This document shows positions 1-64,000 of a stretch of DNA of 64,000 bases, one piece after another. The notes under the pieces are model-generated. The model searched no databases. It was not told the origin of the DNA and was given only the letters and a program-made list of their open reading frames with translations. The stretch's first letter is position 1; every line of letters starts with the position of its first letter. Source of the DNA: an uncultured Schlesneria sp. (GTDB lineage Bacteria; Planctomycetota; Planctomycetia; Planctomycetales; Planctomycetaceae); contig CAIQIR010000137.1 of the NCBI GenBank assembly GCA_903871875.1, positions 1-64,000 on the forward strand, given 5' to 3'. Made by a program: the position numbers and the translations under genes.

Positions 1-150
1 GACTATGCCGAAGCTCATAACAACCTGGGTAACGCCCTCGTCGAACAGGAACACCTCGAAGAAGCTGCCGACTGTTGCCGACGCGCCCTGGAACTCAAAC
101 CCGATTACGCCGTCGCCTACAACAATCTCGGCAACGCGCTCAAGAGCTAG
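1..150 (+). pseudogene. TPR-repeat 5' portion of a SPINDLY-type gene, ending at an in-frame TAG
   Basis: Reading from base 1 gives two consecutive tetratricopeptide repeats (AHNNLGNALVEQ, then AVAYNNLGNALKS) followed by TAG at 148-150. The same frame continues straight on with GKLDEAIACYRRVLEL, the second helix of that same repeat, and then the glycosyltransferase domain. In such repeats the position of the stop is normally glutamine (NALKxQGKLDEA), so a single CAG to TAG change explains it. The 5' end lies outside the window. Either the gene is broken, or the TPR part and the catalytic part are now made separately; a base-call error is the third option. Confidence 0.7.
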
Positions 151-186
151 GGGAAGCTGGATGAAGCGATTGCCTGCTATCGACGA

Positions 187-1458
187 GTGCTCGAACTGAC
201 ACCCAACGATGCCGAGAAGCACAGCAACTTGCTGCTCACGCTGCAGTATTGCCAAGGGATTTCGCTGGAAGCACTCTTCGACGCGCATGCGGCGTATGAT
301 CGCCAGCATGCAGTGGCGCTTCGCGGCCCGGCCATTCCCAAGACTCACGGTCCCGAGCAGCTTCGACTGGGATTTGTCTCGGCCGATCTCGGACGACATC
401 CCGTGGGCAACTTCGTGGTCAAAGCGTTAGAAAATCTGCGCCAACATTCGGTCGAGACGTTTTGTTACTCGGATCGTATTGTGAAGGATGACATGACCCG
501 CCGAATTCAATCGGCGGCGACTTTGTGGCGCGATGTGCACGGGACCAGCGACGAGCAATTGGCCATGCAAATCCGTGAGGATCGGGTCGACATCCTGATT
601 GATCTGGCGGGACATACCGCTCACAATCGACTGCTGGTGTTCGCTCGCAAGCCTGCCCCCATCCAAATCACCTGGATTGGTTACGAGGGAACGACAGGCC
701 TCTCGGCAATGGATTACCTGATCGCCGATCGTCAACTGATACCGACAGGAAGCGAACGCTACTATCACGAAAAGTTGTTGTTCCTGCCGGATGGTTACCT
801 GTGCTATGAACCTCCAGATGTCGCGCCGCCAGTTGGTCCGCTGCCGTTGATCAAGAATGGATATCCGACATTTGGCAGCTTTAACAATCTGGCCAAAATT
901 ACGCCACAAGTGATCGATGTCTGGTCCAAGATCCTGCGGCGATTGAAGACAGCGCGGCTGATGTTGAAATATCGTGGTCTGGGTGATCCCCGCGTCAAAC
1001 AGCGTTTTCTGGATGCGTTTGCCGCCCAGGGAATCGAGCTGGAACGGTTGGATTTGTTACCCCCCAGCTCCTACGGCGATTATCTCGCCACCTATCATCA
1101 GGTAGACGTCGCACTCGATCCATTCCCGTTCACAGGAGGAGCCACCACCTGTGAAGCCCTGTGGATGGCCGTGCCCGTGATCACTTATCCGGGTGAAACG
1201 TTTGCCAATCGACATTCCCTGAGTCATCTCGCCAATGTCGGATTGACGGAGACGACGGCCACGAATTTGGACGAGTACGTCGAATTAGCGATTGCTTGGG
1301 CGAGCGACATACCGCGGCTGGCAGCCCTCAGGGCAAGTCTGCGGGAACGAATGGCCGCTTCGCCGTTGTGTGACGGAACACGATTCGCAGCTCATTTCGT
1401 GTCGATGTTACAGAACATCTGGGCCGATGACGGCGTTTCCGCCCACCCAACAAATTAG
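187..1458 (+). CDS. SPINDLY/OGT-like GT41 glycosyltransferase, C-terminal catalytic part
   Basis: Catalytic half of a protein of the O-GlcNAc transferase (GT41) family, which moves a sugar from a nucleotide donor to protein Ser/Thr. After a last TPR helix the GT-B region runs from about residue 59 to 410: LGFVSADLGRHPVGNF, then DILIDLAGHTAHNRL, GYEGTTGLSAMDYLIAD, FGSFNNLAKITPQVIDVW and DPFPFTGGATTCEALWM with VPVITYPG, the usual donor-site landmarks. The GTG at 187 is only the first available start after the in-frame TAG at 148-150; it sits inside a TPR helix and has no clear ribosome-binding site, so expression on its own is doubtful. The stop overlaps the tail of the convergent FlgG-like gene by 4 bp. 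Domain identity is sure, functional status is not. Confidence 0.75.
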   Translation: MLELTPNDAEKHSNLLLTLQYCQGISLEALFDAHAAYDRQHAVALRGPAIPKTHGPEQLRLGFVSADLGRHPVGNFVVKALENLRQHSVETFCYSDRIVKDDMTRRIQSAATLWRDVHGTSDEQLAMQIREDRVDILIDLAGHTAHNRLLVFARKPAPIQITWIGYEGTTGLSAMDYLIADRQLIPTGSERYYHEKLLFLPDGYLCYEPPDVAPPVGPLPLIKNGYPTFGSFNNLAKITPQVIDVWSKILRRLKTARLMLKYRGLGDPRVKQRFLDAFAAQGIELERLDLLPPSSYGDYLATYHQVDVALDPFPFTGGATTCEALWMAVPVITYPGETFANRHSLSHLANVGLTETTATNLDEYVELAIAWASDIPRLAALRASLRERMAASPLCDGTRFAAHFVSMLQNIWADDGVSAHPTN

Positions 1459-2207
1459 GTGACCAGTGACAGGGCCGATGTCACCATTTGGTTCGTGGTC
1501 GTAATCACCTTCGAGTTGGCCGTGTAGGCCTGCTGCGTGGTCACCAAGTTGGTCAATTCACTCGTCACATCGACGTTGGATTGCTCGAGACTCTGGCTTT
1601 GCAGTGTCCCCAGTATGCCCGTGCCCGGCGTGCCGACGGTTGGCGGTCCTGATGCGACCGACTCGCTGTACAGATTCCCCCCCTCGCTCATCAGGCCTTC
1701 CTGGTTGGTGAAACTAGCGAGTTGAATCTGTCCCAGTACCTTCGGGGTGTTCGGGGAAGTACTGGTCAGCACGCTGACGGTCCCGTCAGAAGCAATCGTC
1801 GTGGTGATGGCATTAGGTGGAATAATAATTGGTGGCTGTACGATATTGCCCGCGCCGGTCACCAATCGACCAGTTGCATCAGTCCCCAGCGCGCCATCGC
1901 GGGTGTACTGGATTGATCCATTAGGAAGCTGGACCAGCATAAACCCCTTGCCGTTGATCGCGACATCGAGATTGCGGCCCGTACCGACGACCGTCCCTTG
2001 GGCAAAACCAAGAGGTGCCACGGACGCCACTTTGACGCCGGTACCGACCTGCGCGTTCGGCGGGCCAGCGTACATCAAGTCCTGAAAACTCACGACGCTT
2101 CGCTTGAACGCCGTCGTGTTGACGTTCGCCAAATTGTTCGAAGTGTTGTCCAACGACGTCTGAAACGCGCCCAGGGCATTGGCGGATGTGAACATTCCGG
2201 TCTGCAT
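1455..2207 (-). CDS. Flagellar rod/hook protein of the FlgE/FlgG family, extra copy
   Basis: An axial flagellar protein of 250 aa. The N-terminus has the rod/hook signature (TSNNLANVNTTAFKRS), the middle the FlgG core (GRNLDVAINGKGFMLVQLPN, YTRDGALGTDATGRLV) and the end a coiled-coil segment, TTQQAYTANSKVITTTNQM. That ending resembles FlgE (QRAYQANSKxIxTADQML) more than the FlgG ending seen in the nearby 263-aa FlgG (AQRAFDASQRAVLTSDEML). Length is that of FlgG, far below a normal FlgE (about 400 aa). The gene is alone on the minus strand, divergent from flgF across 451 bp. It may be a second distal-rod protein or a minimal hook protein; the family is sure, the role open. Confidence 0.85.
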   Translation of the reverse strand: MQTGMFTSANALGAFQTSLDNTSNNLANVNTTAFKRSVVSFQDLMYAGPPNAQVGTGVKVASVAPLGFAQGTVVGTGRNLDVAINGKGFMLVQLPNGSIQYTRDGALGTDATGRLVTGAGNIVQPPIIIPPNAITTTIASDGTVSVLTSTSPNTPKVLGQIQLASFTNQEGLMSEGGNLYSESVASGPPTVGTPGTGILGTLQSQSLEQSNVDVTSELTNLVTTQQAYTANSKVITTTNQMVTSALSLVT

Positions 2208-2658
2208 TACACAATCTCGATGTTGAAGGCCGACGAGGAGTGTGATCTCAACGGGTTAAGTCGAACACCTGACACGTCACACATCAACACCACCGAAACA
2301 GACGACATCTCTCTCAAAACTGTTATTACCCCGTTCGTAAGATCATTCGATCTCATCAGCAGTTTTTGCCATCGACCCGCCCCCGCAGCTTAGGGGCTTT
2401 GGGGCGAGTTTGTGGCATATCTTAGTCGTTACAGGTCATCCCTGCCGACGTTGCGATCCACACAACCCACAAATCCGGGAATTTGGGTCGACTCGGTATA
2501 GCTCGGATCTTACGAGTAATCGTTACGGTCGGAAATGTCCGATGCATACCTGTGATATCGAAGAACCGCGCCTGCGGAGAGCGTTTCGGCACGAAGCGCC
2601 GGTCGTGAATGACGCCGGGCATCGTGAAGAACCAGACCGCGTGTGATTGAGGTGAATT
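2208..2658. other. Divergent intergenic region between the FlgE/FlgG-like gene and flgF
   Basis: A 451-bp stretch between two divergently transcribed flagellar genes, so it should hold promoters for both. I looked for sigma-28 (TAAA, GCCGATAA) and sigma-54 (TGGCAC, TTGC) elements on both strands and found no convincing match. Open frames inside it read like shadows. A purine-rich GAGGTG lies about 5 bases ahead of the GTG start of flgF. Confidence 0.5.
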
Positions 2659-3357
2659 GTGATTCGAGGCCTTTATAGTGCGGCAGGAGGGATGCAGGCG
2701 GTTACCGTCCAGCAGGATGCCACCGCTCACAACCTCAGTCATGCGATGAAACCCGGCTATCGCCGTGAGATGGTGCGATTTGAATCCATTGGCGAACCGG
2801 CGGATATCGTCGCCCCGATGAATTCGCTGCACACGGATTTCTCGCAAGGTGTCATGGAGTTCACGGCGGGGAAGCTGGATGTAGCAATCAGTGGCCCCGG
2901 ATTCTTTTCGGTCCAGGGTCCGTCCGGTCCACTTTATACGCGCACCGGCATTTTCCAGCTGAACAGTCAGGGCCAGGTGGTGACGCCCGACGGATTACGG
3001 GTCGAAGGGAAGTCCGGCCCCATCTCGCTGCCGCTCGACATGAATCCCAATACTCTCGAAATCCTGGGCGATGGGTCCATCGTCGTCGACGGCGGCACAA
3101 TCGACCAGTTGAAAGTGACCGCATTCCAAAACCCTAACGAATTGCAACGCGCCGGAACATCCTACTTTCAGGCGTCGCCAGAGACTCTGAAATCAGCCGT
3201 CGCCTCCGAAGTACGACAAGGATATCGCGAACTCGGTAATACGACCGTCGTTCATGAAATGGTTCAGATGCTTTCAGGAGCACGCCTTTTCGATGCCACG
3301 CAGCGTGCACTGCGCCAAATCAGCGACACCATCAGTCTTAATACTCGTCCGCGTTAA
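2659..3357 (+). CDS. flgF: Flagellar basal-body proximal rod protein FlgF
   Basis: Rod protein of 232 aa, one of the axial proteins stacked between the MS-ring and the hook. It starts MIRGLYSAAGGMQAVTVQQD, has the rod-family helix (ATAHNLSHAMKPGYRREMV), the core GKLDVAISGPGFFSVQGPSG with YTRTGIFQLNSQGQVVTPDG, and a C-terminal helix (VVHEMVQMLSGARLFDATQR). The GTG start has GAGGTG just upstream. It is the first gene of flgF-flgG-flgA-flgH-flgI-flgJ-flgN-flgK-flgL and is followed after 14 bp by flgG, the usual pairing. FlgF rather than FlgG because of the shorter length and the neighbouring clear FlgG. Confidence 0.9.
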   Translation: MIRGLYSAAGGMQAVTVQQDATAHNLSHAMKPGYRREMVRFESIGEPADIVAPMNSLHTDFSQGVMEFTAGKLDVAISGPGFFSVQGPSGPLYTRTGIFQLNSQGQVVTPDGLRVEGKSGPISLPLDMNPNTLEILGDGSIVVDGGTIDQLKVTAFQNPNELQRAGTSYFQASPETLKSAVASEVRQGYRELGNTTVVHEMVQMLSGARLFDATQRALRQISDTISLNTRPR

Positions 3358-3371
3358 CAGGTAAATTAATC

Positions 3372-4163
3372 ATGATGAAGTCCCTGTACACAGCCGCCAC
3401 AGGTATGCAGGCGCATCAAACGGTTGTCGACACGACGGCAAACAACCTTGCCAACGTCGACACCACCGGATTCAAACGCAGCCAGGTCGAATTTCAAGAT
3501 TTGCTGTACCAAACTGTCCGCGCCGCAGGTACGCAGGGAGCGACCGGAGCCCAGGTTCCGACCGGTATCCAGATTGGTAGCGGTGTTCGCACCTCCGGCA
3601 TTTCGAAGATTTTCACCCAAGGTGATATGCAGAACACCGGAAACGAGTTTGACATTTCCATCAATGGTCAGGGGTTCTTTCAAGTCCTGCTGCCCAACGG
3701 TGACTTTCGTTACACACGTGACGGTTCGTTCCGCGAAGATTCAACAGGACAGCTGGTCACGGCTGACGGCTACTTGCTGCAGCCACCCGTCCAGCTTCCC
3801 CCGGACACGCTTTCCGTGACGATCGGCAACGATGGTACGGTTTCGGTGATATCGGCCGGGGCTCCCACGACCGCGACCACCGTGGGCGCCATCTCACTGT
3901 CACGCTTCGTCAATCCGAGCGGTTTGTCTTCGGAAGGTCGCAACCTGTTCGCGGAATCGACCGCATCGGGGGCTCCCTTGCAGGGCATTCCGGGAAGTAA
4001 CGGTTTGGGCTCGTTGCAACAGGGTTTTCAGGAACGATCAAACGTCCAAGTCGTGACGGAACTGATTCGCTTGATTACGGCCCAGCGAGCATTCGATGCC
4101 AGCCAACGTGCCGTTCTGACAAGCGATGAAATGTTGCAAACTACCAATGGCATGATCAGGTAA
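3372..4163 (+). CDS. flgG: Flagellar basal-body distal rod protein FlgG
   Basis: Distal rod protein, 263 aa, close to the usual length of about 260. It has MKSLYTAATGMQAHQTVVD, TTANNLANVDTTGFKRSQVE, the FlgG core NEFDISINGQGFFQVLLPNG with YTRDGSFREDSTGQLVTADG, the LARFVNPxGL-type segment (LSRFVNPSGLSSEGRNLFAE) and the C-terminal helix ELIRLITAQRAFDASQRAV. The start could be either ATG of the MMKSL doublet. The stop lies 6 bp before the flgA start, so the genes are translationally close. FlgG sets the length of the rod and is crossed by the P- and L-rings encoded just downstream. Confidence 0.95.
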   Translation: MMKSLYTAATGMQAHQTVVDTTANNLANVDTTGFKRSQVEFQDLLYQTVRAAGTQGATGAQVPTGIQIGSGVRTSGISKIFTQGDMQNTGNEFDISINGQGFFQVLLPNGDFRYTRDGSFREDSTGQLVTADGYLLQPPVQLPPDTLSVTIGNDGTVSVISAGAPTTATTVGAISLSRFVNPSGLSSEGRNLFAESTASGAPLQGIPGSNGLGSLQQGFQERSNVQVVTELIRLITAQRAFDASQRAVLTSDEMLQTTNGMIR

Positions 4164-4169
4164 TTTCTT

Positions 4170-5315
4170 ATGTGGAATGTTCATCACATTGCCGTTGGCC
4201 TGCCGCTGTTGACCGGACTGTTTGTCGCGGGGCAAGAGCCTTGCGTCGCGCGAGAACCCGCGCCTACACCGATGAAACAAGTCCGGCAAGAAGCTGTCGT
4301 GATCGCGCTACGGCCCAACATCCAGGTGGCTGGGCGAGTGATTCGTCTGGGCGACGTGGCATTGATCAGTGGCGGCGACGCGACATTTCGAGAACAGCTG
4401 AAGCAACTCGATCTCGAAGACATGCTGCCAACGGGTGACAGCGTGACAATCTTGCCGCAGCAGATCGAATTTCGCCTGCGGGTTGCCGGGATCGACGTCC
4501 GACGCGTTTCGCTTCGAGGCACCGGATCTCGAGTGACCGCGGGCAGTATCGCGGAACCACGCGAAGTCGAATTGACGAAGGGTACCACCGCCCTGATTCC
4601 ATCCGACAATCGCTCGCGAGCCTCCCGGGATTTGAGCGGAGTCTCAATTGGCGAAGGACCGCTCGAGCATCAAATGATCCAAGCGGCGAAAGCGTGTCTA
4701 TTGAGTAAGCTGCCCTGGGATGAGGAAAATGTCGACATTCGGCTCGCTCAGCCCGTCTCGGCTGACATTCGCCAAGCTAGTAGCGCCGAAAACTACAAGT
4801 GTTCAGCCGAGTTGCGAACGGTGGGGCCACCTGTCGGTCGGGTTCAGGTTCGCGTCGTGGCCGAGGCACCACAAAAGCCGCCTTTCGACATTTCGATCGC
4901 CTTCGATGTACGTCACTTCGAAACCGTGGTGCTCACAACGAAGTCGCTGGAGCGGGGGCACACGATTACGGCCGCCGATGTTTATGTCGATCGCCAGGAT
5001 GTGACGGACTTGGCGGATTATTACTCGACGCCCAAAGAACTGATCGGCATGACGACGAAGCGCGCGGTCCGGTCACTCATCCCACTGCATCTGTCGGATA
5101 TCGAAGCGATCAGTCGTACGGAAAAATCGCTGCTAATCAGGCGTCGCGAACAAGTGAAAATGGTCGCCCGAGTGGGTGGCTTGAATATCACCGCCACGGG
5201 CGAGGCACTGCAGGATGGACATTTGGGTGAAGTGATTCAACTTCGCAACCTGGATTCCAAGGCAAACGTACAAGGACGCGTGATCAGTGCCGGTGAAGTG
5301 GAGATTTCCTTTTAG
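4170..5315 (+). CDS. flgA: Flagellar P-ring assembly chaperone FlgA
   Basis: Periplasmic chaperone needed for P-ring (FlgI) assembly. The 381-aa product begins with a signal-like segment (VGLPLLTGLFVAGQEPCVA). Its last 130 residues form the SAF-like FlgA core: TTKSLERGHTITAADVYVDR, ELIGMTTKRAVRSLIPLHLS, then VARVGGLNITATGEALQDG and GEVIQLRNLDSKANVQGRVI, which is the family signature. It is much longer than the E. coli protein (about 220 aa); the N-terminal 200 residues are a diverged extra domain. It sits between flgG and the two ring genes flgH and flgI, which fits its role. Confidence 0.9.
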   Translation: MWNVHHIAVGLPLLTGLFVAGQEPCVAREPAPTPMKQVRQEAVVIALRPNIQVAGRVIRLGDVALISGGDATFREQLKQLDLEDMLPTGDSVTILPQQIEFRLRVAGIDVRRVSLRGTGSRVTAGSIAEPREVELTKGTTALIPSDNRSRASRDLSGVSIGEGPLEHQMIQAAKACLLSKLPWDEENVDIRLAQPVSADIRQASSAENYKCSAELRTVGPPVGRVQVRVVAEAPQKPPFDISIAFDVRHFETVVLTTKSLERGHTITAADVYVDRQDVTDLADYYSTPKELIGMTTKRAVRSLIPLHLSDIEAISRTEKSLLIRRREQVKMVARVGGLNITATGEALQDGHLGEVIQLRNLDSKANVQGRVISAGEVEISF

Positions 5316-5422
5316 AAATCGCTGTCGGATACCCGTCACGGTACTACAAATTGCCTGAGAGAAAATTGACGTTGAAATCGACCGGATGGCAACGTCGCCT
5401 GGAATTGGAAAAAAGGGTCAAC

Positions 5423-6055
5423 ATGACACGTCGCCAATGGATTGGTCTCTGGCTTCTCGCCGCGGGCACGATTCCGATCAGCGGAGGTTACGCAGATTCG
5501 ATTTGGGATCGGCGGGACCAGCGCAGCGGCTATTTGTTCATGGATAACCGTGCACGTCGGGTTGGTGACACATTAACGGTCACCATCAACGAAACGACGG
5601 ATGCGAACAACACGGAACAGCGAAAGATGCAGAAAGATACGGCGGTATCGGGAAAATTTGACCTCGCCGGTTCGACAGGAAATGCCGGCGCCACCACGGC
5701 CAAAGCCGTCAATGCCTCGCTCACCGCAGACAACAGCTCTGACCGGACATTTCAAGGCAGTGCCCAGTATCAAAGCAATCGCCAATTGCTGGACTACATG
5801 CAAGTCCGAGTGGTCGACATTCTGCCCAATGGCAACTTGCTAGTCGAAGGTTCCCGCCGACGCATCGTGTCGAACGAAACTCGCTGGATGCGCGTGACCG
5901 GAATCGTTCGACCCAACGACATCGAAATTCCCAACACCATCAGCTCTCAAATGATTGCCGAATTTAACATCGTATACGAAGGAGGAGGCGTGGAATCCCG
6001 TTTCACCAACCAGGGTTGGGTGGGACGAATCACCAATAAACTTTGGCCGTACTAA
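5423..6055 (+). CDS. flgH: Flagellar L-ring protein FlgH, without lipobox
   Basis: L-ring protein that forms the outer-membrane bushing of the basal body. The core is clear: FMDNRARRVGDTLTVTINET, then QLLDYMQVRVVDILPNGNLL, EGSRRRIVSNETRWMRVTGI and VRPNDIEIPNTISSQMIAEF, ending WVGRITNKLWPY. I place the start at ATG 5423 because AAGGG lies at a suitable distance and it gives a clean signal peptide (QWIGLWLLAAGTIPISGGYA); an upstream in-frame TTG at 5351 would add 24 residues. FlgH is a lipoprotein in proteobacteria, but this 210-aa protein has no cysteine at all, so it cannot be lipidated in the usual way. Confidence 0.9.
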   Translation: MTRRQWIGLWLLAAGTIPISGGYADSIWDRRDQRSGYLFMDNRARRVGDTLTVTINETTDANNTEQRKMQKDTAVSGKFDLAGSTGNAGATTAKAVNASLTADNSSDRTFQGSAQYQSNRQLLDYMQVRVVDILPNGNLLVEGSRRRIVSNETRWMRVTGIVRPNDIEIPNTISSQMIAEFNIVYEGGGVESRFTNQGWVGRITNKLWPY

Positions 6056-6118
6056 CGAGTTAATGGTTGATTGTTGATTGATACGCGGTGAACGCGTACG
6101 CCTCCAAGGAATCGAATC

Positions 6119-7315
6119 ATGAACATCCCCCTTCGCCATCTGCTGCTTAGCCTCACGTGCGTCATGGCGTTTTCCGCACCTTGTCGGGGAGAAGTCCGCA
6201 TTAAGGACATCACACGGATCGAAGGGGCCGACTCGAACATGCTCTACGGCACAGGTCTGGTCGTTGGTTTGTTCGGTACGGGCGGGCGGTCTCTTTCCAC
6301 GCAGCAAATGGCGATCGACATGCTGCGAAAATTGGAAATGACGACGAAACTCGCACGGCAGACATTGCTCGACAACGTCTTTAAATCAAACAACATTTCT
6401 CAGGTCATGGTGACAGTTGAGCTGCCCGCATTCTCTCGTAAGGGAAGCAAACTGGACGTCACCGTGTCGGTCTTGGATGACGCGATCAGTTTGGAAGGCG
6501 GGACCTTGCTGCTGACACCGTTACGCGGTGCCGACGGCGAAGTCTACGCGGTGGCGCAAGGACAACTATCGATTGGCGGTTTTCGCGTGCCGACCACCGT
6601 CGCCGGAACCCAGAAGAACCATCCCACGGTGGCTCGCGCTCAAAATGGGGCCATCGTGGAAAGAGAAGCCCTGGGTCAAATCGATCATGGTGGAATCGTC
6701 CGAATGCTGCTGCGTGATCCCGACTTCACGACCGCCAAAATGATCATGCTGGCAATCAACAAGCAATATCCGGCCACCGCAAAGTCGATTGACCCGGGGA
6801 CGATCCAGATTCGTGTTCCGCCACAGCGACGACTCGATATCCCTGATTTTGTCAGCGAAATTGGCCAGTTGAGCGTCATGCCCGATACACCGGCTCGAGT
6901 GGTGATTAACGAGAGAACGGGAACAGTGATCGTCGGACACCAGGTCCGGATTTCTTCGGTGGCCATTGCGCACGGCAATCTCGTGATCAAACCCAATGTG
7001 ACGCTAGTACCGGCAGGCACGCCCCCAGGCGGCAATGGCCAGCCTGACGCTCCGCCCAATGAGCAGAAGGGGCCACCCCCGAATGAGGACGGAGATTCGA
7101 TCGACGATATTTTGAAGTCACTTCGCCCTCGTTCATTGCCTGAGGCCGATCCGTTGCAGCAACCGTTGACGCTGCACAACGTCGAGCAGACGTTCACCGT
7201 GGCTGACCTGGCGCGCGTTTTGAATGCCCTGGGGGTTTCCCCTCGTGATTTGATTGCCATTTTCCAGGCCCTGAAAGAATCGGGTGCCATGCACGCCGAC
7301 TTGGTCGTGATGTAA
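6119..7315 (+). CDS. flgI: Flagellar P-ring protein FlgI
   Basis: P-ring protein, exported through a signal peptide (LLLSLTCVMAFSAPCRGE) and assembled around the rod in the periplasm. The FlgI signature follows directly: VRIKDITRIEGADSNMLYGT, GLVVGLFGTGG, then PAFSRKGSKLDVTVSVLDDA and GGTLLLTPLRGADGEVYAVA. The end, ADLARVLNALGVSPRDLIAI, is also typical. At 398 aa it is about 30 longer than usual, because a Pro/Gly/Asp-rich stretch (residues about 298-345) replaces the normal short linker before the last helices. CCAAGGA lies about 8 bases ahead of the ATG. Confidence 0.95.
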   Translation: MNIPLRHLLLSLTCVMAFSAPCRGEVRIKDITRIEGADSNMLYGTGLVVGLFGTGGRSLSTQQMAIDMLRKLEMTTKLARQTLLDNVFKSNNISQVMVTVELPAFSRKGSKLDVTVSVLDDAISLEGGTLLLTPLRGADGEVYAVAQGQLSIGGFRVPTTVAGTQKNHPTVARAQNGAIVEREALGQIDHGGIVRMLLRDPDFTTAKMIMLAINKQYPATAKSIDPGTIQIRVPPQRRLDIPDFVSEIGQLSVMPDTPARVVINERTGTVIVGHQVRISSVAIAHGNLVIKPNVTLVPAGTPPGGNGQPDAPPNEQKGPPPNEDGDSIDDILKSLRPRSLPEADPLQQPLTLHNVEQTFTVADLARVLNALGVSPRDLIAIFQALKESGAMHADLVVM

Positions 7316-7336
7316 CCAATTTGAAAGGATTTCAAA

Positions 7337-7687
7337 ATGTCTTCGATTCAATCGGCGCTGATGTCCGCTCCCCTGCCTTTGGACAAATCGACTGGTAACA
7401 GTCCTTTCAAGCCGAACACGAGCGGTGCGGATACGGAAAAAGTCGCCAAAGACTTTGAGAGTGTTTTTAACTCGATGATGCTCAGCGAAATGCGCAAATC
7501 ACTGGAACCAGGGTCGTTGTTCGGCGAAGACTCGGGCGACGTGTACGGCGGAATGTTCGATCAATTCCTCGGTCAGCATATGGCGGACTCGGGTGGAATC
7601 GGTCTGGCGAAGATGGTTCGCGAGGCACTGGATCGAGCAGAAACCCACGCTCAGACTTCATTGGACAAACTCACGGCCGTGAATTGA
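7337..7687 (+). CDS. flgJ: Rod-binding protein, FlgJ N-terminal domain only
   Basis: A 116-aa protein matching only the rod-capping half of FlgJ: DTEKVAKDFESVFNSMMLSE, MRKSLEPGSLFGEDSG, then YGGMFDQFLGQHMADSGGIG and LAKMVREAL. The muramidase half found in gamma-proteobacterial FlgJ is absent, as in many other phyla, so wall opening for the rod must be done by another enzyme if needed. AAAGGA lies ahead of the ATG and the gene is 21 bp after flgI. Confidence 0.85.
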   Translation: MSSIQSALMSAPLPLDKSTGNSPFKPNTSGADTEKVAKDFESVFNSMMLSEMRKSLEPGSLFGEDSGDVYGGMFDQFLGQHMADSGGIGLAKMVREALDRAETHAQTSLDKLTAVN

Positions 7688-7724
7688 AATCAGACTCCTT
7701 CCATCGGAAATCGGGGCAAATCTC

Positions 7725-8270
7725 ATGTCTAAAGAAAGCATGACGCCATCATCGGCTCAGGAAATGAAGATTGTCGGTCCTGTTGCCGAACAATTGCTCA
7801 GCCACTTGGGGGACGAAAGTGCCACTCTTGCCGCCATGTTGACCGCCGTTCGCGAGGTCCATCACGCGCTCATCCATTTGGATGACGGAGCATTGCAAAA
7901 GTCACTCGAAGCGGAAGCCCGCGAACTTTCTTCGAGCCTGGAAATTCAAAAGCGGCGGCTTCAATTGCAGGCTGATTTAGCGAACGTGCTGAACATGCCT
8001 CCGCAAGAAGTCACCCTGCGCCGCCTGGTCACCATGACATCGGGATCTCTCTGTGAAACGATCCAGCGCGTCTGGCGTTCTCTGGCCGAGATGGCGGCCG
8101 AAGTCGATCGACTGAATCGCCAGAATGCCGCCATGATCAGCCAGTCACTGGCGATTGTTCGTGGTGTCGTCGAACGTTTGACCGGTGCCGCGGCCGTTGG
8201 CGAATCCTATAACGCGGTCGGAGTTCGAGCGGACACCCACGTTGGTCCAATCATCCAGTGGGGAGCCTAG
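7725..8270 (+). CDS. flgN: FlgN-like flagellar export chaperone
   Basis: A 181-aa, almost wholly helical protein just 3 bp ahead of flgK. FlgN is the cytoplasmic chaperone for the hook-filament junction proteins FlgK and FlgL, both encoded immediately downstream. The long amphipathic helices (EAEARELSSSLEIQKRRLQL and LCETIQRVWRSLAEMAAEVD) and the C-terminal QSLAIVRGVVERLTG fit the FlgN fold. Sequence identity in this family is always low, so position carries as much weight as sequence. Confidence 0.75.
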   Translation: MSKESMTPSSAQEMKIVGPVAEQLLSHLGDESATLAAMLTAVREVHHALIHLDDGALQKSLEAEARELSSSLEIQKRRLQLQADLANVLNMPPQEVTLRRLVTMTSGSLCETIQRVWRSLAEMAAEVDRLNRQNAAMISQSLAIVRGVVERLTGAAAVGESYNAVGVRADTHVGPIIQWGA

Positions 8271-8273
8271 ATC

Positions 8274-10250
8274 GTGCTACAGTTTTCGATTGGACTTTCA
8301 GCGCTGCAAACGGCGCAACAGGGTTTGGCCGTCGCCGGCAATAACCTCGCCAACGCCGCCACACCTGGCTATCACCGCGAAATTGCCAACGTCGCCGCCC
8401 TGGATCCGACGCAACAAGATGGAATCTCCGTCGGTACCGGCGTGGGAATTTCGGGTATCAACCGTCAGGTCAGCGCGGAATTAGATACAGCGGTCATGCA
8501 ACAAACCAGCGTGAATGGCGCCACCGACGCCAGTTTGTCAGGCAGCACGCAAATCGAACAAGCGATTTCGACCGGAACGACATCTCCCTCGACGCAATTA
8601 GAAAGTCTGTTGAACAGCCTGCAGGCTTTGTCTTCCAACCCGACCAGCAGTTCTTCGCTGCAAGCCGCGGTCTCAAGCGCCGCGGCAGTTGCCAGTTCAT
8701 TCAATACAGCGTCGTCTGATCTCTCTCAAATCCAACATGGTTTGGATCAGCGGATGAGTGGTGACGTCTCACAGATCAATTCTCTCGCGACGCAAATTGC
8801 GAACTTAAACGTACAAATCAGTACGCTCTCCAGCCAAGGTGTCAGCCCCAACGCTTTGCTGGACCAGCGAGACCAATCGGTCGGCAATCTGGCTCAACTC
8901 GTCGGTATTCAGGTCCAAAACCAAGGCAACGGACAGATCCTCGTGATTGTCGGCGGAACGCCCCTGGTGGCAGGGAATCAAACCGAAACCCTCGTTGCCG
9001 GAACGGACAAAACGGGAGCAGCCAACATCACTGCCGTCGGATCGCCCCAATCGATCGCCATCAGCGGCGGTGATCTGGGCGGGTTGCTGACACAGCGAAA
9101 CCAGACGCTCGCCGATTTCCAAAATCGGCTCGACGCATTGGCCAAACAGGTCGCGGCGTCATTCAATGCAATTCAGTCGACAGGCTTGGGAGGCTCCGGC
9201 GGATTCACGACTCTCACGGGTCAGAACGGGGTGACAAGTACGACGGCCAATCTTAACGCCGCCGGATTATCGTTTCCGCCCCAGGGTGGGTCGCTTTATA
9301 TCGGAGTGACGAATACAGCCACCGGACAGCGAACGATCACTCAAGTCCCCATCGATCCCCAGTCTCAATCCGTGCAGGATGTCGCGAATGAGATTGGAAG
9401 TACCGTCCCCAACATGCAGGCTTACGTGAACAGCCAAACGGGAACGCTGACGCTTGGATCGGCAACAGGGTACACGTTTGATTTTACCGGCGGATACCAA
9501 TCCACCCCGACCACAAACTTTGCGGGCGGATCAACCACGACACCGACAATTGGGGGGACTTACACGGGTAAGACCAACGACAATTACACCTTCACGTTCA
9601 CGTCTTCGGGAACGGTGGGGGTGACACCGGGACTACAAGCTCAGGTGACAAACCAGGCCGGCGCAGTGATTGGAACCGTCAATGTCGGCCAAGGCTATCA
9701 AGCCGGTCAACCCTTAAGCGCGGCGAATGGCATTACGTTAACGTTGGGGGCCGGCACGGTGGCAGCCGGCGATTCGATCGCGACACCCGTGGTGGGAAAC
9801 CCCGATTCCGCCGGAATCCTGAACGCACTGGGGCTGAATACACTCTTTAGCGGCAACAACGCCGCCTCTCTGTCCGTGAACCAGAATATTGTTGACAATC
9901 CCAGTCAGCTCGCTACGTCGACGACAGGCCAGGCAGCCGATACGTCAAATCTGCAACGCTTCGCGGCGCTCACCGATGCCCCGGTCTTAACCAATGGAAC
10001 GCAGTCGTTTTCCCAATATGCGAATCAGATGGTGTCCGACATCGGAACCCAAGTCCAATCGTTAACGACGCAACAAAGCACCAATCAAACGCTGACAACC
10101 AGCCTGACAGCCCAACAGCAAAGCGTGTCGGGGGTCGATACTAATGAAGAATTGGCCAACGTGATGCAATACCAGCAGATGTTCGAACTGGCCGGCAAAT
10201 ACATCAGTGCCGTGAATGATGCGATGCAACAATTCATCAGCGTCATCTGA
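8274..10250 (+). CDS. flgK: Flagellar hook-associated protein 1 FlgK
   Basis: Hook-filament junction protein, 658 aa. The N-terminus has the axial-protein signature (LSALQTAQQGLAVAGNNLAN, ATPGYHREIANVAALDPTQQ) and GTGVGISGINRQVSAELDTA; the mid-section has RNQTLADFQNRLDALAKQVA, typical of FlgK; the end is VDTNEELANVMQYQQMFELA with KYISAVNDAMQQFISVI. The GTG start lies 3 bp after flgN. Residues about 427-509 are a Thr/Gly-rich beta module (GGTYTGKTNDNYTFTF to GAGTVAAGDSIATPV) that has a clear counterpart in FliD of this locus. It is probably exposed at the junction surface. Confidence 0.93.
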   Translation: MLQFSIGLSALQTAQQGLAVAGNNLANAATPGYHREIANVAALDPTQQDGISVGTGVGISGINRQVSAELDTAVMQQTSVNGATDASLSGSTQIEQAISTGTTSPSTQLESLLNSLQALSSNPTSSSSLQAAVSSAAAVASSFNTASSDLSQIQHGLDQRMSGDVSQINSLATQIANLNVQISTLSSQGVSPNALLDQRDQSVGNLAQLVGIQVQNQGNGQILVIVGGTPLVAGNQTETLVAGTDKTGAANITAVGSPQSIAISGGDLGGLLTQRNQTLADFQNRLDALAKQVAASFNAIQSTGLGGSGGFTTLTGQNGVTSTTANLNAAGLSFPPQGGSLYIGVTNTATGQRTITQVPIDPQSQSVQDVANEIGSTVPNMQAYVNSQTGTLTLGSATGYTFDFTGGYQSTPTTNFAGGSTTTPTIGGTYTGKTNDNYTFTFTSSGTVGVTPGLQAQVTNQAGAVIGTVNVGQGYQAGQPLSAANGITLTLGAGTVAAGDSIATPVVGNPDSAGILNALGLNTLFSGNNAASLSVNQNIVDNPSQLATSTTGQAADTSNLQRFAALTDAPVLTNGTQSFSQYANQMVSDIGTQVQSLTTQQSTNQTLTTSLTAQQQSVSGVDTNEELANVMQYQQMFELAGKYISAVNDAMQQFISVI

Positions 10251-10340
10251 CCTCAAAATGGTCACTTTTGGCGGACATGGATAAGACGTCGGCAATGAAC
10301 AGATTTGAGCGTAAATTTCAGTAGTTTATGGCGGTGAATC

Positions 10341-11801
10341 ATGAGAATCACATCAGAAACGCAAAGTCAGCAGACCATCCTCAACGTTCAGCTGAACTAT
10401 GCCAAGATGACGCAGTTGCAGACGCAGATCACGTCGGGCAATCAAATCAACGCCCCGTCGGACAATCCCGTGGGCATGGCGCAGGTCCTGCAATACAACA
10501 CTCAGAACGCCCAGTTGACGGCAGATCTTGCGTCGATTCAAAGCGCCAGCAATGTCCTGCAGACTAGTGTCACCGCCATCACCAACGCTCAAAATGAGAT
10601 CACGAGCGTCATCAATACGGCGGAAACTGCGAATAGCGCCACCAATCAAGCGGCCAGCAACAGTGCTTTGGCCGCACAGGTGAATTCCGCAATTACCCAA
10701 CTGATGGGCATCGCCAATACTCAACTGTCAAATGGAACCTACATCTTCGGCGGCACAGCCAATCAGAAGCCGCCCTTTGCGATCACCGGTTCAGATTCGA
10801 GCGGACAGCCCAGCGCGATTGGCTACCAGGGAAACCAGCAAAGTTCACAGGTAATCGTCGGTAAATCGCTGACGGTCAACACGTTGATCCCGGGAAGTTC
10901 TGTTTTTCAACCGAACATCAGTGGGCCGACGGTTTATTCAGGCTCAACCGGGGCCGCCGCCGGAACGGGGGCCGACACTGCGACGGGCCAGGGAACCCTG
11001 CAAGTCACACATAGTTTGACGACTTACACGGGAACATCCGGTGTCGCACCGGGAAGTTCCTCGTCTTCGAGTGACACGGTCATCGGACCGGCCGGAGCAA
11101 ACACACTTGTCATCAAGGACTTGAGTGGTACCGGCGCCAGCGGAACCGTATCACTCAACGGCGGAAGTCCTGTAGCCTTCTCAAGTTCCAACACAAACCT
11201 GAAGGTGACAGGCCCTTCGGGCGAAGTTGTCTATATCGACACCTCGGCGATTTCACCAGGGTTTAACGGCAGCGTGCCGATCGAGGGTGACGGGACTCTG
11301 TCGGTTGACGGCGGTGCGACGACAACGCCCATTAACTTCAGCTCAAATCAAGCCATTACCAATGGAACGACGGGCGCTACGACCAATGTGAATTCGACCA
11401 ATATTCGACAAGCAGGCAACGAACAGTTGAACTATCCGGGACAAACGGACCTGTTCCAGGCACTGATTACGTTGCGAGACACGATCAACAATACCCAGGG
11501 ATTGAGTGCCGCGGATCGAACGACAGCCATCAATCAACAGATCGCCTCTTTGCAACAAATCAACACTTCGCTGGCAACTCCGTTGGGCAGCCAGTCGACG
11601 CAAGCCCAGTTTTTGTCGAACCTGCAAACTCGGACGACCAATCTGCAGACGAACGTTCAACAAGCCACCAGCACCCTGCAATCAACCGACATGGCCACGG
11701 TGATTGTGAAACTGCAGCAAGATCAAGTGCTGTATCAAGCCGGTTTGCAAATTGCCGCCGGCCTGAATCAACTCACTCTGTCTAACTACATCACCGTCTG
11801 A
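10341..11801 (+). CDS. flgL: Flagellar hook-associated protein 3 FlgL
   Basis: Second hook-filament junction protein, 486 aa, of the flagellin superfamily. N-terminal D0/D1: TQLQTQITSGNQINAPSDNP with VGMAQVLQYNTQNAQLTADL; then TQLSNGTYIFGGTANQKPPF, the FlgL hallmark, and the C-terminal coiled coil DMATVIVKLQQDQVLYQAGL. The usual length is 300-320 aa; the extra is a Ser/Gly/Thr-rich central domain (residues about 190-350). It follows flgK after 90 bp and is the last gene of this transcription unit before a hairpin. Confidence 0.92.
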   Translation: MRITSETQSQQTILNVQLNYAKMTQLQTQITSGNQINAPSDNPVGMAQVLQYNTQNAQLTADLASIQSASNVLQTSVTAITNAQNEITSVINTAETANSATNQAASNSALAAQVNSAITQLMGIANTQLSNGTYIFGGTANQKPPFAITGSDSSGQPSAIGYQGNQQSSQVIVGKSLTVNTLIPGSSVFQPNISGPTVYSGSTGAAAGTGADTATGQGTLQVTHSLTTYTGTSGVAPGSSSSSSDTVIGPAGANTLVIKDLSGTGASGTVSLNGGSPVAFSSSNTNLKVTGPSGEVVYIDTSAISPGFNGSVPIEGDGTLSVDGGATTTPINFSSNQAITNGTTGATTNVNSTNIRQAGNEQLNYPGQTDLFQALITLRDTINNTQGLSAADRTTAINQQIASLQQINTSLATPLGSQSTQAQFLSNLQTRTTNLQTNVQQATSTLQSTDMATVIVKLQQDQVLYQAGLQIAAGLNQLTLSNYITV

Positions 11802-11885
11802 GCCCCCGACTTGAGCCGAGTTTCATTCCATCGCCTTCTCACAAGAGAATGGCTTGGGATGCTTTTCGCCGGTCCTTTGACAGGG

Positions 11886-11914
11886 CGGGAAATGATGTTG
11901 ACCATCGTTTCCCG
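11886..11914 (+). other. Hairpin after flgL (terminator-like, no T-tract)
   Basis: Inverted repeat with a 12-bp stem (one G-T pair): left arm 11886-11897 (CGGGAAATGATG), loop TTGAC, right arm 11903-11914 (CATCGTTTCCCG). It lies 85 bp after flgL and about 190 bp before flgB. No run of T follows on either side, so it could be a factor-dependent stop, an mRNA-end stabiliser or an attenuator. Confidence 0.5.
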
Positions 11915-12157
11915 TAGGCGGTTCTCTTCGGCAGGACGCCGGTCGCCGGCCAAATCCGCCGCATCCGCGATTGCCACGTCGCCAGACGAACCTCGGCAGC
12001 TCTCAGTGCCCATTAATTTCATGGGGTTTCGCTGCATTGGCAGGAACTGCCGAAATCATAGCAATTCGCTGTCAGACTGTGATTTCTTTGACCTCTGATC
12101 ATGCGCGACCGACTCTTCGCTTCAACTCGGACTTTCGGCACAACCGATAAAACCGGT
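11915..12157 (+). other. Intergenic region ahead of flgB
   Basis: About 240 bp between the hairpin and flgB that should hold the promoter for flgB-flgC-fliE. A TTGGCAGG at 12037 looks like half of a sigma-54 site, but its GC partner is 2 bp too close. Nothing else is clear. Confidence 0.4.
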
Positions 12158-12517
12158 ATGGCTGTTACACCTTCACAATTCGATCTCCTGTCAAAGCTGG
12201 TCGACGTCACGACGATGCGGCACAAGGTTCTCTCGCAGAACGTGGCCAACGTCAACACGCCGGGTTACCAGAAGCTGTCGCTGTCGTTCGACGAAACTCT
12301 GGCGGCACGTCTGGACCGTGAGAAGGATAAAAGCCTTCGCTCGCTTCAGCCTGAGATCGTTGCGGACTATTCAACGCCGGAACGATTCGACGGCAATAAC
12401 GTGGACATCGACCGCGAAATGATGCGTCTCAATAAGAACACCTTACTCAACAATACACTCCTTCAAATCATCTCCACGAAGGCATCCATGATGCGTCGTG
12501 CGATCAATAGCCAATAG
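12158..12517 (+). CDS. flgB: Flagellar basal-body rod protein FlgB
   Basis: Most proximal rod protein, 119 aa from ATG 12158 (MAVTPSQFDLLSKLVDVTTM). The signature RHKVLSQNVANVNTPGYQ follows, then FDGNNVDIDREMMRLNKNTL, the FlgB hallmark, and LLQIISTKASMMRRAI. The frame is open from ATG 12101, which would add 19 residues (MRDRLFASTRTF); neither start has a strong Shine-Dalgarno, and family length favours 12158. It heads the flgB-flgC-fliE unit. Confidence 0.9.
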   Translation: MAVTPSQFDLLSKLVDVTTMRHKVLSQNVANVNTPGYQKLSLSFDETLAARLDREKDKSLRSLQPEIVADYSTPERFDGNNVDIDREMMRLNKNTLLNNTLLQIISTKASMMRRAINSQ

Positions 12518-12540
12518 TCTTCGACTCGGGGGGAGCGGAC

Positions 12541-12993
12541 ATGGGATTTGATACCACCTTCAATGCGTTCAACATCAGTTCCACGGGGCTGACGGCCGAA
12601 CGCCTGCGAATGGAAGTTGTCGCCAACAACATTGCAAATGCAAATGTGACGCGAACGCCACAGGGTGGCCCCTATCGACGTAAAGATGTGGTCTTTGAAA
12701 CAGCTCTGAATCGCAGCAGCATTTTCCAGGGCGGACCGTCGAACATCACGTCGGGACTGTCCGGGGTGAACGTTGTCGGGACCGTCGAAGATCAATCGGA
12801 GTTGCCTCGGGTCTACAATCCAGGCCATCCCGACGCGGATCTGGATGGCTATGTCACCATGCCGAATGTGAATCTGCCTATCGAGATGGTGAACCTGATC
12901 ACTGCGACCCGCGCCTACGAGGCTAATCTGAAAGCGGCGCAATCGTTCACGGACATGACTCAACAGGCAATTGCTCTCTTGAAAGGTCAATAA
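12541..12993 (+). CDS. flgC: Flagellar basal-body rod protein FlgC
   Basis: Proximal rod protein of 150 aa. It shows FNAFNISSTGLTAERLRMEV, VANNIANANVTRTPQGGPYR with RKDVVFE, the FlgC motif YNPGHPDADLDGYVTMPNVN and the C-terminal EMVNLITATRAYEANLKAAQ. GGGGGAG precedes the ATG. The stop TAA shares its last base with the ATG of fliE (TAATG), so the two are translationally coupled. Confidence 0.95.
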   Translation: MGFDTTFNAFNISSTGLTAERLRMEVVANNIANANVTRTPQGGPYRRKDVVFETALNRSSIFQGGPSNITSGLSGVNVVGTVEDQSELPRVYNPGHPDADLDGYVTMPNVNLPIEMVNLITATRAYEANLKAAQSFTDMTQQAIALLKGQ

Positions 12994-13292
12994 TGAACGT
13001 CATTCCAGCAGGAGACATAGCCAGCCTGCCTTTGGGACTGGTCCAAGCAGGCGACCGATCCACACCCGGCGTCGGTGGGTTCAGCAAAATCGTTCAGCGT
13101 TTCATCGACGAAACAAACACGACGCAGCTTCAATCGGATCAATCCGTCGAACGATTGGCCACAGGCCAAAGCGACAGTGTTCACGAAACGATGCTGGCTC
13201 TGACGAAAGCCGACCTGAGTTTGCGGGTCTTCATGGAAGTTCGCAACAAAGTGATCGATGCCTATCAGGAAGTTATGCGGATGCAGTTGTAG
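12993..13292 (+). CDS. fliE: Flagellar hook-basal body complex protein FliE
   Basis: FliE joins the MS-ring to the proximal rod. The 99-aa product has the family's C-terminal region: ERLATGQSDSVHETMLALTK, then ADLSLRVFMEVRNKVIDAYQ and EVMRMQL, which is nearly canonical. It overlaps flgC by one base. In most bacteria fliF follows; here the next gene is a MotE-like protein, and the MS-ring and export genes lie elsewhere. Confidence 0.95.
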   Translation: MNVIPAGDIASLPLGLVQAGDRSTPGVGGFSKIVQRFIDETNTTQLQSDQSVERLATGQSDSVHETMLALTKADLSLRVFMEVRNKVIDAYQEVMRMQL

Positions 13293-13329
13293 TTGTCGTT
13301 GGCGTGGAACACGCGGTTGGAATGGATTC

Positions 13330-14064
13330 ATGAAGACTCTAGTGGCGGCATTCATCACGGCGATACTCGTTTTCGCGCTGGCAACAGCGTGGACAGAGAT
13401 GGTCCAGCCTCGGTTGGAGATGCTGGCGTTCTCGGCGACATCAAAGTCCAGTGAAGCGTCCACGAAATCGTCGACCAAACGAGGCCAGCGAACTGCGATC
13501 GATCGCGACCTCGATGAAGATCCCGATGATCTTGACGCCGAACCTGTTCCGAAAGTGACCGGCAAATCATCGCGAGTGGCCAAACAACGCGCCGAGACAG
13601 CAAAAAAAGATCGGCTGATGGTGCAACTCGAACAGGTCAAGTTGCAGGAATCGAAGCTGCTCGAGCGGCAGGCGATGATGGAGCTTCTGTATCAGGACAT
13701 TCGCAAGGAATTGGCGGAAGTCGATGAAATTCGACGGAAATCGGCCGCCGAGCTCGCGCTGGCCGAACGGAGAATGGTCGAAGGCATCGCGACCAAGACG
13801 AATGTGGCGGCCCGAACCATCGAAGCAGACGACGCCGCGAAAACGGTCGCAAAGCAGCGCGTCGCGACCGAGGCGAGTATCGCCAACTTGATTCAGGAAC
13901 TCGCCAGCAAGGGCAACGTTCGGGACGCCGCCTTGTTGCTCAGCGAATTGAAGGATCGAGAGGTCGCAAAAGTCCTGATGTCATTATATTCGCGCAATCC
14001 CTCGCTCGCGCTGCAGCTGTCTGACAAAGTCAATGATGCCAAGCAGGGCATCGTCCGGCAATGA
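13330..14064 (+). CDS. MotE-like / MgtE N-domain coiled-coil membrane protein
   Basis: A 244-aa protein with an N-terminal membrane segment (VAAFITAILVFALATAW), an acidic linker (DRDLDEDPDDLDAEPVPK), a long charged coiled coil (residues about 85-170) and a C-terminal helical domain (IANLIQELASKGNVRDAALL, SELKDREVAKVLMSLYSRNP) of the MgtE-N/FliG-like type. This plan matches MotE, the periplasmic chaperone of the stator protein MotC, often encoded in flagellar operons. The ATG at 13330 is chosen because it puts the membrane segment at the N-terminus. It follows fliE by 37 bp. Identity with MotE is inferred from architecture. Confidence 0.65.
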   Translation: MKTLVAAFITAILVFALATAWTEMVQPRLEMLAFSATSKSSEASTKSSTKRGQRTAIDRDLDEDPDDLDAEPVPKVTGKSSRVAKQRAETAKKDRLMVQLEQVKLQESKLLERQAMMELLYQDIRKELAEVDEIRRKSAAELALAERRMVEGIATKTNVAARTIEADDAAKTVAKQRVATEASIANLIQELASKGNVRDAALLLSELKDREVAKVLMSLYSRNPSLALQLSDKVNDAKQGIVRQ

Positions 14065-14122
14065 CGGAACGGGTGACGCCGTTCGACAACAATTCGGTGT
14101 CTTCAAATACCGACCTGGCGGA

Positions 14123-14545
14123 TCACGCGACGATGTGTCTTAACACTTGCGGCAATTCGTCAGTTGCAGGCGAGATTTGACCTTGCCGCTCCATCGCGTT
14201 CGCGGTCTCGCGAATGTCCAGCAGCCCCCCCTGGATGATTTTAAGCACCTTGATGGCCGCGGGTAGATCAAGTTTCTCGCCGACACCAATGCATCCGAGT
14301 ACGAACAAATACAACTTCTGCATGTTCATGGGGATCTCGCCGTAACGGATATCGATCCCTTCGTAAAGAGCTAGCACAAGTCGCTGTGACGCAAGCAACA
14401 GCGGTTGTGCCCTCATCATCTCGCCCTGTTCGACGAGGGGTTGGGCTGCTTCCAGCCGCGAGATTGTTCCGTCGAAGGCAGCCAGCAACATTTCGATGCG
14501 GGTCCATTGAACGGCGGATTGGGCGTAGGCGCTGAGTCGGTTCAT
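14123..14545 (-). CDS. fliS: Flagellin chaperone FliS
   Basis: Cytoplasmic export chaperone that binds the flagellin C-terminus. The 140-aa product has the family pattern MNRLSAYAQSAVQWTRIEML, then AFDGTISRLEAAQPLVEQGE and the helix YLFVLGCIGVGEKLDLPAAI. The ATG at 14545 has AAGGAT upstream; a TTG at 14575 in frame would add 10 residues. It lies on the minus strand after fliC and fliD, the common fliC-fliD-fliS order. Confidence 0.85.
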   Translation of the reverse strand: MNRLSAYAQSAVQWTRIEMLLAAFDGTISRLEAAQPLVEQGEMMRAQPLLLASQRLVLALYEGIDIRYGEIPMNMQKLYLFVLGCIGVGEKLDLPAAIKVLKIIQGGLLDIRETANAMERQGQISPATDELPQVLRHIVA

Positions 14546-14602
14546 CAGGACAAAATCCTTTATAGTGACATCCAAGGGAAGGAAGCATCAAGATTTGATC
14601 GA

Positions 14603-17008
14603 TTAACTGCCTGTCGACGCGATCGACGCGTTTGAGAAACTGGGCATGCTCGAAGCAACGGTTGAGCTGGCTGACGAACTGCTGCTCGACGAGCCGGAAT
14701 TGGCCAAAGCGCTGGTCAACAAGTTGCTTGTCTGCTGGAGATTAGCCATCACTGTTTCCAGGGCGGCGAACTGCGCCATCAGAGCCGTCTGCTGGGCATT
14801 CATGGCATTGGTTTGAGTCGTGACATCCGCCTGAGCACTTGTGATCTCTTTTGTAATCTGGTTGCCGATTGTCGTGATCTGCCCGTTCACCGGATCGAGC
14901 ATGCTTTGAAGGGAATTATTCAAGATCGACGCCAAGCCTTGGGTCACTGCCAGCGTCGAGTCGGTTCCTCCCGCCACGATCTGCGATGGCTTGAGCGAGA
15001 CGACAACTTCCAGTCCGGACGTGTTCGTATTCGTCGAATTTCCCGTCAGAATTTGCCCCACACCCGTCGCAGCTTCCGTGACTCCGTTGACGACGAACGA
15101 GCCCTGCACATCGGTGCCTGTCGAGGTCTCAGTTCCCGTGTAGCCGAGTGCCGTCAGGGCGGATCCCGACAAGCTGGTGACTCCAGATGACGCTCCGTAA
15201 CTATTGGACGTGATCTGCAGATTATTATTAGAAACGGAAACGGTCACGGAACCTCCATTCGCGGCGACGGCGGCATTGATATCGGTTTGAAGTTCGGTAG
15301 CCAACGCCTGCTGCGAATAAGTTCCTGAAGCCAGCGTGATCGTACCGCTGGCTTTCCCATCGATCTTCAGGGACAGCGCGTTATTGGAACTGTCGATGAC
15401 CGTACTGCTCGCTACGGCATTGGTCGATGTGACCGAGGCCTGCGTGGCTGCCTGAGTGATATGGACCGTGTACGGCGTTGACGAAGAAGGCAATGTCTTA
15501 CTGGTTCCCGTCGCGAATTGAACGCCCGACGAACTCGATTGCCCCTGCAATCCAAACAGATTCTTAACGTCATTAAAAGTCACACCCGGAACGCCGCCGG
15601 TGAGTGCACTGTTGAGTTGCGACGTGTCGATCGAGAGTTGACCGCTCGAGTTGACACTGACGCCGAGCGCCCCCAGACGATTCATCCCGGACGGCAGGTT
15701 AGGAGCAACTGCGAGAAGCTGCTGCTCCACCTGATTCTGGACATCGACTAGCGAGGTATAGCTATTCAGCGGTCCGGCGACACCGGGCGCGGTTCCCGCT
15801 CCCGGTGTATAAGCAGTATCCGTGGCCATGTCGCTGGCAAATTGATTGTAATCGTTCACGAAATTCGTGATCGCCGTGGTCACCGAAGATACGTCGTTGG
15901 CAACGTTCAATTGCACGGTTTGCCCGGGCGCCGCCGATTGCAGCGATAGCGTCACACCGGGAATCAGGTTCGTCAGCGTGTTCGTTGGATTCTGAACGAC
16001 AATCGCACCGGTACCAGATCCCAGTTGCACCTGAGCATTCGTTGCCGCCTGAATTGTCGGCGAGTCCACGTTGACCGAGAACTGATCTCCGTTAACAAGT
16101 GTGCCTGCCCCAAATTGAACTTGAACGCCGTCCGCCACCGTGAGCGGATTGTTCAGGTCAGTAGCATTCAGAGTCAGCGTACCCGTTTTGGTACCGCTGG
16201 TATTCGTATAGCCCACTTGAATGCCGTTGCTGGTACCGACGGTGCCACCGTTAAGAACAGTAAACGTATAGGCGTCGTTAGCCGAACCCGTATAGGTTCC
16301 GCCCGAGGTCACCGCCGACGTCCCGGTAAAATTGGTTGCCGTCGACGCCGGACCGATCACCGAGGTACTGAAATTTGGCTGAACCGTCGTACCCGAACTG
16401 GCAGCCAGATTGTTCGTGATTTTGATTGCATTAGCTGTGCCGGTGGCACTCGAGGTGAGCAATAGCCGATACGGCTGCGCCTGTGTGCCATTCGAACCGG
16501 TATTGACGATCGTGGCCGAAACCCCCACCCCCGCGTTGTTGATCGCTTGTGCTAAACCGTTCAGCGTATTGTTCGTGGAATCAATCGTGATCGTCGCCGA
16601 TTTTGATCCCGACTGGATCTGGAATGTCCCCTGAGAAATCGTACTGCTTGAACTCGTATATCCCTGTGAGGCGATCTGGTTGGATTGTGCCAGCGACAGA
16701 ACCTGCAGACTGGTGATTCCCGCCTGGGCTCCCGTCCCCGCCGCAGCGGTCAGAATGCCGGAGTTGCTGGACGTTGCCGTCATGCTGTCAAAAACGCTGC
16801 CTTGCGATTGGGCGAGCTGGCTGGCCGCCGCTTGCAGGGATTGCAGGTCCTTTTGCACACCTTGAAAGGCGGACTGCTGGTTTTGGTCAGTGGACACCTG
16901 GGTTTGTAGCGTGGCGATATTCTGCTGATCGAAACGGAGCACGTTCTGCACTAGCGCCGTCGTGTTCAATCCGGAAGCGAGACCGGTAAACGAAATATTG
17001 GATGTCAT
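14603..17008 (-). CDS. fliD: Flagellar filament cap protein FliD, enlarged
   Basis: Filament cap (HAP2), which helps flagellin subunits fold at the tip. It starts MTSNISFTGLASGLNTTALV, the canonical FliD start, followed by QTQVSTDQNQQSAFQGVQKD. A hook-IN motif (GTFQIQSGSKSATITIDSTN) and the C-terminal FliD domain (NDYNQFASDMATDTAYTPG, LNRLGALGVSVNSSG and LQSMLDPVNGQITTIGNQI) are present. At 801 aa it is far above the usual 450-500. Residues about 234-316 are the same beta module as in FlgK, and the protein ends in a Ser-rich tail. GTG/ATG choices upstream (17026) are less likely. Confidence 0.93.
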   Translation of the reverse strand: MTSNISFTGLASGLNTTALVQNVLRFDQQNIATLQTQVSTDQNQQSAFQGVQKDLQSLQAAASQLAQSQGSVFDSMTATSSNSGILTAAAGTGAQAGITSLQVLSLAQSNQIASQGYTSSSSTISQGTFQIQSGSKSATITIDSTNNTLNGLAQAINNAGVGVSATIVNTGSNGTQAQPYRLLLTSSATGTANAIKITNNLAASSGTTVQPNFSTSVIGPASTATNFTGTSAVTSGGTYTGSANDAYTFTVLNGGTVGTSNGIQVGYTNTSGTKTGTLTLNATDLNNPLTVADGVQVQFGAGTLVNGDQFSVNVDSPTIQAATNAQVQLGSGTGAIVVQNPTNTLTNLIPGVTLSLQSAAPGQTVQLNVANDVSSVTTAITNFVNDYNQFASDMATDTAYTPGAGTAPGVAGPLNSYTSLVDVQNQVEQQLLAVAPNLPSGMNRLGALGVSVNSSGQLSIDTSQLNSALTGGVPGVTFNDVKNLFGLQGQSSSSGVQFATGTSKTLPSSSTPYTVHITQAATQASVTSTNAVASSTVIDSSNNALSLKIDGKASGTITLASGTYSQQALATELQTDINAAVAANGGSVTVSVSNNNLQITSNSYGASSGVTSLSGSALTALGYTGTETSTGTDVQGSFVVNGVTEAATGVGQILTGNSTNTNTSGLEVVVSLKPSQIVAGGTDSTLAVTQGLASILNNSLQSMLDPVNGQITTIGNQITKEITSAQADVTTQTNAMNAQQTALMAQFAALETVMANLQQTSNLLTSALANSGSSSSSSSASSTVASSMPSFSNASIASTGS

Positions 17009-17056
17009 AATCACAACCCCGACCAAAGGGTAATTGCAAACCGGGTATTAAGACGT

Positions 17057-17090
17057 GAAGGGAGCGCCGCAACGTGTACGGGCTCCCTTC
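17057..17090 (-). terminator. Hairpin between flagellin and fliD
   Basis: Inverted repeat GAAGGGAGC (17057-17065) and GCTCCCTTC (17082-17090), 9 bp with a 16-base loop, 27 bp downstream of the flagellin stop. It is placed to end or attenuate the flagellin message ahead of fliD. There is no clear T-tract on the minus strand, so it may instead stabilise the 3' end of the abundant flagellin mRNA. Confidence 0.55.
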
Positions 17091-17116
17091 GCACTAAACT
17101 CGATTCACTGGCGATA

Positions 17117-17947
17117 TTATGCGTTCTTGAGCAGGTCAACGATCGACGAGTTGGCTTGGTTGGCAAACCCGAGAACGGTCGAAGCAGCCTGTTGCCGAAT
17201 GCTTTCGCTCGTGTAGTTGGCGATTTCCGTCTGATAGTTGGTATCGGTCAAAAGCGAGTTGGCAGCTTGAAGATTCGTGAGCTGCGATTGATTGTTGGAT
17301 TGTGTGGCGTTTAATGTACCGGTAATGAAGGAACCGATGCCTCCGCGATCCGAAGCGATCGTAGTGATTGCGGCATCGATAGCGGTCAGAGCGCTGCTAG
17401 CACCAGCAGCGGTCGTCAGGTCGATCGAGTTCACACCCAGCGTCGTCGAATCGGCGGCGCCGATCGTCAACGTGGCCGTTTGACCCGAGAACGCGCCCGT
17501 CTGGAATTGAGCGTTCGTAAAGCTGCCGTCCAGCAAGTTCACTGTACCGAACTTGGTGGTACTGGCAATGCTATCGATACTGGACAACAGAGCGGTGGCA
17601 CTCGCTTGGTTAGCGGCCAATGACGCGGTGCTTTGGGTCGCCGTGTTGGCTGAGTTCGAAGCGAGCGTACGAATCTGGACGAGCAGGTTATTGATGTTCG
17701 CCAGCGACGAGTCAGCAGTTTGGGCGAGCGACGATCCCGTCTGAATATTCTGGATCGACGTTTGCAAGCCCGAAATTTGTGAGGCCTGCAAGGATGACGT
17801 CACCAGGCCAGCGGGATTATCCCCGGCACTATTGATCTGCAGACCGGTCGACAATCGTTGGAGCGAGGTGTTCAATGAGGACTGGGCCGATTGCAATGCG
17901 TTTTGGGCTGTAAGGGAGGCCACGTTTGTGTTTACGGAGAGGGACAT
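17117..17947 (-). CDS. fliC: Flagellin (short, D0/D1 type)
   Basis: Filament subunit of 276 aa. N-terminal D0/D1: MSLSVNTNVASLTAQNALQS, LQRLSTGLQINSAGDNPAGL; C-terminal helix: LLTDTNYQTEIANYTSESIR, QQAASTVLGFANQANSSIVD. Only about 100 residues lie between the conserved ends, so the outer D2/D3 domains are missing and a thin, smooth filament is expected. ATG 17947 is preceded by AAGGA at good spacing; the frame stays open 59 codons further upstream, but that part is not flagellin-like. A candidate sigma-28 promoter lies about 105-130 bp upstream, and fliD and fliS follow. Confidence 0.95.
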   Translation of the reverse strand: MSLSVNTNVASLTAQNALQSAQSSLNTSLQRLSTGLQINSAGDNPAGLVTSSLQASQISGLQTSIQNIQTGSSLAQTADSSLANINNLLVQIRTLASNSANTATQSTASLAANQASATALLSSIDSIASTTKFGTVNLLDGSFTNAQFQTGAFSGQTATLTIGAADSTTLGVNSIDLTTAAGASSALTAIDAAITTIASDRGGIGSFITGTLNATQSNNQSQLTNLQAANSLLTDTNYQTEIANYTSESIRQQAASTVLGFANQANSSIVDLLKNA

Positions 17948-18645
17948 GCGCTGATTCCTTGTTGTGAGGGTCTCAATGGGTAACTGATTTGCATTTTCGG
18001 GAGAAGACGCGTGTTCGGCGGCTTTCGAATCATCCCCCGTCTGTGAATGACTTATCGAATCGGGTCCGAGCAACTTGCCGAAAATCTGCGAAAAACGCCG
18101 TTCCGGAACGCGTTTCTTATGCACAGAAGGCCGTCATAGTGGCCAAAAGTTCAACATCAGCTCATACAATCGCGACAACTCACAAAGTCGCGATCGGATC
18201 ATTTGCTCTCGCGAAGACACCAAACCAAAGTCGACATCACGCGCAAACAAACGTCCGGCGAAGAATCGCGCCGTCTTTTCAGGGATCTCGCAGACAATCA
18301 AGTTAAAACAACAGCCGAAGGTGTTGTGAGAAGAACGACACCGCTTGGAATCACAACAGATTGGCGGCATCGGTTGCGTGAAGTGCCAACTGCCGGTCTG
18401 GGGAATGCCACAATTGGGCCGCGAATTCCCCAAATCCGAATATCCGTTGCCGTTCAAGCCCTTGAACGATCGTCAACAGACATCACGACATGGGCCGGCG
18501 CAGACTGACGAAGCGATCACACCCGCAAAATACGAACAACTTCCGAGCCGTTCGTAACAATTGCAACTTGAACCGCAAGCGAATCGGTCTCTCTCACCCG
18601 TGGCTGATCGTAAAATCACAATCCCATCTCAGCGAAACAGCATTA
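17948..18645. other. Intergenic region upstream of flagellin
   Basis: About 700 bp between the flagellin gene and the FlgM-like gene, both on the minus strand. It holds the AAGGA ribosome-binding site of flagellin and a candidate sigma-28 promoter (18052-18078). A 107-codon minus-strand frame (18134-18457) has no recognisable domain, composition unlike its neighbours and no ribosome-binding site, so I do not call it a gene. The rest is unexplained. Confidence 0.5.
18052..18078 (-). promoter_or_regulatory. Candidate sigma-28 (FliA) promoter for flagellin
   Basis: On the minus strand, GCAAGTTG (18071-18078), exactly 11 bases, then TTCGATAA (18052-18059). Against the sigma-28 consensus TAAAGTTT-N11-GCCGATAA this is 5/8 and 6/8 with correct spacing. 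The leader to the flagellin ATG would be about 95-100 bases. The FlgM-like gene just upstream supports a sigma-28 circuit. The match is moderate and could be chance. Confidence 0.45.
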
Positions 18646-19008
18646 TCAGCCGATGAAACTTGCGAGATCGGAGAGAATGGCTTCCGCGGTTTGTTCGGCA
18701 GCAGCTCGAGTCAAGTGCTCTCCGCGCTTCAAACGACGACGAACTTCTTCCACGACATCCATGCGGACATCGGGAAGCTCGTCCAGACCGGCCATTAACG
18801 GTGCGAACTCTGCGGATGCCGCAGATTCTGAAGACGACTCTGATGAAGTCACCGATGTACGTTGAGCCGCTCGTCCGGGCCGTCGGCCGGGTACGGGAGG
18901 TATGTTCGAATTTCCGGGTTCGATTCGCACGGTGACATCCTCGCTCAATCCGACATTTAACAGATCACACGGGTCATAATCGTTTGCACTTACCGAAACG
19001 TGCGGCAT
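18646..19008 (-). CDS. flgM: FlgM-like anti-sigma-28 factor
   Basis: A 120-aa protein whose last 45 residues follow the FlgM plan: DVRMDVVEEVRRRLKRGEHL then TRAAAEQTAEAILSDLASFI, comparable to the FlgM pattern of an RxxKVxxIRxxI helix, a G-x-Y turn and an AxxIAxxLL helix. The N-terminal half is disordered and Ser-rich, as is normal for FlgM. ATG 19008 (MPHVSVSANDYDPCDLL) is chosen; the frame is open further upstream but would overlap the divergent TPR gene. FlgM holds FliA until the hook is complete. Position next to flagellin, fliD and fliS supports the call; sequence support is moderate. Confidence 0.65.
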   Translation of the reverse strand: MPHVSVSANDYDPCDLLNVGLSEDVTVRIEPGNSNIPPVPGRRPGRAAQRTSVTSSESSSESAASAEFAPLMAGLDELPDVRMDVVEEVRRRLKRGEHLTRAAAEQTAEAILSDLASFIG

Positions 19009-19046
19009 ATTTGCTGGTTCGACTTCTTTCGTCAAGGCCAACTCCG

Positions 19047-21287
19047 ATGACAACCGCGAAATCGATACCAGCAACGGATACGATACACGTGCCACCCTCC
19101 TCTCCAGCATCGGCCGAGGCTCCACAGACGACCGAAGTAACGAATGTAGCGGAAACGACGGAAGCCACTGTCGCATCGCGAACGTCGCTGATGTTTCCCT
19201 TGGCCCTCACGGTCCTGGCAATTTTTCCTCTCGCACTGGGTATCGGGACTGTTCGATTGAAAGCGGCAGCATCGGCTTCTCGGACCAACTGCGATACCCT
19301 CGACACCGAACACAACGAAGAAGTGTCGCGCCCCCTCCCTAACATAACCGATCGACGACTGGGGGACCGCGATTTCTTTGCTCGACGATATGAAGTTGCC
19401 CTTCAATATTATGAGTCGTTGGGAGATTCCGATCCGGCCCGCCTGCCACCCGATTTGCTGTACCGCATCGCACTCTGCCAGGAAGGCCTGGGGCGCTGGA
19501 ATGAGGCACTCGGAAATCTGCGGAGCGTTGTGGGGACCACCGACGATTCACTGTTGAAAGCCGCAGCCAGCTTTGGCCAGGCCCGACTCAGACTGCGGAT
19601 GAACGAACCGCACAATGCGTTGCCTCTACTACTCTCACTCGTGTTTCGTCCCAGCAGTGATCGACCACTGCCTCGAAACATGTCACGAGATATCGCCTTC
19701 CTGATCCCCTTGACCATGGCACAAGAGACCCTGTCTCACAAAAACCAGACGAAGGACTGGGTTCCCGCACGCCTGGGTGAGCTACTCGGCTGGTCGCTGG
19801 AATCGGCATTGGAATGGATCGATCAACCGCAACAGACGGAAGCATCAGTACCTGATGCGAATGTTCCCGCTAATTCACTTTCCTGCCAACTACAGGCACT
19901 TTCTGCCCCCGCAGCAGAGTCGAATGCGGCCATCGAATCTCGCGAGGCCCAGATTTGTTGTCAAAGTCAACCGCTTAAGTTGATCGTCCAGCGGATCGCC
20001 GATGAATGCGGCTGGACACTCGATTGGACCGACACTTCGCACGCCCCTGCACTGAATCGAATCGTCGATTTTTCGGTAGAAGATCAGCCCATCAGCCTGA
20101 CACTGACGATGCTCTGCTCCGAATTGCATTCCGTGTGGTCGGTCGCGAAAAAGCAATTGGGGATTACCCGCATAGACCACGAGAGAACTCGGTCAAGGCA
20201 GATGATTTCGCTGACCTTGGCCAACCTGGCTGATTGGATTCCTCATCATCGCCTGGCTAATTACGCTCGATTTGCCCAAGCAGAAATCGCTCGCTATGAC
20301 GGTCGTCCGTCTGACGCCGTCCACATTTATGAATCGTTAGTGGGACGTGAATCATCGCCGCTCACGATTCGTGCGGCCTACAACGCCGCCGTGATTTACT
20401 ATCAAAACGGCGATTATTCCCGCGCCTGTCGTCAGCTGGATTATGTGGTGAATGGTGCGCCAGAGTATGAGTTGCATACGGAATCGCTGATCCTGCTGGG
20501 ACAATTGCTGATGGATCATGGCGAGGCACAACAGGCGGTCTTTCAATTTCGTCGAGCCACTGAGGCGCACAAACGCCCGCAAGCCCAGGCCCGCGCCGCA
20601 GTCCTCTTGGGATTCGCCTACCTGGCTCAAAACAAGTTTACAGAAGCAGCCGATGCAATTTTTGCGAATCGATTTCACCTGGAAGAGCCTGCAGTGCGTA
20701 CGGCGGCTTCATTCGTAACGGCCTTCGCCCGTTGGCAATCCGTCAAGGGGGAGATGCAAGAACGTGAAACCGCGTTTCTGTATCGATCACTTGTTTCCAT
20801 GCCCTCGGAGACTGAGTGGCTCGGCCAGACGGGCCAAATGATGGTTGGACGTGCGTATTCGGAAATTGGTTTCGACGACCGTATGGCGGAAAGGTATTCA
20901 CACCTATTGGCTGCTGGCGTCACCGACCACATTGCCCCCGAACTAAACTACTCACTGGCCAATTACGAACAAACGCGTGGACAGACAGACTCGGCTGTCC
21001 AAATGTGGACGACGCTCGCGAGCGGTTCGTCAAGTCTCTGGGCCAATCGATCGCGACTGCGATTGGCCGAAGTGGCCCTGACGGCAGGACGCGCCAAGGA
21101 TTGTCTGGAATACTGCGAGTCCATCGACTCGGATGAAGGCATTGTCCGCAAGGATATTCTTAAGCTGCAAGGACGTGCCTATGAATCCCTGGGGGAGGAT
21201 GTGCTTGCCGCGAAATGTTACGCAGGCAGGCCGCCAAAACTTCAACAATCTGAGGGCCTTGAAGGCGAAGAAAAACACTTGCCTTAA
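19047..21287 (+). CDS. Membrane-anchored TPR protein with STN-like segment
   Basis: A 746-aa protein with one membrane segment near residues 48-68 (FPLALTVLAIFPLALGIG), so most of it is likely periplasmic. TPR-type helix pairs occupy about 100-230 (YEVALQYYESLGDSDPARLP) and about 400-740 (ALCQEGLGRWNEAL-type repeats such as AVIYYQNGDYSRACRQLDYV). Between them, about 310-380, is an STN-like fold: PLKLIVQRIADECGWTLDWT then VDFSVEDQPISLTLTMLCSE. The ATG at 19047 is preferred over 18984. The gene is divergent from the flgM-like gene with 38 bp between starts. Function unknown; a role as a scaffold in envelope assembly is only a guess. Confidence 0.75.
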   Translation: MTTAKSIPATDTIHVPPSSPASAEAPQTTEVTNVAETTEATVASRTSLMFPLALTVLAIFPLALGIGTVRLKAAASASRTNCDTLDTEHNEEVSRPLPNITDRRLGDRDFFARRYEVALQYYESLGDSDPARLPPDLLYRIALCQEGLGRWNEALGNLRSVVGTTDDSLLKAAASFGQARLRLRMNEPHNALPLLLSLVFRPSSDRPLPRNMSRDIAFLIPLTMAQETLSHKNQTKDWVPARLGELLGWSLESALEWIDQPQQTEASVPDANVPANSLSCQLQALSAPAAESNAAIESREAQICCQSQPLKLIVQRIADECGWTLDWTDTSHAPALNRIVDFSVEDQPISLTLTMLCSELHSVWSVAKKQLGITRIDHERTRSRQMISLTLANLADWIPHHRLANYARFAQAEIARYDGRPSDAVHIYESLVGRESSPLTIRAAYNAAVIYYQNGDYSRACRQLDYVVNGAPEYELHTESLILLGQLLMDHGEAQQAVFQFRRATEAHKRPQAQARAAVLLGFAYLAQNKFTEAADAIFANRFHLEEPAVRTAASFVTAFARWQSVKGEMQERETAFLYRSLVSMPSETEWLGQTGQMMVGRAYSEIGFDDRMAERYSHLLAAGVTDHIAPELNYSLANYEQTRGQTDSAVQMWTTLASGSSSLWANRSRLRLAEVALTAGRAKDCLEYCESIDSDEGIVRKDILKLQGRAYESLGEDVLAAKCYAGRPPKLQQSEGLEGEEKHLP

Positions 21288-21411
21288 AGTCACATCACGA
21301 TCTGCACGTCGTTGAACCCCGGTTTTGTCAGCACGACTTTTTTTTGGGTCACGCCAGGTCGGTGGCGACTTTCAACGAATCACCAAAGCACGCGTCAAAC
21401 TTCGACATCCG

Positions 21412-24400
21412 TCATGGTACTGCGCCCTCAGCCGGCTTTGATTTGGCTTCACTGTCGACAAGGCCTTCGTCGGGCACCAACCTCAACCGCGCGTTGTAGG
21501 ACTTCAATTCGATGGACGGTTCCTCAGCATTGATGCTCAACGCGTGGAATCCGCTGTAGATCGATGGAATCTTCGAATTAATCAGTAGTTGCCCCGTCTG
21601 CTTATCAACCGCGGCGATATTAAGCGATCCAATATCAGTGCGAGGGCGTGGTTTAAACGACCGCGAAACAAATAGCAGGACGGGCATCGCCGAGAACCGG
21701 TCGATCACCAGGTTTTGACGATCGATGGACCGCTTCCACAGGAAATGATGATCCTGTCGACTCCAGGCTAAGACCGTGCCATGAACCCGAATCGAAGTCA
21801 AACTCTCGCCATAAGACTGATTCGCATTGTCCGGTGAATTGACGATCAAGTACACCCGATCATCGTCAGCGAGCAGATACTTCTCGCGATTGGCAGCAGC
21901 TTTTTTCGCGGAATTCGCTTCAGCCGGCGCGGCTTCGAAGGCGGTCACTTTTCCCGTTGCGACATCAATCCGCTGGACCTGTCCGTCGGACAATGCCGCA
22001 ACGACCTCATCTTGCCCCAAGGGGCTGACCAGCGTTCCCCCGGCCAATTCCAGCTGCCATTGGGTCGAACGAGCAACGGGATCGTATAACCGAAGTAAAC
22101 ACTTTTGCGTTTTCGCACGTCTGATCCCCAGCACCTCCAGAGGGTTTGTTCCCACCTGTTCAAACAACAACAACGACGAGCCGTGCGTGAGCAACGCGTT
22201 GTTCAGCAATTTGGCCACACCATCAACCACGATCGGTTTCCCGTCGAGCGCCCTGTAGGCCAATACTTCGTGCTTGCCAGGAACGATCGCGAACAAAGCG
22301 TCGCGACTGCCGACAATTTGTGCGTTGCCTAACAAGCCATCCTGCTTCCACAATTCATCGCCAGTACGCGGGTCGAGAACCGACAGCGAACGTCGGCCAT
22401 ACAAACAAAGATAGTTGGATTGAACAATCGTCAGATGGCCCATCGATGACGCTCGCTGCAAGAGCAGTGACGACGAGGCATCTTCATGGCCGGCTGACAC
22501 CATGGGTGTGACGGGTGGACGACTGTCGTGTCGAACTTGCCCATTTCCATCGGACTGATCGTCCAATGATTTGGACCAGAGGATTCGTTTTTCAATCGGC
22601 GAAACGGCGTGCAGAACACCGCGATTGACGAAGTACATTTGATGCCCCACGTGGCTGGTGGCCAGGTAGCCGTCATCGACGCCGCGAATGGCGCTACGCA
22701 ATGGGATCGTCCAATCCACTTGCCCTGTCGCTACCGATTCCAACGTCAGACGCTGGTCATTTTGGTACGACTCGAGGCTCAATCGATCGAAGAAAGGCAG
22801 CGGCGTTTCATGCACAATATCTTGAGAAGGCAACGAGTAATTCATCACCGACTGCTCAAGCCGTAACGGAGTCGGTTTCCACAGCACACCACGAAACTTT
22901 GGTTCGAAATCGGCGTCGATCGACGCGCGGGCCTGCTTCGTCAGATCAGCCCCAGTCAGATTGTCACGAACAACCACTTCTGGATATTTGGATTCCAGTT
23001 GGCGGTAATAATAAATGGCATCCGCGGGTAACTGGCTTTGCAGCATCAACCGGGCTAATCGGTCAGTGGCTCGCGCTGCAACAACCCTGTCGGAATGTTC
23101 ACAGAGCTGCTGAAGTTCCAAGCGTGCACCGCTGATGTCATGAGCGGCCACCAACCATTCGACGAATCGTTGTCGCGCTTCAAGGGCCAGCGGATGAAAG
23201 GCAAATAGTGTTGCAATCCGGTGGCAATCATCGGCGCTGCGTTCGGCAGCGGTCGCAGTCAGCTCCGAAATTCGTTCGTCGATCAAATGACGTTCGGCCT
23301 CGGGCACCGCCGACCAGATTTCGGACATTCGCCCACTTAACCAGACAATCCGCCGTACCGCGATGTGGCGCTCATCCGAACGGACAACGAACGCGTCGCC
23401 GGCATCTTCGGCCAGCTTCGCAAAGACGTCAAATGCGGCCACCGGTTGATGCTCGGCCAATAGCTTTTCCGCGGTCAATTCGAAATACAACAGTTTCTCT
23501 GCCGGTGAAGCCGCCAATCGGCCCAATTCATCCAGTTCGTCGCCGTGATGGAGAATGTCGTTATGGACCAAAGTCGACAAGCATTCGATGAGCGCTGCGT
23601 GCTGCCGAATTTGCTCAGTAGTAGTCAATCGATCGAGCGAAATTCGTCTGAGCAATGGAATCGCTTCCGCGTATTTACGGTTGAGAAGCTGGATTTCACT
23701 GGATCGCAACAAGGCCCAGGGATCGTCGGGATCAGTGGCCAATCGCTGCTGAATTTCTGCCAGAACCGCCTCTCGCTGCCCAAAGACGGTCAATCCTGTC
23801 GAGTTGAGTGAAATCAGCTTGCCATGATGCATCGCCAGATTTCCCAATGACGGCTGCTTCGAACCGACATAGGTCTGCGACAAGATTTCGCCCGTCGCCA
23901 ATCCAATGGCTCGCAATTCTCCGTTACTCAGGGGCACATAGTAATGGTTGCCTACGACTACTCCGCGACCCGACGGGCGGACTCCGTCATCAAACTTACT
24001 GGTCCAGAGCACCCGGCCATCTGACAAGTGATAGGCCGTGATGTTCGCTTCTCCGACGATCAGCACCTGCTGATTGAAAACCCCGGCCAAGTACAGCCCG
24101 CGTTCCTTGGGCTTTTCCCAAACACGTCGACCGTCGACCACATTCAGACAGATCAACAGTGGCTCCTCTTGAGGAGTAAACACCACGAAATTACCGGAAA
24201 TAACCGGTGCCGAGGGACACCAAAGAGCATTCAATTCGCGTTGCGGAAGTAGTGCCGATCCTGTTTCCCGGTCAGAATTATTGACAGCGGCCCGTGGAAG
24301 ATATCGATGCGCCCACAAGACTGATTGCCGCATTCGATCAATGGCCACCAGCCAGCCCACCGTCGTCGGGCAAACGATGATTCCGTTTCCTACGGCAACC

Positions 24401-26166
24401 TGCGACGTAATCCATCGTCGTGCGATATCCAGGTCGATCTTCGTATCGGAATAAGCAATGAGTTGAGACCACAACGGTGTTCCCGTCCTGCGATCCAGAG
24501 CCCACAACCGAATATCGTCACCTTTTCCTGCCACCAGAAACAAGTCGTTCCCATCGACGGCAGGCGTTCCATAAAAATAACTACCGGCTAGAGGCAAATC
24601 AAAAGACTCACGTGATTCGTTGCCGCCCAAATTCCACAGTGTTCGGCCCGTTCGCAGGTCATACGACACCAATCGATTGGTCTTCCACGGGACGCCAAAC
24701 GGATCTTGAGGCTCGGCGTTTCCGTCCCATCCCCAGTGTTGGCCCGGCTGTTTCAACGACAGAATTCCATGATCTTCGATCACGAAAAGTTGTTTGCCGT
24801 CGCTGCTGATCAAGCCATACGTTCCATCACGAAACAACAGACTGGTTAAAGGGCTGTATTCCGCAGACATTCCCTGGAATTCGCCCAGGTTCTGAAATGG
24901 ATTCACAGGTGGTCGCCAGCTATCTTGCGGGTCGAGTTGTTGCGAAGGAACGCCCCCGAGAATCCGCTCGGGAGAAACACCTTCAACCCCTTCCCAAAGC
25001 GTACGACCACGTTCGATGTCGACACTGCGCAAGCCGCGCAGGTCTCGATAGAGAACTTTCCCATCAATCACGAGTGGCTGTGCAGCAAGAACTAATGCTC
25101 GCTGCTGGTCCTGCAAGTCATGCACGAGCCATTTCAGCGAATTGCGAACGGTATGACTGGAAGTCAGCGGCACAGACCAATTCGGCGAGAGAAGTGCATC
25201 GCCGCCGACGGCAGTTCCCACTCGCGCGGCCGTTCCGTAGATCTGCGTCCAGTCCTCCAACTGGTACTCGCCCGGTCGCCCAGCTTCCCGCACCTGTTCG
25301 AGCCACTCTGACGCTTTGACTGAACCTGTACCGAGCGGCACCACAGTCGTCGGTCCTTGCGATAGGCGGGCCAATAGCAGGTTAGCTCCGTTTGAGTTTC
25401 CGGCTCGATCCAAGGCCAAAGCGGCCTGCAATAGCCAGGAATCTTGGCGAGCAATTGGGGCGGGCGACGCGGCCAATGTAGAAAACCAGTAGGCTGCCAG
25501 TTCAAATTCCGATCGATCGAAATGTTGCGTCGCAATAATCTGCGCCGCTTCGTATCCGGCAGGTGTATGAAAGAAACGGGTAGCCACACTGACAAAATCG
25601 GCATTCTGACCGCTTCGACGGGCTGACATCAGCAACTGATTAGCCAGGCCCCCATATTGCGACCGGTACTCAACCAGCGTGGCCTCCGGCAATTGGCTGA
25701 ACTTCTCGTTGACGGTTTGTCGAACCGACTGCCAGTTGCCATTCGCCGCTAGGTGGAGCGAATCTTCCGGTTGGTCCAGTAGTCGCTGGAACAGATCGAC
25801 CGCCGATTTCCAATTTTTTTGTCGCACGGCCAGATCAGCAGCCTGCAGCAACTGTTCAAGTTTGGTATCGCGAGGAGCTCGGCTATCTATCGGATCGCGT
25901 GTACTGGCTAACCCGATATCGGGCGCCGACTCTTCAGGAACTGAAGGTCTTGTGTCACGGGGGCGTCCTCCCCGCCCGTTGGGGACGAGCAGCTCACGGA
26001 AGAGATCTTTTAGTAAACCGCCGGGTTCGGGAGCAACCGGCTTCGCCCCCTCTTTTTCCTCGGCCCGCGCAAGCCACCCCATCGACAGAATGATCACCAG
26101 GAACGGAAACAACCCATTCCTCGCGAACATCATTCGCGTCGACCTTTGATTTCGTGGGCGAATCAT
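21412..26166 (-). CDS. Giant secreted PQQ-propeller / TPR protein
   Basis: A 1584-aa exported protein. After the signal peptide (LFPFLVIILSMGWLARAEE) come a helical TPR-type part (about 60-300), a first PQQ-type beta-propeller (RSVDIERGRTLWEGVEG; YDLRTGRTLWNLGGN; ALDRRTGTPLWSQL; VVDGRRVWEKPKERG; HLSDGRVLWTSKFDD), a middle helical part (about 790-1060) and a second propeller (VLDPRTGDELWKQDGLL; VDKQTGQLLINSKIPS). The repeats carry the A-x-D-xx-T-G-xx-x-W motif of BamB-like proteins. ATG 26166 is chosen for its GAGGG at 8 bases; 26133 and 26130 are alternatives. It probably binds proteins or polymers outside the inner membrane; no enzyme motif is seen. Confidence 0.8.
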   Translation of the reverse strand: MIRPRNQRSTRMMFARNGLFPFLVIILSMGWLARAEEKEGAKPVAPEPGGLLKDLFRELLVPNGRGGRPRDTRPSVPEESAPDIGLASTRDPIDSRAPRDTKLEQLLQAADLAVRQKNWKSAVDLFQRLLDQPEDSLHLAANGNWQSVRQTVNEKFSQLPEATLVEYRSQYGGLANQLLMSARRSGQNADFVSVATRFFHTPAGYEAAQIIATQHFDRSEFELAAYWFSTLAASPAPIARQDSWLLQAALALDRAGNSNGANLLLARLSQGPTTVVPLGTGSVKASEWLEQVREAGRPGEYQLEDWTQIYGTAARVGTAVGGDALLSPNWSVPLTSSHTVRNSLKWLVHDLQDQQRALVLAAQPLVIDGKVLYRDLRGLRSVDIERGRTLWEGVEGVSPERILGGVPSQQLDPQDSWRPPVNPFQNLGEFQGMSAEYSPLTSLLFRDGTYGLISSDGKQLFVIEDHGILSLKQPGQHWGWDGNAEPQDPFGVPWKTNRLVSYDLRTGRTLWNLGGNESRESFDLPLAGSYFYGTPAVDGNDLFLVAGKGDDIRLWALDRRTGTPLWSQLIAYSDTKIDLDIARRWITSQVAVGNGIIVCPTTVGWLVAIDRMRQSVLWAHRYLPRAAVNNSDRETGSALLPQRELNALWCPSAPVISGNFVVFTPQEEPLLICLNVVDGRRVWEKPKERGLYLAGVFNQQVLIVGEANITAYHLSDGRVLWTSKFDDGVRPSGRGVVVGNHYYVPLSNGELRAIGLATGEILSQTYVGSKQPSLGNLAMHHGKLISLNSTGLTVFGQREAVLAEIQQRLATDPDDPWALLRSSEIQLLNRKYAEAIPLLRRISLDRLTTTEQIRQHAALIECLSTLVHNDILHHGDELDELGRLAASPAEKLLYFELTAEKLLAEHQPVAAFDVFAKLAEDAGDAFVVRSDERHIAVRRIVWLSGRMSEIWSAVPEAERHLIDERISELTATAAERSADDCHRIATLFAFHPLALEARQRFVEWLVAAHDISGARLELQQLCEHSDRVVAARATDRLARLMLQSQLPADAIYYYRQLESKYPEVVVRDNLTGADLTKQARASIDADFEPKFRGVLWKPTPLRLEQSVMNYSLPSQDIVHETPLPFFDRLSLESYQNDQRLTLESVATGQVDWTIPLRSAIRGVDDGYLATSHVGHQMYFVNRGVLHAVSPIEKRILWSKSLDDQSDGNGQVRHDSRPPVTPMVSAGHEDASSSLLLQRASSMGHLTIVQSNYLCLYGRRSLSVLDPRTGDELWKQDGLLGNAQIVGSRDALFAIVPGKHEVLAYRALDGKPIVVDGVAKLLNNALLTHGSSLLLFEQVGTNPLEVLGIRRAKTQKCLLRLYDPVARSTQWQLELAGGTLVSPLGQDEVVAALSDGQVQRIDVATGKVTAFEAAPAEANSAKKAAANREKYLLADDDRVYLIVNSPDNANQSYGESLTSIRVHGTVLAWSRQDHHFLWKRSIDRQNLVIDRFSAMPVLLFVSRSFKPRPRTDIGSLNIAAVDKQTGQLLINSKIPSIYSGFHALSINAEEPSIELKSYNARLRLVPDEGLVDSEAKSKPAEGAVP

Positions 26167-26586
26167 TCTCGATTCCCTCGTTCGACCCTGCGGAACGAAA
26201 TTGGCACAAGATCCCTCAAAGCAAGTCTGAACAATTCGCTCAACTTGACGCCGGATCAAGTATACAGGCCGGAGTCGGCTCTGTGCAGTCGGTCTTTTCC
26301 GTTTCGCGGACTTCGATATTTTCCTTTTGATGAGGAAGAAAGTGGGACGGGAAAAAATGGGCGCTCACGTCAATCTCACTCGGATCTCGCGCGGCCGATT
26401 TTGAGCAAGACCGGAATTCGGACCATTGGTGCCACTGCGAGGAATCGTCGGTATGATCGCTTCCAGACCTCAGTGCGATCAAACGGGAGCCATCCCCGTA
26501 AAGCGAACTTCGCAATTCCGAAGGGGATGACCTCGTGCAACTGCCGCGGCGATTTCCACAACCCCATTTCCATCGGAGCAGGATCA
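26167..26586. other. Divergent intergenic region
   Basis: 420 bp between the PQQ/TPR gene (minus) and an alpha/beta hydrolase gene (plus). It should carry both promoters. I see an AT-rich patch near 26315-26350 but no pair of boxes I would defend, and no hairpin. Confidence 0.4.
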
Positions 26587-27522
26587 ATGTCTGATCACGG
26601 TATTTTATTACCGCAGGTGACTGCCCCAGGCAAATTGCCTCCGATTTGGTGCAAGACCACCTTGTGGGCCGCCATCTTATTCGCCAGTGGGATCCTGGAA
26701 CGTCCGGCTTTCTCGGGCGACGTCAAACCGCCAGCGTCCCTATCCAATGAGGAACGAGCGGTGCGCATGGTCCCCGCCAAGATCGCGGCCACGTATCGCG
26801 GTGGTGAACTGGTCGAATTCCGGATCAGCAATCGGATGGCCTATGTGGTCAAGCCAACTCAGTCGATCGATACTCAAAAGCGATGGCTGTGGGAATTCCC
26901 CTTCTGGTTGGGAGTCAACGATGGGTTTGGAAATTTGCAACATCGTAACTATCTCGAACAGGCCTTAGCAGCCGGCTTTCACATTGCCGGCGTGGATGTG
27001 GGCCCGTCTTGTGGAAGCCCGGCCGCGGCGGCTATCTGCCAGGCCTTCTACGAGCGGGCCGTCGCCGATTTCGGTCTGAATAAACGAGCCCGCATCATGG
27101 GACAAAGTCACGGCGGCCTGATCGCCTACGGCTGGGCCTTTCGCTATCCGAAATGCGTGGACCGCATTGCAGGAATTTGTCCCGCAACTGATTTCCTCAG
27201 TTGGCCCACGCTGCCGAATGTCATCAATTTTCCTGCCAAAGGATTGGATTACGGCCTGACACAAGCAGAACTGGCCCAGCGCATTTCCGAATTCAATCCG
27301 ATCGACAATCTGGCGCCACTTGCCAAGGCCGGAGTGAAGATTCTGCACCTGCACGGTGACAAAGACGAACTGGTGCCGATGAGTGCGAATTCCACGGAAT
27401 TGGCACGGCGCTATCACGAACTGGGTGGCTCGGCCGAAATTGTAGTGATCGAAGGTTTGGGACACGGTGGCAAGGAACTTTACGAATCGAAACCGTTCCT
27501 GCAATTCTTGTTGGCCGAATGA
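26587..27522 (+). CDS. Secreted alpha/beta-hydrolase
   Basis: A 311-aa protein with a signal-type hydrophobic segment (TTLWAAILFASGILERPAFS) and an alpha/beta-hydrolase fold. Likely triad: Ser in GQSHGG (RIMGQSHGGLIAYGWAF), Asp in LHGDKDELVP and His in IEGLGHGGKELYE. The region AGVDVGPSCGSPAAAAICQA precedes the nucleophile elbow. ATG 26587 with GGAGCAGGA upstream is preferred; the frame is open from 26146 but that part is not protein-like. The oligopeptidase/esterase type is plausible, substrate unknown. Confidence 0.8.
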   Translation: MSDHGILLPQVTAPGKLPPIWCKTTLWAAILFASGILERPAFSGDVKPPASLSNEERAVRMVPAKIAATYRGGELVEFRISNRMAYVVKPTQSIDTQKRWLWEFPFWLGVNDGFGNLQHRNYLEQALAAGFHIAGVDVGPSCGSPAAAAICQAFYERAVADFGLNKRARIMGQSHGGLIAYGWAFRYPKCVDRIAGICPATDFLSWPTLPNVINFPAKGLDYGLTQAELAQRISEFNPIDNLAPLAKAGVKILHLHGDKDELVPMSANSTELARRYHELGGSAEIVVIEGLGHGGKELYESKPFLQFLLAE

Positions 27523-27592
27523 GCCTGATCCATTTTTGGGCCGGATGATGACGAACAATTGGCCACGCAGCGCAGGCTCGCTGCCGCAGGGG

Positions 27593-28684
27593 TTACTTCA
27601 ACTGCACCTTCAACCATTCGTAGGCTTCGTTTCGCTGCGCGATGGGAAATTCATGGGGAGCGTCAGGTGTCACGAGCTTCAGCCGATCTTGCGCATCAAA
27701 CAGCGAAAAAACAGCCTCGGCTTTGGCAAAGGCTTTACGAACACCGGCGAGATCGAAATTGCTGTCGTGAATCGGTGAGTTCGAATAAAAGCTACGCGGA
27801 GCAAGACCTCCCAGAATCTCGTAGAAATCAAATGGAACCTGGTCTGGATCATTGTGATAGACGTCGCGAATACGAGGCATATATCGGTCGCTCGTCCAGC
27901 CAGCGAGTTTTCCCTGATAATAATCATGAAACGGCGTAAATCCGCAACTCGACACGACCGCCTTCAGGCGTTCGTCAAACAACGCAGTAAATAGCGAATT
28001 ATGCCCGCCCAATGAATGACCAATTACGCCGATCCGCGTTCGATCGACTTGGGGTAATGATTCCAGCAAGTCTATGGCGCGCATGTTGTTCCAGATCGCT
28101 TTCATCGAACCACTGGCATAGTGTGTGCCTTGTTTTTTGAAATCGTATTTGTATTCGCCGAACGAGGGATAATCGGGGACCAGACAGACAAAGCCTCGCT
28201 CAGCCAATTCGTGTGCGTAGGCCAACTGCGTCAGACCGCCCAATCCCGCCGGCTCGTCTTTGCCGACATTATTCGTCTGATGCAGGCATAATATGGCCGC
28301 AGCGGTACCTCCCGCGGGCAATCCGCGAGGAATTAAGAGCCAGGCAGGCACACGATCGCCCGGTTCCGGAGTAAACGTCACTTTCCGTCGGACATACTTG
28401 TCACTGACCTCTTCCGGCCCGTTTTGGACCTCGAGAGGAACTCGTTGACTGGCCCCGGGAACGGGTCCCATCACCAATTGCATGTTCGCTCGGATCTGCT
28501 CGAGACGGATCGCCCAATCGGCCTTCGATTTGACAGGCCGTTCGTTGCCTTGTAAATCACGGACCACCATCAGGTTGGAATGATCGGGATAAGGGACGGC
28601 ATCCGCCGCAAAGCAATCCGCCAGCATCAGCGTCATCGGACACAACAGCAGGCAATGCAATCCGGCCCGCAACGATCCACGCAT
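27593..28684 (-). CDS. Secreted dienelactone-hydrolase/acetyl-xylan-esterase-like protein
   Basis: A 363-aa exported alpha/beta-hydrolase (signal segment LHCLLLCPMTLMLADCFA). Nucleophile Ser in GVIGHSLGGHNSLFT; oxyanion region AAILCLHQTNN; lid sequence GLGGLTQLAYAHELAERGFV; catalytic His near DAPHEFPIAQRNEAYEW. The acid is probably in LFDAQDRLKLV. This set fits the planctomycete-rich group of secreted esterases near dienelactone hydrolase and acetyl xylan esterase. It converges on the preceding hydrolase gene; substrate unknown, probably an ester on plant- or algal-type material. Confidence 0.8.
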   Translation of the reverse strand: MRGSLRAGLHCLLLCPMTLMLADCFAADAVPYPDHSNLMVVRDLQGNERPVKSKADWAIRLEQIRANMQLVMGPVPGASQRVPLEVQNGPEEVSDKYVRRKVTFTPEPGDRVPAWLLIPRGLPAGGTAAAILCLHQTNNVGKDEPAGLGGLTQLAYAHELAERGFVCLVPDYPSFGEYKYDFKKQGTHYASGSMKAIWNNMRAIDLLESLPQVDRTRIGVIGHSLGGHNSLFTALFDERLKAVVSSCGFTPFHDYYQGKLAGWTSDRYMPRIRDVYHNDPDQVPFDFYEILGGLAPRSFYSNSPIHDSNFDLAGVRKAFAKAEAVFSLFDAQDRLKLVTPDAPHEFPIAQRNEAYEWLKVQLK

Positions 28685-28823
28685 GATAACCCTTCACACA
28701 GGTGATTCTTCGGAAAAGAGAACTTTGGTCCGATGGCTGCAGCCAATGCTACTCGCCTCATCTTCGCGGTCCAACTCAGCCAATCTAACGGCGCGGGTTT
28801 TGTATTTCACGGATTGCGTCAAT

Positions 28824-29222
28824 TCACAACGAGCAAAGCTCGACGAGGTGTCCGTCAGGATCATTGACGAAAAGTTGGATCGCACCATCGGGACGCTGCT
28901 TCGGCGGCGAGACGAACGGCAGGCCGACCTCTTCGATCCGTTTCGCTGCGGCGTGACAATCGTCGACCAGAAACGCGAAATGATGACCGCGCGAGTTCGC
29001 ACAGGCGCCCGAGCCCGCGGGGCCCGACCCCTCGAATTCCAGAATCGTGTGTATCAATGTCGGCCCCGCCTGAAACCATTGTCCAGCAAACGTAAAACCT
29101 GGACGAGGAACTTCTTCCATGCCCAGGATGTCAACGTAGAATCGCCGGGTCGCAGCGAGATCTTTGACGACGATTGTGACGTGATCGAGCGATTTAACGC
29201 GAATGGATGGCGCAGGACTCAC
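28824..29222 (-). CDS. VOC (glyoxalase/bleomycin-resistance) family protein
   Basis: A 132-aa protein with two vicinal-oxygen-chelate beta-alpha-beta-beta-beta units: SLDHVTIVVKDLAATRRFYV with DILGMEEVPRPGFTF, then RGHHFAFLVDDCHAAAKRIE with FVNDPDGHLVELCSL. Metal ligands are plausibly the His of LDHVTIV, the His of RGHHFAF and the Glu of HLVEL. This family includes glyoxalase I, dioxygenases and resistance proteins; the exact reaction cannot be told. Confidence 0.85.
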   Translation of the reverse strand: MSPAPSIRVKSLDHVTIVVKDLAATRRFYVDILGMEEVPRPGFTFAGQWFQAGPTLIHTILEFEGSGPAGSGACANSRGHHFAFLVDDCHAAAKRIEEVGLPFVSPPKQRPDGAIQLFVNDPDGHLVELCSL

Positions 29223-29359
29223 AATGGGATTCTCGGCTGGCCTGATGAAGAAGGTAGAGGACCAATGATCGAATTGTTGGATGGTGACAGGGAATTTGTC
29301 AAAGCTGCTCTTGGATTAAGCGAATGATGGTGACCACCAGAAATAACCGCTTCTCCGAT

Positions 29360-29956
29360 TCACGACCGACCGCGCGAGACCTCGGCATGGCGGAAGCAGT
29401 CCACCAGATGATCGTTCACCATGCCGACGGCTTGCATGAAGGCATAGCAAATCGTGCTGCCGACAAATTTAAAGCCACGCTGTTTCAGGCTTTTGCTCAT
29501 CGCGTCGGATTCGGGTGTGCTCGCCGGAACTTCGCTCAGTGACCGCCATCGATTTTGTTTCGACCGGCCTTCAACAAAACTCCAGATGTACTGGTCGAAG
29601 CTCCCGAACTCATCTTGCACGCTCAGAAACACTTTGGCGTTCTGAATGACGCTGGCAATCTTCAGTCGGTTTCGAACAATTCCCGGATTCGATAGCAACT
29701 CGGCCTGCTTCTTTTCCCCGTACCGGGCGAGAACCTGAGGTTCAAACTGATCGAAAGCCAAACGGTAGTTGTCGCGCTTCTTCAAAATGGTTTCCCAACT
29801 AAGCCCGGCCTGCGCGCCTTCGAGGATCAAAAACTCGAACAGCTTACGGTCATCATGAATGGGCACGCCCCATTCGCTGTCGTGATACTGCAGATTGGGC
29901 TCGGCTTTGGCCCATGGGCAACGGTAGATTTCGGTCGTTGGACGTCGTTTCGGCAT
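29360..29956 (-). CDS. tag: DNA-3-methyladenine glycosylase I
   Basis: Base-excision enzyme that removes 3-methyladenine from alkylated DNA. The 198-aa product has the Tag signature RCPWAKAEPNLQYHDSEWGV, then FEFLILEGAQAGLSWETIL with KKRDNYRLAF, and SNPGIVRNRLKIASVIQNAK. The Zn ligands of the family are present: Cys and His near the N-terminus (CPW, YHD) and the late pair in NDHLVDCFRH. ATG 29956 is preceded by GGAAG at 5-6 bases, which is why the frame's earlier start at 30001 is not used. Confidence 0.93.
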   Translation of the reverse strand: MPKRRPTTEIYRCPWAKAEPNLQYHDSEWGVPIHDDRKLFEFLILEGAQAGLSWETILKKRDNYRLAFDQFEPQVLARYGEKKQAELLSNPGIVRNRLKIASVIQNAKVFLSVQDEFGSFDQYIWSFVEGRSKQNRWRSLSEVPASTPESDAMSKSLKQRGFKFVGSTICYAFMQAVGMVNDHLVDCFRHAEVSRGRS

Positions 29957-30117
29957 CAGTTTCTTCCATTTTTGGATCAGGCAAATCCGGCCTACTGGCA
30001 AATCGCGATCGGCCGATCATGCGGCCGAGTCATCAGCTCAAGATCACCGTCAGTTAGCACTGTCATGGCCAACAGAAATCTATCAAGTAGTCGCCCGAAA
30101 AACTCGGCCGAAATCAG

Positions 30118-30151
30118 TTGACTCGCAATTAGTTTACATGTAATGTATTAT
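30118..30151 (+). promoter_or_regulatory. marR promoter with palindromic operator
   Basis: TTGACT (30118-30123), a 17-base spacer and TAATGT (30141-30146) form a vegetative-type promoter ahead of marR. The perfect palindrome TTACATGTAA (30134-30143) covers the end of the spacer and the first bases of the -10 box. The same palindrome in the same position lies before the pirin operon, so it is the predicted site of the MarR protein itself (autorepression). Confidence 0.7.
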
Positions 30152-30166
30152 CATGAAAGGTAAGCG

Positions 30167-30658
30167 GTGACCACCATGACGACCCATCAATTGCAACGTG
30201 AGCTGAAGAAGAAACATCCGTTCGAATCGCTTGAGCAAGAGGTCGACCTGAATATCGTGCGGACGAGCGACCAGTTTCAAAATCGGTTCGGCAAGCTGTT
30301 CCGCCAGTACGGCCTGACATCGTCACAGTACAATGTCTTGCGGATTTTGCGGGGCGAAGGCAAGCCGATGCCCAGTCTCGAAATCTCTAGCCGAATGATT
30401 CAAGTTGTACCGGCGATGACAGGGCTGATCGACCGTCTCGAAAAGCAGGGACTTGTCCGACGGCATCGCTGTACGGAAGATCGACGGGTGATTTTCATCG
30501 AGATTACGGAAGCCGGCGGAGACATGCTTCAACAACTGGACGAACCCGTGCTCGAATTACATCGTAGCCTGGTCGGACACTTGACCCGGACTGAGCTGAA
30601 GGACTTGAATCGACTGCTGGAAAAATGCCGTCAAAGCATCCAGAACGATGCAACTTGA
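30167..30658 (+). CDS. MarR-family transcriptional regulator
   Basis: A 163-aa winged-helix regulator. The core is LFRQYGLTSSQYNVLRILRG, GKPMPSLEISSRMIQVVPAM (recognition helix), TGLIDRLEKQGLVRRHRCTE and the wing DRRVIFIEITEAG, with dimerisation helices at both ends. AAAGG lies 6 bases ahead of GTG 30167 and 15 ahead of ATG 30176, so the GTG start is slightly favoured. It is followed by pirin, DoxX and Old Yellow Enzyme genes whose promoter shares its operator. By analogy with MarR proteins that control quinone and electrophile detoxification it probably senses such compounds. No conserved redox Cys is present; the only Cys residues are in RRHRCTEDRR and LLEKCRQ. Confidence 0.88.
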   Translation: MTTMTTHQLQRELKKKHPFESLEQEVDLNIVRTSDQFQNRFGKLFRQYGLTSSQYNVLRILRGEGKPMPSLEISSRMIQVVPAMTGLIDRLEKQGLVRRHRCTEDRRVIFIEITEAGGDMLQQLDEPVLELHRSLVGHLTRTELKDLNRLLEKCRQSIQNDAT

Positions 30659-30688
30659 GGGGATTTTCCTTTTTTTTAGAAAAATAGA

Positions 30689-30701
30689 TTACATGTAAGA
30701 T
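30689..30701 (+). promoter_or_regulatory. Operator and -10 box of the pirin-doxX-OYE operon
   Basis: The palindrome TTACATGTAA (30689-30698) is identical to the one before marR and again overlaps the -10 box by its last bases (TAAGAT, 30696-30701). Outside the core the two sites also share AG before it and TATT two bases after it. The -35 region is a run of T with no good match. This predicts co-repression of the downstream genes by the MarR protein. Confidence 0.7.
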
Positions 30702-30789
30702 ATTGATGCGACAGCAGTATTCATTCACAGGAGGGCTCGTCGGCCCTCCAACACACCGCCGGATGGTGGAAAAGAAAGGAACGATCATC

Positions 30790-31488
30790 ATGATGCAGAT
30801 TCGCAAGGCTAACGAACGGGGACATGCCGATCACGGCTGGCTGAATGCCTACCACACCTTCTCGTTTTCATCGTACCGCGACCCGCGATACATGGGCTTC
30901 CGGTCGCTGCGCGTGATGAACGAAGACAGGGTGGCGCCAGGCCAAGGATTCGGAACACATCCGCACCAAGACATGGAAATCGTGACCTATGTGCTCGAAG
31001 GAGCTCTGGAGCACAAAGATTCCATGGGAAACGGCGAAGTGTTGCGGCCAGGCGAGTTCCAGCGGATGTCCGCGGGAACAGGCATCACCCACAGTGAGTT
31101 CAATCCGTCGGAAAGTGAATCTGTTCATCTCTATCAGATCTGGTTGTATCCCGATCGAAAGGGACTGGATCCCAGCTATGAACAAAAACGGTTCACTGAA
31201 GCGGAACAACGAGATCAATTGCGGCTGGTGGCTTCGCCGACAGCAGAAAACGGTTCGCTACTGATCCATCAAGACGCGAGGATTTTCCTTTCGCAAATCA
31301 CGAAAGGAAGACAAGTCGTCCATGAAACAGTTCCAGGCCGTCATGCATGGTTACAGGTTTTGAGGGGTTCGGTCCTGCTGAACGGAGTCGATCTGCAAAC
31401 CAGCGATGGTGCAGCCGTCAGCGACGAAACCCGATTGACCATCCAGGCCACGAGTGATGCCGAGATCATGCTGTTTGATCTGGCCTAA
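30790..31488 (+). CDS. Pirin-family protein (putative quercetin 2,3-dioxygenase)
   Basis: A 232-aa bicupin. The N-terminal cupin has the metal site of pirins: FGTHPHQDMEIVTYVLEGAL (two His), EHKDSMGN, then MSAGTGITHSEFNPSESESV (His, Glu). It opens ANERGHADHGWLNAYHTFSF, the YhhW-type signature. The start could be 30790 or 30793, with AAAGGA about 8 bases upstream. First gene of a MarR-controlled operon with doxX and an OYE reductase. Members of this type can cleave flavonols, but the true substrate is unknown. Confidence 0.88.
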   Translation: MMQIRKANERGHADHGWLNAYHTFSFSSYRDPRYMGFRSLRVMNEDRVAPGQGFGTHPHQDMEIVTYVLEGALEHKDSMGNGEVLRPGEFQRMSAGTGITHSEFNPSESESVHLYQIWLYPDRKGLDPSYEQKRFTEAEQRDQLRLVASPTAENGSLLIHQDARIFLSQITKGRQVVHETVPGRHAWLQVLRGSVLLNGVDLQTSDGAAVSDETRLTIQATSDAEIMLFDLA

Positions 31489-31588
31489 GGCATCTGTCCC
31501 AGGTGGATCTGGTGACCGGAAGGTCACTCGATCCACCCCTTGTCCAGCATCTCATCCAATTCAACATCGATCAGAAAGAGAGTTAATC

Positions 31589-32011
31589 ATGCCGAATTTA
31601 ATCCAAGGGCTGGCCAGCGTCGCGGGCCGAGTGATGATCGCCACGATTTTTTTGCTGAGTGCCGTCGGCAATAAGATCCCGAAATTCAACCAGGTTGCCA
31701 ATTACATGGCATCTGAAGGTGTGCCTCAACCGCAATTCATGCTGGTGGGCGCGATTGTATTTCTGATCGTCGGCAGCGTGTCGATCGTTCTGGGCTACAA
31801 AGCCCGCATCGGCGCCAGTTTGCTACTGGTTTTTCTGGTACTAGCGACCTATTACTTCCATGCCTTCTGGAAATTCGAAGGCCCCGAACAGCAACAACAA
31901 ATGATTCAATTCATGAAGAATCTTTCAATGATGGGAACGATGGTCTTCGTGATTGCGAACGGGTCTGGAGCGATGAGTTTGGACGCTCGCCGAGTGACAA
32001 CGGCCGCATGA
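31589..32011 (+). CDS. DoxX-family membrane protein
   Basis: A 140-aa inner-membrane protein with four hydrophobic segments (about 12-27, 51-69, 76-92, 112-127) and the family start VAGRVMIATIFLLSAVGNKI. ATG 31589 has AAAGAGAG upstream; it lies about 100 bp after the pirin gene and 43 bp before the OYE gene. DoxX proteins are linked to thiol and quinone redox balance in several bacteria, consistent with this operon. Confidence 0.85.
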   Translation: MPNLIQGLASVAGRVMIATIFLLSAVGNKIPKFNQVANYMASEGVPQPQFMLVGAIVFLIVGSVSIVLGYKARIGASLLLVFLVLATYYFHAFWKFEGPEQQQQMIQFMKNLSMMGTMVFVIANGSGAMSLDARRVTTAA

Positions 32012-32054
32012 ACAATCCCATTCCGATAATTCGATCGATCTGAAAGGATCACTT

Positions 32055-33155
32055 ATGACCGCCCAAAGTCTGTTGACATCGTTCACGATGCAGGATTTGG
32101 TTCTTCGCAATCGCGTCGTCATGGCCCCCATGACGCGCTCACGTGCGGGAACACAGCGACTGCCAAATGACGTCATGGCTCGCTATTACGCCCAACGCAG
32201 TTCTGCAGGCTTGATCATTACCGAGGCGACGACGATTTCGGAAGAAGCCAACGGTTGGAATGAATCTCCGGGAATCTACACCGACGCGATGACAACCGCC
32301 TGGAAGCGGGTCGTTAACGCCGTGCATGAGCAAGGAGGATTGATCTTCCTTCAACTCTGGCACATGGGGCGTTCTTCCCACAGCAGTTTTCACCAGGGCA
32401 AGCTGCCGGTGGCTCCCTCCGCGATTAAGCTCAACGGGGACACCATTCACACTCCGACCGGCAAGCAACCGTACGAGGTGCCCCGTGCACTCGAGACCAC
32501 TGAAATTCCCCGCGTGGTTCGTGATTATCAACTCGCTGCCGAACGAGCCAATAGCGCCGGATTTGACGGCGTCGAAATCCATGGCGCCAATGGCTACCTG
32601 ATTGACGAATTTCTGCAGTCCAAGACCAATCACCGGCAGGACCAATATGGTGGCAGTGTCGAGAATCGCTTCCGATTCCTCCAAGAGGTTGTCGAGGCCG
32701 TGACGTCGGTCTGGCCTGCCTACCGAGTCGGTGTGCGGTTGTCGCCCAACGGAGTATTCAACGATATGGGCTCACCCGATTTCCGCGAGCAGTTCACTTA
32801 CACGGCCCAGCAACTCGACCAATATGGTCTGGCCTATCTTCATGTGATGGACGGGTTGGCTTTCGGATTCCACAATCTGGGCGAACCGATGACGTTGGCC
32901 GATTTTCGTCAGGTTTTTCGTGGGCCTCTGATCGGTAATTGCGGGTACTCGCAAGAAACCGCCGAGAGTGCGATTGCCGAAGGACATGCCGATTTGATCG
33001 CGTTTGGCCGGCCCTTTATCAGCAATCCTGATCTTGTGGAACGATTCAAACATGGCTGGCCGCTGACGGACATCGCACCGATGTCAGACTGGTACTCGCC
33101 CAGCGGCGAGAAAGGCTATACGGACTTTCACAGTTACTCGGCCCAAAAGGCCTGA
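32055..33155 (+). CDS. nemA: Old Yellow Enzyme family ene-reductase (NemA-like)
   Basis: An FMN enzyme reducing activated C=C bonds with NAD(P)H. The 366-aa product has RNRVVMAPMTRSRAG, LIFLQLWHMGRSSHSS, then ANSAGFDGVEIHGANGYLID with FLQSKTNHRQDQYGGSVENR, the hallmark of the group, and LIAFGRPFISNPDLVERF at the end. The substrate-binding His/Asn pair (EIHGANGYL) and the Tyr of DQYGGS are present. Last gene of the MarR-controlled operon and followed by a strong terminator; likely role is detoxifying quinones, enones or nitro compounds. Confidence 0.93.
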   Translation: MTAQSLLTSFTMQDLVLRNRVVMAPMTRSRAGTQRLPNDVMARYYAQRSSAGLIITEATTISEEANGWNESPGIYTDAMTTAWKRVVNAVHEQGGLIFLQLWHMGRSSHSSFHQGKLPVAPSAIKLNGDTIHTPTGKQPYEVPRALETTEIPRVVRDYQLAAERANSAGFDGVEIHGANGYLIDEFLQSKTNHRQDQYGGSVENRFRFLQEVVEAVTSVWPAYRVGVRLSPNGVFNDMGSPDFREQFTYTAQQLDQYGLAYLHVMDGLAFGFHNLGEPMTLADFRQVFRGPLIGNCGYSQETAESAIAEGHADLIAFGRPFISNPDLVERFKHGWPLTDIAPMSDWYSPSGEKGYTDFHSYSAQKA

Positions 33156-33187
33156 GCGTTCACCGTGAATCGTCCATCAAGACAAAC

Positions 33188-33230
33188 GAGGCGGAGACCA
33201 CTTTCTGCGGTCTCCGCCTCATTTCATTTT
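33188..33230 (+). terminator. Rho-independent terminator after the OYE operon
   Basis: GAGGCGGAGACC (33188-33199) pairs perfectly with GGTCTCCGCCTC (33209-33220) around a 9-base loop, followed by ATTTCATTTT. It ends the MarR-regulated operon and sits at the tail of the convergent serine hydrolase gene. Confidence 0.88.
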
Positions 33231-34398
33231 ACTTCGACGAAACCAACCGACGCGCGGAGTCGATAAAAGCGCCTTGCGCCCGATCCCCATCCTGCGGGAA
33301 TCCGGCGTGCTGAACCAGCCAAACTGTCACCAGTTCGTGTTTGTAGTCGACGGTCATGTTCGTACTGAGTGCTCCGCCATGGCCCAACCACCCGTCGCCG
33401 ACGCTCCAACCCAGGCCATAACTGTCCTTGATCCATTCGCCAGTTTGACGCGTCGACATCTCCTTAATCGCCTTTTCAGACAGATACCGTTTGCCACGAA
33501 ATTCTCCGTTATTGAGAATCATCTGGCAGAACAGTCCCATATCGGTCGCCGTCGAAAACAGTCCACCCGCAGGCATGGGACCGCGTTGCCGATTGCTCAA
33601 GGGGTACTGCAGCTGACTGATTTTGATTTCTTGCAATCCCGTTTTGTCGGGCGTTGGTGAATAGGCTTTGACGACTCGCGTCGACTGTTCGTCGTTGGGC
33701 CAGAACGTAGTGTCTTTCATGCCGAGCGGATCAAAAAATCGTGTCTGCAGAAAATCTTCGAACGATTGTTTCGCCACTACTTCAATGATGCGAGCAGCCG
33801 TATTGATCCCCGCGTTCGAATACTGATATTTCGTTCCGGGTTCAAACAGCAAGGGGGTCATCGCGTAACTGCGGACGGCCACTGCCAGGGGAAGCCCATC
33901 TAAAGTCGGCGTTTCCAGCGCCGATTGAAACGGCATGCCACTGGTGTGCCGCAGGATGTCTCGCACCGTGATGACTCGCGCGGGATGACGCAACACCTGA
34001 TGGTCATTGTCGTGCTGAGTCGTCAGCCACAACCCGCGAAATTCCGGCAAGTATTTCTCCACCGGATCATCAAGCTGAACCTTACCTTCGTCGACGACCA
34101 CCATCAACGCGGTACCCGTGACAGGCTTGCTCATCGAGGCGATCCAGAACAATCCATTGGCCGCAATGGGCACCTTTCCAGCGACGTCGGAATATCCCGC
34201 CGTTTCCACCGTCAACGTCTTGTCTCGATCGGCGACCAGCATGACGGCCCCCGCCAACGCACCGCGTTCGACGAACGGCAGCACATTCTTGTTCACCTGG
34301 ACCGATTGCTGCGCCAGGGCGGCTTGGCCCCATAGTGACCAGCCGATCAAAACGGTCCATAGGCGGTAATGTGCAAATAAAGAACTCAAACGCGACAT
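33229..34398 (-). CDS. Secreted serine hydrolase of the class C beta-lactamase fold
   Basis: A 389-aa exported protein (signal LWTVLIGWSLWGQAALAQ). It carries the three motifs of the family: S-x-x-K in WIASMSKPVTGTALM, Y-x-N in TKYQYSNAGINTAARI, and H-G-G in DGWLGHGGALSTNMTV, replacing the K-T-G of true beta-lactamases. Such proteins are mostly esterases or D-amino-peptidases, so an antibiotic-resistance role should not be assumed. ATG 34398 has GAGGAG at 8 bases. Confidence 0.87.
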   Translation of the reverse strand: MSRLSSLFAHYRLWTVLIGWSLWGQAALAQQSVQVNKNVLPFVERGALAGAVMLVADRDKTLTVETAGYSDVAGKVPIAANGLFWIASMSKPVTGTALMVVVDEGKVQLDDPVEKYLPEFRGLWLTTQHDNDHQVLRHPARVITVRDILRHTSGMPFQSALETPTLDGLPLAVAVRSYAMTPLLFEPGTKYQYSNAGINTAARIIEVVAKQSFEDFLQTRFFDPLGMKDTTFWPNDEQSTRVVKAYSPTPDKTGLQEIKISQLQYPLSNRQRGPMPAGGLFSTATDMGLFCQMILNNGEFRGKRYLSEKAIKEMSTRQTGEWIKDSYGLGWSVGDGWLGHGGALSTNMTVDYKHELVTVWLVQHAGFPQDGDRAQGAFIDSARRLVSSK

Positions 34399-34438
34399 CA
34401 AGCCGTCTCCTCAATTGTCTCTCGAGATATTGGTCGAC

Positions 34439-35044
34439 TCATTCGCCACGCTTGCCCTGGATAAACGCCATTACCTCGGCGCGGCTGGATTGATTGGTTT
34501 TGAACAGGCCACGAACGGCACTGGTAATTGTGATGCTGCCTGGTTTTCTTACTCCTCGAATGGTCATGCACGAGTGTGAGGCTTCGATCACAACGACCAC
34601 GCCTTTGGGGTCGAGTTCCTGTTGCAAGAGGTCCGCGACCTGATGCGTCATACGTTCCTGCACTTGCGGCCGATGCGAAACTTCTTCCACAACACGCGCC
34701 AGCTTCGATAACCCCACCACTTTGCCCCGAGGAAGATAGCCAACGTGGGCTGTGCCAATAAACGGCAAGAGGTGATGTTCACACATGCTGTTAAAAGAGA
34801 TATCGCGAACCAGAACAAGTTCGTCGTACTGTTCCACAAAGACTTTTTTCAGGTGTCGTCCTGGTTCAAGGTGCAGGCCCCTGAACAGTTCCGCATACAT
34901 GCGGGCCACTCGAGCGGGAGTTTCCAGCAGACCTTCGCGATCGGGGTCTTCGCCGACTGCGGCGAGAATTTCGCGAACCGCCCGCTCCATCCGCGGCAGA
35001 TCCACACCCATCGGAGTCGGAGCTTCCCTGGCGGCAGCGGACAT
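34439..35044 (-). CDS. folE: GTP cyclohydrolase I
   Basis: Zn enzyme converting GTP to 7,8-dihydroneopterin triphosphate, first step of folate (and pterin) synthesis. From ATG 35044 the product is 201 aa: [20 protein letters not shown], then [20 protein letters not shown] (Zn Cys and the two His), [20 protein letters not shown] and [19 protein letters not shown] (second Zn Cys), all canonical. The frame is open to 35212, but that extension is not conserved-looking. In an organism with tetrahydromethanopterin-type C1 chemistry the same product could also feed that cofactor; this is inference. Confidence 0.95.
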
Positions 35045-35416
35045 CTCAGATGACGCCGAACCCTGGACACAGTCGTCATGATCGTCAGTCGAGTCTTTAC
35101 TCAAAATGAATTCCAACAGCTTAACAAAGGCCAACAAACTCTTGCGGCGATGACTTTGGTCACGACGGAAGCAGAGACCAAGAGTTTTATCCCGCAATCG
35201 GCATCCGTCCACACAAGTCAGGGACCACGCATTGTGGCCTTACTCGGTGACAGGATCGCCGGTCATTACATCCACTGGGCAAGCATGTTATGCATTTTCC
35301 GGGCAAATTGTCAGAATGGCGGCAAAAAAGGATTTTCCCGCTTGATTCGAAAATTCTGCGGAGCTAAGCTGACAGCCGCCGATTAGAGACATACCGTCTA
35401 CTGGCAGGAGTCCCTC
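35045..35416. other. Divergent intergenic region
   Basis: 372 bp between folE (minus) and the coiled-coil membrane protein gene (plus). No gene-like frame and no hairpin. GGCAGGAG precedes the downstream ATG at about 8 bases. Confidence 0.4.
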
Positions 35417-37051
35417 ATGTCCGAAGCATCGCTTACTTCTCGACTATTGACTCAGGTCATGCAACGCATGCGATTGGCGGCGGTTGGCCGCTGTTTCTAT
35501 TCGACGTTTCTGTTGTTTTGCGGACTGTTCGGTGCCGTCCTGTTGACAGCGAGACTTTCGGGACTGATCGTCCTGCCGGCCGCATCGTCGACTTGGCTGG
35601 CTTTTGCCACTGTTCCCGCAGTCGCCGGCCTCTTGTCGTGGCTGTTCCATCGCCGTCCGACACTGCCCGATGCCGCGCGTCTGGTCGACCGATCGACGGG
35701 CGCGAAAGATCTGTATCTCACGGTGTCGCTATTGGATTCTTCCGCCGGAGCTTACCAAGCGCTAGTCGTTAAATCGGCCGAAGCTCGGGCTGTCGGAGTG
35801 AAAGCGAACGGAATTCTGCCGTTCACCTGGCGACGGCAGTTCTGGCCGGCGGTTTGGGTTCCCGGACTGGTGGCCTTGGGAATTCTGTTTCTGCCGCAAC
35901 TCGATCCGTTTGGCCAGGTGGCAGCGGCGAAGTTGATTGAACGGCGGAATGACCGACTGACGGAACAGAAAAAGACCACGGAACTTCGTCTGGAAGAAGT
36001 TCAGCGGCAGATCGAAGAACACGAAGAAAGCAATGAGGCCGATCTGGCAATCGAAGAGTTGAAGCTGACATTCAACAAGATGAAGGCCGCAAAGAAAGCG
36101 GAAAATCTGAAGATGCTGTCCAGTGAACAGAAGGACATCGGCAAACTCTGGCGACAGATCAGCAGCGAGAAGCTGAAGGATTTGATGAAGTCGGCGCCTC
36201 CCAGCGATCAACAATTCGGCGCCAGCCAGGACGAGAAACTGAACAAATGGGCCAAAGAGCTGCAGGAAGGCGACGCGGGCGGTCTGCAAAGCGAACTGCA
36301 GAACTTGAAAGAACAGCTGCAACAACTGGCCGCCACGAAAGACCCGCTCAAACGAAGTGAGCTGATGCAGAATTTGAAAGAGCGGTTGCAGAATCTGGAA
36401 AAGCTGGCTCATGAAAAATTGAACAATGAACCCTTGGCGACAGCACTCGAACGAGCCATGCAGCAAATGGAATTGTCCGAGGACAAGGAAATGCAGCAGG
36501 AAGCCATGGAAGCCGCCATGAAATCGCTGGAATTGAGCGAGCGAGAATTGGAGCAGACCGAGCAAGCCGTCAAGGACATGAAAGAACTCGAAGACGCCTT
36601 AAGGACGATTCAACAGGCCAAGAAGTTGAACGAGCAAGAGAAGCTTGACGGCGGCCAAAGCGAGAATTTCAAGACCCTGGCCGACTATGAAGCGTTCTAT
36701 GCTCAGATGCTGGCTGACGCCGGCGAAGAACCGGCTGAAGGCGAAGGCGAAGCAGGGGGACAAGGTTTCGGTGATGGCCAGGAAATGGCCGAAGACGATT
36801 CCGTCGAAACCGGCTTCAAGAGCGAACAATCGAAATCCGCCCTCGTAGCAGGAAAAATGCTGCTGTCGATGCAGACCAAAGGTGAGGCCGAAAAAGGGGA
36901 AGTTGTTCGCGACTACAAGCAGTTGCTGCAATCGGTGAAGCAGGGTGCGATGGAAGCGATGAATACCGAACAGATTCCTCCCGGCTACCACGAAAGCATC
37001 AAGAGCTACTTTGATTCGTTGGAAAAGAACAAAGAACAACCTGCCAAGTGA
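35417..37051 (+). CDS. Large coiled-coil membrane protein of unknown function
   Basis: A 544-aa protein with two N-terminal membrane helices (about 25-48, 55-75), a short domain (LPDAARLVDRSTGAKDLYLT), a third membrane helix (about 147-163), then about 330 residues of Glu/Lys/Gln-rich coiled coil (for example LQSELQNLKEQLQQLAATKD). The end, YKQLLQSVKQGAMEAMN with IPPGYHESIKSYFDSLEKNK, looks like a conserved small domain. The layout resembles DUF4175-type proteins. CAGGAG precedes the start; a terminator follows. Function not assigned. Confidence 0.75.
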   Translation: MSEASLTSRLLTQVMQRMRLAAVGRCFYSTFLLFCGLFGAVLLTARLSGLIVLPAASSTWLAFATVPAVAGLLSWLFHRRPTLPDAARLVDRSTGAKDLYLTVSLLDSSAGAYQALVVKSAEARAVGVKANGILPFTWRRQFWPAVWVPGLVALGILFLPQLDPFGQVAAAKLIERRNDRLTEQKKTTELRLEEVQRQIEEHEESNEADLAIEELKLTFNKMKAAKKAENLKMLSSEQKDIGKLWRQISSEKLKDLMKSAPPSDQQFGASQDEKLNKWAKELQEGDAGGLQSELQNLKEQLQQLAATKDPLKRSELMQNLKERLQNLEKLAHEKLNNEPLATALERAMQQMELSEDKEMQQEAMEAAMKSLELSERELEQTEQAVKDMKELEDALRTIQQAKKLNEQEKLDGGQSENFKTLADYEAFYAQMLADAGEEPAEGEGEAGGQGFGDGQEMAEDDSVETGFKSEQSKSALVAGKMLLSMQTKGEAEKGEVVRDYKQLLQSVKQGAMEAMNTEQIPPGYHESIKSYFDSLEKNKEQPAK

Positions 37052-37154
37052 GAATCGGACAGCCTTGACGGCGGATGGTGGAAATCGACTTTCGACCACG
37101 TGCTGCGATTCGCCTGCAAGAAATGGATCATCAAGCCTGGCTCGGATTTAACAA

Positions 37155-37196
37155 CGGCGGGATCGCGTCACAACGCGGTCCCGCCGTGCTGCTTTT
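37155..37196 (+). terminator. Rho-independent terminator after the coiled-coil gene
   Basis: CGGCGGGATCGCG (37155-37167) pairs with CGCGGTCCCGCCG (37174-37186), 13 bp with one G-T pair and a 6-base loop, followed by TGCTGCTTTT. It lies about 100 bp after the gene and inside a 67-codon frame that is therefore unlikely to be real. Confidence 0.75.
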
Positions 37197-37293
37197 CGTG
37201 GCCTCAGACTGGGCTCGTGTTGCCGCTGCCTGGACTCGTGCGGTAGACTTGAAGGGTTGGTTGATTTCTGTTTTCTGAACATGAACTGTTTTT

Positions 37294-38040
37294 ATGAGTC
37301 CCGTCGAGACCGATCACCGCATTTCCTCGCCCATGTCGTCGTCGCTGGATGTTTTTCTACTCGGCACGGTTGAGTTGGGCGCGTCGCTGGAGTTGCAGGA
37401 ACGTCTGCGTCGGGAAATTGCGGCTCGGACCGATTGTCATGGAACAATTCTGGTGTGCGAGCACCCGCCGTCGATCTCGATTGGTCGGGAAGGAAGCTTT
37501 GCCGATGTGCTCGTCGACCGTGAAGAATTGATCTCGCGCCGAATGGAAGTGCGATGGATCAATCGCGGTGGTGGCACTTTCGTCCACTTACCGGGTCAGT
37601 TATCCGTGTCGGTCGTCGTCCCGCTCGAGCGATTTCAGCGGGGGATCCTGGATTTTCGCACCGCATTGGAAAACAGTTTGATTGCGTTGGCGGCGGATTT
37701 GAAAGTTCCAGCCGAGCGAGGAACTGCCCTTCCGGGTGCGGCCTGCCGCTGCGGGCAATTCGCCTTCATTGGAGCGGCGGTGCGCGAGGGAATTTCGCAT
37801 GGCGGGGTCCATGTCAACGTTTCGCTGCCCCAGGAAGCACTCGATGTGGTGCAATGGACGGATTCCGACGTGCGCATCACGTCGCTCGCCGCGCAGCGCA
37901 CGCGTCCGACAGCCATGTCGACGGTGCGGGAAAGTCTGATCAGAAACCTCGCGGCTGCCTTGGGCTATGACAGCTATCACCTCTATACTGGACATCCACT
38001 GCTACACCGATCTTCGCGAAAGGTCTACGTGTACGCCTGA
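37294..38040 (+). CDS. lipB: LipB-like octanoyltransferase homologue lacking catalytic Lys and Cys
   Basis: A 248-aa protein of the lipoate/biotin ligase fold directly ahead of lipA. Family landmarks are NRGGGTFVHLPGQ (E. coli RGGQVTYHGPGQ) at 90-102 and EGISHGGVHVNVS (RGCSFHGLALNVN). Aligning on these, the catalytic Lys of LipB (KKICSLG) corresponds to Gln155 (GQFAFIG), and the catalytic Cys (NPCG) to the WTD region near 188, with no Cys nearby. So the normal acyl-Cys/Lys mechanism is not possible as known. It may be a diverged enzyme or a lipoyl-binding partner. Start: ATG 37294 or 37333; neither has a clear ribosome-binding site. Confidence 0.75.
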   Translation: MSPVETDHRISSPMSSSLDVFLLGTVELGASLELQERLRREIAARTDCHGTILVCEHPPSISIGREGSFADVLVDREELISRRMEVRWINRGGGTFVHLPGQLSVSVVVPLERFQRGILDFRTALENSLIALAADLKVPAERGTALPGAACRCGQFAFIGAAVREGISHGGVHVNVSLPQEALDVVQWTDSDVRITSLAAQRTRPTAMSTVRESLIRNLAAALGYDSYHLYTGHPLLHRSSRKVYVYA

Positions 38041-38079
38041 AGAAAAACCGTTCGCGACTTGAATAGGAATGATTGACTG

Positions 38080-38988
38080 ATGTCGACGAATCTCTTGAAC
38101 ATTCTGCCAAATGATGAGCCTGCCGCCGAGCCATCTCGAATGAGACTTCCCAAATGGCTCAAGCGGCCCCTGCCTCAAGCCGGAATGCAGTTTACTTCAA
38201 ATGTGATTGCCGATCTGCGACTCGAAACGGTCTGCGAAAGCGCCAAGTGTCCGAACAGGACAGAATGCTGGTCGCAGCAGACCGCGACGTTCATGATCCT
38301 GGGCAACGTCTGTACGCGTCCCTGCGGTTTTTGTTCGGTTTTGAAAGGCAAAACCGAAGTTGTCCAACAGGACGAACCGGAACGCGTCGCCGAAGCGGCC
38401 GAACGATTGGGCTTGAAATATGTCGTCATCACCTCGGTGACGCGTGATGACCTGTCCGATGGGGGGGCGAACCACTTCCATGACTGTGTGATTGCCGTTC
38501 GCGAACGAACGGGTGCCAAAGTCGAAGTGCTGACTCCCGATTTTCGAGGCAACCGTGACGCCATTCATCGGGTGATTGAATCGCGTCCCGATGTCTTCAA
38601 CCACAACACCGAAACGGTTCCTCGCCTTTACGATCGAGTCCGGCGCAATGCCGAATATCAGCGAACGCTGGATCTGTTACAGCAAGTAAAAGACGAAGTT
38701 CCCAACATGCCGACGAAAAGCGGCTTGATGCTGGGCTTGGGCGAGACACGAGAAGAGTTGCTCGAGGTTTGTTCGGATTTACGAAGTGTCGGGGTCGAGA
38801 TGCTGACGCTGGGACAGTACTTGCAGCCGACTGCGGAACATTTGCCTGTCGAACGTTATGTCACCCCGGAAGAATTCGACGAGATCGGCGAGCAGATGCG
38901 TCGCCTGGGATTTGGCATGGTGGCCAGCGGTCCATTCGTCAGGTCGAGCTACCACGCGGGCGAAATGGCCGACGTCTTGCACGTCTAA
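38080..38988 (+). CDS. lipA: Lipoyl synthase
   Basis: Radical SAM enzyme inserting two sulfurs into protein-bound octanoyl groups. All eight key features are present in 302 aa: auxiliary cluster Cys52, Cys57 and Cys63 (VCESAKCPNRTEC), SAM cluster Cys78, Cys82 and Cys85 (CTRPCGFC), and the C-terminal RSSYHA motif near 288-293 whose Ser ligates the auxiliary cluster. TPDFRGNRDAIHRVIESRPD and FNHNTETVPRLYDRVR are canonical. It follows the lipB-like gene by 39 bp and is closed by a strong terminator. Confidence 0.96.
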   Translation: MSTNLLNILPNDEPAAEPSRMRLPKWLKRPLPQAGMQFTSNVIADLRLETVCESAKCPNRTECWSQQTATFMILGNVCTRPCGFCSVLKGKTEVVQQDEPERVAEAAERLGLKYVVITSVTRDDLSDGGANHFHDCVIAVRERTGAKVEVLTPDFRGNRDAIHRVIESRPDVFNHNTETVPRLYDRVRRNAEYQRTLDLLQQVKDEVPNMPTKSGLMLGLGETREELLEVCSDLRSVGVEMLTLGQYLQPTAEHLPVERYVTPEEFDEIGEQMRRLGFGMVASGPFVRSSYHAGEMADVLHV

Positions 38989-39036
38989 CAATCAGCCTCG
39001 ACTGTGGCAGAAAGAACAAAACCGGTTAATGGCAGT

Positions 39037-39070
39037 AGGGTGAGGCGATGATTCGCCTCACCCTTTTATT
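39037..39070 (+). terminator. Rho-independent terminator after lipA
   Basis: AGGGTGAGGCGA (39037-39048) and TCGCCTCACCCT (39053-39064), a perfect 12-bp stem with a 4-base loop, followed by TTTATTT. Confidence 0.88.
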
Positions 39071-39137
39071 TGTGCCAACACCGGTTTCTTAAACCAACAC
39101 CACACGGACGGATCACCGGCCCGCATGGCAAATATCG

Positions 39138-40067
39138 TCAGGCCACGCGGCTGGTCAACGCTTCTTGACCGCTCAACCGGCTGCGATAGCCGCTCAGATG
39201 CTGCTGATAGAGCTTATCAAGACTTTCGTCCAGTAGCGGCAGGGGAATTCCGAGTGCGCGGCGGATCTTGCGAGTCTGCAGCGATGTCTCGCCACAGCCA
39301 AATCCGATCGTGCGATCGACCAGCGAACCGGCAATCGGCGTGGCCGGCTTCGGCAATCGGAAGTGATCGGCCAACCGCATGGCGAATTCGCGTGGGCTGA
39401 TTCGTTCTGCACCGCCAATGTGATGCGTGCCGACCAGCCCCGATTCCCAGCTCTTTCTCAGAACTTCCGCCAGATCGGTGGCCAACATGGGCGTTCCATG
39501 TCGGGCGAAGTCGACTGATCCGATCGAACCCCGTTCCAGTTCCATCAACAATGATTCCAGCCAACCGGGATTGTTGCCAGCCTGCCAGCCAATCGCGTGC
39601 GTCCGTACGATTAACGCATCGGCAGACGTGATCGCCGCATGTTGTTCAATCTGACGTAAGAGAATTGATTCGGTGCTGGGACAAATGGAATGGCTGTTTT
39701 CTGCGTGAAACATCCAAGGTCCTGTGAAGACGGCATCGGACGAAATCAGCGTCAAGTGGCAACCCAACGAGTGGGCTGCTTCGATCCAGATTTTCGCTTG
39801 TGCAACGTCAGACGCTTGAGGCCGATGACTTTCGTCCCAACTCGACTCGCATCCGACACCACACAGTACAACTCGACCTGGCTGCACCCGTCGCAACATT
39901 TCGAGAACTGCAGATGCCTTACGAGGCGATTCTTGTTCGACCTCGCAGGTCGGCAATTCAACACTGGAATTCAACGAAACACCAATCACCGGGCGCTGGT
40001 CAGACAGGGCCTCGGCAAGGTTTGCTCCGACAACCGTGTTAACGCCAGCCACTAGAATCTTGTCCAC
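39138..40067 (-). CDS. RmlD-like NAD(P)-binding sugar reductase/epimerase homologue
   Basis: A 309-aa extended short-chain-dehydrogenase protein. The Rossmann start KILVAGVNTVVGANLAEAL, then CHLTLISSDAVFTGPW (the RmlD-type S-S-D-x-V-F-x-G segment) and GTHHIGGAERISPREFAMRL at the end match dTDP-4-dehydrorhamnose reductase relatives. The catalytic Y-x-x-x-K expected after the Ser motif is not visible (PSTESILLRQIEQHA instead), so activity is uncertain. A sugar-nucleotide role is suggested only by family. Confidence 0.75.
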   Translation of the reverse strand: MDKILVAGVNTVVGANLAEALSDQRPVIGVSLNSSVELPTCEVEQESPRKASAVLEMLRRVQPGRVVLCGVGCESSWDESHRPQASDVAQAKIWIEAAHSLGCHLTLISSDAVFTGPWMFHAENSHSICPSTESILLRQIEQHAAITSADALIVRTHAIGWQAGNNPGWLESLLMELERGSIGSVDFARHGTPMLATDLAEVLRKSWESGLVGTHHIGGAERISPREFAMRLADHFRLPKPATPIAGSLVDRTIGFGCGETSLQTRKIRRALGIPLPLLDESLDKLYQQHLSGYRSRLSGQEALTSRVA

Positions 40068-40493
40068 GCGGTGCCTCCCTGCTCATGCGTGTAAATGTTC
40101 GAAAGAAGTCCGCTTCGTGCGGTCGCGAAATATATGTTTCATCGGAATCTTGGCCAACCCCAATCTGGCGGGATCGGCCGAATTTGCCGGCGACACGGTT
40201 ACTCTCGCAGTCGGCCAGAACCCAAGTCCCGGCGGCGTTTCACTTCTTGTATGCCTCTGCCTCTTTTATCCCTCGGGAATCGCATTAGGGTTTCTGACCT
40301 CGGAACTCTCTCCCAAAAGTCAAAGTCGGATTCTTCGTTATATTTTGACTAAACGGCAAGGTTTTTCCAGAAGTCAGGCAATCGCTACAACCGATACAGG
40401 TGGTATAGCCGTTAGTGTCGGTGCGTCGAGTCCTTGACGGATGGGATCGATCGCACTGAGGACCCGTCGGGCTACACTTGCCAGGGAACCATC
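40068..40493. other. Divergent intergenic region ahead of the BBP7 gene
   Basis: 426 bp between the RmlD-like gene (minus) and the outer-membrane protein gene (plus). An AT-rich patch (TTATATTTTGACT near 40336-40350) may belong to a promoter. GGGA precedes the downstream ATG. No gene-like frame that I trust. Confidence 0.4.
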
Positions 40494-41948
40494 ATGACCG
40501 GACGGATTCCATTCGGTTTGCTTACATTGCTGACTGCGTTGGCCTGCGTGCCAATCCAGGCTCAGGACCCAATGGGACCGGCTTCAGGATATGGTGCGCA
40601 ACCAGGGGGATATCAATCATCCCTCGTTGGGCCAGGCCAATATTCCGCCCCGCCGGGCAGCTATCAAATGGCCCCGCTTCCGGGCGTCGCAGGTCCTCCT
40701 CCTCGGACGATCTATGAAGAATTGCCCGACGATCTGGGGTTCACCGATCGTGACACGCCGTTGGGAAGAATATTAACGGAAACATTCCGGCACTCATGGT
40801 TCCGGGCTGAATACCTGCTCTGGAATATCTCGGGGCCTGGAAACGGAGTCTTGGGAGCACAGACGGCAGACGGTGTGACTGCCAACCCAACCGGACTGGT
40901 TCCTAACACCACAGGTGGATCGGCGAATATCCCGATTTCGTCCGGCGTCAGTTTCAACCAAACGGTCAACGGCGTCACCGGCACATCTCAATCGCCCGGG
41001 CTGAGTGACTTTCAGATTTCCAATTTGAACGGATTCCGTGGTACCTACGGGCTTCCGTTCTCGTTCGGCGAAATGGAATTGAGCGCCTTCGTACTGGGCT
41101 CTAATTCACAGAATTTCACGCCGGCTGCGGTGAATATCCCGGGTAGCCTGATTCAAACCCAGATCACAGCGATTCCGGCCGTCACCCCCGGCAGCACGTT
41201 GTCGGCTGACGGAACCAATGATGCCGTCAACGGTCGCAGTGCGACGTTCATCTCGCAAGCGATTCTCGTCGATGGACAACGCACCCCCTTCGCCCAGGGA
41301 AACTTTATTAATTACGACATTAACTACCAGGCCAAGCTGACGACATCCGTCTGGGGCTCGGAAGCCAATTTCGTGATGAATGGCGTCGATCCCAACTCGC
41401 CTTTCCAACTGCGGCCCTCGTTCGGTTTCCGCTACTTTAATTTCCAGGATCGCTTGCTGCAGGGCGGTCAGTACAACCAACCGAATCCGTCCGACCCCAC
41501 TGTCAACATCGTCGTGGCGCGACAGATTAATTCCGCCGCCAACAATAACCTGCTCGGTCCACAAATCTCGGCTCGTGCCGAATTCACTTACTCCCGATTG
41601 TTGATCGGTTTCGAACCAAAATTGATGTTCGCCGTCAATACCTGGCAATCGAGTTTGAATACATCGAACGTGCTCAGCTCGGTCGATCCAGCCCAGAATT
41701 TGACGCAGCACGGCACGACGTTCAGTCCGTTGGTCGACCTCAAAGGGTACTCCAACATCGCCGTCTCGAAAAACCTCTCAGCCTATCTCGCCTACAACTT
41801 CATCTGGACAGGCAGCGTCAATCGAAGTGCCAACGATATCGTTTACAACAAAAATTCGACGACGGGTAACTCGGACTTCTTCCTGCAAAAGAACTATTCG
41901 GCAACGTACCTGCAAGGATTGTCGCTCGGATTTGAGTACCGTTATTAA
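40494..41948 (+). CDS. BBP7-family outer-membrane beta-barrel protein
   Basis: A 484-aa exported protein: signal peptide LLTLLTALACVPIQAQ, a Gly/Pro/Gln/Tyr-rich linker (YGAQPGGYQSSLVGPGQY), then a beta-barrel of alternating strands ending in an aromatic (LSLGFEYRY), the usual last strand of outer-membrane barrels. HSWFRAEYLLWNISGPG and RPSFGFRYFNFQDRLLQ are characteristic of the BBP7 (planctomycete beta-barrel porin) family. This family is almost restricted to planctomycetes and is one of the better taxonomic markers in the window. ATG 40494 has GGGA at 6-7 bases. Confidence 0.85.
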   Translation: MTGRIPFGLLTLLTALACVPIQAQDPMGPASGYGAQPGGYQSSLVGPGQYSAPPGSYQMAPLPGVAGPPPRTIYEELPDDLGFTDRDTPLGRILTETFRHSWFRAEYLLWNISGPGNGVLGAQTADGVTANPTGLVPNTTGGSANIPISSGVSFNQTVNGVTGTSQSPGLSDFQISNLNGFRGTYGLPFSFGEMELSAFVLGSNSQNFTPAAVNIPGSLIQTQITAIPAVTPGSTLSADGTNDAVNGRSATFISQAILVDGQRTPFAQGNFINYDINYQAKLTTSVWGSEANFVMNGVDPNSPFQLRPSFGFRYFNFQDRLLQGGQYNQPNPSDPTVNIVVARQINSAANNNLLGPQISARAEFTYSRLLIGFEPKLMFAVNTWQSSLNTSNVLSSVDPAQNLTQHGTTFSPLVDLKGYSNIAVSKNLSAYLAYNFIWTGSVNRSANDIVYNKNSTTGNSDFFLQKNYSATYLQGLSLGFEYRY

Positions 41949-42256
41949 TCGTCGCCCGAAGTTTTTGACGACGAAAACGTAATGGATTCCCGGCGGCGAC
42001 CGCTTCATATTGACGTCATTGATCTTCCACTCTAGAGTCCGCCGGATTCTTGACGGGAACAAACCGGATCGATGAGGGCAACGCACGATGCCGAGCCTAA
42101 TTTTGTAAGCGTACTTATGGATGAAACGGCCGGTGGAGCACTGGCCGTACAAGCGACATTGATTGACAAGCATGCGGACCGTTTCGCTGGCGGACGAACC
42201 TGTTTGCCCTCCGGAAAACGACTACCACTGCCTGTCGGATGCGAAAGGACTCGCAG
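41949..42256. other. Intergenic region ahead of the aminotransferase
   Basis: 308 bp. It contains the AAGGA ribosome-binding site of the downstream gene (7 bases ahead of ATG 42257). No promoter boxes, hairpin or gene-like frame could be supported. Confidence 0.4.
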
Positions 42257-43441
42257 ATGACAATCACTTCATTTCTTCCCAATGACCGACCAGTTCCGTT
42301 TATCGATCTTGTGCCGCAGTTCAACGCCATGTCGGCGGAAATCATGTCGGCCGTGGAAACGGTTTTTGCCGAGCAGAAATTTATTTTGGGTGACGAAGTT
42401 TCCAAACTGGAAACCGAGATCGCAGAATACTGCGACGCCCGCCATGCGATCGGATGCAATTCCGGCACCGACGCCCTGATCATTGCACTACAAGCTCTGG
42501 GCATCGGAGAAGGTGATGAAGTCATCACCACTCCTTTCTCGTTTTTTGCCACGGCCAGTTCGATCTGTCGTGTCGGGGCGACCCCCGTGTTTGTCGACAT
42601 CGAACCCGACAGTTTCAACATGGATCCGCATGCGATTGAAGAAGCGATCACTCCGCGAACCCGTGCTATCATGCCGGTGCACCTGTTCGGCCAGTGCTGC
42701 GATATGGAATCAATCTGGCGACTCGCTCAGAAGCACGATTTGAGTATCGTCGAAGACGCGTGCCAGGCGATTGGTGCCGAATACCAGGGGCGCCGAACGG
42801 GCGTGCTGGGATCAGTCGGTTGCTTCAGCTTCTTCCCAACAAAAAATCTTGGCGGTGCCGGTGACGGTGGCATGATGACCACCGACGATCCCGAACTGGC
42901 CCAACGACTGAAATGTCTTCGCGTTCACGGCGACGTCGGCCAGTATGAACATATTGAAGTTGGCATGAACAGCCGACTGGACGCGTTACAGGCCGCCGTA
43001 CTGCGAGTGAAGCTGAAACAGTTGGAAACGTGGACATTGGCCCGTCAGCAGAATGCCAAACACTACGGAGACATGTTTCGACAGGAAGGCGTACTCGACA
43101 CGATCGTGTTGCCCAAAGCCGGACCGCACCGACGACATGTGTACAATCAGTACTGCATCCGTGTTCGTCAGGGGCAACGCGATCATTTGCAGCAAGAACT
43201 GAAGGCTCGGAAAATCGGCTGCGCCATTTACTATCCCAAGCCGCTGCATCAGCAAACCTGCTTCAAATACCTGGGATATCGCACCGGACAATTCCCACAG
43301 GCGGAGGCCGCTTCACGGGACATTCTGGCCCTGCCCAGCTATCCAGAACTTCCCGCCATCGATCAGGAACGAATCGTCACAGCGGTCGTCGAGATCTGTC
43401 GCGAAATGCGATCGAATCGTCAATTGCGTCGCTCGGCCTGA
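42257..43441 (+). CDS. DegT/DnrJ/EryC1/StrS-family aminotransferase
   Basis: PLP enzyme that aminates a keto-sugar nucleotide, typically UDP- or dTDP-linked, for surface polysaccharide. The 394-aa product has FIDLVPQFNAMSAEIMSAVE, FILGDEVSKLETEIAEYCDA, GCNSGTDALIIALQALGIGE, SIVEDACQAIGAEYQGRRTG and the PLP lysine in SFFPTKNLGGAGDGGMMTT, all canonical. ATG 42257 is chosen over 42239 by its AAGGA at 7 bases. A bidirectional-looking terminator follows. With the RmlD-like gene nearby it suggests envelope sugar chemistry. Confidence 0.93.
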   Translation: MTITSFLPNDRPVPFIDLVPQFNAMSAEIMSAVETVFAEQKFILGDEVSKLETEIAEYCDARHAIGCNSGTDALIIALQALGIGEGDEVITTPFSFFATASSICRVGATPVFVDIEPDSFNMDPHAIEEAITPRTRAIMPVHLFGQCCDMESIWRLAQKHDLSIVEDACQAIGAEYQGRRTGVLGSVGCFSFFPTKNLGGAGDGGMMTTDDPELAQRLKCLRVHGDVGQYEHIEVGMNSRLDALQAAVLRVKLKQLETWTLARQQNAKHYGDMFRQEGVLDTIVLPKAGPHRRHVYNQYCIRVRQGQRDHLQQELKARKIGCAIYYPKPLHQQTCFKYLGYRTGQFPQAEAASRDILALPSYPELPAIDQERIVTAVVEICREMRSNRQLRRSA

Positions 43442-43528
43442 CGAAAATCGTTCCTCGTCGGAACACGCTCACCCCTTAAAACGAGGCCTCGGCAAACCTG
43501 CGGTGGGATGAAACAAATCTGAATGGAA

Positions 43529-43567
43529 AAGAGCCCGGCTGCTCAAGCAGCCGGGCTCTTCTATTTG
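43529..43567. terminator. Bidirectional terminator between aminotransferase and RND genes
   Basis: AAGAGCCCGGCTGCT (43529-43543) and AGCAGCCGGGCTCTT (43546-43560) form a perfect 15-bp inverted repeat, flanked by A on the left and CTATTTG on the right. It can serve the aminotransferase gene (plus) and the converging RND pump operon (minus). Confidence 0.85.
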
Positions 43568-43639
43568 CCAAGAATCGACAACGTCGGCTGCAATCATCGC
43601 CACGGCAAGCCGTACGAATTGAACCACGGTACCAGCGGA

Positions 43640-46600
43640 TCAGTGGACCAGCGAACTGGAGGTTTCATTCGGCTCGCGATGGCCGTAGAAACTATACAGG
43701 ATCGGCATCAGGTACCGGGTCAAAAACAGTGTGGCGATCATGCCACCGACGACCACAATCGCCAGCGGCCGCTGTGTCTGAGCACCAATGCGAGTCGACA
43801 TCGCGGCGGGCAACAGCCCGAAAATGGCAGTCAGTGCCGTCATCGTGACCGGGCGAACTCGCTTTTCCGCGCCGAGCATAATCGATTCTTTCAGTGGCAT
43901 TCCCTGATGTCGCAGATGATTGAAGTAAGAAATCATCAGTAGACCGTCCATGATCGCGACGCCAAACAACGAGATGAACCCGACTGCGGCCGAAATACTG
44001 AAGTTGGTACCTGTCAAAAACAATGCCCAGATGCCACCGATCGATAGAGCCAAAACGTTGGAAAGGACGGCACAAGCATCCAGCAGCGAGTGGAACGCCA
44101 GATACAGCAGAATGAAAATCAGTGTCAGCGACAACGGAACGATGAACATCAACCGAGCCTCGGCCTCTTTCATCTCTTGGAATTCGCCGCTCCACTCAGT
44201 TGTGTAAGGAGCATGGAACAGGTCGCTCGTCTTTTCCTGGGCTTCCGCCACCGCACTGGCCAGGTCACGCCCTCGAACGCTGAACTTGACGGCGATCAGG
44301 CGATTTCCCTGCTCGCGGTAAATCGTCGATGCGCCCGAACGGATAAAATCTTCTGTGGGATCGGGAACGCCTCGTGAATCGACGGGAGTAACGAAGTCGC
44401 GCAGGCGACGTCGCGGTTGATTCATGATGTAGTTCAGTTGCGAACTGACCGGATTCCCGCTAAGCGACGGCTGCGGTTCGTTAAAACCACGTCGATTCAG
44501 CGGCGCATTGTTGTTCATCGAATTGTCGTTGCTCGTGTCGTCGTTGCTGTTGTCATCCGTGATGTTGTTATTCGAGATATCGACGGGGATGTTCAAAATA
44601 GCATCTTCACTCGTTCGAAGTTCGGCGGGCCAACGCAGGGTGATGTCGAATCGCTTTTCTCCTTCAACCATGGTCGAGAACGGCTTACCACCCACCGCCG
44701 TTTCCAGCACATCCTCGACATCCGCCACACTCAGTCCCCAACGGCTGCATTTGAGCGGATCGACCGGAATTTCCAAATTCGGTTGTCCCTTTACGCGGAA
44801 GATTCCGACGTTTTCAATCCCGTGAATGCTGTCGAGACGCTGCTTCAACAGCCCCGCCAGTCGTTCCAGTTCATCCAGGTCCGGTCCCAGAATTTTGACG
44901 CTGTTGTCACCCTTTACCCCGGAAAGCGATTCCATCACGTTGTCGCGAATGTTTTGCGAGAAATTCCAATTGACCCCGAACAGGTTGTCTTCGAGCTCAC
45001 GATTCATCTCTTCTACAAGCTCTTCTTTGCTCCGCGAGCGGTGGGACGAGAACAACGACCAGATGCCCGTCGTCTTTTTGACTGCCGGCCACTCATTGTG
45101 TTGTTTCAGCGGAACAAAGTATTCCGAATTGTAAAAGCCCGTGGGGTCGGTTCCGTCATCGGGTCGTCCGTTCATGGAAACGACAACTTCGATTTCAGGA
45201 AACTTCTGCATGATTTTCCGTGCCGTTCGAATCTGATCGGCGGCGGCGTCCTGAGCGATACTGATTGGGAATGTCCCGCGAATCCACAGGTTACCCTCCT
45301 CCAACTCAGGCATGAATTCGCGTCCCATATATGGCAGACAGGCAAATGTTCCGCCGACGGCCAATAGGGTGACTCCCAAGGTGACGTAGCGATATCGCAG
45401 GTACAAGTCGAGGTTCTTGAGGTAGCCCCGTTTCAGCGTTCTCACCAGGATATTGTCTTCGGCCGGCTTGAGATTCCTGAAGAACAAAGCGCACAGAACC
45501 GGAGCGAGTGTCAGGGCCATCAGCAAAGCCCCGCCCAAAGCGAACGCGTAGGTGTCTGCCATCGGACCGAAAATTTGCCCTTCCGGGCCCTGCATTGTGA
45601 ACAGGGGCAAGAACGCACAAACCATGATGGCCGTCGTAAAGAACAAGCCGCTTTCCACTTCGCGACAGGCAATCAGAATGCGATCACGGAAAGGCAGATC
45701 TTTATTGTCTCCCGCGCTCAGATGTCGGTAGATGTTTTCGACCATGATCACCGACGAATCGACGATGATCCCGAAATCCACGGCTCCGATCGACAGCAGA
45801 TTGGCTGATTTACCTCGGACAAACAGCACGACAAACGCAAACAGCAGTGCCAGCGGGATGTTAATGGCAACAATCAGCGCGCTGCGGACATTGCCAAGAA
45901 ACATCAACAGAATCAGCGTGACCAGTACCATACCCACGATCAGATTTTCGTGAACCGTTTCGGTCGTCACATTGATCAAATCGGTACGATCGTAATACGG
46001 TTCGATCGTCACCCCAGGAAGCAAACGGGCCGAACGAGCCGGATCGTTTAATTCAGAAATCTTCTTTTCCAGTGCAGCCAACGCAGGAAGTGATGCTTCG
46101 CCTTTCCTCAGCAGAACGATTCCCTGAACCTTCTCATCTTCGTCGATCCACAAAACGTTGCCATCTTTGTCCAGCATCACCTTGCCATTCTCGTCCTTCT
46201 GACGAAAACTGATGCTGGCCCGCCCAAGTCGCGGCAGATTTCCCACGATCACACCGCGCATCCCCAATTCATCAGGATCTCGATTCGGACCGCCGTCGAC
46301 GACGTCCTCCACGCGAATCGGTTGATGGTTGACCGCCTTGATCACCGTCGATCGAATACGGCGGATTCGGCGCAGCTCTTCTTCACGAAGGAAGGCCGCT
46401 GCCGCTTCTGGAGAAGGTGCCTGGAGCACCTTCGAATCGCGCGTCGGATCAAGTCCGCCCCCGATCAAACCAATCGCACGGATGTTGAGCAGGTTGTCAC
46501 CCTGTACCATATAATCGCCACCGACGTTGGCATTGCTGTCTTGAATCGCCTGGGTCAGCTGGTCGAGCGTGACTTCGTACCGCATCAAGCGCTCTGGATC

Positions 46601-47182
46601 GGGATGAATTTCATATCGCTTCACCGTACCACCACTGCTGACGATGTCGATGATTCGAGGTACACGTCGGAATTGACGTTCCAGGACCGTGTCTTGCATG
46701 GATTTGAGGTCGTTCAGTGTATAGACATCGCCGCCCGTCTCGGCCTTGGGATTGTGGAGCGTGTAACGAAGGATTTCTCCCGTAGGGCTTTGTGGTGACA
46801 GGGAAGGTGTCACTCCCGAAGGCAAACCGTCCACAAATTGCAGACGATTGATGATTTCCTGCCGGGCTTTCAGGAAATCCACCCCGTACTCGAATTGATT
46901 GCGAAGGTGAGAGAGTCCGAACAGCGATTTGGTACGTGTGTATTTCAGACCCGGAATTCCCGCGATCGCGACTTCGAGCGGGATCGTTACCTGACGTTCG
47001 ACTTCTTCGGCCGAAGCACCAGGGAACTTGGCAATCACTTCCACGATCGCCGGAGCAGGGTCGGGATACGCCTCGACATTCACATAGACGAACGAATAGC
47101 CGCCAAACCCGATCAGCGCGCAGGTCAACAGTAGGACAATCACTTTATTGTCGAGCGCCCATTGAATTAGCTTATGGACCAT
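43640..47182 (-). CDS. Heavy-metal-type RND efflux transporter (CzcA/CusA-like)
   Basis: Inner-membrane proton-driven pump, about 1180 aa with twelve helices. The TM4 motif DFGIIVDSSVIMVENIYRHL, with its acidic residues, is the HME-RND (metal) signature. Also FPGASAEEVERQVTIPLEVA and GLKYTRTKSLFGLSHL near the start, and GAEKRVRPVTMTALTAIFGL near the end. ATG 47182 (MVHKLIQWALDNKVIVLL) is used; a GTG at 47194 would add four residues. A unique Asn/Asp-rich stretch (residues about 870-891) interrupts the second periplasmic half. The adaptor is encoded 52 bp upstream; no outer-membrane channel is in the cluster. Metal not determined. Confidence 0.92.
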   Translation of the reverse strand: MVHKLIQWALDNKVIVLLLTCALIGFGGYSFVYVNVEAYPDPAPAIVEVIAKFPGASAEEVERQVTIPLEVAIAGIPGLKYTRTKSLFGLSHLRNQFEYGVDFLKARQEIINRLQFVDGLPSGVTPSLSPQSPTGEILRYTLHNPKAETGGDVYTLNDLKSMQDTVLERQFRRVPRIIDIVSSGGTVKRYEIHPDPERLMRYEVTLDQLTQAIQDSNANVGGDYMVQGDNLLNIRAIGLIGGGLDPTRDSKVLQAPSPEAAAAFLREEELRRIRRIRSTVIKAVNHQPIRVEDVVDGGPNRDPDELGMRGVIVGNLPRLGRASISFRQKDENGKVMLDKDGNVLWIDEDEKVQGIVLLRKGEASLPALAALEKKISELNDPARSARLLPGVTIEPYYDRTDLINVTTETVHENLIVGMVLVTLILLMFLGNVRSALIVAINIPLALLFAFVVLFVRGKSANLLSIGAVDFGIIVDSSVIMVENIYRHLSAGDNKDLPFRDRILIACREVESGLFFTTAIMVCAFLPLFTMQGPEGQIFGPMADTYAFALGGALLMALTLAPVLCALFFRNLKPAEDNILVRTLKRGYLKNLDLYLRYRYVTLGVTLLAVGGTFACLPYMGREFMPELEEGNLWIRGTFPISIAQDAAADQIRTARKIMQKFPEIEVVVSMNGRPDDGTDPTGFYNSEYFVPLKQHNEWPAVKKTTGIWSLFSSHRSRSKEELVEEMNRELEDNLFGVNWNFSQNIRDNVMESLSGVKGDNSVKILGPDLDELERLAGLLKQRLDSIHGIENVGIFRVKGQPNLEIPVDPLKCSRWGLSVADVEDVLETAVGGKPFSTMVEGEKRFDITLRWPAELRTSEDAILNIPVDISNNNITDDNSNDDTSNDNSMNNNAPLNRRGFNEPQPSLSGNPVSSQLNYIMNQPRRRLRDFVTPVDSRGVPDPTEDFIRSGASTIYREQGNRLIAVKFSVRGRDLASAVAEAQEKTSDLFHAPYTTEWSGEFQEMKEAEARLMFIVPLSLTLIFILLYLAFHSLLDACAVLSNVLALSIGGIWALFLTGTNFSISAAVGFISLFGVAIMDGLLMISYFNHLRHQGMPLKESIMLGAEKRVRPVTMTALTAIFGLLPAAMSTRIGAQTQRPLAIVVVGGMIATLFLTRYLMPILYSFYGHREPNETSSSLVH

Positions 47183-47234
47183 GGTCTCGTTCACATTGAA
47201 GAGGATGTTTCAACTTGCCGACTGTGCGGCGCCA

Positions 47235-48680
47235 TCACTTTTTCGGTGCGGAAGAGGTCAGGTCATTCAATTCAGCATCGAGTTCAACGACCGCATTGAC
47301 CAAGACACGTTCACCGGCGCGAAGCGACCGAGCCCCTTGTTCGGTTTGAATTTTGTCAGGTTCACTTCTGACATGGACGATCGTACGGCCGCGACGAGTG
47401 ACGGCAATCAATCGACGCGTGAATTCATGCCGTTCGGCGTTCGATTCGACGAAGACAGCCGTCGTTGATCCTTGTTCGATGACCGCCGAAACGGGGATGA
47501 CCACTTGCGTCGGGTCTCCCGGAACCTCGATTGTCGCCGTGATGAATTGGCCAATCGCCAAGTTTCGCTTGGTATTGTCAGTGTAGCCCATGACCACCGA
47601 AGTATGCATTTTCGGATCGACAATCATGCCGATCTGATCAAAATGCCCCAGGATCGCGGTGTCGACCGCTTCTGATTTCAACTGAAGACTCCATTTCTTT
47701 TCTTCCGGCGCGAGCCGACGCAAAAGCGGTAAGTCTTCTTCAAAAACGTTCGCCAGCACCTGAAGCCGGTCAATATCGGCAATCTTCAACAAGTCCAGCG
47801 AGGTGTCGACAATATCGCCTACGTTGAAATTCTTTTCGGCGATCATCCCCTCTTGGGGTGCGACGACGTCCAATTCGGCCCAGTGGCCGTCGTCCGCTAC
47901 GACGGCATGGACCAACGAATGATTCTTATCCGAGATCTGTCCAGGATGCCGCAATTTTTCCACCAATTCGATGATGTCGCGAGTTTCCTGACGGACAGCT
48001 TCGATTTCCGTCTCAGAGAAATTCCACGAACGCAGCGTACGTTCGGCTTTGGCAACGGCCACCATGTCGCCTTGGTAGTTTCTCTCGGCATCGGTGATGG
48101 TTCGTTCGGGGACGACACCACTTTTGATCAGGCGGTCGAGTACGATTTTGTCAAAATGGACTTTCGAAAGTGCGTCGACCAGCTCACTTTTCTTCTCGCC
48201 AACGTCTTTACTCCAAATGGTGGCGAGCAACTGGCCCACGCCCACTTTATCGCCGTATTGCAGTGGTCGATTCGTGCCCGTCGCGGTTCCGACACGACGA
48301 ACTTCCCCTGGGAAGCGTGAGTGCACGCGGACGAAACGGTTGGGGTCGAGGGAGAGAACTCCGGGCAGACGAAGCTTATTGGGCGGCGGATCGCTTCCAA
48401 TCGTGTAGACGGAAATCCCCAAGCTGGCCGGATCACGGTCCACAAGACGCATTGTATCCGGTTTATCCGGCACCAATTCAAACAAGGGCCGTTTGACTTT
48501 TCGAATCGGGCTGCTCGCGGTGGAAACGGCGTCCTCACGACCGGCCTGAATATGGTCGGCCCAAATTCGCTTGATCGCTTCACGATTCCAAATGGCGATA
48601 CCGACGATCGCCGCCAGACCGATCAACGGTAACACCATTCGCGGCAATCGTTTACGTGGTGTCGTCGAGATGCTGTTCAT
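47235..48680 (-). CDS. RND adaptor (membrane fusion) protein, CusB/CzcB-like
   Basis: Periplasmic adaptor of 481 aa, anchored by an N-terminal helix (MVLPLIGLAAIVGIAIWN). It has the split lipoyl/hairpin plan: GVLSLDPNRFVRVHSRFPG, then a helical hairpin and VVAPQEGMIAEKNFNVGDIV, followed by beta-barrel strands (NLAIGQFITATIEVPGDPTQ, VVIPVSAVIEQGSTTAVFVE). First gene of a two-gene operon with the RND pump. No methionine-rich metal site of the CusB type is obvious, so CzcB-like or another metal is as likely. Confidence 0.9.
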   Translation of the reverse strand: MNSISTTPRKRLPRMVLPLIGLAAIVGIAIWNREAIKRIWADHIQAGREDAVSTASSPIRKVKRPLFELVPDKPDTMRLVDRDPASLGISVYTIGSDPPPNKLRLPGVLSLDPNRFVRVHSRFPGEVRRVGTATGTNRPLQYGDKVGVGQLLATIWSKDVGEKKSELVDALSKVHFDKIVLDRLIKSGVVPERTITDAERNYQGDMVAVAKAERTLRSWNFSETEIEAVRQETRDIIELVEKLRHPGQISDKNHSLVHAVVADDGHWAELDVVAPQEGMIAEKNFNVGDIVDTSLDLLKIADIDRLQVLANVFEEDLPLLRRLAPEEKKWSLQLKSEAVDTAILGHFDQIGMIVDPKMHTSVVMGYTDNTKRNLAIGQFITATIEVPGDPTQVVIPVSAVIEQGSTTAVFVESNAERHEFTRRLIAVTRRGRTIVHVRSEPDKIQTEQGARSLRAGERVLVNAVVELDAELNDLTSSAPKK

Positions 48681-49068
48681 AGGTCGGACTCACATTGGCA
48701 ACCAGATGCGCGACGCTAAATGGCTTAAGGGGCAACAGATTCATATCGGCGGGGAATGTGATGAAGGATAACCGCTGGAACGGATGCGGGCGATGACAAA
48801 AGACTGACATATTCGAGAGCTACCGCGAATCATGTCTTAAACGAATCCCAATTTTTAGCGTGGATTCCTGCAAGACGCGCGCTCTGGAGACCGCAAATCG
48901 AGGACGGATTGGATGTCAAAATGCACAATCTGCCCTCCGATTGACCGCACCAAAATAACTGGTCTAGGTCGGTTTGCAGCGACTTTTTATACTCTCCATT
49001 GGTTCAACAAGCACGTCCTGCATTCCTGCAATCAGCGGATGGGAACTTTACCTCGATAGGTATCGCCG
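48681..49068. other. Divergent intergenic region
   Basis: 388 bp between the RND adaptor gene (minus) and the PEGA lipoprotein gene (plus). I saw no metal-regulator gene and no inverted repeat strong enough to call an operator. AGG 8 bases before 49069 supports that start. Confidence 0.4.
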
Positions 49069-49539
49069 ATGGTTCCTCTCAAAATGCCGTCCAACAACTC
49101 AGGGCGATCCCAAGAGTCCTGGCGACGCCACGGTCTCTGCTTGGGACTATTGTGTCTCTTGGCGATGCAGCCCGGATGTGTCAGTCGGCGGATGACGTTT
49201 GTTTCGAACCCGCCAGGTGCGATGGTCTTGCTCGAAGGAAAAGAAATCGGTTACTCGCCCGCTTCGGTCGACTTCATCTACTACGGAACGCGGCAAGTGA
49301 CCATGATCAAAGACGGATACGAAACCAAAACGGACCTCGTCACTGTTTCCACTCCTTGGTATCAGTGGCCGATCATTGAATTCTTCACCGACAACTTTTC
49401 GCCAACACGAATCACGGATCGACGAGTCTTCAATTTTGACCTACAGCCGAAACAAATGATTCCTGACGAAGAGCTGCGTTCGCGTGCGCGACAACTTCGT
49501 AGCGAAAGTCAGTTCAACCCGTCGGGAGGCAGTCAGTAG
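49069..49539 (+). CDS. PEGA-domain lipoprotein
   Basis: A 156-aa exported protein. The signal ends in a lipobox-like site (LLAMQPGC), after which a PEGA domain follows: VSNPPGAMVLLEGKEIGYSP, then YYGTRQVTMIKDGYETKTDL. PEGA domains are small beta-sandwiches of surface and periplasmic proteins. Start 49069 has AGG at 8 bases; 49084 is possible. The C-terminal third (DEELRSRARQLRSESQF) is charged and probably helical. Binding partner unknown. Confidence 0.8.
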   Translation: MVPLKMPSNNSGRSQESWRRHGLCLGLLCLLAMQPGCVSRRMTFVSNPPGAMVLLEGKEIGYSPASVDFIYYGTRQVTMIKDGYETKTDLVTVSTPWYQWPIIEFFTDNFSPTRITDRRVFNFDLQPKQMIPDEELRSRARQLRSESQFNPSGGSQ

Positions 49540-49575
49540 GCGGCTGGATCACAATGGCCTCACGGCTTCATGCGA

Positions 49576-50706
49576 TCACGACTTTGACGTCTGACTTTGC
49601 CATCGCAGCCAGTGATCGGCCAGCACGATGGCCACCATCGCTTCGGCCATCGGAATGAAACGCGGCAATAGACAGGGGTCGTGGCGACCCTTCGTACGGA
49701 CTGTTGTTGGCTCACCCTGTTTATTTACGGTCAGCTGTTCGATCGGCAGGCTGCTTGTCGGTTTGACGGCGGCACGCAAAATCAAAGGCAAACCGGTCGT
49801 GATTCCCCCCAGCATTCCACCATGCCGATTGGTATCAGTTGTAATTCCCGGTTGACCATTGTGGGCCAGTTCAGGAGCGGGGATGAAGTGATCGTTGTGC
49901 TGACTTCCGCGCATCGTTACACAGCCGAAGCCAATCCCGTATTCCACTCCCAATACGGCCGGCAGACTGAATAAGGCTTTCGCCAAATCAGCTTTAATCT
50001 TATCGAACACCGGTTCACCAAGGCCGGCGGGGATATGGGTGGCCACAACTTCGGCCGCGCCTCCAATCGAATCACCGTCCTTGCGGATCGCTTCGATCAG
50101 TTCGATCATCTGTGCCGCCGCCACGAGATCGGGGCAACGAATAATATTTGGTTCGCCACTCGGCAGCGTTTCGACCTGGGCCTGTGTGACCTGGGCGGGA
50201 TCCGGAATGTGGGCCTTGATATCGCCCACTTGAGTTACATAGCCGATCACTTGACCGTTGAAGGCCTGTTTCAGGATTTTCTTGGCGAGCACGCCGGCGG
50301 CAACGCGAACGGTCGTCTCTCGGGCGCTGGAACGACCGCCACCACGGTAGTCTCGAAATCCATATTTCGCGTCGAAGCTGTAGTCCGCATGGCCCGGCCG
50401 ATAGGTATCTTGGATATTCCCGTAGTCTTTGCTGCGCTGATCCTGATTGCGAATCAGGATTGCCACGCTGGTGCCGGTTGTTCGCCCCTCAAATACGCCT
50501 GCCAGAATTTCGGGAGTATCCGATTCGTCACGCTGGGTGACAATATGGCTTTGCCCCGGCCGGCGCCGATTGAGGTCGACCATCAGATCTTCAACACTCA
50601 GTGGGATTCCTGGCGGAACACCATCAATGATGACGACATTCGCAGGACCGTGGCTTTCACCAGCAGTCGTGATTCGAAACGCTTGTCCAAATGAATTTCC
50701 TGGCAT
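49576..50706 (-). CDS. aroC: Chorismate synthase
   Basis: Last step of the shikimate pathway: EPSP to chorismate with reduced FMN. The 376-aa protein has GQAFRITTAGESHGPANVVI, then YRPGHADYSFDAKYGFRDYR, GGRSSARETTVRVAAGVLAK and GIGFGCVTMRGSQHNDHFI, all family signatures, and KGRHDPCLLPRFIPMAEAM at the end. Length is usual. It converges on the PEGA gene. Confidence 0.96.
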   Translation of the reverse strand: MPGNSFGQAFRITTAGESHGPANVVIIDGVPPGIPLSVEDLMVDLNRRRPGQSHIVTQRDESDTPEILAGVFEGRTTGTSVAILIRNQDQRSKDYGNIQDTYRPGHADYSFDAKYGFRDYRGGGRSSARETTVRVAAGVLAKKILKQAFNGQVIGYVTQVGDIKAHIPDPAQVTQAQVETLPSGEPNIIRCPDLVAAAQMIELIEAIRKDGDSIGGAAEVVATHIPAGLGEPVFDKIKADLAKALFSLPAVLGVEYGIGFGCVTMRGSQHNDHFIPAPELAHNGQPGITTDTNRHGGMLGGITTGLPLILRAAVKPTSSLPIEQLTVNKQGEPTTVRTKGRHDPCLLPRFIPMAEAMVAIVLADHWLRWQSQTSKS

Positions 50707-50986
50707 GATGTGGCAGATTGTACCGAAGTCAGTGTGGTTGTTCAGCTGTGATCATCGGCGGGCGATCCCGACTTTCCCATTCTCCAAGATTTGACCGGTC
50801 GAGGATCGGTCCATCCGGGCAGACGGCGTAATTTTGACCTGTTGCAGGACGTTTTCCTGTCTTTGGCGGATTTTTCGTCATATTCCGTCAAGGAGCTCGG
50901 CGAAGGGTGCCGATATTTGAGATGGCCGCGAGGAGTTTGCGCGGTTCTACGGATGGACTTCCGTCGCTTCGACACCAGGGATGATT

Positions 50987-51208
50987 ATGATGCGACAACG
51001 CCTTCGACTATTTACCGGTGAGGAAGATACGACTCAAACCGAGGCCGAGAACGTCACCGTTCGGCTGGGAGACATCTCCCGTGCGCTGCTGGATGCCAGC
51101 CGCTGGAATCGGAGCTGGGTTTCGGACTTCGCCGATGACGAGATTCAAGTCTCGTCCGATCTGTACGAGATTCTGTCCGCCTATATGCGAATGCGGCCCG
51201 GTGCGTAA
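50987..51208 (+). CDS. Small protein of unknown function upstream of glycerate kinase
   Basis: A 73-aa protein: an N-terminal basic part, TVRLGDISRALLDASRWNRS in the middle and DEIQVSSDLYEILSAYMRM at the end. AGGG at 50977-50980 favours ATG 50987 over 50981 (50990 also possible). It ends 2 bp before the GTG of the glycerate kinase gene, so it is part of that operon. No domain recognised. Confidence 0.65.
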   Translation: MMRQRLRLFTGEEDTTQTEAENVTVRLGDISRALLDASRWNRSWVSDFADDEIQVSSDLYEILSAYMRMRPGA

Positions 51209-51210
51209 TT

Positions 51211-52569
51211 GTGACTCTGCGACAACAGGCAGAGGCCATTTGGAACGCGGGCGTCGCTTCCGTCGATTCAACGAAACTCGTTGAACGGGTGCTGCGCTAC
51301 CACGATCAACGACTTGAGCTGTTCGGCGAGACCTTGGCCATCGCGGGTCTTCGCCGAATCGTCGTTGTCGGCGCGGGAAAAGCCGGCGCGGGAATGGCGG
51401 CCGGTGTGGAACAATCGCTCGGAAAAGATCTGGTAGACGAGAAGGTTCTCGGCTGGATCAACGTCCCGCTCGATTGCGTCCGTCCGTTGCAGCGAATTCA
51501 TCTGCACGCGGCCCGTCCGCCGGGAGTTAACGAACCGACCGCTGAAGGAGTCTTCGGCAGCGAAAAGATCCTGGAACTAGTGGGATCGCTGACTGACGAC
51601 GATCTTTGCCTGGTCTTAATTTCGGGAGGTGGCAGCGCTCTGTTGCCAGCTCCGGTCCCGGGTATCAGTCTGGCCGACAAGTTGGCCGTCACTCGATTTC
51701 TGATGCATTCGGGTGCGACGATTCAGCAATTGAATACCGTTCGCAAACGCATTTCTCGCATTAAAGGCGGCGGCTTGCTGCGTACCGCTCCAGCCGGCCG
51801 GATGGTCTCCCTGATCATTTCTGATGTGCCGAATGATCCGCTGGACATTATCGCGTCGGGTCCCACCGTTTGTGATCAGGGGACGGCTCAAGAGGCGTTG
51901 GATGTACTCCAGCAGTTCGCCAATGCTGCGGGAACCAAAACGACAATCCCCGATTCAGTCTGGACCACATTGGACGAACAAGCAAGGAATTCCTCTCACA
52001 ACGTTCCACCGGCAATTTCGTGCGCGAACTATGTGATCGGGAATAACCGAACCGCCGTTGATGCCGCGGCTCAAAAGGCGAAAGACTTCGGATTCGAAGT
52101 TCGCATTCTGGGAAGCAACCGGCAAGGAATCGCGCAAACGATGGGGGGCGAATTGGCCGAACTGTGTCTGGCCGCACGCCAAGAGTCCTCATCCCAGGGG
52201 ATTTGTTACGTTGGTGGAGGCGAGCCAACCGTCAAACTTGCGGTAACGGACAAACCTCGACGCGGCGGACGCAATCAAGAAGTCGCCCTGGCGGCCGGAT
52301 CCCGTTGGATGAACGAAGACATTCACGGAATGGTGATCCTTTCTGGTGGCACTGACGGCGAAGATGGTCCCACGGACGCGGCGGGTGCCTGGTTTGACGA
52401 GACGATCCAACAACAAGTTCAGCAAAAAGGCTTGAATCCAGACGATTTTCTGGCGATCAACGACTCATACACTTTTTTTGACCAGGTGGGTGGCTTGCTG
52501 AAGACAGGTCCGACTCATACGAACGTGATGGATCTGCAAATTGCCTTGGTTTCAGGTGCCCGACGATGA
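51211..52569 (+). CDS. Glycerate 2-kinase (GckA/MOFRL family)
   Basis: A 452-aa kinase of the DUF4147/MOFRL type, making 2-phosphoglycerate from glycerate. Landmarks: RRIVVVGAGKAGAGMAAGVE, CLVLISGGGSALLPAPVPG, TVRKRISRIKGGGLLRTAPA, IISDVPNDPLDIIASGPT, and the MOFRL end RGGRNQEVALAAGSRWM with ILSGGTDGEDGPTDAAGAW. The GTG start lies 2 bp after the small gene and its stop overlaps the next gene (ATGA). In methylotrophs and others it feeds glycerate from the serine cycle or glyoxylate into central metabolism. Confidence 0.93.
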   Translation: MTLRQQAEAIWNAGVASVDSTKLVERVLRYHDQRLELFGETLAIAGLRRIVVVGAGKAGAGMAAGVEQSLGKDLVDEKVLGWINVPLDCVRPLQRIHLHAARPPGVNEPTAEGVFGSEKILELVGSLTDDDLCLVLISGGGSALLPAPVPGISLADKLAVTRFLMHSGATIQQLNTVRKRISRIKGGGLLRTAPAGRMVSLIISDVPNDPLDIIASGPTVCDQGTAQEALDVLQQFANAAGTKTTIPDSVWTTLDEQARNSSHNVPPAISCANYVIGNNRTAVDAAAQKAKDFGFEVRILGSNRQGIAQTMGGELAELCLAARQESSSQGICYVGGGEPTVKLAVTDKPRRGGRNQEVALAAGSRWMNEDIHGMVILSGGTDGEDGPTDAAGAWFDETIQQQVQQKGLNPDDFLAINDSYTFFDQVGGLLKTGPTHTNVMDLQIALVSGARR

Positions 52570-53156
52570 TCGTCATCTTCAAATTGGGTGGCAGCCTGCT
52601 GACATTACCGGGATTGGCGGACAAACTTCGGGTTGTTCTGGGCCTGCGATCCGATCAACGTTGCCTCATTCTGACAGGCGGTGGAGCAGCGGCAGATGCG
52701 GTGCGCGAGTGGAGCCGCATTCATCAGCTTGATGACGAGACCGCACATTGGCTGGCCATCGCCAGCATGAATCTCAATCGCGAATTCCTTGGGCGACTAC
52801 TACCGGAAACGTCGGTCAGTGATCGCGATCAAGCCCGCTTGCTGTGGGCCAACAAGTCATCACCACTGCTATTGGATATGGCAAGATTTGCCACAACCGA
52901 AGAGGCCAGCGGACAATCGCTGCCCCACAATTGGAATGTGACAAGCGATTCGCTGGCGGCCTGGGCGGCGATTCGCTGGCCGGCCGAAGAACTGGTGTTG
53001 TTGAAGTCCGTTCCAATCCCAACGGGACTTTCGGCGGACGATGCGAGCGAGCGTGAGTTGGTAGATCCCTATTTTCCTCGACTGGCGCCTCAGATTCAGC
53101 GCATCTTCTGGTGCAATCTGAGAGCACCGAATCTCTTGATTGAACGCTGGTTGTGA
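52566..53156 (+). CDS. MfnE-like amino-acid-kinase-fold protein
   Basis: A 196-aa amino-acid-kinase-fold protein overlapping the glycerate kinase by 4 bp. KLGGS at 6-10 and LTGGGAAADAV at 37-47 form the phosphate sites; AHWLAIASMNL at 60-70 and LPHNWNVTSDSLAAW at 119-133 match the archaeal MfnE family, which phosphorylates (5-aminomethyl-3-furyl)methyl phosphate in methanofuran synthesis (compare SHKLAIKCMDL and HSWAITSDSL in MfnE). Planctomycetes are known to carry archaeal-type H4MPT C1 genes, so this is credible. It is shorter than other kinases of the fold. Confidence 0.8.
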   Translation: MIVIFKLGGSLLTLPGLADKLRVVLGLRSDQRCLILTGGGAAADAVREWSRIHQLDDETAHWLAIASMNLNREFLGRLLPETSVSDRDQARLLWANKSSPLLLDMARFATTEEASGQSLPHNWNVTSDSLAAWAAIRWPAEELVLLKSVPIPTGLSADDASERELVDPYFPRLAPQIQRIFWCNLRAPNLLIERWL

Positions 53157-53553
53157 AACCTCGATCAGCCCCAATGTTTTCGCGCCAACGTTCGGTAGGA
53201 CACAGGTCAGAAAAGCAGAAAATGGCGTGGTAAACTCTTTCGAATGTTCCGTCCGCGAAAACTGGGATAAGTCAGCCGCACATTCCGGTCACGTACGGCC
53301 AATTCGGATCAAACGGACCCGTGCCAGGGAACCGTTAGGTTTGACTTACATTCGTTTAGAGATCCATTCCGATAACTCTCCCGAAGGCTAGGTCCTTCTT
53401 TCCAGCGAGGTGACCTCATACGTCAGGAATTCGTTCACACTCGGATCGTGCAACGAACTCCAATCGAACTGAACGCGACTCAGGATGAAGTCACTCAGTT
53501 TGAAGACACGTAATGGAAATACCGCAGCAAAGAGCTGACAGGAGCGCGCACGG
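53157..53553. other. Intergenic region ahead of the secretin gene
   Basis: 397 bp. TCCGATAA at 53368-53375 resembles a sigma-28 -10 box, but the matching -35 region is poor. No hairpin. GGAG near 53541-53545 is a fair ribosome-binding site for ATG 53554. Confidence 0.4.
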
Positions 53554-55617
53554 ATGTTGACTCACCTCAGGAAATTGCCTCAGTCTCGCGCCGACTTGGG
53601 ACAGTCTGTCCCCAACTGGTGGAAATGGTCGGGACTGTTCGCAGCGATCTGTCTAGCGGGCCCCATTCCGGCCATCGCACAGAATGGCCAGTTCAATTCG
53701 CGGCAAATTGTCGTTCAATCAACGACCATGCCGCAGGCTCCTGCTCAGGCAGGTGCTCCCCAAAACATGATTCAACAAGTGCAGAACACCCCGCAGTCCG
53801 CGAGGGCGATTCATCATTTGATCCAAGACATGCCTCAATCCCAGGAAGAGCTGGAGATCATTCAGCAGCGTAGTCAGCTGGTGATTACACGCGAGAATGT
53901 GCTGAAGGCGGCTGTTGCCGATCCCGCCATTCTGGATATCGTCCAGTACTCACCTCGTCAGTTTGCGATTGTCGGACTGGCCATGGGCTCGACAACGTTA
54001 ACATTGTGGTTCGAGAACCAGGCCGATCCCCTGATCTACACCGTGAGAACAATCCGTGATCCGAACCTCGACAATCAGCGTAAGCTGGATTACGGCAAGC
54101 TCGAACGACGACTGGCCGCGCTGTTCCCCAACAGCAAGGTCTATCTGATCCCCATGTCACGCAAGATTCTGGTCCGAGGACAAGCCCGTGATTCGAACGA
54201 AGCCGCACATATCCTGGCACTCGTGCGTGGCGAAGTCATCAACCAGGAAGGCTCGTTATTCGGCCCACAAGCGATGGGACTGGGTAACAGCGGTATCGGT
54301 GGGACTGGGTTCGTAGGCGGCGTTTCGAGTGGTGGTTATGCCGGCCTTGGAATGGGAGGTGTCGGCGGCCTGAACGCCTTTGATCTGGCCGCGTCCTTTA
54401 TCATTAACGAGCTACAAGTCCCCGGCGAATTTCAAATCGCCTTGCGAGTCAAAATCGCGGAAGTCGAACGAACGGCCGCAGACAGCGCGGGGGTTAATAT
54501 CAACGTTTTGTTCGCCGACGCTCGTCAATCGCTGTCGTCCGCAGTCGGCGCCGCGACAGGTGCCACGCTCAGCGGCACGTTCGAAAATGGTGAGATTGGT
54601 TTGTTTCTGGATTGGCTCTGCTCCAACGGTACCGCCAAGATTCTGGCCGAACCGTCGGCAACCGTGCTGAGCGGCCGAAACGTGCGTTTCCTGTCCGGTG
54701 GTGAATTTGCTGTACCGACAACCGTCGGTATCGGCGGAGCACAGGGAACAACCACGTCATTCCGTGGCTTCGGAACGTCACTGCTGGCCACACCAACCGT
54801 CATCGACCGTGACAATATTCGTATCGGCGTGATCGCCGAATACAGCAATATCACCTCGGAAAACACGGTTGCCGGCATCCCCGGCATGCAGACACGACGT
54901 ATCGAAACCGTCGTGGAAATGCGTGAAGGTCAAACTATGGCGATGGCCGGTTTGCTTTCGAACCGTACTACGACGGAAGTGCAACGCATCCCGCTGCTGG
55001 GAGATATCCCTTACGTAGGTCCGTTGTTCTTCAGCAACAAGACAATGACCCAGGACGAGAATGAATTGTTGATCCTGGTCACCCCCGAAATCGTCCGTCC
55101 GATGGACGCTCACGAAGTTCCTCCTCCTCCTGGATTCGATGTTACCAAGCCGCAACACGAGGAATTCTGGAAATACAATATGACCGAAGGACGGCCTGAC
55201 ACCGGTTACTACCACTCGGCCCCATACGGCAGCGGCACCACCGGAATCAATGTCGACTACCAGCACTTTAATCCAGGTCCTGCGGGATCGATGTACTCGC
55301 CGGTACCGACCAACCCCGGCCCGGTGCCAGTCCCCCCTGCCGGACAATTCAATGGGCAATTCAACAGTCCTCCTCCGAGTAGCCAGGTGCCTCCCGCTCC
55401 GCAGGCGGGGACACAACGCACACAGGGACAACGCCAGTTTCGTCAGCAATCGTCCAGTCAGGTGATTCAGACGGGTAATCCGGACGTCCGCCAGACGAAC
55501 TACGCAGCTCCATTGGGTCTCTCACAAGGCCAACGCAATAACCGTCAAAACAACAACTACGCACCGTCACAACAACAGCAACGGCAACAACAGCAACAAT
55601 ATCCGTCGCAACAGTAA
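53554..55617 (+). CDS. Secretin of the CpaC/RcpA (Tad) type
   Basis: Outer-membrane secretin, 687 aa. The order is signal peptide (to about 42), a CpaC-type N-domain (SQLVITRENVLKAAVADPAI, DIVQYSPRQFAIVGLAMGST), a BON-like segment (VYLIPMSRKILVRGQARDSN), a Gly-rich linker (about 245-275) and the secretin domain (ALRVKIAEVERTAADSAGVN, IETVVEMREGQTMAMAGLLS, RIPLLGDIPYVGPLFFSNKT, NELLILVTPEIVRPMD). The last about 150 residues are Pro/Gln/Asn-rich low complexity. In Tad pili CpaC forms the outer gate, but no tadA or pilin genes are near. It may serve another planctomycete-specific envelope system. Confidence 0.9.
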   Translation: MLTHLRKLPQSRADLGQSVPNWWKWSGLFAAICLAGPIPAIAQNGQFNSRQIVVQSTTMPQAPAQAGAPQNMIQQVQNTPQSARAIHHLIQDMPQSQEELEIIQQRSQLVITRENVLKAAVADPAILDIVQYSPRQFAIVGLAMGSTTLTLWFENQADPLIYTVRTIRDPNLDNQRKLDYGKLERRLAALFPNSKVYLIPMSRKILVRGQARDSNEAAHILALVRGEVINQEGSLFGPQAMGLGNSGIGGTGFVGGVSSGGYAGLGMGGVGGLNAFDLAASFIINELQVPGEFQIALRVKIAEVERTAADSAGVNINVLFADARQSLSSAVGAATGATLSGTFENGEIGLFLDWLCSNGTAKILAEPSATVLSGRNVRFLSGGEFAVPTTVGIGGAQGTTTSFRGFGTSLLATPTVIDRDNIRIGVIAEYSNITSENTVAGIPGMQTRRIETVVEMREGQTMAMAGLLSNRTTTEVQRIPLLGDIPYVGPLFFSNKTMTQDENELLILVTPEIVRPMDAHEVPPPPGFDVTKPQHEEFWKYNMTEGRPDTGYYHSAPYGSGTTGINVDYQHFNPGPAGSMYSPVPTNPGPVPVPPAGQFNGQFNSPPPSSQVPPAPQAGTQRTQGQRQFRQQSSSQVIQTGNPDVRQTNYAAPLGLSQGQRNNRQNNNYAPSQQQQRQQQQQYPSQQ

Positions 55618-55694
55618 TGATCGCCAGCCACCAATTTCGCTTCCATCAACAGAGAACTCGCTCCCGCCATTTTTGGTGAGAACAGGGATATACG

Positions 55695-56426
55695 ATGATT
55701 CGCATGAACCCACGAGGCTTCGCCCTCTCATCTGTAGTACTGATAGCCCTGACTCACCTTGGCTGTGTCAGCCCCAACTGTTGCCCCAGCACATGCAATT
55801 CGAACTGTGGGGATTACTCCACCGGTTGTTCGACGGGTTGCTCAACCGGCTGTTGTCGGCCGTCATTCTGTGGTGGATTTGGCTGCGGAGCCCTGCTCGG
55901 TCGACTGTTTCCACGATCGCTGGCGATTCCTGACCAACTGCCGGTCGGAGCAGTTCAACGAGCCAGCTTCCATCAGATGGAAACGAACGCCGAAGCCACT
56001 GACTTCATTCTTTACCAGATGGATTTCGTAGGTCAAACGGCCGAATTGACTCCAGACGGCAAAGACAAAATCAATGAAATCGGGGCTCGGATGCGAAGTA
56101 CGCCATTCCCCGTCTTGGTGGAACGAACTTTCAATAATTCCGATCCCGAACTTGACGCCCATCGCCGCGAACTCGTGGCGATGATCCTGAGCGAGAAGGG
56201 CAATCCCGACGCGAATAACCGCGTCTTCGTGTCACCAACCTATAGCCTGGGTAAATCGTCTCTGGAAGCCGCACCCGAATTCTATCAGCACGTCTATCAG
56301 TCCTCCGGCCAGTTCAACAACAATGGATTCGGCGGCGGAATGGGCGGCGGTGGGATGGGCGGCGGTGGGATGGGCGGCGGTGGGATGGGCGGCGGCGGAT
56401 TTGGTGGTGGTGGATTCGGAATGTGA
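55695..56426 (+). CDS. Cys- and Gly-rich putative lipoprotein with OmpA-like middle part
   Basis: A 243-aa exported protein 77 bp after the secretin gene. The signal ends THLGC, a plausible lipobox. A Cys-rich stretch follows (NCCPSTCNSNCGDYSTGCST, then GCSTGCCRPSFCGG). The middle (about 115-185) has an OmpA-like rhythm: ELTPDGKDKINEIGARMRST, DPELDAHRRELVAMILSEKG and NNRVFVSPTYSLGKSSLE. The end is a GGGGM repeat. Close coupling to the secretin suggests it is a partner lipoprotein, perhaps a pilotin-like or surface component. Terminator follows. Confidence 0.8.
   Translation: MIRMNPRGFALSSVVLIALTHLGCVSPNCCPSTCNSNCGDYSTGCSTGCSTGCCRPSFCGGFGCGALLGRLFPRSLAIPDQLPVGAVQRASFHQMETNAEATDFILYQMDFVGQTAELTPDGKDKINEIGARMRSTPFPVLVERTFNNSDPELDAHRRELVAMILSEKGNPDANNRVFVSPTYSLGKSSLEAAPEFYQHVYQSSGQFNNNGFGGGMGGGGMGGGGMGGGGMGGGGFGGGGFGM
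56344..56400 (+). repeat. Short tandem repeat encoding Gly-Gly-Gly-Gly-Met
   Basis: A 15-base unit, GGCGGCGGTGGGATG, occurs three times without change (56344-56388) and then once in altered form. It lies in frame inside the lipoprotein gene and encodes the GGGMG tail. Such repeats can expand or contract in copy number. Confidence 0.8.
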
Positions 56427-56456
56427 TCCACCAATCACAGACTGCCTGAAAATCAA

Positions 56457-56487
56457 AACAAAGCCCGACGCCAAGTCGGGCTTTGTT
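56457..56487 (+). terminator. Rho-independent terminator after the lipoprotein gene
   Basis: AACAAAGCCCGAC (56457-56469) and GTCGGGCTTTGTT (56475-56487), a 13-bp stem with a 5-base loop; T-rich at the 3' arm. Confidence 0.85.
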
Positions 56488-56607
56488 CATTGTCGAGCTG
56501 TGCGAAACCGGCGTCTGATGACGGGCGCATGATGATGCCGCAGCTCAATATAGACTTAGTGACGTATCGAACCAGGTGCCGCGGGGCGAAATGGCTGCGG
56601 ACAACAA

Positions 56608-57423
56608 TCATCGAAAGTAATCGATTCCATTCTGGAACAGCTTCAGGCCTGCGCCATTGCCTTCCAGATTCAAACGCGTCCAGTGCGGGTGCTGAGTGGC
56701 AAACAAGAACCGTTCGGGATGGGGCATCAGTCCCAACACTCGACCGCTTGGGTCACTCAATCCTGCAATATCGGCCACCGCGCCATTCGGGTTCGCATCC
56801 CATCGTTCATTGACCGGATGAGAAGCCCCGTCCGTTCCGAGAGTCCAGGGAGCGTATTGCAGCGCAATCTGCTGTTGGGTCTGCCAATTCTTGACAACCT
56901 CAGCCGATTGTGGCACCAAGCGGCCCTCAGCATGCGCGATCGGAAGATCGAGTTCATCGATCCCTCGCAGAAAGACATTCCGTGACCCGGCCGTCTTCAA
57001 ATGCACCCAGCGAGCCGTATACTTGCCATTGTGATTCCAAGTCAGCGTCGCGTCTGCATGACTTCGATCCGATTTTTCCCAACCCGCCGCGCCGTACGGC
57101 AACACCCCTGCCTTCAACAGAGTTTGAAAGCCGTTACAGATCCCCAGTACCAACTTGTCCGACGAGAGGAATCGGTGAACGACATCTCCCAAGTGTCCGC
57201 GAAGCTGACTGGAAAAGACCACTCCTGCACCGATGTCGTCACCGTAGCTGAAGCCGCCTGGAATACACAGGATTTGATAGGCGTCGAGCATCGACGGTTC
57301 GGCAATCAAACGGTACAGGTGGACTCGTTCGGCAACTCCGCCGCACGTGTCAAAAGCAAATGCCGTTTCCACATCACAATTCGTGCCAGGAGCACGCAGT
57401 ACACAAACACGAGGCGCGGCCAT
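56608..57423 (-). CDS. purQ: Phosphoribosylformylglycinamidine synthase subunit PurQ
   Basis: Class I glutamine amidotransferase subunit of FGAM synthase (purine step 4), supplying ammonia to PurL. The 271-aa product has PRVCVLRAPGTNCDVETAFA, LCIPGGFSYGDDIGAGVVFS, the nucleophile Cys96 in LGICNGFQTLLKAGVLP and the late His/Glu in GLMPHPERFLF. Length is somewhat above the 225 of the short bacterial form. The partner PurL/PurS is outside the window. Confidence 0.95.
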   Translation of the reverse strand: MAAPRVCVLRAPGTNCDVETAFAFDTCGGVAERVHLYRLIAEPSMLDAYQILCIPGGFSYGDDIGAGVVFSSQLRGHLGDVVHRFLSSDKLVLGICNGFQTLLKAGVLPYGAAGWEKSDRSHADATLTWNHNGKYTARWVHLKTAGSRNVFLRGIDELDLPIAHAEGRLVPQSAEVVKNWQTQQQIALQYAPWTLGTDGASHPVNERWDANPNGAVADIAGLSDPSGRVLGLMPHPERFLFATQHPHWTRLNLEGNGAGLKLFQNGIDYFR

Positions 57424-57761
57424 TTCAAAAAATCCCTTCGCGGCGATCAGCGTGTTCTTCGCAAGGATCGCCTAGGTTCAATTCCAGAGGCATCATCATA
57501 CCGGCATCGCAACGCAAGACAAAGCAAGCGTTTCGATGAGCAGAATCCCGTGACAGACAATCGGGATTTTTCGTTCGGAATCGACCTCAATCCCTGCCGT
57601 TCCTCGATCGGCCTGTTGTGTGATCCGTTATAACCGCCGCATTCAATTCGTCTCACTGGACCGCACGTCGGTACAGGCGATTCGGTTACAGCAGGCGGCG
57701 AAACGGCGCCGATACGAACAGCAATCATGGTGCCGACCAGGATGAAAACAGGAACAGTGGA
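57424..57761. other. Intergenic region between purQ and the Cys-rich gene
   Basis: 338 bp with both genes pointing away, so it should hold both promoters. No supported box pair, hairpin or RNA gene; a TTCAATTCC near 57478 is not part of a tRNA fold. Confidence 0.4.
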
Positions 57762-58169
57762 ATGGACTTCACAACGCCAATAGCGCTGCGCCGACAGCAG
57801 TCGAGCTCGGACAAAGCCCAGGGGAATGTCGATAAACAGCCCCCGAATGTCCCGCCCGGTCCGTCCTTCTGGCGGCGACTGAGCCTGTTCATCGTTGTCA
57901 TGATCGCACCGCTCGCGACCGAGTCCCGGGCATTTGACATTCTTCACTCTCGAACGTCCTCTTGCCCTATCCGTTGCTGTTTCGACGACTACTGCTCGAA
58001 ACCCGTCCCCTCCACAAATCGCCCCTGTCAGCGTAGTGTGCTGGATTGCTATTGTCCCAAGCCCCTACCACGACAGTGTCCGTCGTGTCTACACGGTTCT
58101 CCGGACGACTACTGCACCAAGCCAACGCCTCGCGTGTGCCGGCCCTGCAGTCCAATGTTCTGCCGCTGA
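57762..58169 (+). CDS. Small exported Cys-rich DYCxKP-repeat protein
   Basis: A 135-aa protein with a signal segment (RLSLFIVVMIAPLATESRAF) and a C-terminal half of Cys/Pro/Lys repeats: CCFDDYCSKPVPSTNRPCQ, DCYCPKPLPRQCPSC and DDYCTKPTPRVCRPCSPM. The unit DxYCxKPxPxxCxxC occurs three times. The 15 or so Cys could bind metal or form disulfides. It ends 21 bp before the end of the NagB-like gene on the other strand. I do not know a function; the repeat is the reason to call it real. Confidence 0.6.
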   Translation: MDFTTPIALRRQQSSSDKAQGNVDKQPPNVPPGPSFWRRLSLFIVVMIAPLATESRAFDILHSRTSSCPIRCCFDDYCSKPVPSTNRPCQRSVLDCYCPKPLPRQCPSCLHGSPDDYCTKPTPRVCRPCSPMFCR

Positions 58170-58190
58170 ATACCAATACGCCGTGCCGTT

Positions 58191-59141
58191 TCAATTGCAT
58201 TCGGCCAGCAACGGACCAGCCAATTCCTTGAGGAAAAACAAGCGTCCCGGCTGCGCTGGCATGAACGAGGAAGGGATCCACGCCGTCGGTTCGTGGCGCA
58301 ACGTCATCCACAGTGACAGTCCTTGCCACTGCATTCCACGGCCGAAGACTCCGTCCGCTCCACCGATAATTCTGTCGCAGCCCAGAAACAGGCCTGGCCC
58401 GATCGTATTCGCAAAGGCAGGGACATGAGTCGTTCGGCTTTTGAAACTGGTCAACGCATTTTGCTCGATCGTCAGCGGATGCAATTTCGCACCTAGTCGG
58501 TGCGTTTGCCGTTTCCATTCTCCCACAGACGAAAACTCGCTCGCAAAATGAGGTTCCCAAAAAGCGATATGACAGACGCGGCCAATACCAAAAACCGTTG
58601 TCAGTTTACCACCCTTGGAACGCAGTTCCCCGATCTTCTCGGCAAAGGTGGGCAAGACTTTTTTGGTGGCGAAATGTCGTTGTTTTTTGGGTACGGTCAA
58701 CTTGCCCAGCGGACCATAGAACGCTTGCTCCATCGCATATTGGAATGATCCCGTGTGCGTCGACGGCAGGGTATTACCTTCTCGATCCGACCACTCGTCC
58801 ATATTGAATCCATGTACGTGGTCGCACGACACATTCCATTCGGTCAGGAAGTAAATGGCCCAGCGATACATCCCCATCGGCCCCACGGGCAGGATCATCA
58901 CCGCCGGATGGTTGGCATCGCGAGCCTGCTTGATCGTCATCGCGATCTCGTGACCCAACATCATGTCGAAATCAGCCAGGCTGCTGCAGGGAATCGGTTG
59001 AAAGTTCTTGTGCCAGTGCTTTTGACGCACAGCAATCGTCGCAGGATCAGGATCGACACACGCATCGATCTTGGCCAGGTCCCACCCGGACGGGAAAAAA
59101 CCCTCCATCAACGAACCCGACAACGTCGTGAGCAAATCCAT
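58191..59141 (-). CDS. NagB-like (glucosamine-6-phosphate isomerase) homologue
   Basis: A 316-aa protein of the NagB/6-phosphogluconolactonase fold. The NagB landmarks are present but altered: [17 protein letters not shown] (phosphate loop), [20 protein letters not shown] (general base Asp in NMDE) and [17 protein letters not shown], where NagB has GIGxDGHIAFNEP, so the His is kept but the Asp before it is Val. ATG 59141 has GAAGGAG at 8 bases; an earlier TTG is less likely. It probably acts on a sugar phosphate, but the change at the Asp makes the NagB reaction uncertain. Confidence 0.8.
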
Positions 59142-59203
59142 CAATCAAACTCCTTCAGACAAAAAAACGAGACGCGACGAAACGGACTTTCTATATCAGT
59201 TAC

Positions 59204-59974
59204 TCAGTCCGAGAGCCATTTCCAACGCTCAATTCGGCAATCGGGACAGGCCACCATCACGGCGGCAGCATAGCCAGAGGCCAATTCGAGCGACTGAATC
59301 ATCCAACGCTCAGGCTCAGTCGGCTGGTCGACTACACTCAACAGCGAAGCCGACTGAGCCGGGTCGATCGCAACGCAAAAACTGCTCAGCGAAAGCGACA
59401 TCCCTCGTCCGGTGGCCTTGAGATAAGCTTCCTTGCACGTCCAACCTCGATAAAACCCGGCCAACTGCTTTTCAACCGGAAGGTTGGCGAGTTCCGCCGC
59501 CTCTGACGGAGCAAAAAAACGCTGCGCCAACCGCAGCGTCTTAACAGCGGGATTGCATTCCTCGACATCGACTCCCACAGCTGATCCGACGGTTAATCCG
59601 ATCAAACCCAAGTCACCCGAATGCGAAACACTAAACTCCATTCTGGGTACCGTGGACTCGAAATCGGAAAACGACAGTTCTGGCTTGCCATGATCACCAT
59701 ATCGCAATGGGACAGCCTTGGGCGGGCAGCCGCAGCAACTTGCCAAAAGTCTTCGCAGCGTCATGCGGCACGCGGCGAACCGTTGGCGGGGCTCCTCAAA
59801 ACGAAACCGAGCGGCACGGCCAAGCTCCTCATTCGACAAGACGTCTTTCATTTCCGTCTCGGTAATCAATCGCCCACCAAGCTCCAAACGAATGACATGA
59901 ACAATTTCTGGCGACAATGGCAACGGCAACCGAATCTCGGGCCAGTCGCTCTCCATTTTTAAAACATCATCCAT
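59204..59974 (-). CDS. 4'-phosphopantetheinyl transferase (Sfp type)
   Basis: Enzyme loading carrier proteins with phosphopantetheine from CoA. The 256-aa product has the two family motifs: SVSHSGDLGLIGLTVGSAVG then GVDVEE at 134-139 (Mg site) and WTCKEAYLKATGRG at 178-191. The two-domain length matches Sfp rather than AcpS, so it can serve polyketide or peptide synthases as well as ACP. It follows the thioesterase gene by 11 bp on the same strand and is the second gene of that unit. Confidence 0.93.
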   Translation of the reverse strand: MDDVLKMESDWPEIRLPLPLSPEIVHVIRLELGGRLITETEMKDVLSNEELGRAARFRFEEPRQRFAACRMTLRRLLASCCGCPPKAVPLRYGDHGKPELSFSDFESTVPRMEFSVSHSGDLGLIGLTVGSAVGVDVEECNPAVKTLRLAQRFFAPSEAAELANLPVEKQLAGFYRGWTCKEAYLKATGRGMSLSLSSFCVAIDPAQSASLLSVVDQPTEPERWMIQSLELASGYAAAVMVACPDCRIERWKWLSD

Positions 59975-59985
59975 CGTCAGAATTT

Positions 59986-60405
59986 CTACTCAGGATTCGA
60001 GACGACTTCGAACGCGCCCGACACTTCGGATGGGATCCGCTTCGGCATTCCCGTGGAATATTCGACAAACGCCCAGTCGGTGGCCGCCTTCGCCAGAACC
60101 ACATCATCGTTAACGCGGAACATGACAAAGCGCCGAAGAGAGGTGACTTTCTTTAGATTTTCGACAAATGTTCGCACCACAATTTCATCACCCAGTCGAG
60201 CCGACGCGAGGTATTCGATGTGGTGCGATCGAACGACCCACCCCTGACCGATCGCACGGTAGGCTTCGACCGGCCAACCCTGCGCCGCCGAATGTGCCAG
60301 CGCGGCCGACTGCATCCATTTCAAATACGAAATATTGTTGGCATGCCCCAAGTCATCCAAGTCTGATTCGCTCACCACATGCTTCCAATCATAGATGGCG
60401 GGCAT
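59986..60405 (-). CDS. Hot-dog fold acyl-CoA thioesterase (4HBT family)
   Basis: A 139-aa YbgC/4-hydroxybenzoyl-CoA thioesterase-type protein. The active-site region SESDLDDLGHANNISYLKWM is present, with Asp before LGHANN as in the family, followed by VRSHHIEYLASARLGDEIVV. ATG 60405 has AGGAG at 8 bases; the open frame begins at 60432. It is followed by the Sfp-type transferase gene, suggesting acyl-carrier chemistry; substrate unknown. Confidence 0.9.
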   Translation of the reverse strand: MPAIYDWKHVVSESDLDDLGHANNISYLKWMQSAALAHSAAQGWPVEAYRAIGQGWVVRSHHIEYLASARLGDEIVVRTFVENLKKVTSLRRFVMFRVNDDVVLAKAATDWAFVEYSTGMPKRIPSEVSGAFEVVSNPE

Positions 60406-60540
60406 CAGAATCGCTCCTGAGTGAATAGACAACCAAGCGCACAGGGCGAGGATTTACGATCGCACGCTGGCGAGAATGCAAATGTCTTCATCACGGTCTT
60501 TTGCGGGCCCATCGAAGTCCATCGGAATCAACATACGGCT

Positions 60541-61779
60541 TCAGCGAGCACCTAAACCGCGATTCAGTCGCGTAAGTGCCAACTTCAGATTGGCCTGCGT
60601 CCAAAGCAACGGGCAAATATCATTGGGAACGTACTGACCTCGCTCGCGGAAGTACGACTCTGGACAACGATAAACTCCAAAACGAGAACCCGCGCCAGTC
60701 AGCTGACTCAACGAGCGATTTAAATGACGTATTTGCGCACTACGGTCTTTGTTGTCGCCCGTTCGCTCAAAGCGAAGACCATAGTGGATGGAAACGATCG
60801 GATCAAACAAACACCACTGAGCCTCGAGCCCCGGTTCCAGCAGACGGTCACGCTCCGCCAGATTATCGCTGAAATCGGCAGTACGCACGTCGGCGGCCAA
60901 CTTGTCCTTGTAGTCGGCACACCAGTACGAGTCACCCAGATAGCGTCGAATGCCGTGCTCACCCATCAGTTGAGCCGTCACGTCAGCAACAATCCGCTCG
61001 GCCATCTCGTCAGAAACAACCTGATAGGGGTAGATCAAAAACAACAACGCCGCGTCGTAGCGCCGCAGTTTACCGGGTTCAGATTGCACACACTCGGCAG
61101 GCAGAATGGCATCGAGCGCTTGTCGCCCCGCACGTTTTATCGATGAATCGAATCGAGCCTTCCAAGCGTCCAATGCGGCGACGACGACGCCGATGCTCGA
61201 CGCAGCCACCTTTCGAACCTCTTCCCAGTGTCCGCTGTCTTCGTCCTGCCAATACTGAATCGCCTGCAAATAGGCGGCAATCTTGTCGATCACTTCCAGT
61301 TCGTGACTTTGCCATTGGCATTGGTCAGCCAGTTTGCCCGCTAGCCAGAGAAATGCGCCCAAGGCATCGTTCTGGGCGTGCGACCACTTTTCGTCGAGCT
61401 CCTTCAATCGGTCGCCATCGAAACGAATATGCGGCCGGTTCATCGGGTCGGCAGGCGACACTCGGCCTTCGATAATCTCCGTGAAACGGTCTTGGTATTT
61501 GAGATAGAATGCCATCAGCGACTTCAGTGCGGCGATGGCCTTGCCGGTTTCGCCCCATTGCCAATGGGCGTGAGCGATATGAATGTTGTCTCGCACCCAG
61601 ACATTTCGATAACCGGTCAGATCGAAATCGTCACCCGTGCCAGCCGCGGCGGAAAAGAGCCCGTTCGGCAACGTCGGAAAACGAAACGTCCCTTGTTCCT
61701 CCAGAAACTGCAGCAATTTCTCGACGTCACTTGAAGAACAACGCTCGCTTAAAGCGAGTGTACTTCGAATGGTGACCAT
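60541..61779 (-). CDS. GH15 / phosphorylase-kinase-like alpha,alpha-barrel protein
   Basis: A 412-aa protein with the (alpha/alpha)6 barrel of glucoamylase and phosphorylase kinase relatives: YRNVWVRDNIHIAHAHWQWG, RPHIRFDGDRLKELDEKWSH, NDALGAFLWLAGKLADQCQW and the end LLWTQANLKLALTRL, the usual GH15 closing helix. The Glu catalytic pair is plausibly in the REDRL/EEVRK region and DLTGYRNVWVRDN. ATG 61779 has AAGGA at 8 bases. Likely acts on alpha-glucan or trehalose-type sugar; not proven. Confidence 0.78.
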   Translation of the reverse strand: MVTIRSTLALSERCSSSDVEKLLQFLEEQGTFRFPTLPNGLFSAAAGTGDDFDLTGYRNVWVRDNIHIAHAHWQWGETGKAIAALKSLMAFYLKYQDRFTEIIEGRVSPADPMNRPHIRFDGDRLKELDEKWSHAQNDALGAFLWLAGKLADQCQWQSHELEVIDKIAAYLQAIQYWQDEDSGHWEEVRKVAASSIGVVVAALDAWKARFDSSIKRAGRQALDAILPAECVQSEPGKLRRYDAALLFLIYPYQVVSDEMAERIVADVTAQLMGEHGIRRYLGDSYWCADYKDKLAADVRTADFSDNLAERDRLLEPGLEAQWCLFDPIVSIHYGLRFERTGDNKDRSAQIRHLNRSLSQLTGAGSRFGVYRCPESYFRERGQYVPNDICPLLWTQANLKLALTRLNRGLGAR

Positions 61780-61895
61780 GATCTTCGTCCTTGAATGTCC
61801 CAATCGAGATCCGTCGCGAGCGCCGCCGGCCTGCAGTGCAACGGTTCGTCTTCCATGCTCCTGATACATTCGGAAACGGCGCATTCCGATCGGAG

Positions 61896-62822
61896 TTACT
61901 GGACCAGTCCTTTCGTCAACGACATGAATGCCGTTTCCAGATTCACCTCTTCCTCGCGGAAGAGCGTCAATTGAAAACCTTCGGTAATCAACAATGTCGG
62001 CAGGGCACTGTAATCAAATGTATCAGCTTTGAGCGTGGCGTCGATGGTTCCCTTGACGATATCGACTTTTGATACCAGGTCGTGTTTCTCTAATAACGCT
62101 GCCGCCTTTTCCATTCGATCTTTCACGCGGATCTGCAACATGATCTGCTGCCTCGCTTTCCGCATGACTTCGTCCACATAACCGTCGACGATCAGATTGC
62201 CTTTTTCAATCATCCCCACGCGCGTGCAAACATCGGCCAGTTCGGGCAGGATGTGACTGGAAACAATGACTGTTTTCTTAAGTTCTCCAAGTTTCTTCAA
62301 GAGATTGCGAATTTCGATACGAGCACGGGGATCGAGGCCACTCGCAGGTTCGTCGAGCAGCAAGACCTGAGGTTCATGAAGGAGCGTTCGGGCCAGTCCA
62401 ATTCGCTGAGTCTGTCCACGCGACAACTGATTGACCATCGCATCGCGTTTGAAGGCCATGTCGACCAGTTCCAGTTTGTCTTCGCAAACCTTCCGTCGCC
62501 CCGGACCGTTGATCCGATAAGTCGAGGCGAAAAACTCAAGATATTCAATGACAGTCATGTCATCATAAACGCCAAAAAAGTCCGGCATATAGCCGACTAG
62601 CCGCCGGATTTCGCGAGGGTCGTTATAAATCGACTTGCCGCAGACATAGGCTTCGCCGTAGTCCGGTGCCAGCAAGGTTGCAATCATTCGCATGGTGGTG
62701 GTTTTTCCGGAACCGTTCGGACCGATAAATCCAAACACATCCCCTTCCTTCAACGAGAGATTGATCTCGTTGACGGCAATGAGATGCCCATAGCGTTTCG
62801 TCAGTTGTCGTGTTTCGATCAT
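61896..62822 (-). CDS. ABC transporter ATP-binding protein
   Basis: ATPase of an ABC-2-type exporter, 308 aa. Walker A GPNGSGKTT (FGFIGPNGSGKTTTMRMIA), Q-loop region with YMPDFFGVYDDMTVIEYLEF, signature LSRGQTQRIGLARTLL, Walker B LLLDEPASGLDPRARIEI and the switch His in IVSSHILPELAD. The C-terminal 90 residues are an extra regulatory domain. The start has no strong ribosome-binding site. The membrane gene just downstream of it in the read direction is not present; the neighbour upstream at 62882 is its likely partner. Confidence 0.93.
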   Translation of the reverse strand: MIETRQLTKRYGHLIAVNEINLSLKEGDVFGFIGPNGSGKTTTMRMIATLLAPDYGEAYVCGKSIYNDPREIRRLVGYMPDFFGVYDDMTVIEYLEFFASTYRINGPGRRKVCEDKLELVDMAFKRDAMVNQLSRGQTQRIGLARTLLHEPQVLLLDEPASGLDPRARIEIRNLLKKLGELKKTVIVSSHILPELADVCTRVGMIEKGNLIVDGYVDEVMRKARQQIMLQIRVKDRMEKAAALLEKHDLVSKVDIVKGTIDATLKADTFDYSALPTLLITEGFQLTLFREEEVNLETAFMSLTKGLVQ

Positions 62823-62881
62823 GGGACATTCGCCAGCGCGGAATGGAAAGCAGATTCAAGAATAAAGGTCGAAAACCTGAG

Positions 62882-64000
62882 TTAGTTTGAAATAAACCGT
62901 GGCAATTCCCTGATAACCTCGTTGGGTTGTGCGACAGGTAAGATCAAACGAACAAAAGAAACTTGATGGTCCGGCTCAACCGTCGTTTGATCCAGTTGTA
63001 TCTTGGCGACAGATTGGTTGAGACGTCCGAAAAGAATCGCTCGCCCGAGCTTCAGCAGGTGCGAACAGTCTTCGTTGTCCAAAATCTGATTGGTCAGCCC
63101 CGTGTATCGTTCCCCACCCACGTGCTGGTGAAAGGTCAGAATTCGCACCGTATAGGCCGGATCGAGTGACAGCGGGTCGTATGTGGACTGATGGTTGGTG
63201 AAATCGGTGGCTTGCGGCTCACCGAAACGTGGCGTGGCCATCGTAATCATTCCGGTCAGGTACGGACGCAGTTCACGTGAATGAACACTCGGCTGATCAA
63301 CTCGCCAGACTTGTTTGGGTGGCAGCGGAAGCGATAGGGGATCGTCCTTTTTCTTCAGATGTCGATAGACGACGTTCCGGTGAACGACCATCCAATCGTC
63401 GATCGCCGCGGAAAAATTGTGCGAAATCGTACCCGTCAGTCGCCCCGTCGGAGATGCACGCAGATCACAGTCGACAAGCCCTGGCACCGATTGCTGACTA
63501 TTGGCCACCAGCGCCTTGGAACTCCACTGCATGACCGGAAGCTGCGTCAGATGTCCGTCAGGTTGCTGCTGGTACGCGGCCCCCTGTTCGATACCGGTTT
63601 GACGAAGCATGCCGCCGAACGACGATTCGGGAACCCCCTGCCAACTCACTCGCACGGTCGCGTTATTCTCGGAAGATTTGACGAGCGGCAGTGTTTCAAT
63701 CGCGACAGTCGTCTGCGACGTTACGGGGCTGTAGAGCGTGAAGAAGTGGCGGCCCGACGCGGTCGCCGTCGCCACATCCACGTTCACGATGTCCAGTTGA
63801 TTCACTCGACGCGAATTGCCATTGGACGAGATCGCCCAAGTTGAGGCCAGCAAGGCACAAACGGCAATCAAAATCGGATAGGAAACCCACGTCAGGTGAG
63901 GCTTGTTGAGAATTCGATGGACAAAAAAATAATCCAGAGGTCCCACCACAACCAACAGGGCCGCCAACATTCCCATGACGAACCAGGGCGATGCGCGAGA
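62882..64000 (-). CDS. Membrane protein with large periplasmic domain, likely ABC partner (partial)
   Basis: The C-terminal 372 residues of a larger protein; the frame is open at the window edge (SRASPWFVMGMLAALLVVVG). Two membrane helices (about 8-25 and 40-55, LVVVGPLDYFFVHRI and VSYPILIAVCALLASTWAIS) are followed by an about 280-residue beta-rich domain. The GPLDYFFV-type segment is typical of planctomycete proteins encoded next to ABC-2 ATPases. It ends 59 bp before the ATPase gene. The N-terminus, and any further helices, lie outside the window. Confidence 0.75.
   Translation of the reverse strand, partial: SRASPWFVMGMLAALLVVVGPLDYFFVHRILNKPHLTWVSYPILIAVCALLASTWAISSNGNSRRVNQLDIVNVDVATATASGRHFFTLYSPVTSQTTVAIETLPLVKSSENNATVRVSWQGVPESSFGGMLRQTGIEQGAAYQQQPDGHLTQLPVMQWSSKALVANSQQSVPGLVDCDLRASPTGRLTGTISHNFSAAIDDWMVVHRNVVYRHLKKKDDPLSLPLPPKQVWRVDQPSVHSRELRPYLTGMITMATPRFGEPQATDFTNHQSTYDPLSLDPAYTVRILTFHQHVGGERYTGLTNQILDNEDCSHLLKLGRAILFGRLNQSVAKIQLDQTTVEPDHQVSFVRLILPVAQPNEVIRELPRFISN

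Follow-up and report, generated by a model that had tools for sequence, protein, structure and literature searches.

In the parts of PMC6798810 that treat them, the MhqR and YodB/QsrR regulons comprise azoreductases, nitroreductases and ring-cleavage dioxygenases; the same source gives about 16-20 bp for the palindromic sites of the MarR family and describes an inactivation of MhqR that is not thiol-based. A second paper reports that the Staphylococcus aureus MhqR releases DNA via a quinone pocket (PMC12893000), and the passages on pirins in a third report that these proteins can be quercetinases (PMC5557065). The locus described here lies in a stretch of 64,000 nucleotides from an uncultured Schlesneria sp. 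(the window; Table 1) and gathers a MarR-family gene, a pirin, a DoxX-family protein and an old yellow enzyme around two copies of the palindromic core TTACATGTAA. Both copies were found where the sequence-only reading had placed them, one preceding marR and the other preceding pirin-doxX-OYE, with all these genes on the plus strand. A third copy in the window, which that reading did not see, is indeed absent: the extended string AGNTTACATGTAANNTATT starts only at 30131 and 30686 on the plus strand.

Table 1. Predicted genes and regulatory elements of the marR-pirin locus (positions in the window)
Feature	Position	Strand	Remarks
tag, DNA-3-methyladenine glycosylase I	29360-30001	minus	divergent from marR
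marR promoter	30118..30146	+	TTGACT 30118-30123, 17-nt spacer, TAATGT 30141-30146 inside the right half of operator 1
predicted operator 1, extended palindrome	30126..30151	.	core 30134-30143, 18-mer 30130-30147
marR, MarR-family winged-helix regulator	30167..30658	+	GTG 30167 or ATG 30176; PF01047 E=1.1e-12
T-run downstream of marR, immediately ahead of operator 2	30670..30677	+	
predicted operator 2, between marR and pirin	30681..30706	.	core 30689-30698, 18-mer 30685-30702
pirin (cupin, quercetinase-like)	30793..31488	+	ATG 30790 also possible; PF02678 E=2.6e-36, PF17954 E=1.7e-28
doxX, DoxX-family membrane protein	31589..32011	+	PF07681 E=1.5e-15
OYE, old yellow enzyme-type flavin oxidoreductase	32055..33155	+	PF00724 E=1.6e-82

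The regulator carries a MarR winged-helix domain (PF01047, 48.1 bits, cut-off 24.6); the nearest NCBIfam model of the OYE, N-ethylmaleimide reductase NF007899, reaches 336 bits, under its cut-off of 403. The tag gene is the upstream neighbour of marR in only 2 of 73 related loci, the window's own included, and is therefore not counted as a member of the predicted regulon. The two sites form a conserved operator pair, ordinary in kind, whose regulator is most likely an autoregulated MarR. To the reading that both are operators of the MarR encoded between them, which would repress marR and pirin-doxX-OYE, we give a probability of roughly 85%; this figure covers the pairing of operators with regulator and the repression, and binding, dimer, repression and inducer class are all deduced from sequence, conservation, linkage and co-occurrence. 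According to the proposed mechanism, a MarR dimer would recognise a palindrome close to ATAGTTTACATGTAAACTAT. Bound to operator 1, the dimer would mask the -10 of the TTGAC-17-TAAnnT promoter of marR and thereby repress its own synthesis; bound to operator 2, it would repress transcription of pirin-doxX-OYE. A quinone-like, phenolic or other electrophilic inducer would release MarR from DNA, and the quercetinase-like cupin, the DoxX membrane protein and the old yellow enzyme, then made together, may detoxify that inducer.

The conserved unit of the predicted operator is a palindrome of ~18-26 bp near ATAGTTTACATGTAAACTAT, symmetrical around the core. Of the two "identical palindromic operators" described from the sequence, the identity holds for the 10-bp cores only, half-site agreement over 13 bp being 8 and 9, and the shared AG...TATT flanks, present as described, are largely the outer arms of the longer palindrome of ~18-26 bp. 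The overlap with a -10 box at equal offset, claimed for both sites, is firm and conserved at marR but is not borne out at the pirin site, where relatives do not keep that -10; in the window this site offers TAAGAT (30696-30701) with TTTTTA as the hexamer at -35 distance. Across 60 marR-upstream sites, TTGAC occupies positions -16 to -12 from the core start (T/T/G/A/C in 92/92/90/82/92%) and the right half of the operator supplies TAAnnT 17 nt from it; T at +12 is found in 98% of these sites, compared with 73% that keep the symmetrical left-arm position, and this excess is most readily explained by a promoter -10 superimposed on the operator. In the 24 close downstream sites (at most 1 mismatch, within 130 bp), a T-run replaces TTGAC, each of six positions being T in 75-88%, and T at +12 is absent from the conserved columns. 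The T-run before operator 2 is possibly a marR terminator tail or a pirin promoter element; the generic scan found no terminator near it, and the generic promoter scan of the window found neither the marR promoter nor one at operator 2. No position could be assigned to the promoter of pirin.

A palindromic site at the regulator's own and neighbouring promoters, as expected for the MarR family, is thus found at the level of sequence and conservation. The conservation was assessed on 73 non-redundant loci, the window among them, with MarR at 46% identity or more; 13 duplicate loci and 24 homologues under 46% identity were left out of the counts. A MarR match was present in 124 of 149 genomes, and the loci were taken from the 30 best matches and from 80 of the 134 loci of a second search. 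The closest named relatives of the window MarR come from six Schlesneria MAGs (72-79%, Planctomycetaceae). At 0, at most 1 and at most 2 mismatches, the core occurs within 100 bp upstream of marR in 18, 39 and 60 of 72 loci (the contig of L094 being too short), with means of 0.03, 0.3 and 3.8 over 40 shuffles, and within 100 bp downstream in 10, 24 and 43 of 73 loci (shuffle means 0, 0.15 and 3.4). Control stretches gave 0/73 inside marR and 0/72 at 300-400 bp upstream at the same thresholds, and the homologues under 46% identity gave, for the core at no more than 1 mismatch, 0/24 upstream and 0/23 downstream. The 18-mer at up to 5 mismatches stands on both sides of marR in 31 of the 73 loci, and the arrangement of operator and marR recurs in many other planctomycete bacteria. 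In one genome (G018, locus L131, site 1762-1779), which has no pirin match at E<=1e-40, marR and the gene for an HlyD-type efflux adaptor point away from each other; the 18-mer is found 40 bp upstream of marR and falls in the space between the two genes provided that the adaptor begins later than its mechanically called ORF.

Clustering of the neighbour genes across the loci yielded pirin (50 proteins), DoxX (24, with a second group of 6), OYE (6), SDR (7), FMN reductase (4), flavodoxin-fold reductase (3), nitroreductase and others; these counts are lower bounds because some loci are short, the clusters may include the upstream neighbour, and for several new clusters one member was typed. By their predicted roles these families fit quinone- or electrophile-detoxifying targets, and, since the gene content is like that of the MhqR/QsrR quinone-stress regulons, we propose a repressor of its own gene that would be released from DNA in the presence of quinone-like or phenolic compounds. 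Judged from gene content alone, a quinone-like, phenolic or other electrophilic inducer is the class we somewhat favour. With a distinctly lower probability, MarR may bind both sites and respond instead to a flavonoid or aromatic acid, in a catabolic role, or to a drug-like efflux substrate: the quercetinase activity reported in the passages on pirins (PMC5557065), the homoprotocatechuate regulator HpaR as nearest NCBIfam model (score well below cut-off) and the marR of G018, divergent from its efflux adaptor, would all suit such a role, but DoxX and several flavin or NAD(P)H reductases are among the partner genes in relatives, and no complete catabolic route was found among the next few genes at the loci.

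As to how the regulator might sense a quinone-like or electrophilic inducer, 69 of the 73 subfamily MarR proteins have a cysteine at position 67 or 99, often swapped with serine, and both positions are probably near the DNA-binding parts; the window MarR has cysteines at 99 and 151 (numbered on an alignment row of 160 residues; the frame from GTG 30167 is three residues longer). Neither position is a cysteine in the remaining four proteins, of which the one from L094 is a fragment with a gap at 67. Two others of the four, from L028 and L054, have no cysteine at all although their loci keep the sites; a thiol is therefore not indispensable in every member of the subfamily, and a strictly thiol-based switch is ruled out. 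By analogy, a quinone pocket like that of the S. aureus MhqR, or cysteines 67 and 99, could serve inducer sensing here.

The sequence-only reading had named a genome-wide search for TTACATGTAA as a check, and this search found two exact sites, and no more, in 7.61 Mb of genome, 555 bp apart and flanking marR; the backwards-read control has 1 exact site. One-mismatch sites number 21 besides these, and the backwards control has 47 in all, one of which is its exact site; near-copies are therefore not enriched in the own genome. A search there for a wider regulon, allowing the 18-mer up to 3 mismatches, gave one extra place (C106:79865), equal to the backwards control (1). At the same threshold among 40 genomes, the 18-mer was found in 15/20 with a marR match at E<=1e-40 versus 0/20 without, where the cut-off was chosen after the lists were seen and G100 (match 1.9e-40), which misses the cut-off, is counted among the genomes without. 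In raw number the 18-mer is not commoner than its control (21 places vs 24); what stands out is the position of the sites: 18 of the 21 adjoin marR or precede pirin, and one more precedes a LigB gene. The backwards control is itself somewhat commoner with marR (11/20 genomes with close marR vs 6/20 without). The site is at marR in 13 of the 15 genomes, the exceptions being G013 (at pirin) and G094 (at LigB), and 5 of the 20 genomes having a close marR contain no 18-mer within 3 mismatches. A further search, of ten genomes with close marR, three of them (G003, G007, G103) also among the 40, found sites in 8/10 (15 places vs 10 for the control), with no 18-mer within 3 mismatches in G061 and G141.

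These counts make it very unlikely that the sites belong to some other regulator or that the motif serves planctomycetes as a promoter element in general. The copy upstream of marR does overlap the promoter -10, as such an element would, but the palindrome extends beyond the -10, the own genome holds only two exact copies of TTACATGTAA, and the 18-mer lies at marR or pirin in 18 of its 21 places and in none of the 20 genomes without close marR; on low copy number and site positions the general promoter element is rejected. Within the window, only the two cores match TTACATGTAA with at most 1 mismatch on either strand, and 100 shuffles gave a mean of 0.52 such matches and reached two in 10/100, so the window-only count is suggestive rather than decisive; for two unrelated random copies in the genome to fall so close together, the chance is, by our estimate, of the order of 1e-4. 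That the pair consists of two random copies of a 10-bp palindrome, to which the 10/100 shuffles lend some colour, is extremely improbable and is ruled out by the genome-wide rarity of TTACATGTAA and by the footprint conserved at marR across the 73 loci.

The reading of the sites as operators of a MarR regulon is thus supported by subfamily conservation and co-occurrence, to which sites upstream of some genes unlinked to marR can be added. With up to 3 mismatches, the 18-mer precedes an unlinked pirin in 4/16 cases in marR-bearing genomes versus 0/20 controls, or in 2/14 versus 0/20 without G003 and G013, which were found through the site itself. For the controls we took the 20 best-matching pirins among genomes that have no marR at E<=1e-40, skipping G008 (contig edge) and G100, G136 and G142 (beside a weaker marR match); of the 34 stretches fetched for this comparison, one test and one control stretch were truncated where their contig ends. 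G003, a single contig, carries the 18-mer at three places, on both sides of marR and 218 bp upstream of a pirin ~285 kb away, and a one-mismatch core lies closer to that pirin than the 18-mer does. In G013, a pirin and an FMN reductase lie on a different contig from marR with an exact core upstream of the pirin, and marR itself has a poor site only (6 mismatches). The 18-mer with 3 mismatches is located 103 bp before pirin in both G051 and G088, and G060 has a one-mismatch core 89 bp upstream of pirin, where the 18-mer is poor (6 mismatches). Several of the remaining unlinked pirins are more distant pirins.

A LigB-family ring-opening dioxygenase (PF02900, E=5e-30) is a likely further target, to judge from the sites before it. 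The sole 18-mer of G094 lies upstream of this gene, at 3 mismatches and unlinked to marR, and four close orthologues (75-83%) in G147, G129, G103 and G114 have operator-like sites with 6, 4, 5 and 5 mismatches; in the five genomes the sites lie 93-131 bp upstream (loci L115 and L167-L171). For scale, the 18-mer at up to 5 mismatches occurs in 1/145 control stretches of 100 bp, and the LigB scan spanned up to 280 bp each. Four distant LigB homologues of the window's genus have no operator-like site (8 mismatches), and a fifth, in G007, has 5 mismatches at 228 bp upstream. In the own genome, a distant LigB homologue (C131:35336-36199) is found ~3 kb from another MarR homologue (C131:39077-39508, 44% to the window MarR), possibly a parallel regulator-dioxygenase pair.

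To our knowledge, few planctomycete regulators have known sites, and for this phylum the locus provides a probable operator together with its likely regulator and targets. More tentatively, and in our opinion doubtfully as a whole, it could represent a Planctomycetia regulon against quinone, phenolic or electrophile stress that has an operator of its own, has spread to unlinked pirin and LigB genes, and whose MarR would sense electrophiles partly via Cys67 or Cys99, close to the parts that read the DNA. The proposed stress response is directly testable and would tie pirin, a protein that is widespread and whose role is not settled, to defence against quinones or phenolics. No description of the operator with this target set was found in the literature searched: the occurrence of TTACATGTAA examined in literature text was a primer, longer operator strings had no match there, and neither had a regulon combining MarR, pirin and DoxX or a combination of MarR, pirin and quinone repressor. 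Among the matches listed for a MarR and pirin operon none describes such a regulon by its title, and those for a planctomycete MarR binding motif are not relevant by title and the start of the abstract.

Among known systems, HpaR (TIGR02337) is the best NCBIfam match of the window MarR at 70.1 bits, under the cut-off of 121.2, so that it falls short of HpaR membership, and no homoprotocatechuate gene was found among the four neighbours scanned; the closest solved chain by sequence is 3u2r_A (E=8e-28, residues 14-156) from the PDB entry 3u2r, 'Regulatory protein MarR'. In the response of Pseudomonas fluorescens In5 to Rhizoctonia solani, pirin, quercetin 2,3-dioxygenase, azoreductase, LigB and DoxX are induced together, albeit in another phylum and with no MarR regulator named in the parts of the paper that describe this response (PMC5557065). 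The S. aureus MhqR operator, given in its paper as TATCTCGAA-aTCGAaATA, differs from the conserved ATAGTTTACATGTAAACTAT-like site found here, the main text of that paper has no match for pirin or DoxX, in contrast to the present locus, and the inactivation of MhqR it describes is not thiol-based, whereas Cys67 or Cys99 is present in 69/73 proteins here (PMC6798810). On the other hand, as far as the same text describes them, MhqR (of the MarR type) and YodB/QsrR of Bacillus subtilis and S. aureus are, like the regulator here with its predicted sites, small proteins with an inverted-repeat operator at the promoter, which in MhqR overlaps the transcription start, and their targets, reductases and dioxygenases, match those of the planctomycete loci in kind (PMC6798810).
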